From NCBI GenBank assembly GCA_021811275.1, contig JAJZPI010000013.1, forward strand, positions 1 to 39,454: DNA of 39,454 nt, in the 5' to 3' direction. A model generated the notes under the pieces. It saw nothing but the letters and a program-made list of their open reading frames with translations. It did not search any database and was not told the origin of the DNA. The stretch comes from Deltaproteobacteria bacterium (GTDB lineage Bacteria > Desulfobacterota > Desulfarculia > Desulfarculales > Desulfarculaceae). Every line of letters starts with the position of its first letter. The stretch's first letter is position 1. Made by a program: the position numbers and the translations under genes. Positions 1 to 39,454 of this stretch are shown in pieces.

Positions 1-278
1 AGCTTGCGGAAGATGCTGGGCTCCTGAGGGAGGTAGCTGATGCCCTGGCGGGCCCGGCGGTACATGGGCAGGCTGGTGATCTCCTGGCCGTCCAGGAGCA
101 CCCGCCCGCCGTCGGGGCGGATCAGCCCTACCACCATGTAGAAGCTGGTGGTCTTGCCGGCGCCGTTGGGGCCCAACAGGCCCACGATCTCCCTGTCGCT
201 AAGAGAAAGGGAAACGTTGTCGACCACCCGGCGACCGCCATATACCTTGGCCAGATTTTCCAACGACAAATTCGGCAA
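1..278 (-). CDS. lptB: LPS export ABC transporter ATP-binding protein LptB (N-terminal part, runs off the window)
   Basis: ATPase of the LptB2FGC machine that extracts lipopolysaccharide from the inner membrane and drives it along the LptA bridge. The visible 92 residues contain the Walker A motif GPNGAGKTT and the LptB signature [12 protein letters not shown] in the Q-loop region, which closely matches the Enterobacteria protein. The start is a TTG at 278 preceded by AGAGG at about 7 nt; no ATG lies nearby. It follows lptA by 2 nt on the same strand, so it is the next gene of the pyrG-kdsA-kdsC-lptC-lptA operon. The Walker B and signature regions lie beyond base 1. The family is about 240 residues, so roughly 60 percent of the gene is missing from the window. 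Confidence 0.93.
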
Positions 279-280
279 GG

Positions 281-886
281 CTACCTCTTGCTGTCCGTGG
301 CCTTCAGTTGCTTGGCCGCCGGCGCCGACGAGTCCGAACCCTTCTTCTGCTCGGGCATGATGGTCACCGCCACGCGCCTGCCCGGGGTGCCGTGGACGAT
401 GGAGCGGTCGTCGTCCAGGAAGACCGTGATCTGCTCGCCCGAGACCTGGTTCTGCCCGCGCCAGACCGTGGCCTGGCCCTCCAGCAACACCTTGCGGCCG
501 CCAGCCCAGTAGGTGGCCTTCTGGCCCACGCCCAGGCGGTCCTTCTGCACGATCTTGACGTGACCGATGGCCACCACCTTGCGGACCTGGCCCCCGCCGT
601 CCATGAGACCTTCGCTCTGCTCGCCCTCCAGCTTGTGGGCGGGCTTGTCGGAGGCCTCGCGGTCGTAGTAGACCTCCAGCACGTCGCTGGTGATGGTGAC
701 GTCGCCTTGGACGGCCTTGACCGCGCCGACGAAATTGGCCACCTGGGCCTTGTTGTCCACCTCCAACCGGTCGGCCACCACGTGGATGGGTTGGTCGCTT
801 TTCTCCGGTGTGGTGAAGGCCAGCGCCGGGGTGGCCAGCCAAAGGGCCGAGGTCAGCGCCAGGGCGGCCAAGGGCTTGAAGGTCAT
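281..886 (-). CDS. lptA: Lipopolysaccharide transport periplasmic protein LptA
   Basis: Periplasmic OstA-fold protein that polymerises into the bridge carrying LPS from LptC to LptD. The 201 residues start with a signal peptide (hydrophobic [11 protein letters not shown], cleavage after about ATPALA) and continue with the beta-jellyroll pattern typical of Lpt[26 protein letters not shown], and [20 protein letters not shown]. The length is usual for the family. The ATG at 886 overlaps the lptC stop by ATGA, implying translational coupling. The C-terminal Lys/Ser-rich tail ([15 protein letters not shown]) is low-complexity and probably not part of the fold. The assignment rests on domain pattern plus position between lptC and lptB. 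Confidence 0.93.
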
Positions 887-1524
887 CGCTTACCTCCCTC
901 TACAGGTTCAGGTTCGGGGGCGTCGACGGTGGCGCCGGGCGGCGGCCCCTGGCCCGAGGGGATAAAGTTGGAATCAACTTGGCTCTTGAATACCAGGGTG
1001 CCCTGTGACAGCACCGCGGTCGCGCCCTTTCCGGTCACCTTGAAGCGTTCTCCCGCCAAGGTCACCCAGGAGTCGGTATCCACCATCTGTTCGCGCTCGG
1101 AGTAGGTCAGGTAGTCCGCCTTCAGTGTGATGCCGTCATGGGTGCGCCCGCGCACGTTGCCGCGCAGAATCACCACTTGCTTGTGTTGGTCGTACTCGCC
1201 TTCATCGCCCACGATGGTCATCAGGCCGCCCTTGGCCGGGAAATAGTCTATCTTGGCCTTGACCAGGGTCACGTGGCCGCTGGCGTCGTCATAGCGCGCG
1301 CCGTCGGCGGTCAGGGTCCATCTTTTCACGCCGTCGCGGACCTGGGTGTAGGTGAGGCCCTTTACATAGGGCCTGCCGTCCTTGTCCAGGAGGGCGGCGG
1401 TGGGATCCTCGCGCACGGCCAGCTTGGCCGGGGGGTGCAGCAAGTAGGCACCCAGGGTGCCCGCCAGCACCGCGGCCAGGGCCGCGGCCAAAAGGATCCG
1501 AAATCGTCGTAGGGAAGTCTGCAT
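883..1524 (-). CDS. lptC: LPS export ABC transporter periplasmic protein LptC
   Basis: Single-span inner-membrane protein that takes LPS from LptFG and hands it to LptA. About 213 residues from the ATG at 1524: one N-terminal membrane segment ([22 protein letters not shown]) then a periplasmic OstA-like domain ([64 protein letters not shown]). The reading frame stays open to 1794, but the extra upstream residues are basic, non-hydrophobic and unlike LptC, and a promoter lies within that stretch, so the internal ATG is preferred. Its Shine-Dalgarno sequence is poor (AAGGA about 15 nt upstream). The stop overlaps the lptA start (ATGA). Confidence 0.9.
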
Positions 1525-1833
1525 CCAGAGTAGATAGTCCTTACCGTTTTGATGCGCCGGGCTACTCTCCACGAGTCGAGGCTGGTCGTGGGAGGTTCTT
1601 CGCCCCCGTCCCGCGGTCCAGGCCGCCGCGCCTGGGCATGGGGATATCGCGCCTGAATGCGACTTTGTAATTCCCACCCCGTTCCGGGCGTCGACAGCTC
1701 CAGCGGCCTCGCGTCCGCGCCGGTCAAGCCGGCCGGAGTCCCTGCCGCACCCGCGATGAGAGTATATCCGCCGGGGAGTGACGGGTAAAGGCAAAATTCT
1801 TGCATGCGGAAGCAGGGCGGTGACCGGCGGCGC
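1525..1833 (-). other. 309-bp gene-free interval between kdsC and lptC (probable lptC leader)
   Basis: No conserved gene is visible here. The lptC frame remains open through most of it, but the encoded residues resemble no known N-terminus. A sigma70-like promoter sits near the kdsC end (1761-1789), leaving a predicted untranslated leader of about 230 nt before lptC. No intrinsic terminator or clear long hairpin was found. A leader of this length could hold regulation, but nothing in the sequence names one. Confidence 0.4.
1761..1789 (-). promoter_or_regulatory. Predicted sigma70 promoter upstream of lptC
   Basis: On the minus strand, TTTACC (1789-1784), a 17-bp spacer and TATACT (1766-1761). 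The -10 is 5/6 and the -35 is 4/6 to consensus. It would let lptC-lptA-lptB be transcribed separately from pyrG-kdsA-kdsC. Predicted by eye only. Confidence 0.45.
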
Positions 1834-2370
1834 TCAAACGGGCTGATGATAGCGCGCCGTGACCGTCTCCCAGGCACCCCTGGCCCTCAGGATCAGCTCG
1901 CAGGCCTGGCGCACCGCCCCCCGCCCGCCGGGCCGGGCGGAGACCCAGTGGGCGGCGGCCCGCACCTCGGCCACGGCGTCGGCCGGGGCCAAGGCCAGAC
2001 CGGCCAGGCGCATGGGCGGCAGGTCGATGAGGTCATCGCCCATGTAGGCCGCCTGCTCGGGCCCGATCCCCCGTGCGGCCAGCAAATCCTTGAACACCGG
2101 TAGCTTGACCTTAACGCTTTCCTTTAGCTCACCGATGCCCAGCTCGGTGGCGCGCAGCCGGTTGGCCGCCGAGCTGCGACCGCTCAAGAGGACCACCTCC
2201 ACCCCGGCGCGCATCAGGAGCTTCAGGCCGTGGCCGTCCTTGATGTCGAAGACTTTGATCTCGCGACCGTCGACGTCGTAGATCACGCGCCCGTCGGTGA
2301 GCACGCCGTCCACGTCCAGAACCACGGTTTTCACCCGCGCCGCGCGTTGCGCCGCCGTGAGCCCGGCCAT
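1834..2370 (-). CDS. kdsC: 3-deoxy-D-manno-octulosonate 8-phosphate phosphatase KdsC
   Basis: HAD-superfamily phosphatase that hydrolyses Kdo-8-phosphate to Kdo, the step after KdsA. Motif I is VVLDVDGVLTDG, motif II lies in VVLLSGRSS, and the C-terminal YMGDDLIDLP supplies the acidic motif typical of KdsC/YrbI. Two ATGs are possible: 2376 overlaps the kdsA stop (ATGA) but has only 1 nt between GGAGG and the start; 2370 has 7 nt, so it was chosen (178 residues, usual for the family). It has no cap domain, as expected for this tetrameric subfamily. It sits directly behind kdsA, so both Kdo steps are co-transcribed. Confidence 0.94.
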   Translation of the reverse strand: MAGLTAAQRAARVKTVVLDVDGVLTDGRVIYDVDGREIKVFDIKDGHGLKLLMRAGVEVVLLSGRSSAANRLRATELGIGELKESVKVKLPVFKDLLAARGIGPEQAAYMGDDLIDLPPMRLAGLALAPADAVAEVRAAAHWVSARPGGRGAVRQACELILRARGAWETVTARYHQPV

Positions 2371-2372
2371 GC

Positions 2373-3206
2373 TCATGCCTCCCCGCGCACCAGGGCGTAG
2401 ATGCGCGCCAAGAGCTTCAACATGGCCTCCAGATCGGCCAGGGGAAGGCTGTTGGGGCCGTCGCAAAGCGCGCGCTCGGGCTCGGGATGCACCTCCAGGA
2501 ACGCGCCGTCGGCTCCGGCGGCCACCGCCGCGCGGGCCAGGGGCGCGATGAAGCGGCGGTCCCCGCCGCTGGAGTGGCCTTGGCCGCCTGGCAGCTGCAC
2601 GCTGTGGGTGGCGTCGAAGACCACCGGGCAGCCGAGGGCCCGCATGATCGGGATGGAGCGCATGTCCACCACCAGGTTGTGGTAGCCGAAGCTGGCCCCG
2701 CGCTCGGTGAGCCAGACCTGGCGGTTGCCGGTCTCCAGCACCTTGCCCAGGGCCTGGATCATGTCAGGAGGGGCCACGAACTGACCCTTCTTGATGTTGA
2801 TGGGCTTGCCGGTCTGGCCGGCCGACACCAGGAGGTCGGTCTGCCGGCAAAGGAAGGCCGGTATCTGCAGGACGTCCAGGACCTCGGCTGCGGCCGCGGC
2901 CTGGGCCGGGGTGTGGATGTCGCTGATGACCGGCAGGCCGGTCTCCTGCTTGACCTTGAGCAGGACCTGGAGGCCTTTTTCCAGGCCCGGCCCCCGGAAG
3001 CTGGACAGGCTGGTGCGGTTGGCCTTGTCGAAGCTGGCCTTGAACAGAATCGGCAGGTCCAGGCGCGCCGAGAGTTCGGCCAAGTGGCGGGCGATGGAAA
3101 GCGTCAGCTCCTCGGACTCGATCACGCAGGGTCCGGCGATGGCGAAGAATCTCTCGCGGCCGAAAGGCCGGCCGGCCAGGGTGACGGAGGGTATTGGCGA
3201 GGACAT
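2373..3206 (-). CDS. kdsA: 3-deoxy-8-phosphooctulonate synthase KdsA, metal-dependent type
   Basis: Condenses phosphoenolpyruvate with arabinose-5-phosphate to Kdo-8-phosphate. The 277 residues carry the family blocks [57 protein letters not shown] and [14 protein letters not shown]. The N-terminal AGPCVIES has a cysteine where the E. coli metal-independent enzyme has Asn (GGMNVLES). With the later His, Glu and Asp, this indicates the metallo (class II, Aquifex-like) form. The stop of pyrG is 3 nt upstream and kdsC follows at once. Placing kdsA next to pyrG is common and sensible, because CTP is needed to activate Kdo as CMP-Kdo. Confidence 0.96.
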
Positions 3207-3209
3207 GCC

Positions 3210-4850
3210 CTAGCCCCGCTTGTCGTTGTGGTGGCGCAGGGCGGCCCGCACGAAATCGCGGAAAAGTGGATGGGGGTTCATGGGCCGGCTCTTGAATTCG
3301 GGGTGGAACTGGCAGCCCAGGAACCAGGGGTGGTCCTTGATCTCGACAATCTCCACCAGTTCGCCGTCCGGGCTGGCGCCGCTGACCACCAAGCCCTTCT
3401 CCTCCAGGGCCGTGCGGAACTCATTGTTGAACTCGTAGCGGTGGCGGTGGCGCTCGCTGATGTCGTCGATCTTGTAGGCCTTGGCCGCCAGGGTCTCGGC
3501 GGTCAGGTGACAGGGATAGGCGCCCAGACGCATGGTGCCGCCCAGGTCGGAGAGTTCGTCGCGCTTTTCGATGCGCTGGGAGCGGTAGTCGAACCATTCG
3601 CGCATGAGATAGATGACGGGGTAGGGCGAGTTGGGATCGATCTCGGAGGTGTGGGCCTCCTTCCAGCCCAGGACGTGGCGAGCGAATTCAACCACCGCCA
3701 TGTGCATGCCATAGCAGATGCCGAAGTAGGGCACCCGGTTTTCGCGGGCGTACTGCACGGCCTTGATTTTGCCCTCGACCCCCCGGGCGCCGAAGCCGCC
3801 GGGCACCAGCACGCCGTCGGCCCCCTCCACCTCGGCCAGGCCGTCGCGTTCGACCACCTCGCTGTCGACGTACCTGATGTTGACCTTGGTGTTGTTGGCC
3901 ACCCCGCCGTGAACCAGGGCCTCGTTGAGGCTCTTGTAAGACTCCTTCAAATCCACGTACTTGCCCACCATGGCGATGGTGACTTCATGGGCGGGGTTCT
4001 TGAGTTTGTAGACCAGGTCCTCCCAGTTCTGCAGTTGGGGGGCGCGGGTCCAGATGCCCAGCTTGCGGCAGATGGTCTCGTCCAGGTCCTGCTCGTGGAA
4101 TTTCAGCGGAACCTCGTAGATATGGTCCACGTCGATGGCGGTGATGACCGCCTCAGGCTCCACGTTGCAGAACAGGGCGATCTTCTCCTTGAGGCTCTTG
4201 GACAACGGCTGTTCGCTACGGCAGAGCAGCACGTCGGGCTGGATGCCCACGCGCCGCAGTTCGCTGACCGAATGCTGGGTGGGCTTGGTCTTAAGTTCGC
4301 CCGCCATCCTCATGTAGGGCACCAGGGTCAGGTGGATGTAAAGGACGTTCTCCTTGCCCACGTCGGTGCGGAACTGGCGGATGGCCTCCAGAAAGGGCAG
4401 GCCCTCGATATCGCCCACGGTGCCGCCGATCTCGACAATGGACAGGTCCACGCCGTTGACCGCGCCCTGGATGGCCCGCTTGATCTCGTCGGTGACGTGG
4501 GGAATGATCTGGACCGTGCCGCCCAGATAGTCTCCCCGGCGCTCCTTGTTGATGACGCTCTCATAGATGGAGCCGGTGGTGTAGTTGCACTTTTTGCTGA
4601 GCTTGGCGTTGGTGAAGCGCTCGTAGTGACCCAGGTCCAGGTCGGTCTCGGCCCCGTCGTCGGTGACGTAGACCTCGCCGTGCTGGAAGGGGTTCATGGT
4701 GCCGGGGTCCACGTTTACGTAGGGGTCGAGCTTCTGCATGATGACCGAGAGTCCGCGGGCCTCCAGGAGGGCGCCGATGGAGGCGGCGGCCAAGCCCTTG
4801 CCCAGGGAGGAGAGCACGCCGCCGGTGACAAAGATGAACTTGGGGGTCAT
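3210..4850 (-). CDS. pyrG: CTP synthase PyrG
   Basis: Makes CTP from UTP, ATP and glutamine. 546 residues: the N-terminal synthase (amidoligase) domain begins [19 protein letters not shown] with the P-loop; it continues with [19 protein letters not shown] and [11 protein letters not shown]. The C-terminal class I glutamine amidotransferase domain has the oxyanion segment VPGGFGARG, the nucleophile Cys in FGICYGMHM, and the His-Glu pair in QFHPEF. The frame is open 25 codons further upstream, but ATG 4850 matches the conserved N-terminus and has GGAGG about 5 nt upstream. First gene of the pyrG-kdsA-kdsC-lpt operon, with a good promoter at 4937-4965. Confidence 0.97.
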
Positions 4851-4936
4851 GACGCCTCCACCTGAATTTGGTGCACTCAGCAGACGCCTCCCCGGAACGG
4901 GGCGAGCCTGCCCTCTTGGGCTCAACTGAGCATAAA

Positions 4937-4965
4937 AGTTAAATTAATAAGCCTAATTCTGTCAA
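4937..4965 (-). promoter_or_regulatory. Predicted sigma70 promoter of pyrG
   Basis: Minus strand: consensus TTGACA (4965-4960), 17-bp spacer, TTAACT (4942-4937). The surrounding 100 bp are distinctly AT-rich against a GC-rich background. One arm of the 13-bp inverted repeat (4986-4998) lies about 20 bp upstream of the -35, a typical activator or remote-operator position. Confidence 0.65.
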
Positions 4966-4985
4966 TAGCCAGGATGATCAACGCT

Positions 4986-5061
4986 TAATTTTACCATTCT
5001 CAGGCCGGAATAGTTCACTGTCTTGACGGTTTGGCGCAAACATTCCAAAATGGTAAAATTA
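4986..5061. repeat. Perfect 13-bp inverted repeat, 50-bp spacer, in the divergent pyrG/CBS control region
   Basis: TAATTTTACCATT (4986-4998) and its exact reverse complement AATGGTAAAATTA (5049-5061). Centres are 63 bp apart, six helical turns at 10.5 bp. One arm lies upstream of the pyrG -35; the other overlaps the -10 of the candidate plus-strand promoter. Neither arm is itself a palindrome. The layout suggests two sites for one regulator, possibly with looping; the regulator is unknown. Confidence 0.6.
5023..5051 (+). promoter_or_regulatory. Candidate promoter of the CBS-ACT / larE operon
   Basis: TTGACG (5023-5028), 17-bp spacer, CAAAAT (5046-5051). The -35 is good and the -10 weak, as expected for an activated or repressed promoter. 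The -10 overlaps the right arm of the 13-bp inverted repeat. Confidence 0.4.
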
Positions 5062-5169
5062 TGACCTGCCGGTCAAGGCGGCTGGGACACGGCGGGCATG
5101 GTCAAAAATCCTTGCCCAGCAAGGCACTAATAACCTATCCTAAAAAAAATACCAAGGTGGAGAGCGCCA

Positions 5170-5763
5170 GTGCAGGTTTCAGGCCACATGACCCCCAACC
5201 CCGTCACCATCTCCAGCCAGGCCACCGTGGACCAAGCCCTGGCCCTGATGCGCGAGCGCGACGTGCGCCACCTGCCCGTTGTAGACGATGGCGCTGTCAA
5301 GGGCCTGGTGACTGACATCGACCTGCGCACGGCCTGGTTTCCCTCTCTGCTCTCGGAGTTGACGGTCAAGGACCTGATGAACAGCCATCCCCTGATGGTG
5401 CAGGCCACCGACAACGTATTTCAGGCCGCCCGTCTGCTCTATCACCACAAGGTCACGGGACTTTTGGTCATGGAGCACGGACGCCTGGCCGGCATCATCA
5501 CCTTGGCCGACCTGCTCAAGGTGTTCATGGAGTTCATGGGACTTTTGCAGGACAGCGTGCGCATAGACCTGGCATTGCGGCCGGGGCCGGGCTCCCTGGA
5601 GGAAGTGCACGGCTTGATTCAGGGCCAGGGGGGCAAGGTGATAAGCGTGGCCCTGCTGTCCTCAGAGGCGGCTCGGCGCATCTACTCCTTCCGTCTGGAG
5701 CCCATCGAAATCGCCCCGGTGGTGGCCTCGCTGCGCGCGGCGGGCCATGAAGTCCTTTCCTAG
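5170..5763 (+). CDS. Tandem CBS-domain protein with C-terminal ACT-like domain (AcuB-like)
   Basis: 197 residues. The first CBS domain (about 1-60) starts VSGHMTPNPVTISSQATVDQA and contains RHLPVVDDGAVKGLVTDIDL; the second (about 70-130) contains VKDLMNSHPLMVQ and KVTGLLVMEHGRLAGIITLADLL. Residues 135-197 form an ACT-like beta-alpha-beta fold (RIDLALRPGPGSLEEVHGLI). CBS pairs bind adenine nucleotides and ACT domains bind small ligands, so a cytoplasmic ligand- or energy-sensing role is inferred. The start is GTG 5170, with GGAG 7 nt upstream. larE begins 9 nt after the stop. AcuB-like proteins share this architecture, but the specific function is not shown. Confidence 0.88.
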   Translation: MQVSGHMTPNPVTISSQATVDQALALMRERDVRHLPVVDDGAVKGLVTDIDLRTAWFPSLLSELTVKDLMNSHPLMVQATDNVFQAARLLYHHKVTGLLVMEHGRLAGIITLADLLKVFMEFMGLLQDSVRIDLALRPGPGSLEEVHGLIQGQGGKVISVALLSSEAARRIYSFRLEPIEIAPVVASLRAAGHEVLS

Positions 5764-5772
5764 CCCCGCGCC

Positions 5773-6609
5773 GTGAATCATAGCCCCGCCATTCCCCCGG
5801 ACCTGCGAAAGGCCTGGGCGCACCTGCTGACGGAGTTGGGTGGTGCAGGGCCGCTCATGGTGGCCTTTTCCGGCGGGGTGGACTCCAGTCTGCTGCTCAG
5901 GGCGGCGGTGGAGGCCCTGGGCCCGCAAGATGTGGTGGCGGCGATCTGCGCCGGCCCCCTGACCCCGCCCTGGGAGTTGGAACAGGCCCGGTCCCTGGCA
6001 GCCGGGCTGGGGGTGGAACTGCTGGTGCTTGATGCCGGCGAGCTGGCGGACCCGGACATCGCGGCCAACGGCCCCCAGCGCTGCTACCACTGCAAGCGCC
6101 GCCGGCTTTCGCTCCTGACCGGTCTGGCCCGGGAGCGGGGGATGAAGGCCGTGGCCGAGGGCAGCCAACTGGACGACAGGTCAGACTATCGTCCGGGCAG
6201 CCGGGCGGTGGCCGAACTGGGGGCGCTCTCGCCCCTCATGGCGGCGGGGCTGGACAAGGCCGGCGTGCGCCGGCTGAGCCAAGCGCTGGGCCTGACCACG
6301 GCCTCCGCGCCCTCCAGCGCCTGTCTGGCCACCCGCATCCCCACGGGAATCCCCTTGAGCCGCGAAGCCCTGGCGCGGGTGGGCCGGGCCGAGCAGGGCT
6401 TGCGCGGCCTGGCGCCGGGCCGTCTGCGCGTGCGCGACCATTTCCCCCTGGCCAGGATCGAAGCCGAGAAAGAGCAGTTGACGGCCCTGGTCACGGAGCC
6501 CTTGCGCCCGAAGGTGCTTGCGGCGGTCAAACAGGCCGGATACAGTAGGGTCTGCTTGGACCTGGAAGGCTATTCCGCCAGCGGGCTGGACCACCTGCCA
6601 GGAAAATAA
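5773..6609 (+). CDS. larE: ATP-dependent sacrificial sulfur transferase LarE
   Basis: Member of the PP-loop family that installs sulfur on the nickel-pincer nucleotide precursor of lactate racemase and related enzymes. 278 residues from a GTG: PP-loop SGGVDSS at residues 33-39, a RCYHCK motif, the segment GSQLDDRSDYRPG, and SSACLATRIPTG with Cys184, which aligns with the cysteine that donates its sulfur in the Lactiplantibacillus enzyme. Length is normal. No larA, larB or larC lies in this window, so the client enzyme is unknown. It follows the CBS-ACT gene by 9 nt and precedes an exported protein by 29 nt; all three are probably one transcript. Confidence 0.92.
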   Translation: MNHSPAIPPDLRKAWAHLLTELGGAGPLMVAFSGGVDSSLLLRAAVEALGPQDVVAAICAGPLTPPWELEQARSLAAGLGVELLVLDAGELADPDIAANGPQRCYHCKRRRLSLLTGLARERGMKAVAEGSQLDDRSDYRPGSRAVAELGALSPLMAAGLDKAGVRRLSQALGLTTASAPSSACLATRIPTGIPLSREALARVGRAEQGLRGLAPGRLRVRDHFPLARIEAEKEQLTALVTEPLRPKVLAAVKQAGYSRVCLDLEGYSASGLDHLPGK

Positions 6610-6638
6610 ACCGCTTCAGCCGTCCAGGAGCCTTTCCC

Positions 6639-7463
6639 ATGCCGCGCAAGCTGATCCTGATCCTCGTCTGCCTCTGCCTGCCGGCCTTGGCCCAGGCCGC
6701 CGACAACCCCTTCGCGCCCAAGCTGCCCTTCGCCACCGCCGAGATCAAATACCAGCTCAAGGGCAACGAGGCGGGCACCGCCGTGCTTTACGTCGACGGC
6801 CAGCGCTCGGCCCGCGTGGTGGACACCGCCCTGACCATGATGGGAGGCAAGCATCCCAAGAAAAGCATCACCATAACCCTGCCCGACAAGGTGATCGAGG
6901 TGGATCTGATCACGCGCACGGCCAAGGCCACCGGCAATATGAACACCTACCTGGCCCAGGAGTACGAGAAGCTCTCGGCGGCGGAAAAGGCGGCGGTGCA
7001 GAAGAACGCCGAGAAGTTGGGTTCGTCCATGGGCCATGCCTTCGCAGGCGCTCCGCCCCAGATCACCCAGGGCGCCTTCAAAGGCAACACGGTGGACATC
7101 GCCACCGTGGCAGGCTTCACCTCCTACACCTGGAAGGGCGCGGGCATCGTGCTCAAGACCCAGGGCTCCATGATGGGCATGAAGATCGACGAGGAGGCGG
7201 TCTCCATCGAGACCGGCGTGCCGGTCAAGAGCCAGGTCTTCGAGGTCCCGGCGGGCATTGCGGTCTCCTTCGACCAGGAGGATGACCAGATCCAGCGCCA
7301 GATGGCCAAGGCCACCCTTGACCTGCTCAAGGACCCCCAGTTCGAGAGTAAGCTCAAGCAGGGCGGTCCTGGCATGATGGTGCCGGGCATGGGAGCGCCG
7401 GACCAGGAAGAGGAAGAGGACGAGCCCCCGGCCCCGCTCCGGCCGCCGGCGCCTAGGCGCTAG
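6639..7463 (+). CDS. Exported protein of unknown function
   Basis: 274 residues with a clear signal peptide (MPRKLILILVCLCLPALAQAA), so periplasmic. The mature part has beta-rich segments (ATAEIKYQLKGNEAGTAVLYVDG, SITITLPDKVIEVDL), a middle helical stretch (EYEKLSAAEKAAVQKNAEKLG) and a C-terminal Pro/Glu-rich tail (EEEEDEPPAPLRPPAP). The general look recalls DUF4412-type periplasmic proteins, but I cannot confirm that. It ends tail-to-tail with glgA: the four bases CTAG (7460-7463) provide both stop codons. Preceded by GGAG at a normal distance. The link to larE is by position only. Confidence 0.75.
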   Translation: MPRKLILILVCLCLPALAQAADNPFAPKLPFATAEIKYQLKGNEAGTAVLYVDGQRSARVVDTALTMMGGKHPKKSITITLPDKVIEVDLITRTAKATGNMNTYLAQEYEKLSAAEKAAVQKNAEKLGSSMGHAFAGAPPQITQGAFKGNTVDIATVAGFTSYTWKGAGIVLKTQGSMMGMKIDEEAVSIETGVPVKSQVFEVPAGIAVSFDQEDDQIQRQMAKATLDLLKDPQFESKLKQGGPGMMVPGMGAPDQEEEEDEPPAPLRPPAPRR

Positions 7464-8935
7464 CTAGAGACAAGGCCGGCGTAGAGCCCGGCGTAGGCCC
7501 GGGCGCTGCGCTGCCAGGAAAAGTCTTGGGACATGGCGTTGGCCGTGAGCCCATGCCAGAGATTGGGCCGCTGTCTGGTCCAAAGCGCCTCCCGCACCGC
7601 GCAGGTCAGGTCCCGCTCATGAAAGGGCTGGAAGGTGAAGCCCGTGCCCTGGCCGCTCATGGGGTCGAAGGGCTGTACGGTGTCCTTGAGCCCACCCACC
7701 TCGCGCACCACCGGCGCGGTGCCGTAACGCAGGGCGTAGATTTGGTTCAAGCCGCAGGGCTCGTAGCGGCTGGGCATGGCCAGCAGGTCGCTGCCGGCGG
7801 TGAGCAGATGGGCCAGCTCGTCGTCGAAGGCCAGGCGAACGCCCAGGCGGCCGGGATGGGCGCGGGCCAGATCCTGCAACATCGCCTCCTGCTCCGGGTC
7901 GCCGGTTCCCAGGATGCACAGGCGCAGGTCGTCCAGCAGCAGGCGGGGGGCGGCCTTGATTATGATATCGACGCCCTTCTGATAGACCAGGCGGCCGACG
8001 AAGGACAGCACGGAGGTGCGCTTGCCGGCCTTTTCCAGGCCGAAGGCAGCCAGCAGCTTGTCCCGGCAGACCAGTTTGCCCTTCATGTCGCCCCGGGAAT
8101 AGACCTCCGGCAGAAAGCGGTCCGTCTCCGGGGACCAGTCGGCGTAGTCCGCCCCGTTCAGGATGCCGTGCAGGCTCTCGTGGCGCTGGGCCAGCACGCC
8201 CTCCAGGCCGTGGCCGCCCTCGGGAGTGGTCACCTCCTCGGCATAGGTGGGGCTGACCGTGGTCAGAGCCCGGGCGGTGACCAGGCCGGCCTTGAGCAGG
8301 GAGATGTTGCCCCAGAACTCCAGGCCCATGGGCGAGTTCAGCCAGTGGGGCAGACCGGTCACCGCGAAGGCCTCCCGTTCGTAGATGCCCTGGTAGGCCA
8401 GGTTGTGAATGGTCAGCACCGTGGCCGCCCCGGAAAGCGGGCCGGGATCGCAGGCCTTGGTCTCCAGCAGCGCGGGCAGGAGCGCGGTCTGCCAGTCGTG
8501 GGCGTGCACCACCTGGGCCGGCCAGTCCAGGGCACGGGCCAGCTCGATGGCGCCCCGACAAAAGAAGGTGAAGCGCAAGGGGTTGTCCGCATAGTCGCCG
8601 CCGTTGGGACCATAAATCCCCTCCCGCCCGAAAAGTTCCTCGTTGGCCAGTAGGTAAACCTGGCAACCCTTGAGGCTGGCGGTGAAGACCTGGGCCGTCC
8701 AGAGGCGTCCGCCCACGGGCACGCTCAGGCTCAGACCGGCGGGCTTGATGCCGTGGGCCTTCAAGTTCACCTGGCGGTAGAGGGGCAGGACCAGGCGCAC
8801 CTCCATGCCCAGTCCGCGCAGGGCCAAGGGCAGGGAGCCGGAGACGTCGCCCAGGCCTCCGGTCTTCACCAGGGGGGCCGCTTCCGGGGAGACAAAGAGC
8901 ACCTTCAGGCCGTGAGGAGAGCCGGAAAGGGCCAT
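7460..8935 (-). CDS. glgA: Glycogen synthase GlgA (ADP-glucose type)
   Basis: GT5 glycosyltransferase that extends alpha-1,4-glucan from ADP-glucose. 491 residues: N-terminal KVLFVSPEAAPLVKTGGLGDV with the ADP-binding KTGGLGDV, HAHDWQTALLP, TIHNLAYQG, GILNGADYADWSPETD, and the C-terminal GT-B half with FVGRLVYQKGVD and MPSRYEPCGLNQIYALRYGT. The start at 8935 has GGAG 8 nt upstream; an upstream in-frame ATG (8983) would add 16 residues not typical of GlgA. No other glycogen gene is nearby. Its promoter (8993-9021) appears to share its -10 with the divergent PilZ gene. Confidence 0.95.
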   Translation of the reverse strand: MALSGSPHGLKVLFVSPEAAPLVKTGGLGDVSGSLPLALRGLGMEVRLVLPLYRQVNLKAHGIKPAGLSLSVPVGGRLWTAQVFTASLKGCQVYLLANEELFGREGIYGPNGGDYADNPLRFTFFCRGAIELARALDWPAQVVHAHDWQTALLPALLETKACDPGPLSGAATVLTIHNLAYQGIYEREAFAVTGLPHWLNSPMGLEFWGNISLLKAGLVTARALTTVSPTYAEEVTTPEGGHGLEGVLAQRHESLHGILNGADYADWSPETDRFLPEVYSRGDMKGKLVCRDKLLAAFGLEKAGKRTSVLSFVGRLVYQKGVDIIIKAAPRLLLDDLRLCILGTGDPEQEAMLQDLARAHPGRLGVRLAFDDELAHLLTAGSDLLAMPSRYEPCGLNQIYALRYGTAPVVREVGGLKDTVQPFDPMSGQGTGFTFQPFHERDLTCAVREALWTRQRPNLWHGLTANAMSQDFSWQRSARAYAGLYAGLVSS

Positions 8936-8992
8936 GCGCGAAACTCCTGGATGCGAGTCTGGATTTTTTTGTGATAGAATCAAACGTCTTGA

Positions 8993-9021
8993 AGTATAAT
9001 GGCAAATGCTGGCCAGGACAA
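8993..9021 (-). promoter_or_regulatory. Predicted glgA promoter with a -10 overlapping the divergent -10
   Basis: Minus strand: TTGTCC (9021-9016), 17-bp spacer, TATACT (8998-8993). The -10 sits inside the octamer AGTATAAT (8993-9000), whose other strand reads TATAAT for the PilZ gene. Confidence 0.5.
8995..9000 (+). promoter_or_regulatory. Perfect TATAAT -10 of the PilZ gene, overlapping the glgA -10
   Basis: TATAAT at 8995-9000. The best -35 candidate is poor: TGATAG at 17 bp (8972-8977) or TTGTGA at 20 bp (8969-8974). Transcription would start near 9007, which excludes the ATG at 8999 as start of the PilZ gene. Confidence 0.45.
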
Positions 9022-9094
9022 CCGGGGGTGTGAAGGTTGTGCTTGGTCATACTCGGCGTCCGATTGGGGTCAATGGGGTAGGACGGAGCCAGGA

Positions 9095-9505
9095 TTGATC
9101 AGGCTGTGGCAAAAGCTCTGGGACCGGCGCTCCCTGGCGCGCGAGGAGGTGCGGGTCCCGGTCAGGATGTGGGTGGTGGAATCGGCTGGCCGCGGCCACT
9201 TGACGCCGGAGCACGCCGCCACCGCCGTCAATCTCTCCGAGGACGGTTGCTGCCTGGCGGTGCCCACCCTGGCCTTGGAGGGCTTTCATCTGCAACGCTG
9301 CCTGAACTCCGGCGAGGATTACCTTCTGGAGTTGGTGTTGCAGGTTCCCAGCGGAGGGCAATGGCGGATTTTCGGCGAGGTTGCTTGGACCAACCGGGTC
9401 TGGGACTACCAGCCCGCGACATTCTGGGTGGGGGTTAGATTCCAGGAGCCCGTGGGGCTGCCCGGCAACTGGCGGCGGTTGGTGAGGAGCACGCCCGCCA
9501 ACTAG
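9095..9505 (+). CDS. PilZ-domain protein (c-di-GMP effector candidate)
   Basis: About 136 residues. The two PilZ nucleotide-binding motifs are visible: an arginine-rich loop (REEVRVPVRMWV) and the NLSEDG motif (N/DxSxxG) about 40 residues later, followed by a beta-barrel pattern ending WVGVRFQEP. The protein is essentially a single stand-alone PilZ domain. An ATG at 8999 is in frame, but it overlaps the TATAAT box; the TTG at 9095 has GGAG 6 nt upstream and directly precedes the domain, so it is preferred. Divergent from glgA, so it might respond to c-di-GMP in carbon storage or surface behaviour; that is inference. Confidence 0.78.
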   Translation: MIRLWQKLWDRRSLAREEVRVPVRMWVVESAGRGHLTPEHAATAVNLSEDGCCLAVPTLALEGFHLQRCLNSGEDYLLELVLQVPSGGQWRIFGEVAWTNRVWDYQPATFWVGVRFQEPVGLPGNWRRLVRSTPAN

Positions 9506-9543
9506 CCTGGTCCCCGCTCCGGCCGGGGCCTGGGAGATACGAC

Positions 9544-9984
9544 ATGAGCGAGATCGCCGAAGGCATATACCTGGAAACCAAGCAGAGCCAACTGGGCACC
9601 GGGCACACCTCCTCCAACGTGGTCTTCCGCACCTTTTGGGCGGCCCGCCCCGCCGGCGGGCAGGTGGAGGTCTACCTGCTCGACAATCAGCTCGGTCCCA
9701 CCGGCCTGGCCGAGCTCATGAGTCCGGCCGAGTTTCTGGGCAAGGGCTGGATGCACGTGCCGCGGCTGGATGCCCGTTACCAAGGACTCAAGGGCAAGCT
9801 CAAGCCAGTGGCCCAGGCCGCACCGGAGACCCCCGCCGCCCCTCCGGCCAAGGCCGTCCCCGCCGCCCCTCAAGCCAAGCCCGCGTCAGCTCCGGCCGCC
9901 GCCAAGCCCGCGCCCAAGCCGCAGGCCGAGGGCGGCTGGTGGGAGATGACCTCCCGGGGCTCGAACATGCTGATAAAGAAATAG
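9544..9984 (+). CDS. Hypothetical protein with Ala/Pro-rich linker
   Basis: 146 residues, not recognised. Residues 1-85 look globular (EGIYLETKQSQLGTGHTSSNVVFRTFW, VEVYLLDNQLGPTGLAELM). Residues 88-130 are an Ala/Pro/Lys linker with no fold, and the end (GGWWEMTSRGSNMLIKK) returns to aromatic, folded-looking sequence. No signal peptide. The ATG follows PilZ by 38 nt with a weak ribosome site, so the two are probably co-transcribed. Codon use matches the neighbours and the frame is intact, so it is likely real. Confidence 0.6.
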   Translation: MSEIAEGIYLETKQSQLGTGHTSSNVVFRTFWAARPAGGQVEVYLLDNQLGPTGLAELMSPAEFLGKGWMHVPRLDARYQGLKGKLKPVAQAAPETPAAPPAKAVPAAPQAKPASAPAAAKPAPKPQAEGGWWEMTSRGSNMLIKK

Positions 9985-10000
9985 AAGGCGCGCAAACCGC

Positions 10001-10759
10001 CTAGGGTTTCCCGGCCTGGCGGGCCAGGGAGGCCAGCGCCGCCTTGATCAGCGGCAGCTTGGCAAGGGCGGGTGGCAGCTTGTCCAGCGCGGGCGCCGGG
10101 CGCGCCGCCTCCGATGGGCGCAGGACCCGCTCGGGGGTCAGCACCAAGTCGGCGCCCACGTCCCAGGGCTCGCCGGGCAGTTCGGGCAGGATCTGCTCCT
10201 CGGCGGCCAGCACCGCCAGGGGGGTGGCCCGGGTTATGGCCCCTAACGCCTCGAGCAGGGCGTGGAAGAGGTCGAGCAGGCCGCGACCGTCGCCCAGGGT
10301 CAGCCCCCGGCTGTCGACGGCCATCACCGCCCCCACCACCAGTCCCGCCTTGCCCAGCTTGGCACCGGGAAGGCGCAGAATTCGGCCGGCCTTGGCCAAG
10401 GCCCCGCCTCTGAGTTCGCGGCTGCGCCGGGGCAAGGGCAGGTCCTGGGGGGAGATGCGCACCAGACCCTGCTTGAGGCCGGGGGTGGCCGCGATCAGGG
10501 TCTTGCCGTCTTGCAGGGCGTTGATGCGCACCTGCAGGAGCGCCGGGTCGGGCATGACCGCCACCAGGCCCGCCCGCCTATACTCGGGCTGCCGGCGCAG
10601 GCGCTCGGCCGCCCGGCCCAGGCCGGGAAACAGGGGCGGCCGGTCGGCCGGTCCGGACTCGGGCCAGAGTCCGCCGAAGCGGGCCCCCAGCTCCTGACGC
10701 AGGATTTGTTTGTCGGCCAAGGCTATATGGCTCCGCACGGGGTTTGACGGTGCCCACAT
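10001..10759 (-). CDS. 5-formyltetrahydrofolate cyclo-ligase family protein (MTHFSD-like)
   Basis: About 252 residues. The tail matches the MTHFS family: TLIAATPGLKQG, LVVGAVMAVDSRGLTLGDG, ATPLAVLAAEEQIL and DLVLTPERVLRP. True cyclo-ligases carry a glycine-rich nucleotide loop (LGYGGGYYD or LGKGGGxxDLE); here it reads LTLGDGRGLLDLF, so catalysis is doubtful. Function is therefore called at family level only. The start is uncertain: ATG 10759 has AAGGA only 2 nt away, GTG 10738 and TTG 10720 are in frame, and a consensus TTGACA at 10786-10781 would place the transcript start near 10751, favouring a later start. It is convergent with the hypothetical gene ending at 9984. Confidence 0.72.
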   Translation of the reverse strand: MWAPSNPVRSHIALADKQILRQELGARFGGLWPESGPADRPPLFPGLGRAAERLRRQPEYRRAGLVAVMPDPALLQVRINALQDGKTLIAATPGLKQGLVRISPQDLPLPRRSRELRGGALAKAGRILRLPGAKLGKAGLVVGAVMAVDSRGLTLGDGRGLLDLFHALLEALGAITRATPLAVLAAEEQILPELPGEPWDVGADLVLTPERVLRPSEAARPAPALDKLPPALAKLPLIKAALASLARQAGKP

Positions 10760-10821
10760 CTTCCTTGGGCCGCGCGGGGTTGTCAACCTGGCTTGGACAA
10801 AGAAAAAATTCACGCCTCCCC

Positions 10822-10850
10822 TTGCGGGGCCCGGGCGGTGGATTTATATT
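10822..10850 (+). promoter_or_regulatory. Predicted promoter of the HEXXH-protein / fmdB pair
   Basis: TTGCGG (10822-10827), 17-bp spacer, TATATT (10845-10850). The predicted start near 10857 gives a leader of about 22 nt before the ATG at 10879. Confidence 0.5.
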
Positions 10851-10878
10851 TTGGGTCAACCTGGGGCGCGGAGGGCCC

Positions 10879-11415
10879 ATGCCGGGCAAAATCGGCTTTG
10901 GCCTTAAGGAGATGTCCCTGCTGGGGCAGGCCATGGAGGTGGCCGAGGAGCGGGTGAGCGAGTTCTTCCGCTTGAGCGACACCGCTTGGCGGCGCTGCCC
11001 CTACGAGGTGCGCACCCTGCACGAGCTTCAACCCCGGGAGGTGAGCCCGGTGGCCTTGGCCCAGGTCTTCAAGATGCGCCGGCCTCCCGCGGGAGGCCGC
11101 TTGCGGGCCAAGGATTTCTTCCGTATCTGCCTGCAGGACCACAACCTGCTGGGCTTGGTGCGGCGGGAAGGCCAGGGTGAGCTTCTGCTCCCCCTGCTCA
11201 CCTATGTCATGGCCCACGAACTGGTGCACGTGGTGCGCTTCAGCAGCTTCCAGCACTTGTTCGAGGCCAGCGAGAGCGAGATGGCCCGGGAAGAGGCCCG
11301 GGTGCACGCGGCCACGGCCAAGGCCCTGAGCAGGGTCAAGATGGCAGGCCTGGAGCGGGTGGTGGGTCTGTACGATCTTTACGGCGCGGCCGAGCCGGGC
11401 CCGGGTTGGTGCTAG
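10879..11415 (+). CDS. Putative metalloprotease-like protein with HEXXH motif
   Basis: 178 residues, family not recognised. The segment VMAHELVHVVRFSSF contains HEXXH (His113, Glu114, His117), the zinc-binding and catalytic signature of zincins, in a predicted helix. It is followed by an acidic helix (FEASESEMAREEARVHAATAKAL) that could give a third ligand. There is no signal peptide or membrane segment, so it would be cytoplasmic. The N-terminal half (AMEVAEERVSEFFRLSDTAWRRCPYEVRTLHEL) is helical. The ATG at 10879 has GGAGG 4 nt upstream; the frame is open further upstream, but that part lies ahead of the promoter. The zinc-ribbon gene fmdB follows by 19 nt. Peptidase activity is inferred from one motif. 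Confidence 0.65.
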   Translation: MPGKIGFGLKEMSLLGQAMEVAEERVSEFFRLSDTAWRRCPYEVRTLHELQPREVSPVALAQVFKMRRPPAGGRLRAKDFFRICLQDHNLLGLVRREGQGELLLPLLTYVMAHELVHVVRFSSFQHLFEASESEMAREEARVHAATAKALSRVKMAGLERVVGLYDLYGAAEPGPGWC

Positions 11416-11434
11416 CAGCCAGGAGGAAGCCGAG

Positions 11435-11755
11435 ATGCCTATCTACGAATACAAATGCCGCAAGTGCAGCGAGATCAGCGAAGCCTTCCAGAAATTCTCC
11501 GATCCGCCCCTGACGAAGTGCCCCCAGTGCGGTGGCCGGGTCGAGAAGATAATGAGCATGAACGCCTTCCACCTCAAGGGATCGGGCTGGTACACCACCG
11601 ACTACGCCGGCAAGAACGCCTCCACCGGCAAGGCCTGCGAGGGTGGGACCGACGCCGGCTCCAGCTGCGACTGCGGTTGCGACTCTGCCAGTTGCGCGCC
11701 CAAGGACAAGGCGGAAAAGAAGCCCAAAAAGAAAACAGCCGCCGACTCCAAATAG
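11435..11755 (+). CDS. FmdB-family zinc-ribbon protein with a cysteine-rich tail
   Basis: 106 residues. It begins with the diagnostic MPIYEYKCRKCSEISEAF and has the second knuckle KCPQCGGRVEKIMS, giving a CxxC...CxxC zinc ribbon (residues 8-40), followed by the conserved FHLKGSGWYTTDY. FmdB-type proteins are putative regulators or assembly factors of unknown mechanism. The C-terminus is unusual: a six-cysteine cluster including CDCGCDSASC before a Lys-rich tail. Strong ribosome site (AGGAGG). A textbook intrinsic terminator follows at 11778. Confidence 0.88.
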   Translation: MPIYEYKCRKCSEISEAFQKFSDPPLTKCPQCGGRVEKIMSMNAFHLKGSGWYTTDYAGKNASTGKACEGGTDAGSSCDCGCDSASCAPKDKAEKKPKKKTAADSK

Positions 11756-11777
11756 CCTAGTCAGGTTCAACGATCAA

Positions 11778-11818
11778 CGGAGCGCTTCCCCTCGCCCAGG
11801 GAAGCGCTCCGCCGTTTT
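11778..11818 (+). terminator. Intrinsic terminator after fmdB
   Basis: Perfect 12-bp stem GGAGCGCTTCCC (11779-11790) with GGGAAGCGCTCC (11799-11810), extended by one C-G pair, 8-nt loop, then GCCGTTTTT. This closes the HEXXH/fmdB transcript. Confidence 0.85.
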
Positions 11819-11852
11819 TACCGCCGCCGCCCCGCCCCTCCGTCGCTTCACC

Positions 11853-11880
11853 TTGACAGCCCGGCCCTTGCCTGTTTATG
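11853..11880 (+). promoter_or_regulatory. Predicted promoter of the 96-residue gene / sirtuin / SAM hydrolase group
   Basis: Consensus TTGACA (11853-11858), 16-bp spacer, TTTATG (11875-11880). It lies just behind the fmdB terminator, consistent with a new transcription unit. Confidence 0.5.
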
Positions 11881-11939
11881 GTCTAGTCAGGTTCCCTATG
11901 GCCGATTCTTGCCCGCGACTGAAGCTCAAGGGAGAAGAT

Positions 11940-12230
11940 ATGCGTTGCTTCGTGGTTATCTATGGGGCGGGGGCGATGCTGGCGGTTTCCACCTACAAGT
12001 CTTCCACCCACCCGGACTTGGTGTCACGGCTCAAGGGCAGCGACATCTCCAAGATCATTCTCATGGAGGTTCCGCTGGAGTTGGCCAAGAGCCGTTACGG
12101 CGAGCTGTTCGGTGCCGTGACCAAGCGCCTCGGCCCGGATGAGTTCAAGATCCTGGACTTCAACGGGGCATCAGTCTTCAATAAGTTCGGTTTCGCTGAG
12201 ATGGGCTCGCCTATGATGGTGGAATTCTAG
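11940..12230 (+). CDS. Small hypothetical protein (96 residues)
   Basis: Not recognised. MRCFVVIYGAGAMLAVSTYKSS starts with a beta strand, followed by DLVSRLKGSDISKIILMEVPLELAKSRYG and a C-terminal FKILDFNGASVFNKFGFAEMG. There is no signal peptide or membrane span, so it looks like a compact alpha/beta cytoplasmic protein. The ATG at 11940 has GGGAG 5 nt upstream; an upstream in-frame ATG (11898) has no good site. It lies about 97 nt ahead of the sirtuin and is probably co-transcribed with it. Confidence 0.6.
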   Translation: MRCFVVIYGAGAMLAVSTYKSSTHPDLVSRLKGSDISKIILMEVPLELAKSRYGELFGAVTKRLGPDEFKILDFNGASVFNKFGFAEMGSPMMVEF

Positions 12231-12327
12231 CCGGTGAAACCAAAGCCGCCGGAGGCAAAGACCGCTGGCGCCTGAAACGCAACTGGCCCTGGCTGGCCGG
12301 CGGCTCCTGGGGGCCAGCCGGCTGACC

Positions 12328-12999
12328 GTGCTTACCGGGGCCGGAGTTTCCGCCGAGTCCGGGGTGCCCACCTTCCGGGGGCAGGGCGGGATTTGGGAGA
12401 GACATCGTCCCGAGGACCTGGCCACCCCCCAGGCCTTTGCCCGCGACCCCGCCCTGGTCTGGCGCTGGTATCACTGGCGGCGGAGGCTTATCCACGCCTG
12501 CCGCCCCAACCCCGCCCACCTGGCCTTGGCCGAGCTGGAGGCCCGCTTGCCCGGCTTCAACCTGATCACCCAGAACGTCGACGGCCTGCACCGTCTGGCC
12601 GGCAGTCGGGCTCCCCTGGAGATTCACGGCAACCTTTGGTTCGTGCGCTGCCTTGATTGCGGCGAGCGCCGTGAGGAGCGCCGACTCGATCTGCCCGCGC
12701 CGCCGTCATGCCCGCTCTGCGGCGGGCTGCTGCGGCCGGACGTGGTCTGGTTCGGAGAGAACCTTGACCAGGAGCTGCTGGAGCGGGCTTGGCAGGCGGC
12801 CCAGGAGGCGGAGGTGATGCTGGTGGTCGGGACTTCGGCGGTGGTGCGGCCGGCGGCCTCCCTGGCCACGGCGGCCAAGCGCGCCGGAGCCTTTGTCATC
12901 GAGGTCAACCTGGAGCCCCCCCCCAATTCCTCCCAGGTGGACGTCTCGCTCCTGGGCAAGGCGGGCCAGGTGCTGCCCGCCCTGCTGGAGGCCTCATGA
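12328..12999 (+). CDS. cobB: Sir2-family NAD-dependent protein deacylase (class III, CobB/SIRT5-like)
   Basis: Removes acyl groups from lysine using NAD. Motifs: GAGVSAESGVPTFRG (NAD binding), TQNVDGLH, catalytic His in EIHGN, zinc site CLDC...CPLC, GTSAVV and the late VNLEP. The YHWR motif (Tyr and Arg three apart) is the class III signature that favours succinyl- and malonyl-lysine. The annotated GTG at 12328 begins inside the first Rossmann strand and has no ribosome site. The frame stays open back to the stop at 12235 with no ATG, GTG or TTG, but a CTG at 12265 has GGAGG 9 nt upstream and would give a normal N-terminus. The true start may be that CTG. The stop overlaps the next start (ATGA). 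Confidence 0.9.
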   Translation: MLTGAGVSAESGVPTFRGQGGIWERHRPEDLATPQAFARDPALVWRWYHWRRRLIHACRPNPAHLALAELEARLPGFNLITQNVDGLHRLAGSRAPLEIHGNLWFVRCLDCGERREERRLDLPAPPSCPLCGGLLRPDVVWFGENLDQELLERAWQAAQEAEVMLVVGTSAVVRPAASLATAAKRAGAFVIEVNLEPPPNSSQVDVSLLGKAGQVLPALLEAS

Positions 13000-13799
13000 G
13001 CGGACCCCCGCTTATCACCCTGACCAGCGACTTCGGGGCGGGGCCCTTCGTGGGCCTGATGAAAGGCGTCATCCTGGGCATCTATCCCCAGGTGCGCCTG
13101 GTCGACCTCTGCCACGACATACCGCCCCAGGACGTGCGCGCCGGGGCGCTTGTCCTGGAGCAGGCCCTGGGGGTCTTCCCCTCGGGCAGCGTGCATCTGG
13201 CGGTGGTGGACCCGGGGGTGGGCACCGAGCGCCGGCCCCTGGTGGTGGAGGCCCTGGACATGCTCTTCGTGGGGCCTGACAATGGCCTGTTCACGCCGGT
13301 GCTGCTGGCCGACCCCAGCGCCAGGGCCTACGTGCTGGACAAGCCCCGCTATCATCGCCAGCCGGTATCGGCAACCTTCCACGGCCGCGACATCTTCGCG
13401 CCGGTGGCCGCGCACCTGACCTGGGGCATCAGCCCCGAGGAACTGGGCAGCTACATTGGCGACCCCATCCGTCTGGACTGGCCCCGGCCCTACCGCCGGG
13501 AGGAAATACTGCTGGGCCACGTGCTGGGCGTGGACCGCTTCGGCAACCTGCAGACCAACCTCAGCCGTTGGGAGGTGGAGGCCTTTCTGGCCGGGCGGCC
13601 AGCCGAGATACAATCGGCGGGCCTGGTCATCGAAGGCCTTTCCCAAAGCTATGGCCAGGCCGAGCCGGGAGCAGCGCTGGCCCTGTTCAATTCCTTGGAC
13701 CGGTTGGAGCTGGCGGTGAACCGGGGCAGCGCCCTAGTGCGCGCGGGGCTTGCCTCGGCCGATCTTTTTGGCCTGGAGGTCAGGGTGCGCACCCGCTAG
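12996..13799 (+). CDS. S-adenosyl-L-methionine hydrolase (adenosine-forming), DUF62 family
   Basis: Relative of fluorinase and chlorinase that uses water to split SAM into adenosine and methionine. 267 residues: TLTSDFGAGPFVGLMKGVI (N-terminal signature with the catalytic Asp), LCHDIPPQDVRAGALVL, VVDPGVGTERRPL, GPDNGLFTPV, TFHGRDIFAPVAAHL, and VLGVDRFGNLQTN in the C-terminal barrel. The length is usual. The start ATG overlaps the sirtuin stop (ATGA), so the NAD- and SAM-consuming genes are translationally coupled. No halide-enzyme features were seen, so plain hydrolysis is the best guess. Confidence 0.9.
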   Translation: MSGPPLITLTSDFGAGPFVGLMKGVILGIYPQVRLVDLCHDIPPQDVRAGALVLEQALGVFPSGSVHLAVVDPGVGTERRPLVVEALDMLFVGPDNGLFTPVLLADPSARAYVLDKPRYHRQPVSATFHGRDIFAPVAAHLTWGISPEELGSYIGDPIRLDWPRPYRREEILLGHVLGVDRFGNLQTNLSRWEVEAFLAGRPAEIQSAGLVIEGLSQSYGQAEPGAALALFNSLDRLELAVNRGSALVRAGLASADLFGLEVRVRTR

Positions 13800-13819
13800 G
13801 CCCAATGGCGGCCGACGCA

Positions 13820-13849
13820 TTGACAGCCAGCCGGGGCGACCCCTATACT
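13820..13849 (+). promoter_or_regulatory. Strong promoter predicting a leaderless transcript
   Basis: Consensus TTGACA (13820-13825), 18-bp spacer, TATACT (13844-13849). The ATG at 13855 starts only 5 nt after the -10, where transcription should begin, so the mRNA would carry no 5' leader. Confidence 0.6.
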
Positions 13850-13854
13850 TGCCC

Positions 13855-14085
13855 ATGCTCAAGCTCAAGGACCTGCAAGAATTCAGGCAATTTCTAGAAT
13901 CCGGCGGCTGGGCCGACGCCTTCGCCTACGCCCAGGAGGACCTGCGTCTGGAGATGCTGGGGCTGGTGGAGGAACTCCTGGACACCGCCGACGCCGCCGA
14001 CAAGGTGGTGGGCGAGGTGCTGTTCAGCAAGGACGGCATCGCGGCCGCGGCCGACTCGGCCTTGCCGTTGAAGAAGGAGGAATAG
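13855..14085 (+). CDS. Small acidic hypothetical protein (76 residues), probably leaderless
   Basis: Not recognised. MLKLKDLQEFRQFLESGGW followed by amphipathic helices (EDLRLEMLGLVEELLDTADAADKVV) and a short KKEE end; all-helical and acidic, no membrane segment. There is no Shine-Dalgarno sequence before the ATG, but a near-perfect promoter ends 5 nt upstream, which fits leaderless translation. The next gene (DUF2939) starts 3 nt after its stop, so it is probably co-transcribed and the pair may work together. Confidence 0.62.
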   Translation: MLKLKDLQEFRQFLESGGWADAFAYAQEDLRLEMLGLVEELLDTADAADKVVGEVLFSKDGIAAAADSALPLKKEE

Positions 14086-14088
14086 AAA

Positions 14089-14718
14089 TTGCGTCGGGTG
14101 TGGATCATGCTTATCCTGGCGGCCCTGGCCGCCGGCGGCTTCGCGGGAACCCATTGGTTCTTGCAAAGCCCCCGCTGGACCCTCTACCAGATCGGCAAGG
14201 CCATCCACGAACGCAACGCCCCCCTTTTCATCGCCTATGTGGACGTGGGCCGCATCCTGGGCGGGCAGAAAGACGATATAGTCGACCTGATCCTGCCTGA
14301 CCGCGAACGCACCGAGCAGCGCGACTTCCTGAAGGGCCTCATCACGGCCTTCATGGGAACGCTCACCGACCAGGTCAACCAGCAGATAATCCGTGTCATC
14401 AACGACCCCCAGCGGGACAACCTGCCTTCCTCCTGGACCCTGGCGCTCATGGCCCAGGTCAGCGTCAACGGCGACAACGCCCTGGCGCTGCTGGCCGACC
14501 CCCGCGAAGGCCGGCGTCTGCGCCTGGGCCTCAGGCGCGACGAAGAGCGGCGCTGGCGGGTGGTGGAGATCAACCCCCAGGACCTGAAGGTGCTGGCCCA
14601 GGCCTACCTGCGCACAAAGAGCGAGGAGGCGGCGCCTAAATCCGTCCCGGCACCCGCGCCAGTCCCCGCCCCCGAGGCCGCGCCGACGCCGGCCCCCGCT
14701 CCCGCCCCGGCCCAATAG
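14089..14718 (+). CDS. DUF2939-family membrane-anchored protein
   Basis: 209 residues. The N-terminal span WIMLILAALAAGGFAGTHWF is a signal anchor; then SPRWTLYQIGKAIHERNAPLFIAYVDVGRIL matches the hallmark of DUF2939 (the pattern SPYWTLYQLxxAIxxRD...YVDF). An Ala/Pro-rich tail (about 185-209) probably crosses the periplasm. The start is a TTG at 14089 with AAGGAGG 8 nt upstream. The function of the family is unknown. It follows the 76-residue gene by 3 nt and precedes the quinone-reductase-like gene by 9 nt, so the three form an operon. Confidence 0.78.
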   Translation: MRRVWIMLILAALAAGGFAGTHWFLQSPRWTLYQIGKAIHERNAPLFIAYVDVGRILGGQKDDIVDLILPDRERTEQRDFLKGLITAFMGTLTDQVNQQIIRVINDPQRDNLPSSWTLALMAQVSVNGDNALALLADPREGRRLRLGLRRDEERRWRVVEINPQDLKVLAQAYLRTKSEEAAPKSVPAPAPVPAPEAAPTPAPAPAPAQ

Positions 14719-14727
14719 GCGGGTGTC

Positions 14728-15321
14728 ATGCGGGTCCTGATCATCCTGGCTCACCCCGATCCAGGCAGCTTCAACCATGCCCTCGCCGAGGCCGCGCGGC
14801 AGGCTCTCAAGTCACTGGACCACGACGCCCAACTGCGCGACCTCTACGCCGAGGGCTTCGACCCCTGCCTGCCGGCCCGCGAAATACCTCGCAAGGCGGC
14901 GTTGCCCCCGTTGCTGGCCGAGCACTGCGCCGAGCTCGTCAGGGCCGATGGCCTGGTCATCGTGCATCCCAACTGGTGGGGCATGCCACCGGCCATCCTG
15001 AAGGGTTGGGTGGACCGGGTGGTCAGGCCGGGGGTGGCCTACGAGTTCCTGGAAGGCGACGGCGGCGAGGGTGTGCCCCGGGGCCTGCTCAAGGCGCGGG
15101 CGGCGGTGGTCTTCAACACCTCCAACACCCCGGCCGCCCGCGAGCGGGAGGTGTTCGGCGATCCTCTGGAGCGCATCTGGCGCGACTGCGTCTTCGGCCT
15201 CTGCGGGGTGCCGCGGGTGGAGCGGCGCATGTTCGGGGTGATGGTGACCAGCACCCCGGAGCAGCGCCGGGCGTGGCTCGCCGAGGCCGGTCGTCTAATG
15301 GCCGAGGTGTTCCCGCGATAG
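14728..15321 (+). CDS. NAD(P)H dehydrogenase (quinone) / flavodoxin-fold family protein
   Basis: 197 residues of the NQO1/KefF/MdaB family. Flavin-binding strand and loop MRVLIILAHPDPGSFNHALAEAA; DLYAEGFDPCL; the conserved VHPNWWGMPPAILKGWVDRVVRPG around the flavin ring; and NTSNTPAAREREVFG. It probably uses FAD or FMN with NAD(P)H to reduce quinones or similar compounds by two electrons. Overlaps no neighbour; starts 9 nt after the DUF2939 stop. The substrate cannot be read from the sequence. The gene ends 53 nt before the convergent mtgA stop. Confidence 0.87.
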   Translation: MRVLIILAHPDPGSFNHALAEAARQALKSLDHDAQLRDLYAEGFDPCLPAREIPRKAALPPLLAEHCAELVRADGLVIVHPNWWGMPPAILKGWVDRVVRPGVAYEFLEGDGGEGVPRGLLKARAAVVFNTSNTPAAREREVFGDPLERIWRDCVFGLCGVPRVERRMFGVMVTSTPEQRRAWLAEAGRLMAEVFPR

Positions 15322-15374
15322 CGGGGCGCGGCGGGGAGTCTGGCGTCAGTCCGATGCCTTCGCGCCGAACCGGG

Positions 15375-16184
15375 TCAGCGCCAGAGGCGGCCGAGGCCCC
15401 GGCGGCGCATCTCATGCAGGATTCGCCTGGTGCGGGCCTCGACAAAGGCGCCGGGACGGCGCGGGTCCCAGCGCAGGGGGGCGGGCAGGATGGCAGCCAG
15501 GCGGGCGGCTTGGTCGGGTCCCAGGTTGCTGGCCCCGCATCCGAAATAGTAACGCGCCGCCGCCTCCGCCCCGAAAACCCCCCGTCCCCATTCCACCAGA
15601 TTCAGGTAAAGCTCCAGAATCCTCCGCTTGGACAAGGTGGATTCCATTCCGATGGTCAGCAGGCCCTCCTGAAATTTTCGCCAAAGGCTGCGGCGAGGCG
15701 AAAGGTATAGATTCTTGGCCAGCTGTTGGGTTATGGTGCTGGCCCCGAACTTGGCGTCGCCTCTCTCCAGGTTTTGGGAAAGGGCCTTGCGGAGCATTCT
15801 GAAGTCGAAGCCGTCATGCCGGAAAAAGCGGTCGTCCTCGGCGATGAGCACCGCCTGCACCAGAACTGGCGCGATCCGCTCGTAACTCACCCAGGTCCGC
15901 CGCAGGCTCACCTTGACCCCGGCTTCCGCCCACTGCTCGGCGCGCAACTCCATCAAGGCGGTGGTGGCAGGGTTGAAGCGCTCCAGGTCGCCGGCCCAGG
16001 GGCGGGCGATCTGCCACCCCGCCCAGGCCAGGCCCAGGCATGAGGCCATCGCCAGAATTGCCAGGAGACGTTTTTTCCTCAACCAGCCTTCGCGCACAAC
16101 CCGCTTCCGGCCCGGCTTCGAGGGGTTTTGGCCGCCTTCATCTCCGACTTCCCGGTCCGGCGGCGCGGTAAGGCCCGCAGGCAA
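15375..16184 (-). CDS. mtgA: Monofunctional biosynthetic peptidoglycan glycosyltransferase MtgA
   Basis: GT51 enzyme that polymerises lipid II. 269 residues: a cytoplasmic basic N-terminus, one membrane anchor (LLAILAMASCLGLAWAGWQIA, about 40-60), then the GT51 motifs with catalytic Glu116 in AEDDRFFRHDGFD, FGASTITQQLAKNLYL, RKFQEGLLTIGMESTLSKRRILELYLNLVEWG and AARYYFG. No transpeptidase domain follows. The start is a TTG (16184) with GAGAGG 6 nt upstream. It lies 10 nt after the radical SAM gene, so both are on one mRNA, although no shared function is obvious. Confidence 0.93.
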   Translation of the reverse strand: MPAGLTAPPDREVGDEGGQNPSKPGRKRVVREGWLRKKRLLAILAMASCLGLAWAGWQIARPWAGDLERFNPATTALMELRAEQWAEAGVKVSLRRTWVSYERIAPVLVQAVLIAEDDRFFRHDGFDFRMLRKALSQNLERGDAKFGASTITQQLAKNLYLSPRRSLWRKFQEGLLTIGMESTLSKRRILELYLNLVEWGRGVFGAEAAARYYFGCGASNLGPDQAARLAAILPAPLRWDPRRPGAFVEARTRRILHEMRRRGLGRLWR

Positions 16185-16194
16185 GTCCGGCCTC

Positions 16195-17088
16195 TCACAG
16201 CGCCCGCGACCACTCCGGCCGGAGGCTCACCTTGCCGGCCAAGGCATGGTCGATCAGGGCCAGGGTGCGCTCGCGGTCCTGGGGCAGGCGGGCCTTGATG
16301 GGCAGGTAGTTGCTGGCGTGGTTGGCGTAGAAGAGCCCGCCGCTCAGGTTGGTGTAGGCGATCATCTCCCTGAGCTCGGCCAGCATGCTCGCGGCGTCGG
16401 GCAGGTCGAAACCGCCGGCCAGGGCCTTGTCGCCCAGGGACGTGCCCGGCAGCAGCATCAGGGTCAGCGCGCCGATGAAGTCCGGATCCATGGCCGAGAG
16501 CAGCTCGCCGGTGGCGCGGGCGTTCTCCAGGCTCCTCTGCGCTCCTCCGATGCCCAGGAGGACCGTGACCGACAGGTTAATGCCCGCGGCCTTGACCCGC
16601 CGTCCCTGGCGGATGAGCTTTTCCGGGGTGGAGCCCTTGCAGATTTCCTTGAGCACCTGGGGGTGGCCGCTCTCCACGCCGTAGTAGAGAATGCCCAGGC
16701 CCAACTCCCTCAGGCGCTTCAATTCCTCGTCGCTTTTCATGGCCACGCCCTTGGCGTTGGCATAGGCCCCCACCCGCTTGACCCAGGGCAGGCGCTCCCT
16801 GATCTGGGTGAGCAGCCACTCCCAGCGCTTCATGGGCATGATGAGGGCGTCGCCGTCCATGACGAAGACCCGGTCCTGGCGGCGGCAGTGCTGCTCGGCG
16901 AAGGCCAGGTCGCGCTCCAGGGTGGCCTGGTCCTTGATGGCGAATCGCTTGTCGCGGTAGGAGCCGCAGAAGGTGCACTTGTTGTGCGAACAGCCCAGGG
17001 TGGCCTGGATCAGGATACTGTAGGCTTCGCTGGGGGGGCGAATGCAGTAGCCTACATAGTCGAAGCCTTGGGGCTCGGCGGGGGTCAT
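16195..17088 (-). CDS. Radical SAM protein with CX4CX2C cluster motif
   Basis: 297 residues. The cluster motif is LGCSHNKCTFCGSYRDKRF: four residues between the first two cysteines instead of the usual three, a variant found in a group of B12-independent radical SAM proteins that share the GCxxNxCxFC form. Other radical SAM features follow: MDGDALIMP, VGAYANAKGVAMKS, GLGILYYGVESGHPQVLKEICKG and VTVLLGIGG. No SPASM or B12 domain. GGAGG lies 8 nt before the ATG. Substrate unknown. It sits between the CGGC-family gene (upstream, ending in a terminator) and mtgA. Confidence 0.85.
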   Translation of the reverse strand: MTPAEPQGFDYVGYCIRPPSEAYSILIQATLGCSHNKCTFCGSYRDKRFAIKDQATLERDLAFAEQHCRRQDRVFVMDGDALIMPMKRWEWLLTQIRERLPWVKRVGAYANAKGVAMKSDEELKRLRELGLGILYYGVESGHPQVLKEICKGSTPEKLIRQGRRVKAAGINLSVTVLLGIGGAQRSLENARATGELLSAMDPDFIGALTLMLLPGTSLGDKALAGGFDLPDAASMLAELREMIAYTNLSGGLFYANHASNYLPIKARLPQDRERTLALIDHALAGKVSLRPEWSRAL

Positions 17089-17203
17089 GGGGGTTGCCTC
17101 CGGGATTTCTTGACGGAATTATAGGGTGGCCGGGGCCGGGGCGCAAGGAATGGCGCCAAGAGCATATCCGAGGACCAGCGCGCAGGCCCGATTTCATACC
17201 GTG

Positions 17204-17240
17204 AAAACCAAAGGAAGCCATTGTGATGGCTTCCTTGGTT
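17204..17240 (-). terminator. Intrinsic terminator after the CGGC-family gene
   Basis: Stem of 15 pairs with one bulged A: arms 17206-17221 and 17226-17240, loop TGTG. Read on the minus strand it ends in GGTTTTCAC, a short U-run. It separates the CGGC gene from the radical SAM gene. Confidence 0.65.
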
Positions 17241-17259
17241 GCCGGTAGGATTGAAGCTT

Positions 17260-17604
17260 CTAGTGGTAGTCGTGGGTGCCCAGCACCACCGGCAGGCCGG
17301 TCTTCTCCTTGATGAAGGCCACCTTGTCTTCCAAGGTCATGTAGGGGCAGTCGGGTTTGGCCCCCACCATGCAGGAGCTAAGGTAGACCGCGTCGAGTTT
17401 GATATCCGACATCTTCATGGCCAGCCCCAGGTTGGGCACGGTGGAGCGGCCCGGGCACTCGCACTTGATGAAGCCCGTCACCTGCACCGGTTCGCTGAAC
17501 TTGCCCTCGCCCATGGCCGCGGCCTTCAGGCAGCGCCACTCCCCAGGGCAGCCGTAACCCGCGTCCATGTAGGCCCCGCAGCCGATGATGGCCACCTTCT
17601 TCAT
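17260..17604 (-). CDS. CGGC-domain family protein with a CECPG variant motif
   Basis: 114 residues, a stand-alone putative metal-binding domain. It starts MKKVAIIGCGAYM and has the family blocks VTGFIKCECPGRSTVPNLG, LDAVYLSSCMVGAKPDCPYMT and GLPVVLGTHDYH, which match the order seen in CGGC (PF08821) proteins. The name-giving CGGC is replaced by CEC followed by PGR. Many other cysteines remain (Cys9, CPGEWRC, SSC, DCP), suggesting an Fe-S cluster or another metal. The ATG at 17604 has GGGAGG 5 nt upstream. Single-gene unit with its own promoter and terminator. Confidence 0.8.
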   Translation of the reverse strand: MKKVAIIGCGAYMDAGYGCPGEWRCLKAAAMGEGKFSEPVQVTGFIKCECPGRSTVPNLGLAMKMSDIKLDAVYLSSCMVGAKPDCPYMTLEDKVAFIKEKTGLPVVLGTHDYH

Positions 17605-17671
17605 TACTACCTCCCTTTGTCCCACGGTCCTGCTGGGTTAATGCCAGGTAACAACTATACTTAACCGTAGT

Positions 17672-17700
17672 TATTTAGCATGGGCCAAGGGGCCGGTCAA
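17672..17700 (-). promoter_or_regulatory. Predicted promoter of the CGGC-family gene
   Basis: Minus strand: TTGACC (17700-17695), 17-bp spacer, TAAATA (17677-17672). A short dyad (AACTA at 17653-17657, TAGTT at 17668-17672) spans the predicted start point and could be an operator, though 5-bp arms are weak evidence. Confidence 0.5.
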
Positions 17701-17864
17701 GCGGGCGGCCGCGCGGGAATTGGCCGGAAAGCAGAAGGTTGGTGCTAGGATTGTAGGAATTGGGAAATACCGGGAACGGCGGGGTAGGGAGTTGACCGCC
17801 GTGTCCCTGCGGTAGGGGTTTTGGCCCGCCGGCAGAGCACAACAAAACCACTCGGAGAGGCGCG

Positions 17865-18644
17865 ATGGACAAAGGCAAGGGAGGCAAGACTCCCATCAGC
17901 TTGCTTATTCAGATGGCGGAGGAGGAGAACAGGCTTACCAACACCCTGATCGACCTTACGGAAAAGACCAACGAACTGGCCCATCAGCGGACTGTGAGCG
18001 CGGAAAAGAGAACCCAGCTGGCCGAGGAGCGCACCCTCTCCACCCGTGAGCAGACGGCCCTGAGCCGTAAAATAACGGAACTTGCCCAACAACGGACCGT
18101 AAGCGCCGACAAACGGACCGACCTGGCCGAGGAGCGCACCCTCCAGGCCCGGGAGCAGACCGCGCTTAGCCGCAAGAGCACGGAGCTTGCCGAAGCGCGC
18201 ACCGCCATGTCCCGCGAGAGGAGCGAACTGGCGGGCCGGCGCACCGACTACGCCACCAGGCGCACCGAGTTGGCCGAGGTCCGCACCGGGCTGGCCACCC
18301 GCCGCACCGAATACTCGCAAACGCGCACCAGCCTGGCCGAGGAGCGCAACCGCTTGGCCGATCGAAGGACCTTTCTCTCCGCCTACCGCTCGCTAATGGC
18401 CAAGAGCCGCACCGACCTGGCCTTCATCCGCACCGGGCTGGCCCTGGTGGCCCTGGGCGTGGCCCTCTTCAGATACTTCGGCCTGGGGCTGTGGACCGTG
18501 CTGGACGCCAGCCTGGTCCTGATCGGCCTGGCCGCGGTGATCACCGGCCTGCGTAATTACCGGCTGACCCGCAAGCTCGAAAGGCTTTTCCAGGAGAGGG
18601 CGGGCGGTATGCTGGAGGCTGTCATGGCGCGAGAGCTGGAGTAG
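17865..18644 (+). CDS. Heptad-repeat coiled-coil protein ending in a DUF202-like two-span membrane domain
   Basis: 259 residues. From residue 36 to about 189 the chain is 22 uninterrupted heptads of the form T-x-L-A-x-x-R. Position 1 is Thr in almost all, position 4 is Ala, Ser or Thr in every one, and position 7 is mostly Arg. Residues 36-70 and 71-105 are a 35-residue tandem duplication. The last heptads (TFLSAYR, TDLAFIR) run into LALVALGVALFRYFG and a second span (LVLIGLAAVITGL), matching DUF202 proteins, whose signature RTxLAxxRT is the same unit. So the coil looks like an expanded DUF202 motif on a membrane anchor. GGAGAGG lies before the ATG. Function unknown; a cytoplasmic oligomeric rod tethered to the membrane is inferred. 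Confidence 0.82.
   Translation: MDKGKGGKTPISLLIQMAEEENRLTNTLIDLTEKTNELAHQRTVSAEKRTQLAEERTLSTREQTALSRKITELAQQRTVSADKRTDLAEERTLQAREQTALSRKSTELAEARTAMSRERSELAGRRTDYATRRTELAEVRTGLATRRTEYSQTRTSLAEERNRLADRRTFLSAYRSLMAKSRTDLAFIRTGLALVALGVALFRYFGLGLWTVLDASLVLIGLAAVITGLRNYRLTRKLERLFQERAGGMLEAVMARELE
17970..18179 (+). repeat. Tandem 105-bp duplication inside the heptad-repeat gene
   Basis: Two in-frame copies (17970-18074 and 18075-18179) encode near-identical 35-residue units (27 of 35 residues identical). The DNA has drifted at many third positions, apart from a shared 21-bp block in each copy encoding LAEERTL. This points to an old duplication kept by selection on protein sequence. Confidence 0.8.
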
Positions 18645-18693
18645 AATTGACCGGCCGGAGCCCACCCGGCCGACAACCAACGGGAGCTGGCCC

Positions 18694-19569
18694 ATGAAAC
18701 CGGTCTTTTGCTTCATCGACGACACCAGCTTCGAGCTGGCCAATTTCGAGGAAAACGCCCTGGCGGCCTTCGCGCGGGTGGAATTCGTGCTGGCCTCGTC
18801 CTTTGCCGAGGCCCGGACCCTGTTGCGCGGCCGTCTGCCCCTGTGCTTTCTGCTGGACATCTACGGGCTGGACCCCGAGGGCCGGTCCGACAGCGCCGCT
18901 CTGCGTCCACCGGAGCCGGCGGCCCTGGCCGCGGCCCTGGGCCAAGCCGGGCCTCTGGAGTCGCTCTACGAGGGCCTGACGCCGGGCGGGGAGGGGGCCA
19001 ACGCCTTCCTACGCCGCCTCTACGCCCGGGTCGAGGGCTGGCAGCGGGCCTTCCAACTGGCCGCCGGAGGGCTGGGCCAGAGCCGGGCCTACGGCCTGTA
19101 CAACCTGGCCCGGGTGCGCGAGCACTATCCCTGGGCCGCGGCCCTGGGCTATTCGCGCAAGGCCCTCTACGCCGACGCCGCGGCCTTTTGCCTGGCCGGG
19201 GCGGACGGCGTCATGCAAAAGCCCCAGGGCGCCGACGAGCCGGCCATAGCCCGGGCCACCCTGGCCGAGGCCCCGGCCCTGGTCAGGGCCGCCTACGCCG
19301 CGGTGGAAAGGCGGCTGGCGGCCATGGCCTCGCAGTTGGCCGCCCGCCTCTGCCGAGAGGGGACCAGCCTGGTTCTGGCCGAGGCCCTGGAGGATGGGGT
19401 CCGCCATCTGGCCCTGGCCGGTCCCCGGGAGGAGCCCGGTTGCGGGCTCGCGGAGGCCTGCCGGGCCCTGGAAGCCTTCCGCTACGAGGACTTGGACCTG
19501 CCTTCCCCGGACCTTGGCCTGGTGCTAAATCTGCGTCAATGGCTGAATTCAATTGAGGGCGCGCCTTGA
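18694..19569 (+). CDS. Receiver-like protein with a large internal insertion
   Basis: 291 residues. The N-terminus MKPVFCFIDDTSFE looks like strand 1 and the acidic pair of a response-regulator receiver; FLLDIYG supplies a candidate phospho-acceptor Asp55; GYSRK (Ser154) and GADGVMQKP (Lys176) resemble the later Thr/Ser and Lys. In CheY about 30 residues separate Asp and Thr/Ser, but here about 99 do, so roughly 70 residues (GLDPEGRSD ... YGLYNLARVREH) are inserted, largely helical. Residues 185-291 form an extra Ala/Leu-rich helical domain. No DNA-binding or kinase domain and no partner kinase nearby. GGGAG lies 7 nt before the ATG. The call is pattern-based. Confidence 0.6.
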   Translation: MKPVFCFIDDTSFELANFEENALAAFARVEFVLASSFAEARTLLRGRLPLCFLLDIYGLDPEGRSDSAALRPPEPAALAAALGQAGPLESLYEGLTPGGEGANAFLRRLYARVEGWQRAFQLAAGGLGQSRAYGLYNLARVREHYPWAAALGYSRKALYADAAAFCLAGADGVMQKPQGADEPAIARATLAEAPALVRAAYAAVERRLAAMASQLAARLCREGTSLVLAEALEDGVRHLALAGPREEPGCGLAEACRALEAFRYEDLDLPSPDLGLVLNLRQWLNSIEGAP

Positions 19570-19594
19570 CAGGGACTTGGGGCGTGGTTATTTT
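19566..19594 (+). promoter_or_regulatory. Predicted promoter of the hrcA-grpE-dnaK operon
   Basis: Consensus TTGACA (19566-19571, overlapping the preceding stop codon), 17-bp spacer, TATTTT (19589-19594). Predicted start near 19601, inside the CIRCE-like element. Confidence 0.55.
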
Positions 19595-19597
19595 TTG

Positions 19598-19624
19598 CTG
19601 GCAGTTTCATGCCCTGAGTGCCAA
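19598..19624 (+). promoter_or_regulatory. Degenerate CIRCE-like operator for HrcA
   Basis: The right half GAGTGCCAA (19616-19624) matches the CIRCE half-site GAGTGCTAA at 8 of 9. The left half CTGGCAGTT (19598-19606) keeps 6 of 9 dyad positions across the canonical 9-bp spacer. It lies at the predicted transcription start, the usual place for HrcA autoregulation. Confidence 0.5.
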
Positions 19625-19641
19625 ACCAAGGTCAAGTGCGC

Positions 19642-20682
19642 GTGTCAGAAGAACTTTCACAAAGGGCCAAACTTATACTCTCGGCGGTGATTGCCCAATA
19701 CATCGCCAACGCCGAGCCCGTGGGCAGCCGAACTGTTTCCAAAATCAGGAATGTACGGCTTTCCCCGGCCACCATCCGCAACGTCATGGCCGACCTGGAG
19801 GAGATGGGCTATCTCGGCCAGCCGCACGTTTCCGCCGGTCGGATTCCCACCCCCAAAGGTATGAGATTCTACATCAATTCCATCATGGAGGTGGCCGAAC
19901 TGGACTTGGGCTCCCAGGTGCGGATGCGCCGGGCTCTGGCCGCTCAGCCGAGCCAGGAGATCAAGGACGTGCTCCAGGCCGCCGGCCGGGCCCTTTCGGG
20001 CATCAGCCGCCAGGCCGCGGTCGTGGCCGTGGCCCCGCCCGAGGCCGACGTCTTCCGTCACGTGGATTTGGTGCATCTCAGGGCCGGGCTGGTCCTGGTA
20101 GTCTTCGTCTCCCGGGACGGGGGGGTGCAGAACCGGGTGGTGGAGGCCGATGAGGACCTGAACCAGGACGATCTGGACAAGTTCTCGCGCTATTTGAACG
20201 AACTTCTGGCCGACCTTACCCTGAGCCAAGTAAAGGAGCGCCTGACGCGGGAGATGGCGCTGGAGAAGACGCGCTTCGACCTGGTGCTGAGCCGGGCCCT
20301 GCGCCTGGCCCAGACGGCGCTGCCGGGGCGGGGCGGGGGCGAGGTCTTCGTGGAGGGCCAGGTAAATCTGATTCAGGCCCCGGAGTTCACCGACGTGGCC
20401 CGCCTGCGCCAGATATTTCAGGCATTCGAGGAGAAGTCCACCCTGCTTCGGCTTCTGGAAAAGACCATGGCCGCTCCCGGGGTGCAAATATACATCGACG
20501 ACGAAGGAGAGGTCGACGGCCTGGAGGGGTTGACCGCGGTGACCGCCTCCTACGGCGGCCAGGACCAGCCCAGCGGGGCCCTGGGGGTCATCGGGCCCAC
20601 CCGCATGGATTATTCCCAGGTCATCCCCATCGTCGATTTCACCGCCCGCCTGGTCGGCCGCATCCTGGAAAGCCGGGACTAG
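19642..20682 (+). CDS. hrcA: Heat-inducible transcription repressor HrcA
   Basis: Represses chaperone operons by binding CIRCE. About 346 residues: N-terminal winged helix (AKLILSAVIAQYIANAEPVGSRTVSK, LSPATIRNVMADLEEMGYL, HVSAGRIPTPKGMRFYIN), a central GAF-like region with the usual insert (GEVFVEGQVNLIQAPEF) and the C-terminal GALGVIGPTRMDYSQVIPIVDF. Three in-frame GTGs compete: 19618 overlaps the CIRCE-like element and lacks a ribosome site; 19636 and 19642 share AAGG at 4 and 10 nt. 19642 was chosen. Followed by grpE and dnaK, the conserved heat-shock order. Confidence 0.95.
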   Translation: MSEELSQRAKLILSAVIAQYIANAEPVGSRTVSKIRNVRLSPATIRNVMADLEEMGYLGQPHVSAGRIPTPKGMRFYINSIMEVAELDLGSQVRMRRALAAQPSQEIKDVLQAAGRALSGISRQAAVVAVAPPEADVFRHVDLVHLRAGLVLVVFVSRDGGVQNRVVEADEDLNQDDLDKFSRYLNELLADLTLSQVKERLTREMALEKTRFDLVLSRALRLAQTALPGRGGGEVFVEGQVNLIQAPEFTDVARLRQIFQAFEEKSTLLRLLEKTMAAPGVQIYIDDEGEVDGLEGLTAVTASYGGQDQPSGALGVIGPTRMDYSQVIPIVDFTARLVGRILESRD

Positions 20683-20712
20683 GGTGGCCGGAGACGATTA
20701 GGAGAGAGCCTT

Positions 20713-21294
20713 GTGAGCGCCGAGGAAACCAAGCAAGACAAAACCCAGGAGGATAACGCCGCGCAGAGCCCGGAGGAGGCCAATGCTCCTTCCGAGGCCT
20801 ACGCCGCCGCCTTGGCCGCCGAGCGCGACGACTACAAGGACCGCTGGATGCGCGGTCACGCCGAGCTGGAAAACTACAAGCGGCGGTCCGAGCGGGAGAA
20901 GGCCGACTTCCTGCGCCGGGCCAACGAAGGCATGGTCAGGGACCTCCTGCCCGTGCTTGACAACCTTGAGAGGGCCCTGGAACACGCCCAGGCCTCCGGC
21001 GAGGACAATCCGGTGACCCAGGGGGTTTCCATGACCCACCAGGAACTGGTCAAGGTCCTGGAGCGGCACGGCCTGGAGAAGATCGAGGCCCTGGGCCAGC
21101 CCTTCAACCCAGAATTCCACGAGGCCATGCTTCAACAGGAAGACCCCGATCAGGACGAGAACACCGTGCTCAACGAGTTGAGCCGGGGCTATGTCTTCCA
21201 GGGCCGGCTGCTCAGGCCGGCAATGGTGGTGGTCAGCAAGAAACCGTCCCCCGGCGACGACGAGGGCACGGAGGTCAAGATTAAAATCAATTAG
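20713..21294 (+). CDS. grpE: Nucleotide exchange factor GrpE
   Basis: Releases ADP from DnaK. 193 residues: an acidic disordered N-terminus, a long coiled coil ([27 protein letters not shown]), the conserved [12 protein letters not shown], and the C-terminal beta domain ([38 protein letters not shown]). The start is GTG 20713 with GGAGAG 6 nt upstream. It lies 30 nt after hrcA and 50 nt before dnaK. Confidence 0.96.
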
Positions 21295-21344
21295 GGCGCG
21301 CCATATGCGCCACCCGGTCAAGGGAACCCAAGGAGGCTTTACAC

Positions 21345-23258
21345 ATGGGCAAGATCATCGGCATCGACCTGGGCACCACCAACTCCTGCGTGGCGATAAT
21401 GGAGGGCGGCGAGCCCAAGGTGCTGACCAACCAGGAAGGCAGCCGCACCACCCCCAGCGTGGTGGCCGTCACCGACAGCGGCGAGCGCCTGGTGGGGCAG
21501 GTGGCCAAACGCCAGGCCATCACCAACCCCCAGAACACCGTCTTCGCGGTGAAAAGACTCATCGGGCGCAAATACGCCGCCCGCGAGGTGCAAGACGACA
21601 TAAAGGTCCTGCCCTACAAGATCGTCCAGGGGAGCAACGGCGACGCCCACATCTCCATCCAGGGCAAGGAATACAGCCCCGCCGAGATCAGCTCCATGGT
21701 GCTGACCAAGATGAAGCAGACCGCCGAGGACTACCTGGGCGAGAAGATCGCCGACGCGGTGATCACCGTGCCGGCCTACTTCAACGACTCCCAGCGGCAG
21801 GCCACCAAGGACGCCGGCCGAATCTCCGGCCTGAACGTCCTGCGCATCATCAACGAGCCCACCGCCGCGGCCCTGGCCTATGGCCTGGACAAGAAGAAGG
21901 ACGAAAAGATCGCGGTCTTCGACCTGGGCGGCGGCACCTTCGACATCTCCATCCTGGAGCTGGGCGAGGGCGTATTCGAGGTCAAGAGCACCAACGGCGA
22001 CACCCACCTGGGCGGCGAGGACTTCGACCTGCGCATCATCGACTGGCTGGCCGACGAGTTCAAGAAGGACCAGGGAATCGATCTGCGCGGCGACCGCATG
22101 GCCTTGCAGCGCCTGAAGGAGGCCGCCGAGAAGGCCAAGATGGAGCTCTCCACGGCCATGGAGACCGACATCAACCTGCCCTTCATCACCGCCGACCAGA
22201 CCGGGCCCAAGCACTTGAACATCAAGCTGACCCGTTCCAAGCTAGAGGCCTTGGTGGAGGTCTTGCTGGCCAGGGTGGAGGGCCCCTGCCGCACCGCCAT
22301 GAAGGACGCGGGGCTCTCGGCCAAGGAGATCGACGAGGTGGTGCTGGTCGGAGGCATGACCCGCATGCCCGCCGTGCAGCAGCGCGTTAAGGACATCTTC
22401 GGCAAGGAGCCGCACAGGGGCGTCAACCCCGACGAGGTGGTGGCCATCGGCGCGGCCATCCAGGGCGGCGTGCTGGGCGGAGACGTCAAGGACGTGCTGC
22501 TCCTGGACGTCACGCCTCTGTCCCTGGGCATCGAGACCCTGGGCGGGGTCATGACCAAGCTCATCGAAAAGAACACCACCATCCCCACCCGCAAGAGCCA
22601 GGTCTTCAGCACCGCCGCCGACAACCAGCCGGCGGTGTCCATCCACGTGCTCCAGGGCGAGCGCGAGATGGCCTCCAACAACAAGACCCTGGGCCGCTTC
22701 GAGCTGGTGGGCATTCCGCCGGCCCCCCGCGGCGTGCCCCAGGTGGAGGTGACCTTCGACATCGACGCCAACGGCATCGTTCACGTCAACGCCAAGGACC
22801 TGGGCACGGGCAAGGAGCAGTCGATCCAGATCACCGCCAGCAGCGGGCTCTCCGAGGAGGAGATTCAGCGCCTGGTCCGCGACGCCGAGATGCACGCCGA
22901 CGAGGACAAGAAGAGGCGCGAGCTGGTGGAAACCCGCAACCAGGCCGACTCCATGGCCTACTCCGTGGAGAAGAACCTCAAGGAGATGGGAGACAAGATC
23001 GAGCCGGCCATGAAGGCCGATCTTGAGGAAAAGATCGCGGCGGTGCGCAAGGTCATCGAGGGAGAGGACAAGGCGGCCATCGACGAGGCCCTAGCCAATT
23101 TGACCACCGCCAGCCACAAGCTGGCCGAGGCGGTCTACACCGCCAGCGCGGCCAAGGGCCAGGCCGGCGGCCCCGAGGGCGGGGCCGGTAGCCAGGCCGG
23201 GCCGGGAGGCAAGGACGAGGAGGTCGTGGACGCCGACTTCGAAGAGGTCAAGAAGTAA
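21345..23258 (+). CDS. dnaK: Molecular chaperone DnaK (Hsp70)
   Basis: ATP-driven chaperone, 637 residues. The ATPase domain starts [21 protein letters not shown], with [30 protein letters not shown] and [12 protein letters not shown]; the interdomain linker is [16 protein letters not shown]; the substrate domain contains [18 protein letters not shown] and [14 protein letters not shown]; the C-terminal lid ends in the [13 protein letters not shown] tail typical of bacterial DnaK. Strong ribosome site AAGGAGG 8 nt upstream. No dnaJ follows; the next gene starts in the base after the stop. Confidence 0.98.
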
Positions 23259-25292
23259 GTGAAACATTCGGCAATCCGCCTGGCGGGGCTGCTGGCCCTG
23301 GCCTTGTTGGGGCTGGCCCTGCTGGGTCCGGCGGGCTGTTCGCTGGTGGCCCCGCCGCCGGGGCCGGCGCCGGCCCCGGCGGTCAAGCCCTTGACCGCCC
23401 AGGAGATACAGGCCCTGATCAATCTGGGGCGGGAGCGCCTGGGGCAGGGCCGTTTCCTGGAGGCGGGCGACGCCTTCCGGGCGGGTTTACGCCGAGGTCC
23501 GGTGGGCGAGCAGGGGGCCCAGGCCCGCCTGGGCCTGGCTCAGGCCGAGGCGGGGGCGGGACGCCCGCGGGAGGCCCTGGTCCCCCTGAAGGAGCTCTTG
23601 GCCATCGGAGCCCGGCCGCCGGTGGAGCTGGAGGCCGGGCTGCTGGCCGCCCGCCTGGAGCGCCAGACCGGACAGCACCAGGAGGCGGTGGCGCGCATGC
23701 GCGCCCTGCTCACCGCCCCGCCCCAGCCCCTGTCGGCGGATCAGCGGCGGGAGCTGCTTGCCGGGCTGGCCGGGTCTTTGGCCGCGCAGGGCCGTCACGC
23801 CCAGGCGGCGTCGAACCTGTTGCTTCTGCTGCACGAGTCGCCGACGGTGGAGATACCTTCACTGGCGGTGCGGGTATATGACGAGGCCCGTCAAGCGCCC
23901 TCGCGCGAGGTGGAGCCTCTGCTGCCCCAGGCCGTGAACCCCCTGGCGCGGGGCGCGCTCATCCTGGCTCTGGGCGAGGCCCAGCTCAAGGAGGGCCGTC
24001 TGGAGCAGGCCCGGCGCAACCTGGAACTGGCCGGCCAGACCCCGGAGCTGCCGGCGGAGCTGCGCCAGCGCCTGAGCGCGCTGAACCAGGAGGCGGCCCA
24101 CGCCGCCACCTTGAGCCTGCGGGCGGTGGGCGTGATCCTGCCGTTGTCGGGCAACTACGCCGCCCAGGGCCGCCAGGTGCTGGCCGCAGTGGAGCTGGGT
24201 CTAGGCCTGTTCAGCGGCGGCGTGGACGCGCCCACGCTCTACATCGAGGACGACCGCGGCGAACCGGCCCAGGCGGCGGAGGCCGTGCGGCGGCTGGTGG
24301 AGGATCGCAAGGTGGTGGCCATCATCGGCCCCCTCTCGGCGGGTGCGGCGGTGGCCGCAGCCCGCCAGGCGCAGGCGCTGTCGGTGCCCATCATCACCCT
24401 GACCCAGGCCGAGAGCGTGACCAAGGCCGGGGACTACGTCTTCCAGAATTTCTTCAGTCCGGCGGAGCAGGTGGCCGCTCTGCTGGGCGAGCTGATGGAG
24501 AAGCGCGGCTACCGCCGGCTGGCCATCCTGGCGCCCCGAACCACCTACGGCCAGGGCTTCATGAAGCTCTTCGACGCCGGAGTGGTGGCCCGCGGCGGCG
24601 AGATCGCGCACAGCATGACCTACGAGACCACCCAGACCGACTTCGCCGATTACCTCAAGGAGATGGTCCGCCTGCCTCCGGGCTCCTACCGCGGCGCGGT
24701 CAAGCCCCAGTTGGATTTTCAGGCCCTGTTCGTGCCCGACAATCCCGAACGGGTCGCCCTGATTGCTCCCCAGCTGGCCTACCTCGACATCGGCCAGTTG
24801 ACCTTGGTGGGCACCAACATCTGGCACAGCCCCAAGCTTCTGGAGATGGCCGGACGCAGCATGGAAGGTTGCCTTTTCCCCGACGCCTTCGATCCGGTCT
24901 CGCCGGCGCCGGTGGTGACGCGGTTCGTCGCCGATTACCGCCAGGCCCTGGGGCGCGAACCCACGGTGGTTGAGGCCCACGGCTATGACGCGGCGCTGTT
25001 GGTGCGCCGGGTGTTGGACTCTCCCGAGGCCCCGCGCACGCGCCAGGCCTTCCGGGACGCCATGGGCTCCCTGCGCGGCGTGCCGGGAGTCTGCGGCGAT
25101 CTGAGCGTGGACTCCGACCGCCGGGTGAGCAAACCCATGAACCTCTTCACGGTCCAGGGCGGGGCCTTCCGCACCCTCTCGGCAGCCGAGGCCCAGGCCG
25201 GCGAGGCCGAGCTGCTCATGCAGAATCCGCCTCCAACGCCTCCGCAGGGGCAGTATCCGGCCCAGTATCCGGCGCAGGCTCCACCCCGCTAG
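23259..25292 (+). CDS. LppC/LpoA-like lipoprotein: TPR-like region plus periplasmic-binding-protein fold
   Basis: 677 residues. Signal sequence LLALALLGLALLGPAGCS with a lipobox ending GC (lipidated Cys about residue 27). Residues 45-280 are helical repeats (TPR-like). Residues 288-640 are a type I periplasmic binding domain (VGVILPLSGNYAAQGRQVLAAVELG, LYIEDDRGEPAQAAEAVRRLV, IIGPLSAGAAVAAARQAQ, PIITLTQ, YGQGFMKLF). This architecture is that of LpoA/YraM, the outer-membrane activator of PBP1A in E. coli, so a role in activating peptidoglycan synthases is likely. GTG 23259 abuts the dnaK stop (TAAGTG); the nearest ribosome site is 11 nt away, so expression is probably coupled to dnaK. Confidence 0.85.
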   Translation: MKHSAIRLAGLLALALLGLALLGPAGCSLVAPPPGPAPAPAVKPLTAQEIQALINLGRERLGQGRFLEAGDAFRAGLRRGPVGEQGAQARLGLAQAEAGAGRPREALVPLKELLAIGARPPVELEAGLLAARLERQTGQHQEAVARMRALLTAPPQPLSADQRRELLAGLAGSLAAQGRHAQAASNLLLLLHESPTVEIPSLAVRVYDEARQAPSREVEPLLPQAVNPLARGALILALGEAQLKEGRLEQARRNLELAGQTPELPAELRQRLSALNQEAAHAATLSLRAVGVILPLSGNYAAQGRQVLAAVELGLGLFSGGVDAPTLYIEDDRGEPAQAAEAVRRLVEDRKVVAIIGPLSAGAAVAAARQAQALSVPIITLTQAESVTKAGDYVFQNFFSPAEQVAALLGELMEKRGYRRLAILAPRTTYGQGFMKLFDAGVVARGGEIAHSMTYETTQTDFADYLKEMVRLPPGSYRGAVKPQLDFQALFVPDNPERVALIAPQLAYLDIGQLTLVGTNIWHSPKLLEMAGRSMEGCLFPDAFDPVSPAPVVTRFVADYRQALGREPTVVEAHGYDAALLVRRVLDSPEAPRTRQAFRDAMGSLRGVPGVCGDLSVDSDRRVSKPMNLFTVQGGAFRTLSAAEAQAGEAELLMQNPPPTPPQGQYPAQYPAQAPPR

Positions 25293-25352
25293 CCGGGGGG
25301 CTGGCCTGCGGCAATCGTCGGTCGCGCGGCAAACAACAAGCCTGGTGGCCCA

Positions 25353-25931
25353 GTGCCTGACCTGCAAAGCCTAATCAGCCAATACGGTTACGTGGCCCTG
25401 TTCGTGGGGACCTTCCTGGAGGGCGAAACCATCCTGATCCTGGGCGGCATCGCCGCCCAGCAGGGCATGCTGGACCTACCTTGGGTCATCGGCTTGGCCT
25501 TCCTGGGCAGCCTGGCCGGCGACCAGACCGCCTTTCTGGTCGGTCGGCGCTGGGGCCGGGCCATCCTGGCCCGCTTCCCTTCCTGGTCCGGCAAGGTCGA
25601 GCGTATCCAGAGCAAGATGACCCGCTACCTGGACCTTTGGATGCTATCTTTCCGCTTCTTCTACGGCCTGCGCAATCCCACGCCCTTCGTGCTGGCAACC
25701 TGCGGCGTGCCGCTGGGGCGTTTTTCGCTGCTCAACGCCATCGGAGCCCTGGCCTGGGCTGCGGCGGGCGCGGGCGGGGGATACCTCTTCGGCCACGCCT
25801 TGGAGGGGGTACTGGGGGATATGAAGCGCTTTAGCCTGTATTTGGCTGGGGCCTTGCTGGTCCTGGGCGGTCTGGCGGCCCTGGGGCGGCGGCTCTGGCG
25901 CAGGCGTCAGACCCCTGCCGGCGGAGCGTAG
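25353..25931 (+). CDS. DedA-family membrane protein
   Basis: 192 residues with four or five membrane segments. Family features: [25 protein letters not shown] (first conserved block with the GTFLEGE acidic residue), [13 protein letters not shown], and the amphipathic [21 protein letters not shown], whose arginine and Gly-Pro pattern belongs to the transporter-like core. DedA proteins help recycle the undecaprenyl-phosphate carrier or phospholipids across the inner membrane. The start is a GTG at 25353 with a weak site. Its last 25 bp overlap the end of queC on the other strand. Confidence 0.87.
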
Positions 25932-26644
25932 GGCAGGGGATCGGCCACCCCGGCCTCCGCGAAGCCCTTGAGCCGGAGCAGGCAGGAATCGCAGTGGCCG
26001 CAGGATAGGCCCTCGGGGCTAGGGTCATAGCAAGAGTGGGTTAGCCCGTAGTCCAAGCCCAGGGCAAGTCCCTGGCGCACGATCTCGGCCTTGGTCATCC
26101 TGATCAGCGGGGTATGGATGGTGAAGCGCCGCCCCATTTCCGCCCCCAGGCGCGTGCCCTGATTGGCAACTTCCGTGAATGCAGCGATGAATCCGGGACG
26201 GCAGTCGGGATAGCCGGAGTAGTCCAGGGCGTTGACCCCGATGAAGATGTCGGTGGCCGTGAGGGTTTCCGCCCAGGCCAGGGCCAGGGAGAGGAAGAGG
26301 GTGTTGCGGGCGGGCACGTAGGTCACCGGCACCGCCGCAGCCATTTCGTCCAAGGGCCTATCCTTGGGCACGGGCAGGTCGCCGGTCAGGGCCGAGCCCC
26401 CGATGGGACGCAGGTCTATTTCCAGGAGCAGATGCTGGGCCGCGCCCAGGGCCTTGGCCACTCGGCGGGCGGCCTCTAGTTCCTGGGAGTGGCGTTGGCC
26501 ATAGTTGAAGGAAATGGCGTGGCAGACGTAACCCCGGGCGCGGGCCATGGCCAGGCAGGTGGATGAGTCCAGCCCGCCGGATAGCAGGACCACCGCCGGC
26601 CTGGAAGGGCCGCCCATGGTTTCGATGAGAGATTGATTCAGCAT
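25907..26644 (-). CDS. queC: 7-cyano-7-deazaguanine synthase QueC
   Basis: Makes preQ0, the queuosine precursor, from 7-carboxy-7-deazaguanine, ammonia and ATP. 245 residues: PP-loop [59 protein letters not shown], and the zinc-binding cysteines in SCYDP and LSCGHCDSC. The frame is open to 26791, but the added residues are not typical; ATG 26644 lies 6 nt after a perfect TATAAT, implying a leaderless mRNA, and lacks a properly spaced ribosome site. ATG 26617 is an alternative with none at all. Other preQ0 genes are absent here. Confidence 0.93.
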
Positions 26645-26650
26645 GCGCCA

Positions 26651-26679
26651 ATTATAGCCCCTCCCGTCAGCCATCTCCA
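26651..26679 (-). promoter_or_regulatory. Predicted promoter of queC (leaderless)
   Basis: Minus strand: TGGAGA (26679-26674, 4/6), 17-bp spacer, perfect TATAAT (26656-26651), then 6 nt to the ATG. Confidence 0.45.
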
Positions 26680-26781
26680 GGCCGCTCCCTGCGATTTGCT
26701 CAGCTAGGTATTGCTTGCCAGCCGATTCTGCACTATGGTCTTTATGCCAGCCCTCAATGATAAACACCTTCATTCCAGGGG

Positions 26782-26810
26782 TTGACAGCACTTGCGGGCC
26801 TTATTAAACT
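26782..26810 (+). promoter_or_regulatory. Predicted promoter of perR
   Basis: Consensus TTGACA (26782-26787), 17-bp spacer, TAAACT (26805-26810). Immediately followed by the PerR-type operator. Confidence 0.6.
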
Positions 26811-26825
26811 TAATGGTAACTATTA
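26811..26825 (+). promoter_or_regulatory. PerR/Fur-type 7-1-7 operator
   Basis: TAATGGT-A-ACTATTA, dyad match 6 of 7, the 7-1-7 layout used by Fur-family repressors. It abuts the -10 and covers the predicted start point, so autorepression by PerR is likely. Confidence 0.55.
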
Positions 26826-26840
26826 TTGACTGGAGCTCCA

Positions 26841-27239
26841 ATGCAGCAAACTGCCAAGCTGCGCATGACAACTCAACGCCAGGTCATCCTTGATGAATTA
26901 AAGCAGCTCAAGACCCACCCCACGGCTGGAGAATTGTGCCAGATCGTCAGGCGTCGCCTGCCCCGCATCAGTCTGGGCACGGTTTACCGCAACCTGGACA
27001 TCCTGTCCCGCACGGGCGTCATTCAAAAGTTGGATGTGGCCGGGTTGGAAATGCGTTTCGACGGGGATACCTCCAACCATTACCACCTGCGCTGCCTGGG
27101 CTGCGGGAAGGTGGCCGATGTTGAACTGGAACCCATCGCCGGACTGGAGGCCACTTGCCAGAAGCAGAGCGATTTCAGGGTGCTTGGCCACCGCCTGGAG
27201 TTCATGGGCCTCTGCCCGAGCTGCCAGGAGAGCCGGTAG
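26841..27239 (+). CDS. perR: Fur-family peroxide-responsive repressor, PerR type
   Basis: 132 residues: winged helix (MTTQRQVILDELKQL, THPTAGELCQIVRRRLPRISLGTVYRNLDIL) and a C-terminal dimer and metal domain (MRFDGDTSNHYHLRCLGCGKVADV). The regulatory metal site has Asp in RFD, as in Bacillus PerR where Fur has Glu, plus HYH; the structural zinc site is CLGC and CPSC. PerR senses H2O2 by metal-catalysed histidine oxidation. The genes downstream are its expected regulon (rubrerythrin, desulfoferrodoxin, rubredoxin). The ATG at 26841 has GGAG 6 nt upstream. A PerR-type operator sits at its own promoter. Confidence 0.9.
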   Translation: MQQTAKLRMTTQRQVILDELKQLKTHPTAGELCQIVRRRLPRISLGTVYRNLDILSRTGVIQKLDVAGLEMRFDGDTSNHYHLRCLGCGKVADVELEPIAGLEATCQKQSDFRVLGHRLEFMGLCPSCQESR

Positions 27240-27428
27240 GCGGTCAATTGATGACCTAGCCGGGGTGAATACCCCGTCAGCTCCGCTATAATATTTGAGT
27301 TAACAACTTGGCCTGCCCCGCCCATCATTCGCCAAGCCGTGGTCCGCGCATCCGGCCCAGGCGGCGGAACGTTGGAAAGGGCGTCGTTGTCTCGTAGGGT
27401 TGTCTTTTACTGTCTGAACGGAGGCGTT

Positions 27429-27653
27429 ATGGCTGCTGAAAAGGACAAAGGGCTGGGCACCGAGGACAGGAAGGTTCTCAAGGCCATGAAGGCCGCTGGC
27501 CAGGCGGCGGCGCCCAAGCAGATCGCCGAGGCCGCCGGCATGGATAGCAAAAAGGTCAGCGAGATCATCCAGAGCCTGAAGACCCAGGGCCTGGTGGAGA
27601 GCCCGGTGCGCTGCAAGTGGACCCTGACCGAGGCCGGCAAGGGCAAGGCTTGA
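27429..27653 (+). CDS. Small winged-helix DNA-binding protein
   Basis: 74 residues: a short Lys-rich head, then DRKVLKAMKAAGQAAAPKQIAEAAGMDSKKVSEIIQSLKTQGLVESPVRCKWTLTEAGKGKA. The helix-turn-helix (PKQIAEAAGMDSKKVSEIIQSL) and wing (VRCKWTLTEAG) are clear, resembling a MarR/ArsR-like minimal domain. It sits between perR and rubrerythrin with GGAGG before the ATG. A TATAAT at 27287-27292 without a good -35 may be its promoter, leaving a 130-nt leader. One Cys is present, in the wing. A role in the oxygen-defence block is inferred from position only. Confidence 0.75.
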   Translation: MAAEKDKGLGTEDRKVLKAMKAAGQAAAPKQIAEAAGMDSKKVSEIIQSLKTQGLVESPVRCKWTLTEAGKGKA

Positions 27654-27687
27654 TCTTTTCGGATCGTTTTTCAAGGAGGATTGGATC

Positions 27688-28263
27688 ATGCCCTCTATCA
27701 AAGGCACCCAGACGGAAAAGAACATCCTGACCGCCTTCGCGGGCGAATCCCAGGCCCGCAACCGCTACACCTATTTCGCCAAGCAGGCCAAGAAGGAGGG
27801 GCTGGAACAGATATCCTTCATCTTCGAGGAGACGGCCAACCAGGAGAGGGAGCACGCCAAGCGTCTGTTCAAATTCCTGGAGGGCGGCGAGGTGGAGATC
27901 GTGGCCGCTTTCCCGGCCGGCGTGATCGGCGCCACCCTGGAAAACCTCAAGGAGGCGGCGGCTGGCGAGAACTACGAGCATACCCGGATGTACCCGGGCT
28001 TCGCCAAGGTGGCCCGCGATGAGGGCTTCAATGAAATCGCCGACGTCTTCATGCGCATCGCCGTGGCCGAGCGCTTTCACGAGAAGCGCTACCAGGACTT
28101 GGCCTCCAACATCGCTGAGGGGCGGGTATTCAAGCGCAACGGCAAGGTCACCTGGCGCTGCCGCAACTGCGGCTATCTGCACGAGGCCGAGGCCGCGCCG
28201 GACAAGTGCCCGGCCTGCGACCACCCCAAGGCCCATTTCGAGATCGCGCAGGAGAACTGGTAG
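27688..28263 (+). CDS. rbr: Rubrerythrin (NADH/rubredoxin-linked peroxidase)
   Basis: Reduces H2O2 to water. 191 residues: an N-terminal ferritin-like diiron domain (GTQTEKNILTAFAGESQARNRYTYFA, EETANQEREHAKRLFKFL, AVAERFHEKRYQDL with the ExxH pairs), and a C-terminal rubredoxin-like domain with CRNC, a 12-residue spacer, and CPAC. Length and order are classical. Strong ribosome site AAGGAGG 8 nt upstream. It draws electrons from rubredoxin, encoded 460 bp downstream. Confidence 0.97.
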   Translation: MPSIKGTQTEKNILTAFAGESQARNRYTYFAKQAKKEGLEQISFIFEETANQEREHAKRLFKFLEGGEVEIVAAFPAGVIGATLENLKEAAAGENYEHTRMYPGFAKVARDEGFNEIADVFMRIAVAERFHEKRYQDLASNIAEGRVFKRNGKVTWRCRNCGYLHEAEAAPDKCPACDHPKAHFEIAQENW

Positions 28264-28332
28264 GGCTGCGTCAGGGAATTGGGTTCGCCTTCAACGTGCG
28301 TAATGCTATAAATATCAAGTGGAGGTCTTGCC

Positions 28333-28707
28333 ATGACCGAAGTTCTTCAGGTGTACAAATGTGAGCTGTGCGGGAACATCGTGGAGATGATCCACGCCAG
28401 CCAGGGTCAGTTGGTCTGCTGCGGCCAGCCCATGGTCCTGCAGGTCGAGAACACCGTGGACGCGGCCAAGGAGAAGCACGTGCCGGTGATCGAAAAGATA
28501 ACGGGCGGCTTCAAGGTCAAGGTGGGCGGCGTGGCCCATCCCATGGAAGAGAAGCATTACATCGAGTGGATAGAGGTCATCGCCGGCGACAGGGCCTATC
28601 GTCAGTTCCTGAAGCCGGGTCAGGCTCCGGAGGCAGTCTTCATGATCGACGCCCCGGCCGTCACCGCCCGGGAGTACTGCAACCTGCACGGCCTGTGGAA
28701 GGCCTAG
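28333..28707 (+). CDS. dfx: Desulfoferrodoxin (superoxide reductase, 2Fe type)
   Basis: Reduces superoxide to H2O2 without making O2. 124 residues: the N-terminal desulforedoxin-like site has Cys10, Cys13, Cys29 and Cys30 exactly as in Desulfovibrio; the catalytic site follows with [23 protein letters not shown] and CNLHGLW (four His plus Cys). Ribosome site GGAGG 7 nt upstream. The product H2O2 feeds rubrerythrin. Confidence 0.97.
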
Positions 28708-28728
28708 GCCACAAAAAGGAGATTATCC

Positions 28729-28890
28729 ATGAAAAAGTACATTTGCGGCGTATGCGGGTATACCTATGATCCGGCCAAGGGCGATCCCGAGGGCAACATC
28801 CCTCCCGGCACCGCCTTCGAGGACCTGCCCGACGACTGGACTTGCCCGGTCTGCGGGGCCACCAAGGATCAGTTCGAGCCCGAGAGCTAG
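28729..28890 (+). CDS. rub: Rubredoxin
   Basis: 53 residues, too short to stand out as a long frame. CGVCG (Cys6, Cys9) and CPVCG (Cys39, Cys42) bind a single iron; [20 protein letters not shown] and [11 protein letters not shown] are the family blocks. Electron carrier for superoxide reductase, rubrerythrin and ROO. Ribosome site AAGGAG 8 nt before ATG 28729; starts 21 nt after desulfoferrodoxin and is followed by a terminator. Confidence 0.97.
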
Positions 28891-28898
28891 CATGGCGC

Positions 28899-28938
28899 GG
28901 CCGGCCCCGACCCGAGCGGGGGGGCCGGCCCTTTCTTT
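28899..28938 (+). terminator. Intrinsic terminator after rubredoxin
   Basis: Perfect 10-bp stem GGCCGGCCCC (28899-28908) with GGGGCCGGCC (28921-28930), with further CCC/GGG pairing inside the loop, then CTTTCTTT. Likely sets rubredoxin above ROO in transcript level. Confidence 0.75.
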
Positions 28939-29017
28939 GCGGCGGGAGACCGGGGGCGTCCGCTTCAAGCGCCGGTCCGGCCAGCCCGCTGTGGCATATC
29001 CATTTCCGGGGGAACCC

Positions 29018-30241
29018 ATGAAACCGGTTGAGGTCAAGAAGGGCGTTTATTGGGTGGGCGCGCTTGATTGGGATATCCGCGACTTTCACGGCTATTCCAT
29101 CTACAAGGGAACCACCTACAACGCCTATCTGGTGATCGATGACAAGGTCACGCTGTTCGATACGGTCAAGAAGGGATTCGAGAGCGACCTGCTGCACCGT
29201 ATCCGCAACATAATCGACCCCAAGCGTATCGACTACCTGGTGGTCAACCACGTGGAGATGGACCACTCGGGCGGCCTTTTGGAGGTGGCGCGCCAAATAG
29301 AGCCCGAGAAGGTCTTCTGCTCGCCCATGGGCCACAAGAACCTGCTGGCCCACTTCCACGCCCCGGACTTGCCCTACGAGGTGGTCAAGAGCGGCGACAC
29401 CCTGAAGCTGGGCAGCAGGACCGTGCACTTTCTGGAGACCCGCATGCTGCATTGGCCCGACAGCATGTTCTCCTACATTCCGGAGGACAAGCTCCTGATC
29501 AGCAGCGATGCCTTCGGCATGCACTGGGCCACCAGCGAGCGCTTCGACGACCAGGTGGACCAGGCCGAGCTCATGGCCCACGCGGCCAAGTACTACGCCA
29601 ACATCCTGCTGCTCTATTCGCCGTTGGTGCAGAAGCTCCTGGCCCAGGTAAAGCAGATGAATCTGGACATCGACACCATCGCCCCGGACCACGGGCTGAT
29701 CTGGCGGGGCGACCCCATGAAGATCGTGGGGGCCTACGACCGCTGGAGCCGGCAGGAGGCCTGCGCCAAGGCGTTGGTGGTCTATGACACCATGTGGCAC
29801 AGCACCGAGCAGATGGCCAAGGCCATCTACGACGGCATCCTGGACGAGGGCGTATGCGTCCAGCTCAAGAACCTGGCCGCCACCCACCGCAGCGACATCA
29901 TGACCGAACTCTTGGACGCCAAGGCCTTGGTGTTGGGTTCTTCCACCCTCAACAACAACATGCTCCCGCGCATGGCTGATCTGCTCACCTACATCAAGGG
30001 CCTGAAGCCCACGGGCAAGATCGGCGCGGCCTTCGGCTCCTACGGCTGGAGCGGCGAGGCGGTGAAGAACATCAGCGACGAGTTGGCGGCCATGAAGGTC
30101 GAGCTGCTCGACCCCGGCATCAGGCACCAGTTCGTGCCCGACCACGAGGCGCTCAAGAAGTGCCGAGAGCTGGGCTCCAGGCTTGGGCGGGCCATCAACG
30201 AGGCCGGCTGCAAGCTGCCCGGCTACGGCTGCTCGCGATGA
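29018..30241 (+). CDS. roo: Rubredoxin:oxygen oxidoreductase / A-type flavoprotein (FprA-like)
   Basis: Reduces O2 to water (or NO) with electrons from rubredoxin. 407 residues: a beta-lactamase-fold diiron domain (YNAYLVIDDKVTLFDTV, HVEMDHSGG, RMLHWPDSM, SSDAFGMHW, APDHGLIW) gives the HxExDH...H...D...H ligands. It is followed by a C-terminal flavodoxin domain (VVYDTMWHSTEQMAKAI, GSYGWSGEAVKN). No extra rubredoxin or flavin-reductase domain. ATG 29018, with GGGGGAA 3 nt upstream. It completes the oxygen-defence set with the genes upstream, although a terminator intervenes. Confidence 0.94.
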   Translation: MKPVEVKKGVYWVGALDWDIRDFHGYSIYKGTTYNAYLVIDDKVTLFDTVKKGFESDLLHRIRNIIDPKRIDYLVVNHVEMDHSGGLLEVARQIEPEKVFCSPMGHKNLLAHFHAPDLPYEVVKSGDTLKLGSRTVHFLETRMLHWPDSMFSYIPEDKLLISSDAFGMHWATSERFDDQVDQAELMAHAAKYYANILLLYSPLVQKLLAQVKQMNLDIDTIAPDHGLIWRGDPMKIVGAYDRWSRQEACAKALVVYDTMWHSTEQMAKAIYDGILDEGVCVQLKNLAATHRSDIMTELLDAKALVLGSSTLNNNMLPRMADLLTYIKGLKPTGKIGAAFGSYGWSGEAVKNISDELAAMKVELLDPGIRHQFVPDHEALKKCRELGSRLGRAINEAGCKLPGYGCSR

Positions 30242-30260
30242 CCACGGGCTCCTGACCGCC

Positions 30261-30947
30261 TTGTCCGAGGCTAAACGAGAGGTCCGGCGGCTCTTGGAGT
30301 CGCCGGACTTTTTTTCGGCCCTGGCCTGGGTCCCGGACCGCTTGGCCGCGCTGCCGGCCAAGGCCGTCAGCCGGTCGCTCCTGGCCGCCCTCTGCGCCCC
30401 CGATCCGCTCCGGCGTCACCGGGCCGCGGAGCTGTTGGGCCTGGTCGTGGCGGAGACCGCCGGACGGGATATGGAGGCCGGCCGCGAGATAATGCGCCGG
30501 CTTCTCTGGAGCCTGAACGAGGAGTCGGGAACCATGGGCTGGGGCGCGCCCGAGGCATTGGCCGAGATCATGGCCCGGCGCCAGGGCCTGGCCTGCGAAT
30601 TCGCCCACCTTTTGGTGTGTCTGGCCACCCCCGGCCTGAACCCTCTGGACAACCCCGATCTGCTGGCGGGCGTGATTTGGGGTTTGGGGCGGTTGGCCTC
30701 GGCCCAGCCCGAGGTCGCGGCAGGCCTGGCGCTTGCGCCGGCTCTGCTGCCCTGGCTGGGCGCTCCCGCGGCGCGGCTGCGGGGCCTGGCCGCCTGGGCC
30801 CTGGGCCAGGCTTGTCCGGGTCAATGGCGGGCTCACCTGGAGGAGCTGCTTGAGGACCATAGCGAGCTGGAGCTTTATCAGAACGGTCTGATGAATCCGG
30901 TCAGCGTTTCCGCGCTGGCCAGGACGGCCCTATCGCCAAAGCCCTAG
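30261..30947 (+). CDS. DVU0298-family HEAT-repeat-like protein
   Basis: About 228 residues, all helical and Leu/Ala-rich. It begins LSEAKREVRRLLESPDFFSALAWVP and has HEAT-like pairs (LLAALCAPDPLRRHRAAELLGLVVAE, EALAEIMARRQGLACEFAHLLV), with WGLGRLASAQPEVA and LRGLAAWALGQACPG. This matches the unnamed DVU0298 group of sulfate reducers. The TTG at 30261 is the only reasonable start, without a good ribosome site; it lies 20 nt after roo and may depend on coupling. Function unknown; HEAT domains usually bind proteins. Confidence 0.75.
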   Translation: MSEAKREVRRLLESPDFFSALAWVPDRLAALPAKAVSRSLLAALCAPDPLRRHRAAELLGLVVAETAGRDMEAGREIMRRLLWSLNEESGTMGWGAPEALAEIMARRQGLACEFAHLLVCLATPGLNPLDNPDLLAGVIWGLGRLASAQPEVAAGLALAPALLPWLGAPAARLRGLAAWALGQACPGQWRAHLEELLEDHSELELYQNGLMNPVSVSALARTALSPKP

Positions 30948-30974
30948 ACCGGCGTCTAAGGCTGCGGCCAAGGC

Positions 30975-31775
30975 TCATCGCCCGTGGGTCCGGGCGATCT
31001 TCTCGAACATGGTCACCAACCCCACGCCCAGGGTGTAAATGGACTCAATGCCCAGGTTGTCCTCGGCGGTGGCGTCGAAGAACATGTTCAGCGAGGAGTC
31101 CATGCCGTCCTCGGGTTTCCAGTAGCAGAGTAGGATGGGTACCTTGGGCAGGGGGTGGATGACAACCGCGATGTCGGAGTCGAACTGCTCGGGCGCGGTC
31201 CGGCCGTCGAATACCTCCACGATGAGTTCGAACAGGGCTGTGTAGTGGTCGATGACCTTCTTGAGAGGGGCCTCGCAGCGGTGGCTGAAAAAGCGTCCCC
31301 AGTCCGCCCCGCCCGGCAGGTCGCGCAGGGGGACCCATTGCCCCCGCGGCTCCAGCCCGGCCCCGCGCAGGACATAGCTCAGGATAGGCAAGGAGACCCA
31401 GGAATTGACGTGGCAGCTGGAGATGAGGCCGTCCGTCCCAAGGCTGAACTCCTTGCCCAGGCAAGGGATGATAAGCCGGCCCTGACGCATTGTAAGGCCG
31501 AGGCGACGTGCCGACTCGGCCAGATCCCCACGGCGCGCCTCGTCCTGCAATACCCGCAAGGTTCCTTGAATATCTTCGGTGGGATCGGTCCCGCGCGAGC
31601 CGGACCTCCGGACCTCGGCCTTTTGGGCGTCGGGCACATATGGGCAGTCGCCCAGGCTCATTTGACCCTGCATTACCGCCACGGCGAAGGCCAGGCAGGA
31701 GGCCTGCCCGCACTCGCGGCAGTTGGTCTTGGGAAGCAGCTTGTAGATTTCCAGGTGATTGCCGAGCGCCGTCAT
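30975..31775 (-). CDS. DUF3786 protein with N-terminal Fe-S domain
   Basis: 266 residues. The N-terminus YKLLPKTNCRECGQASCLAFAVAVMQGQMSLGDCP carries CxxC-x4-C plus a later Cys, the four-cysteine [4Fe-4S] domain (FeS family) also found in corrinoid Fe-S proteins. DUF3786 follows: LGKEFSLGTDGLISS, WVSLPILSYVLRGAGLEPRG, WVPLRDLPGGADWGRFFSHRCEAPL and VVIHPLPKVPILLCYWKPEDGMDSSLNMFFD. Found mostly in anaerobes; function unknown. ATG with GGAGG 8 nt upstream. A promoter at 31813-31840 would make it independent of the regulator just upstream. Confidence 0.85.
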   Translation of the reverse strand: MTALGNHLEIYKLLPKTNCRECGQASCLAFAVAVMQGQMSLGDCPYVPDAQKAEVRRSGSRGTDPTEDIQGTLRVLQDEARRGDLAESARRLGLTMRQGRLIIPCLGKEFSLGTDGLISSCHVNSWVSLPILSYVLRGAGLEPRGQWVPLRDLPGGADWGRFFSHRCEAPLKKVIDHYTALFELIVEVFDGRTAPEQFDSDIAVVIHPLPKVPILLCYWKPEDGMDSSLNMFFDATAEDNLGIESIYTLGVGLVTMFEKIARTHGR

Positions 31776-31812
31776 GCCGATGCCCTCCGGTTGAGGTTGT
31801 CCGCCGCTGGTG

Positions 31813-31840
31813 ATGCTAGCAAGGCGGGAGAGGGAGTAAA
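31813..31840 (-). promoter_or_regulatory. Candidate promoter of the DUF3786 gene
   Basis: Minus strand: TTTACT (31840-31835), 16-bp spacer, TAGCAT (31818-31813). Moderate match. Confidence 0.35.
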
Positions 31841-31881
31841 TCCCCCATTCGGGCCATGGTCCGGGGCATCGACAAACCTCT

Positions 31882-32589
31882 CTAGACCAGTCCGTTGCGG
31901 GCGGCCCAGACTGCGGCCTGGGCGCGGTCGTTGACCACCAGTTTGGCGAAGATGTTGTCCACGTGGCGTTTGACGGTGTGGGGGCTCAGGTCCAGCACTC
32001 CGGCGATTTGGGGATTGCTTAGTCCCTGAGCCAGCAGGCGCAGGATCTCCAGCTCGCGGGCGGTGAGGCCTCGGCCCGGGCGGGCCTGGAAGGGCAGGTC
32101 GTCCAGACGCAGGCGGTTCATCTCCGCCAGCGAGCGCTCCAAGGCTTCGCGCCGGCGGTTTTGGCGGGTCTGGCTTTGCTTGCGCAGGGAAATGTCGAAG
32201 CTGATGCGGGCCACCAGGGCCACCCGGCCGCCGCCGTCGTAGATTGGATAGGCTCGTGCCTCGCGCCAAAGCACCCGGCCGTCCGGCTGCACGATCTGGC
32301 GCTCCACCACCTGGGGCCGGCCGTTGGCCAAAACAGGACGAACCGGGCAGCCCGGATCGCAGACCCGGTCCCGGCCGGCGAAGACCTTGTAGCAGAATTC
32401 TCCGGCCAAATCGCGGCCGGCATCCACGCCTGCGGAGGGCAGCAGCGGCTCCTGAGCCCAGACCACCCGGTAGGAAGGATCGACCACCACCAGGGAGTCG
32501 CCCAGGCTGGCCAGAATGTCCCATGCCGACCAGTTGTAAGGAACCTGACCAACTCCCCGATGCGCGCCTGTTTCCTTCATGGTTTTCAT
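31882..32589 (-). CDS. PAS-domain LuxR-type regulator with a cysteine cluster
   Basis: 235 residues. PAS domain about 25-135 (WDILASLGDSLVVVDPSYRVVWAQE, then RQIVQPDGRVLWREARAYPIYDGGGRVALVARISFDIS). Inside it, FCYKVFAGRDRVCDPGCPVRPV has Cys in a C-x10-C-x3-C pattern, seen in a group of PAS sensors in sulfate reducers and plausibly binding a metal or redox cofactor. The C-terminus is a LuxR helix-turn-helix (LTARELEILRLLAQGLSNPQIAGVLDLSPHTVKRHVDNIFAKL). One-component regulator: no receiver domain. Of two close ATGs, 32589 has AAGG 8 nt upstream. Divergent from the signal peptidase pair. Confidence 0.87.
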   Translation of the reverse strand: MKTMKETGAHRGVGQVPYNWSAWDILASLGDSLVVVDPSYRVVWAQEPLLPSAGVDAGRDLAGEFCYKVFAGRDRVCDPGCPVRPVLANGRPQVVERQIVQPDGRVLWREARAYPIYDGGGRVALVARISFDISLRKQSQTRQNRRREALERSLAEMNRLRLDDLPFQARPGRGLTARELEILRLLAQGLSNPQIAGVLDLSPHTVKRHVDNIFAKLVVNDRAQAAVWAARNGLV

Positions 32590-32619
32590 CCAAGATGCCT
32601 TTCGCCTGATGAAGACCAA

Positions 32620-32648
32620 AGTTAACGCCTTTTGGGGGCTGGAGTCCA
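32620..32648 (-). promoter_or_regulatory. Candidate promoter of the PAS-LuxR gene
   Basis: Minus strand: TGGACT (32648-32643), 17-bp spacer, TTAACT (32625-32620). -35 is 4/6. Confidence 0.4.
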
Positions 32649-32684
32649 GTCCGAGACGGGGTGAGTGGCCCGGCCAACCGGGGG

Positions 32685-32713
32685 TTTACAGGCCCGTTTA
32701 ACGACAGTATGCT
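32685..32713 (+). promoter_or_regulatory. Predicted promoter of the signal peptidase pair
   Basis: TTTACA (32685-32690), 17-bp spacer, TATGCT (32708-32713). Predicted start near 32720, about 42 nt before the TTG start. Confidence 0.5.
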
Positions 32714-32761
32714 TGCCTCTGATCGTTTTTTTATCAATGCCACGGCAAGCGGAGAAAATCA

Positions 32762-33409
32762 TTGTTGTTCAGGCGCGACGAGGAGCCCAAGAGCAAGTCC
32801 ACCCTGCGCGAGTATCTGGAGGCCCTGGCCTGGGCCGTGGTGCTGGCGCTGGTGATCCGCACCTGGGCCTTCCAGGCGTTCAAGATCCCCTCCGGCTCCA
32901 TGAAGCCCACCCTGCTGGTGGGCGACCATCTGCTGGTGAGCAAATCCTCCTACGGGGTGAAGCTGCCCTTCAGCGACAGGGTGATCATCCCCCTGGGCCA
33001 TCCCCAGCGCGGCGACATCATCGTCTTCCGTTTTCCCGAGGACCGGGACAAGGACTTCATCAAGCGGGTGATCGGCCTGCCTGGCGACAAGGTCGAGGTG
33101 CGCAACAAGGCGGTCTACATCAACGGCGAGCCCTTGCAGGACCCCTGGGGAACCTATTCCGACCGCATCATCCTGCCGCCGGGCATCCAGCCCCGCGACA
33201 ACTTCGGACCGGTGGAGATCCCGCCCGAGCACTACTTCGTCATGGGCGACAACCGCGACCAGTCCTACGACTCCCGCTTCTGGTTCGGGGGCAAGGGCGG
33301 CTTCGTGCCCAGCAAGGACATCCTGGGCAAGGCCATCATCATCTACTGGTCCTGGGAGGAAGACTCCTTCGGGGTGCGCTGGTCGCGCCTGCTGCACGTC
33401 ATAGAGTGA
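32762..33409 (+). CDS. lepB: Signal peptidase I, first of two tandem copies
   Basis: Cleaves Sec and Tat signal peptides at the outer face of the inner membrane. 215 residues: one anchor (LAWAVVLALVIRTWAFQAF), nucleophile Ser46 in KIPSGSMKPTL, general-base Lys101 in FIKRVIGLPGD, and the conserved GDNRDQSYDSRFWG-like region. The start is a TTG at 32762 with GGAG 7 nt upstream. Followed after 17 nt by a second copy. Confidence 0.94.
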   Translation: MLFRRDEEPKSKSTLREYLEALAWAVVLALVIRTWAFQAFKIPSGSMKPTLLVGDHLLVSKSSYGVKLPFSDRVIIPLGHPQRGDIIVFRFPEDRDKDFIKRVIGLPGDKVEVRNKAVYINGEPLQDPWGTYSDRIILPPGIQPRDNFGPVEIPPEHYFVMGDNRDQSYDSRFWFGGKGGFVPSKDILGKAIIIYWSWEEDSFGVRWSRLLHVIE

Positions 33410-33426
33410 GGGGAGGCCGCACCGCC

Positions 33427-34122
33427 ATGGCCAAAAAACCACGCGCCCCCAGCGCGGACAAACCCGCCAAGTCCCCGGCGCGCAACCTGCTCGAGAGCCT
33501 GGGGCTGGCCTTTTGCTTCTACCTGATCGTGGCCAATTACGCCGTGGCCGCCTACGAGATTCCCAGCGGGTCCATGCTGCCCACCCTGCGCATCGGCGAC
33601 CGGGTGCTGGTCAGCCGCTCCAGCTATGACCTGAACTTTCTGCCGGGCCGGGCGCGGATTGGCTCGGCGGACCTGGACAACCCGCTGGGCAAAGTGTCCC
33701 TGACCCGCCTGAGCGACCCGCAAAGGGGAGAGATCATCGTCTTCCATCTGCCGGCGTTGGGCCCCGACAATCTCATCAAGCGGGTCATCGCCTTGCCCGG
33801 AGAGACCGTCCAGGTGCTCGAGGGCAGGGTTTACATCGATGGCAAGGCGCTGGCCGACCCCTGGACCCATGACCAGCCCGGACGCCCGCTGCCCGCCGAC
33901 TTCGGACCGGCGCGGGTTCCCCCGGACCAGTACTTCGTCATGGGCGACAACCGCGGCAATTCCTACGATTCGCGCTTCTGGTTTGGGGGCAAAGGCGGCT
34001 TTGTGCCTCGCGAGAGCATCCTTGGACGCGCCGTGGCCATCTATTGGCCGGGGGAGGAATCGCAGGGCGGGATTGAAGAGGGCCGGAATCGCTGGTCACA
34101 CCTGGGGCTCTTGACCCCCTAG
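33427..34122 (+). CDS. Signal peptidase I, second tandem copy
   Basis: 231 residues, with all catalytic parts: one anchor (LLESLGLAFCFYLIVANYAVAAY), nucleophile Ser49 in EIPSGSMLPTL, Lys118 in LIKRVIALPGE, and GDNRGNSYDSRFW. It is more diverged than the first copy, with an insertion (RARIGSADLDNPLGKVSL) and a shorter anchor pattern, so it may have a different substrate preference. GGGGAGG lies about 10 nt before the ATG. Its TAG shares CTAG (34119-34122) with the convergent amidohydrolase stop. Confidence 0.92.
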   Translation: MAKKPRAPSADKPAKSPARNLLESLGLAFCFYLIVANYAVAAYEIPSGSMLPTLRIGDRVLVSRSSYDLNFLPGRARIGSADLDNPLGKVSLTRLSDPQRGEIIVFHLPALGPDNLIKRVIALPGETVQVLEGRVYIDGKALADPWTHDQPGRPLPADFGPARVPPDQYFVMGDNRGNSYDSRFWFGGKGGFVPRESILGRAVAIYWPGEESQGGIEEGRNRWSHLGLLTP

Positions 34123-35318
34123 CTCCCCGTCAAGCCGCGCGGCGCGCTGGCCAGGCCGCCGCCCACCACCGCCTCCAGTACCTCGCGCCGTCCCATTCTG
34201 GTCAGGGGCGCGAAGGCCAGGGGACCTGCGGCGCCGCTCAGCAGGCCACCGAAGCGCCCCTCCAGGCCCAGGGCCCTCGCTCCGCCCAGGGTGGCCATGG
34301 TCAGGATGTCCTCGGGACGCAGGCCCGGCTCGGCCGCCCGCAGGGCCGCCATCTCCGCCCACAGCGAAAGATCGGGGGCCGAGGCCAGGGAGTCGGTGCC
34401 CAGGGCCAGGTTCACCCCGGCTTTGATGAGCTGCCAGACCGGCGCTATGGCCCCGGTCAGCCCCAGGTTTGAGCGCGGGCAGAGGCAGAGCGAGGCCCCG
34501 CTGGCCGCCAGCATGCGCACCTCCTCCTGGCTCAGCTGCACCCCGTGCACCACCAGGGTGTGGCGGTTCAGGACGCCCATGGCTTCGAGGTGCCAGACCG
34601 GCCGCAGCCCGGAAAGGTCCAGGGCCTGGCGGGCCAGCCCACGCGCCAGCAGGAACTCCTCCAGGCGTGCGCCCTCGCGGCCGTAGCCCAGCATGAACTC
34701 CACCTCGGCCTGGCTTTCGGCGGCATGGATGCAAAAGGGCAGGCCGCCGGCCCGGGCCTTCAAGGCCCGTAGACGAGGGGATGGCACAGAGTAGGGGGCG
34801 TGGGCCGCCACCCCGAAGCCGCGCAGGATGCCGTCGCTCCAATCCATGGCCGCCGGAGGCGGCTCGACCTTGCGCTCGCCCAGGGCCTCGAAGAAGCTAA
34901 CCGCCGAGAGGCCTGCCTCGGCCAGGAGCGCCTGGGCCCGGCCGGTGTTGGTTATGTCGGCCACGCAGGCCACGCCCATGGCGGCCAGCTCGACGGCGGC
35001 GCGGGCGGCGGCGCGGGCGGCCAAGTCCTTGTCGTGGCCGGGGCGGGCCTGGACCAACTGTTCGAGCCAGCCCACGAAGTCCTGCCTGGGCGGAACCGCG
35101 CCGGCCAGGAAGGAAAGCTCCAGGTGGGTGTGGGCGTTAACCAGGCCGGGCATGAGAAGCCCCTCTTCCAGGTCGAGGGTGGGCACCCCGGCGCGGGGCC
35201 GGGGCGCGACCTCGACGATGCTCCCCTGGCGCAGGATAACCGACGCGCCCTCGGAAAGCCCCTGGCGGGGGTCCCAGACCCAGCGGGCGGTGTATTGCAT
35301 GGCTCGATCTTCGGACAT
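34119..35318 (-). CDS. Amidohydrolase-family deaminase (aminodeoxyfutalosine / adenosine-derivative deaminase type)
   Basis: 399 residues of the metal-dependent amidohydrolase superfamily. Metal ligands: NAHTHLELSF (HxH), HAAESQAEVEF, VVHGVQLS and GTDSLASAP. Substrate-region GFGVAAHAPYSVPS and LCPRSNLGLTG match the group with aminodeoxyfutalosine deaminase (MqnX, futalosine menaquinone route) and S-adenosylhomocysteine deaminases, which sequence alone does not separate. ATG 35318 was chosen over 35300; neither has a good ribosome site. A promoter at 35348-35375 leaves a 23-nt leader. The gene ends in the CTAG shared with the second signal peptidase. Confidence 0.85.
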   Translation of the reverse strand: MSEDRAMQYTARWVWDPRQGLSEGASVILRQGSIVEVAPRPRAGVPTLDLEEGLLMPGLVNAHTHLELSFLAGAVPPRQDFVGWLEQLVQARPGHDKDLAARAAARAAVELAAMGVACVADITNTGRAQALLAEAGLSAVSFFEALGERKVEPPPAAMDWSDGILRGFGVAAHAPYSVPSPRLRALKARAGGLPFCIHAAESQAEVEFMLGYGREGARLEEFLLARGLARQALDLSGLRPVWHLEAMGVLNRHTLVVHGVQLSQEEVRMLAASGASLCLCPRSNLGLTGAIAPVWQLIKAGVNLALGTDSLASAPDLSLWAEMAALRAAEPGLRPEDILTMATLGGARALGLEGRFGGLLSGAAGPLAFAPLTRMGRREVLEAVVGGGLASAPRGLTGS

Positions 35319-35347
35319 GAGGCTGGCCGTTCCCTTCGTGGCCAGAA

Positions 35348-35375
35348 ATTTTACCGCATGTAAGCGTGGTAACAA
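35348..35375 (-). promoter_or_regulatory. Predicted promoter of the amidohydrolase gene
   Basis: Minus strand: TTGTTA (35375-35370), 16-bp spacer, TAAAAT (35353-35348). Confidence 0.5.
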
Positions 35376-35492
35376 GGGTGGCGCCGGCCTCGACCTGCGG
35401 AAACGGAGCCTGCCAGGGGCTCCCGCGCTAAAAAATGAATGAGATGCAATGGCGTTCGCCGGAGCTGGGCGCCCTGGCCACCGCGCTGGCTA

Positions 35493-35537
35493 ATACAACT
35501 AAGCGTTCAAAGGATAACTTTGAACGCTTAGTTGTAT
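35493..35537. repeat. 20-bp perfect inverted repeat with 5-nt loop (H1)
   Basis: Arms 35493-35512 and 35518-35537, all 20 pairs matching, loop GATAA. The core AAGCGTTCAAA resembles AAGCATTCAAA in H5, so the two hairpins look related. Confidence 0.85.
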
Positions 35538-35587
35538 GCGGGCCAAAGCTCACCTCAGCCAACAAGTAGGCTGGGGATCCCGGGGAT

Positions 35588-35619
35588 GGCCTCCCGGATG
35601 CGCAAGCATCCGGGAGGCC
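35588..35619. repeat. 14-bp perfect hairpin with GCAA tetraloop (H3)
   Basis: Arms 35588-35601 and 35606-35619. On the plus strand the loop GCAA belongs to the stable GNRA class. Its last four bases also pair in H4. Confidence 0.85.
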
Positions 35620-35650
35620 GGGCAAAACCACGCTTTGGCCCGGCCGGCAA

Positions 35651-35680
35651 GCATTCAAAACCAGGGATGGCTTTGAATGC
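35651..35680. repeat. 9-bp hairpin related to H1 (H5)
   Basis: GCATTCAAA (35651-35659) and TTTGAATGC (35672-35680), with CC/GG pairs further in. Nine of its bases differ from H1 mainly by one G-to-A change with the matching change on the other arm. Confidence 0.75.
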
Positions 35681-35710
35681 CACTTGGTGTTAATTTTTGC
35701 GCCTTGCGCT

Positions 35711-37264
35711 TCAGGCGCCTCCGCGCAGGGGATTAATGGAAAGCTCATAGCTTACCGAGCCAGTTTCACGGCAGGTTATGGCCGTCTCCCGGATCGACAA
35801 GGCGCCGCTGTCGCGTTCCAGGGTGAGCGAGCTGTTGGGTCCGAGGATTTCGGTGCCCGCCTCGGCCAGGGCCAGCACATCCAGCCAGACGTTGCCCTTG
35901 GGAAGCAGGGACTTCAGGTCGGCCAGCAGGTCGCTCATGCGCTCGGCCGAGTAGGTGTTATCGGCCAGCTTGGCTTCGCCTTCCTGTATGCCTTGCTTCA
36001 ACGACTTGTAGAGGGGGGCGATCATGTTGGCCTGGGCCAGCAGGTTGTCGTAGTTGCCGTTTTGTTCGGGGTCCTTCAGCTTGGCCAGGGCCTCGCGCAG
36101 TTCCCTTTCGGTGGAGGCAAGCTCACTCTTGTCGGCCTCCAGCCCGGCCTGGAGGTTCTTGCACTCTTCGGTTAGGTGTTCGACCTTGCGCTGGATGGCG
36201 AAGATGTTTTCCTTGAACTCGGGCCGGGCGTCCAGACGCAGCACCGTCGGCCCGCCCGAACTCATGATCTTGGAGGCCTTCACGCCGCGCATGGCCGCGA
36301 TTTGGCAAGTGATGATGCGCCCGCCCTCGGCGGTGACCGTCACCTTGCCGTTGCACGCGATCTTGGAGTTGACGATCTCGTTGTGCACCGTCAGGTTGCC
36401 GTCGCAGGCCATGTCTGCCTGGTTGACGAACATGGCCGAGACCATGCCCCCAGCCTTCACCGTGGCCCCCAGGATGCCGCCGCGGATGTGCACCGAGCCG
36501 GTGGTCTCCACCTGGCTGCCCGGCTCCAGGGCCTCCGCCTCAAGGGAGAATGCCTGCACCCTGAACCCCTGAAGGACCTTGCCGACCACCTTGACCGCGC
36601 CGGGGAAGTTGATGTTGCCCACGCTGAAGTCCAGATCCCCTCGAACGATGTACACCTCCTTGATCTCGAATTTGTCCTCCTGCTCGCGCACCACCATGCC
36701 GCCCGTGGCCGCCACGGCCAGACGGCCGTTGTTTATGATGGCGACACCCTTGCCCTGGCGCAGGCGCAAGATTCGGGGTGGACGCGGCACCAGGACCGCG
36801 CCCAGGACGTTGCGCCCGGACAGGCCCGGCTCCTCGGGATAGAGGGTGGCGATGGGCGTGTTCTTGCGGACAACCGGTATGCCGCCCCGGTCGCGAAAAT
36901 CCATCTTGTACTCTTCCACCAAGGCCTTGGGGCGGATGTCGCTCAAGGTGGTCATGACCTCGATGCGGGCGTCGCGGCCGAGCTGGGGAGGGGTGGCTTG
37001 GGCGATGAGCAGGTTCTTGACCTCCTCGCCGCGGCAAAGCCGGTCGATGGCCTCCCGCACCTCGGTGAGGAAAAGGCCGTGCCGGATCCCCCTCTCGCGA
37101 ATGGCCTGGGTGATGGCGTTTTGCACCTGGAAGCGATCCACGTTGTTTCCGGCCTGGCCGGATATGAATGCCTGCATGCCATCCGGGGAAACATCGGCCC
37201 AGACGATCACGTAGCCTTCGGTGAGCTGGGTTTGGTTCTCTTGGGGTGGGGCTAGATTGGGCAT
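35711..37264 (-). CDS. fapA: FapA / DUF342-family polymer-forming protein
   Basis: 517 residues. The DUF342 core (about 130-370) contains ARIEVMTTLSDIRPKALVEEYKMDFRDRGGIPVVRKNTPIATLYPEEPGLSGRNVLG in short blocks, then a right-handed beta-helix pattern (VEAEALEPGSQVETTGSVHIRGGILGATVKAGGMV-like repeats, GNLTVHNEIVNSKIACNGKVTV). Residues 390-450 form a coiled coil (RKVEHLTEECKNLQAGLEADKSELASTERELREAL). FapA in Vibrio links glucose signalling to flagellum and adhesion control; most members are uncharacterised. ATG 37264 is the most likely start; the frame is open to 37387 with a disordered Pro-rich extension. Confidence 0.85.
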   Translation of the reverse strand: MPNLAPPQENQTQLTEGYVIVWADVSPDGMQAFISGQAGNNVDRFQVQNAITQAIRERGIRHGLFLTEVREAIDRLCRGEEVKNLLIAQATPPQLGRDARIEVMTTLSDIRPKALVEEYKMDFRDRGGIPVVRKNTPIATLYPEEPGLSGRNVLGAVLVPRPPRILRLRQGKGVAIINNGRLAVAATGGMVVREQEDKFEIKEVYIVRGDLDFSVGNINFPGAVKVVGKVLQGFRVQAFSLEAEALEPGSQVETTGSVHIRGGILGATVKAGGMVSAMFVNQADMACDGNLTVHNEIVNSKIACNGKVTVTAEGGRIITCQIAAMRGVKASKIMSSGGPTVLRLDARPEFKENIFAIQRKVEHLTEECKNLQAGLEADKSELASTERELREALAKLKDPEQNGNYDNLLAQANMIAPLYKSLKQGIQEGEAKLADNTYSAERMSDLLADLKSLLPKGNVWLDVLALAEAGTEILGPNSSLTLERDSGALSIRETAITCRETGSVSYELSINPLRGGA

Positions 37265-37816
37265 GGGGCGCTCATCCCGATGGAGTGGAATCGGCTCCCG
37301 CAGCGTGGGCGGGAGCGGCGGGTTTGACGCGGAAAGCCCGGCGCTTGAGCCTTGGGGAACCACACGCCGGGAACGGCTGGTTGTCATAAGAGGGCAAGGT
37401 GCGGGGCCGGTCTTGGTGGGGCAGGCTGGAACAAGACCACGCTGGCCGATAAGCGATCGGGCTAAAGACGCGGGCCGTGGCCGCGCAGTGGGATGATGGG
37501 GGCAGGCTCATTGACCGGTCTGACTTGGGTAGATGCCTAGTAACGCCTCTGGCGGTCATCTGCGCGGCTATCGGGGGGAATCAATGATGAAGTGCAGACA
37601 ACCCAAACATATGTGAACTTGTATCGGAAGCGCAAGAAAAAAACAATGGTCAGTGGCAGATGAGCCATCTTTAGGCCCGCCAGGCGCAGGGCGGCCGCTG
37701 GCGGCGCAGAAACCTCCGTCTGCCCCGGTTGCCGGTCGGATTGGCTTTCCGATCTTGGGTTGCCCGGACAACTGCCTGGCAAGCACAGACGACAACAAAT
37801 GCGGCGTTTTCAGATC
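37265..37816. other. 552-bp interval without a recognised gene, fapA upstream region
   Basis: No conserved protein is visible on either strand. A weak promoter for fapA could be TTGCGC (37635-37630), 18-bp spacer, TATGTT (37611-37606) on the minus strand, leaving a long leader of about 335 nt. Base composition drops in GC from about 37600 towards the insertion sequences. I see no repeat or RNA structure worth naming. Confidence 0.4.
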
Positions 37817-38146
37817 TGATCCTGCCCAGGTTTTGCGGACACCTTGGTAAGCGAGTAAATTTCGCTGGAGAGGTGATCCATGATCAAACAGAGAAATGGA
37901 CAGCCGGTGCCCCGTCGGCGTCACTCGGCGGAGTTCAAGGTGGAAGCCCTGGGTCTGGCCGAGCGGGTAGGCGTAGCCAGCGCGGCCCAGCAATTGGGGC
38001 TTCATGAATCCCAGTTGTACGACTGGCGCAAGAAGGCCCGTTACGAGTCAGGCCGCAGTGAGCTGGAAAAGGAGCTTGCCGCCGAGAATGCGCGTTTGAA
38101 GCGGCGGGTGGCCGAGCAAGCCGAGGAGCTGGCCATCTTAAAAAAA
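37817..38146 (+). mobile_element. Left fragment of an IS3-family element
   Basis: Begins about 37817 with TGATCCTGCCCAGG followed by TTTTGCGGACACC, a left terminal repeat of the kind seen in IS3-family elements, and contains orfA. It is cut by an IS110/IS1111-type insertion near 38146; no orfB is present within the window. The exact left end is estimated. Confidence 0.6.
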
Positions 38147-38182
38147 TACCATGTTGGCCATCCGTCATACGATGGAGGTTGA
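37880..38182 (+). pseudogene. IS3-family transposase OrfA, truncated by an insertion
   Basis: 100 residues. Helix-turn-helix of the HTH_Tnp_1 type (RRRHSAEFKVEALGLAERVGVASAAQQLGLHESQLYDWRKKA) followed by a leucine-zipper coiled coil (ELEKELAAENARLKRRVAEQAEELAILKK). Intact OrfA proteins continue ILKKAAAYFAK; here ILKK is followed by YHVGHPSYDGG, which is sequence of the inserted element. The break falls at an A-rich run (38140-38146), the place where IS3 elements normally frameshift into orfB. GGAGAGG lies before the ATG. OrfB is missing, so the element is not functional as it stands. Confidence 0.85.
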
Positions 38183-38212
38183 ACGACCCACCCATCTCAA
38201 AGGAGGACCAAC

Positions 38213-39295
38213 ATGGCAGAGTACAGTCTATCAAAAGCACGGCGCTTCATTATTGGTTTAGAGCAGCAGCAGTTTCACGTGGGGATTGATGTCCATAAGT
38301 GCAGCTACCATGTGGCCTTGCGCAGATCAGATGGGCAAGCCTTAACTTGGGTGGCCCCAGCCAGTCCGGGGCAGTTGATATCGAGTCTGGCCGATCTTGG
38401 TATAAAGATAGGCGCTGTGGCCTACGAAGCCGGCCCCACCGGTTTTCGCTTGGCAAGGGAATTGTCGGGTGCCGGGCTTGAGGTCATCGTGGCAGCTCCC
38501 AGCCGCATACCTCGACCTTGCACTCGTGGGGTAAAGACGGACAGGCTGGACTGTATCCGCCTGTCCGAGTATGTGGCCAAGGGCATGTTGCATCCCATCG
38601 CGGTGCCGTCCGAGACAGATGAGGCCAAGCGCGGTCTGGTCAGGCGTCGTCATCAGTTGGCGGATAATCTGAGAAAGGTAAAGACACGCATCAAGGCTCT
38701 GCTGCTGTATATGGGTGTTGATGAGCCCAAGGGTTTGGGCATGTGGACTCGCGGTTCCATCAAGGCGCTAAATCAAATCGGTCTGGATGGCGCCGCTCGC
38801 TGGACCATGGACAGTCTGCTTTTCGAGTTGTCCAGCTTGGAAGAGAATTTGGCCATGCTGAAGTCTCGTTTGGCTGAGCTGGCAGAAGACAAGGCGCACC
38901 GCAAAACTATTGAGTGTCTCAAGAGCATGCCAGGGGTGGGACCGATTGTTGCCAACACCTTTGTCTTGGAGCTGTTCAGGCCAGAGCGCTTCTCCAGGGG
39001 AGAGGAGGTTGCCAGCTATCTCGGCTTGGCCCCTGTGGTCAGGCAAAGCGGCGAATCCCAGCGGGGAGGCAAAATCAGGCCAGTTGGTCAGAAGCGCCTA
39101 AAGAGCCTGTTGGTGGAGGCAGCATGGGTGTGGCGGGCCAAGGATTCATGGGCCAATGCCATTTATGGAAAGCTTCTGTCACGTACTGGCATTGCCCAAA
39201 AGGCTATCGTGGGCTTGGCCAGGAAAATGGCGATCATCCTTTGGCGTTTGATAATGGAACAAAGGCCATACCGCCAAGAGCAGATGAGAGCCTGA
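38213..39295 (+). CDS. IS110-family transposase (DEDD recombinase)
   Basis: 360 residues. N-terminal RuvC-like DEDD domain: Asp26 in GIDVHKCSYH, Glu72 in YEAGPTGFRLAREL, Asp110 and Asp113 in VKTDRLDC. Middle helical part (RRRHQLADNLRKVKTRIKALL). C-terminal Transposase_20 domain: MPGVGPIVANTFVLELF, RFSRGEEVASYLGLAPVVRQSGE and GQKRLKSLLVEAAW, with the serines used for strand exchange in this family. IS110 enzymes use a noncoding guide RNA from the same element. AAAGGAGG lies 6 nt before the ATG. The frame looks intact, so the element may be active. Confidence 0.95.
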   Translation: MAEYSLSKARRFIIGLEQQQFHVGIDVHKCSYHVALRRSDGQALTWVAPASPGQLISSLADLGIKIGAVAYEAGPTGFRLARELSGAGLEVIVAAPSRIPRPCTRGVKTDRLDCIRLSEYVAKGMLHPIAVPSETDEAKRGLVRRRHQLADNLRKVKTRIKALLLYMGVDEPKGLGMWTRGSIKALNQIGLDGAARWTMDSLLFELSSLEENLAMLKSRLAELAEDKAHRKTIECLKSMPGVGPIVANTFVLELFRPERFSRGEEVASYLGLAPVVRQSGESQRGGKIRPVGQKRLKSLLVEAAWVWRAKDSWANAIYGKLLSRTGIAQKAIVGLARKMAIILWRLIMEQRPYRQEQMRA

Positions 39296-39454
39296 AAGAT
39301 TAACCATCAAATTGGCCACGACCACGGCTGGTTGCGTAAGCAACGGTAAAAAAATTGTGGCAAGGCTTTTTTAGTACCGAACCGGTACTTGGCGCACCAG
39401 GCGCGAATAGGAAAGGGATCTACAACTGAATATTGACTGGGGGCCACATAGGAG
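39296..39454 (+). ncRNA. Candidate guide (bridge/seek) RNA region of the IS1111-type element
   Basis: The 159 nt after the transposase contain no gene but several stem-loops: GTTGC-GTAA-GCAAC (39331-39344 region), AGTACC-GAACC-GGTACT (about 39372-39388) and GCGC-ACCAG-GCGC (about 39392-39404). IS1111-group elements place their guide RNA at the right end, while the IS110 group proper places it on the left. The 3' boundary lies at or past the window edge. Inferred from position and structure only. Confidence 0.5.

Follow-up and report, generated by a model that had tools for sequence, protein, structure and literature searches.

A DUF202 membrane protein of a Desulfarculaceae bacterium with a long in-register heptad rod, a member of an undescribed protein family

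The stretch of DNA that we analysed (hereafter the window) covers 39,454 nucleotides of a contig from a bacterium of the family Desulfarculaceae, and its forward strand contains the gene of a rod protein, the parts of which are summarized in Table 1. DUF202 is the sole Pfam domain of this protein, which has neither a receiver nor a kinase domain. The first-pass annotation had described a membrane-anchored rod with DUF202 similarity in its last 80 residues; the profile search located the domain at the C-terminus well above the curated cut-off (E = 3.2e-8; 34.3 bits versus 23.4 bits; profile positions 1-66 of 68) with the heptads directly ahead of it, in support of both the anchor and the similarity. 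As in DUF202, the membrane helices indicated by hydropathy and AlphaFold2 come after the R-T-x-L-A-x-x-R-T motif. The AlphaFold2 model has an unbroken helix from residue 10 to residue 205 and a second helix from residue 210 to residue 258 (mean pLDDT 84.9, from an input alignment only eight sequences deep and for a lone long helix, which is easy to predict). The first membrane helix (TM1) is thus predicted to be continuous with the rod, which extends it by about 23 nm.

Table 1. Features of the rod protein gene in the window
Feature	Residues	Position	Strand	Basis
Rod protein CDS (P0001), 259 aa plus stop		17865..18644	+	ATG start
N-terminal cap, contains AEEENRLT and runs into KTNELA	1-35	17865..17969	+	alignments
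Heptad rod, 22 units T-x-L-A-x-x-R, one predicted helix	36-189	17970..18431	+	AlphaFold2
Duplication copy 1, 35 codons in frame	37-71	17973..18077	+	sequence
Duplication copy 2, 35 codons in frame	72-106	18078..18182	+	sequence
DUF202 domain (PF02656)	175-236	18387..18572	+	Pfam
Two predicted membrane helices	184-202 and 213-231 (windows)	18414..18557	+	hydropathy, AlphaFold2
C-terminal helix	232-259	18558..18641	+	AlphaFold2, alignment

The heptads of the rod follow one another without a skip, with Thr and Arg each present at their places in 18 of the 22 units, Leu in 14, and Ala, Ser or Thr at the fourth place in all 22. These heptads had been called perfect, which holds for their unbroken spacing but not for their letters, since these vary. 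None of 20,000 residue shuffles reached the best-phase count of 18 for either Arg or Thr, the shuffle maximum being 12. The two copies of the internal duplication, which Tandem Repeats Finder reports as a 105-bp unit, share 29 of 35 residues, and 13 of the 19 codons that differ between them differ silently, consistent with the earlier claim that the protein sequence is under selection. Other short GC-rich tandem repeats, with 12-bp and 27-bp units, were found in the window at 34994-35021 and 9831-9883.

In two related genomes (G002 and G014), a CGGC gene and the gene ahead of hrcA are about 190 bp apart, whereas in the window (17626-18693) the same two genes are 1.07 kb apart with the rod gene between them, suggesting that the rod gene is probably a gene gain, acquired in this species. 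No conserved signalling gene was found at this site, and the neighbours of the rod gene are uninformative on its work. The downstream gene (18694-19569, forward strand) lies upstream of hrcA-grpE-dnaK and has no assigned family. Its start resembles a degenerate receiver by eye (FIDD...LLDIYG); a receiver-type partner was dropped as an explanation, however, because the gene gave no Pfam match, nor any convincing PDB match, and is present in 20 of 40 relatives, of which nearly all lack a rod gene. Heat-shock control through CIRCE was also rejected, with no site found and a weak match at 19601 at chance level.

We gathered relatives of the rod protein by a scan with a degenerate heptad pattern, most matches listed from which were unrelated simple repeats, combined with a filter for a following hydrophobic stretch; a peptide-pattern search of the genome contigs gave no match. 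We define the rod-DUF202 family as proteins in which at least eight heptads run without a break and keep the register of the TM1 arginine, and the window protein belongs to it with 22. The window genome has at least one paralogue (L002; G000, contig C138) of 267 residues with 55% identity over the search alignment, and another species of the same genus has an orthologue of this paralogue, 288 residues long, in which the added length consists of whole heptads. A profile search gave matches in at least 22 of 395 genomes of the window's phylum. Full-length rod proteins were read in at least 12 of the 395, the window's own among them, and the remaining matches were mostly cassettes of multi-DUF202 genes with short runs, plus fragments. 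Strong matches were also found in at least five of 398 genomes from the phylum of L018 (Lysobacter), and forms with 8-11 heptads are known from Pseudomonadota and from one plasmid of a cyanobacterium. This Leptolyngbya plasmid (L306:2377-5413) has a cluster of four DUF202 genes, one of which joins about ten heptads to a long polytopic membrane region, and the adjacent one is a short form of the same sequence; the pair shows directly how the rod grows heptad by heptad.

In the phylogenetic tree, the window copy was grouped with L272, L269 and L123 (support 93/94), and a recent duplication of the resident paralogue was rejected on this basis. The N-terminal cap is common to the window protein, the paralogue and the orthologues of subgroup III, to which the window protein belongs. 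A phage or plasmid origin was rejected on the basis of no phage match and only one cyanobacterial plasmid relative; among the matches listed from viral contigs, the filter for a following membrane stretch left no rod-DUF202 protein. The first-pass annotation knew of no described protein of this form, and the titles and abstract openings of the open literature mentioning DUF202 likewise show no work on such rods. We conclude that the rod-DUF202 proteins are an undescribed family and not an isolated protein, a point which was absent from that annotation.

Across 15 proteins with 290 heptads, Arg occupies its place 267 times and Lys only once, Thr 252 times, Leu 226 times, and Ala or Ser, three places after Thr, 284 times; the three remaining places are variable and often charged. 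The rods range from 8 to 37 heptads, none contains Pro, and the net charge of every rod is positive (+2 to +23). The anchor-to-TM1 distances are 146, 153, 153, 160 and 174 in subgroup III and 142, 191, 198 and 254 in subgroup I; because they are equal modulo 7 within each subgroup, the register is held while the rod length moves. In the eight-sequence alignment, Arg is invariant in columns 119, 126, 133, 140, 147, 154, 161, 168, 175, 182 and 189, and the homologues keep the heptad register. Plotted on a helical wheel, Leu, Arg, Ala and Thr share one face, opposite the variable places. The Ala-only (Alacoil) interface suggested at first is not the obvious reading, because Arg, the most conserved place, shares this face with Ala, Leu and Thr.

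Ordinary DUF202 proteins, including E. coli YidH, have in common with the window protein the membrane domain above the cut-off and the R-T-x-L-A-x-x-R-T signature with which TM1 begins, but they are about 95-130 residues long and have one or two units before TM1 in place of 22. Such genes, with one or two units, are found in the same and related genomes, and together with the short and ten-heptad Leptolyngbya pair they support the earlier proposal that the rod grew from the heptad preceding TM1. The rod of the paralogue (L237:5523-5709) contains a 42-bp tandem repeat of 4.5 copies with 93% matches, which marks a recent expansion and a likely site of length differences among strains. The firm result is that the gene encodes a DUF202 protein bearing a long helical rod in unbroken register, in a family under selection for the register and the arginine.

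The gene neighbourhoods of the relatives differ between subgroups. In subgroup I, the rod gene is followed by a histidine kinase gene and then by a single-domain receiver gene (L274, L275 and L277), or is clustered with a kinase, a receiver and a PPDK-like gene (L273). In subgroup II (L049, L086, L128, L271 and L279), the gene of a rod-DUF202-receiver fusion precedes a PPDK_N/PEP-utilizer gene; the latter was assigned by Pfam in L049, L128 and L279 and by sequence similarity in L086 and L271, and the receiver by Pfam in L128 only, the others aligning with L128 or reading alike. The rod of these fused relatives, too, keeps register with DUF202, over roughly 11-13 heptads, whereas the window protein has neither their C-terminal Response_reg domain nor the PPDK_N/PEP-utilizer gene; the place of its C-terminal helix leads, in subgroup II, into the receiver domain. 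A Cytidylate_kin2 gene lies directly upstream of the rod gene for the paralogue, L007 (G001:C62), L276 and L278. This adjacency spans two separate lineages, and the Cytidylate_kin2-type gene of the window genome also carries a weak BON match. The island of the paralogue further contains a hybrid kinase, an NtrC-type regulator, a SpoIIE-type regulator and a STAS protein. Non-signalling contexts were found within subgroup III, in L269/L123 (an acyl-CoA ligase-type gene) and L272.

Among the matches listed, two-gene multi-DUF202 cassettes were found at eight loci (L023, L029, L037, L059, L081, L113, L118 and L276) from Nitrospirota, Deltaproteobacteria and Acidithiobacillus, with MshEN detected by Pfam in L276. 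These resemble the rod proteins in having several R-T-x-L-A units ahead of each DUF202, but differ in that each protein contains two to three DUF202 domains, in the presence of MshEN, and in having short runs without a long rod. To our knowledge, bacterial DUF202 members have no established function. Overexpression of YidH left D-alanine accumulation unchanged in one assay (PMC10299036).

A structurally characterized relative of the domain is Vtc1, a subunit of the polyphosphate polymerase/translocase VTC of yeast. In the yeast VTC complex, five TM1 helices form a channel lined by pairs of basic residues seven apart (K24/R31 in Vtc1, K698/R705 in Vtc3 and K622/R629 in Vtc4), and two phosphate ions are located at the cytoplasmic entrance of this channel (PMC9911596). 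The Pfam alignment places profile position 1 at K24 of Vtc1 and at R175 of the window protein, and hhalign pairs R31 of Vtc1 with R182; the Vtc1 query segment was identical letter for letter to PDB chains, with the numbering K24/R31. By these alignments, R175/R182 correspond to K24/R31, and the rod carries on the pore stripe of Vtc1, repeating, outward from the membrane, the heptad bearing the pore arginine. This coincidence of the arginine register with the Vtc1 pore register was also absent from the first-pass annotation. With the domain model, Foldseek placed Vtc1 chains near the top of its PDB matches, namely 7ytj_B at rank 2 (2.3 A, 66 columns) and 8i6v_C (2.0 A, 63 columns), a structural match with E values of only 0.24-0.5. 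A PDB search with the full-length profile gave only chance helical matches, and one with the DUF202-only profile did not find VTC. The window protein shares with Vtc1 the DUF202 domain and the basic residues seven apart, but it has two predicted membrane helices where Vtc1 has three, along with a helical extension of 150 residues and no polymerase partner in the genome.

As the best reading, which we hold tentatively and at somewhat less than even confidence, we propose that the protein may be a self-associating, membrane-anchored cytoplasmic stalk that scaffolds phospho-signalling proteins. The first membrane helix of the Vtc1-like DUF202 domain would be extended into the cytoplasm by the 22 in-register heptads as a rigid helix, the DUF202 domains would assemble into an oligomer, and the rods of neighbouring chains would pack together in a parallel coiled coil, with the Arg/Ala/Leu/Thr face making the contacts and the charged face outside. 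The resulting stalk would serve phospho-signalling partners as a scaffold on which they dock or as a transmitter. Its length changes by in-frame duplication of whole heptads, which would make the register essential and the length adjustable. The oligomer is suggested by homology to VTC. We place the rod, presumptively, in the cytoplasm because the receiver of the relatives follows two membrane helices; receiver domains are cytoplasmic by nature. A role in phospho-signalling is suggested by the operons and fusions of the relatives, and the most conjectural step is that the window copy may work as they do, against which stand its lack of a signalling neighbour and the non-signalling contexts of L269/L123 and L272.

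The same lack would fit a plain tether or ruler, in which a dimeric or trimeric coiled coil only spaces the N-terminal cap from the membrane with no signalling partner. The cap and the DUF202 end are conserved, whereas the rod between them gains or loses whole heptads, and the R-T-x-L-A-E units are similar to R-h-x-x-h-E, a trimer motif. We consider this reading plausible but unlikely, as it leaves aside the receiver fusions and kinase/receiver operons of the relatives, Glu occurs at the sixth place of the motif in only 83 of the 290 heptads, and a length of 8 to 37 units is far from fixed. A monomeric spacer in the form of a stable single alpha-helix is very improbable: the rod is rich in Glu, Arg and Lys, free of Pro and predicted as one helix, but it has a conserved Leu/Ala/Arg/Thr face opposite variable, often acidic places, which differs from the mixed E/K/R pattern that characterizes single helices. 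Neutral expansion, with the heptads multiplying by slippage into a functionless rod, would account for the in-frame duplications of the window protein and the recent one of the paralogue; we regard it as the least probable reading, in view of the silent codon changes between the window copies and the register, Arg and Thr kept in divergent relatives, with anchor distances that agree modulo 7.

The alignment with Vtc1, the arginine conservation and the positive net charge of every rod would also suit an arginine-lined conduit, in which a VTC-like pentamer extends its pore by the arginine stripe as a cytoplasmic tube, there to bind polyphosphate or another linear polyanion or to feed it to the membrane. 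However, PPK1, PPK2 and the VTC polymerase (PF09359) were absent from all 13 rod-bearing genomes searched, the window's own included (12 of the 13 being at least 90% complete), whereas the same searches in 14 control genomes found PPK1 in seven, PPK2 in seven and the VTC polymerase in three. Because of this absence, the polyphosphate conduit, attractive though it is for the Vtc1 register, was downgraded to an improbable, minority reading. Lys, which would serve for simple charge, is nearly missing from the arginine place, and no polyphosphate gene adjoins any rod gene examined. More speculative, and still less probable, is a VTC-like pore family in which the arginine-lined entrance helix would be lengthened into a cytoplasmic tube of 8 to 37 heptads (about 8 to 38 nm), capturing or conducting some anionic polymer or phosphorylated ligand that the known polyphosphate kinases do not produce, with its length set by whole-heptad duplication and its output coupled to histidine-kinase/receiver partners.

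DUF202 is widespread, and the rods offer a concrete way into the function of its bacterial members. They show that the heptad of the pore helix can recur as many as 37 times, retaining its arginine and nearly excluding lysine, and in several lineages they link DUF202 to histidine kinases, receivers, and PPDK-type and cytidylate-kinase-like enzymes. The family also supplies naturally occurring length variants with which the growth of membrane rods and coiled coils can be studied.
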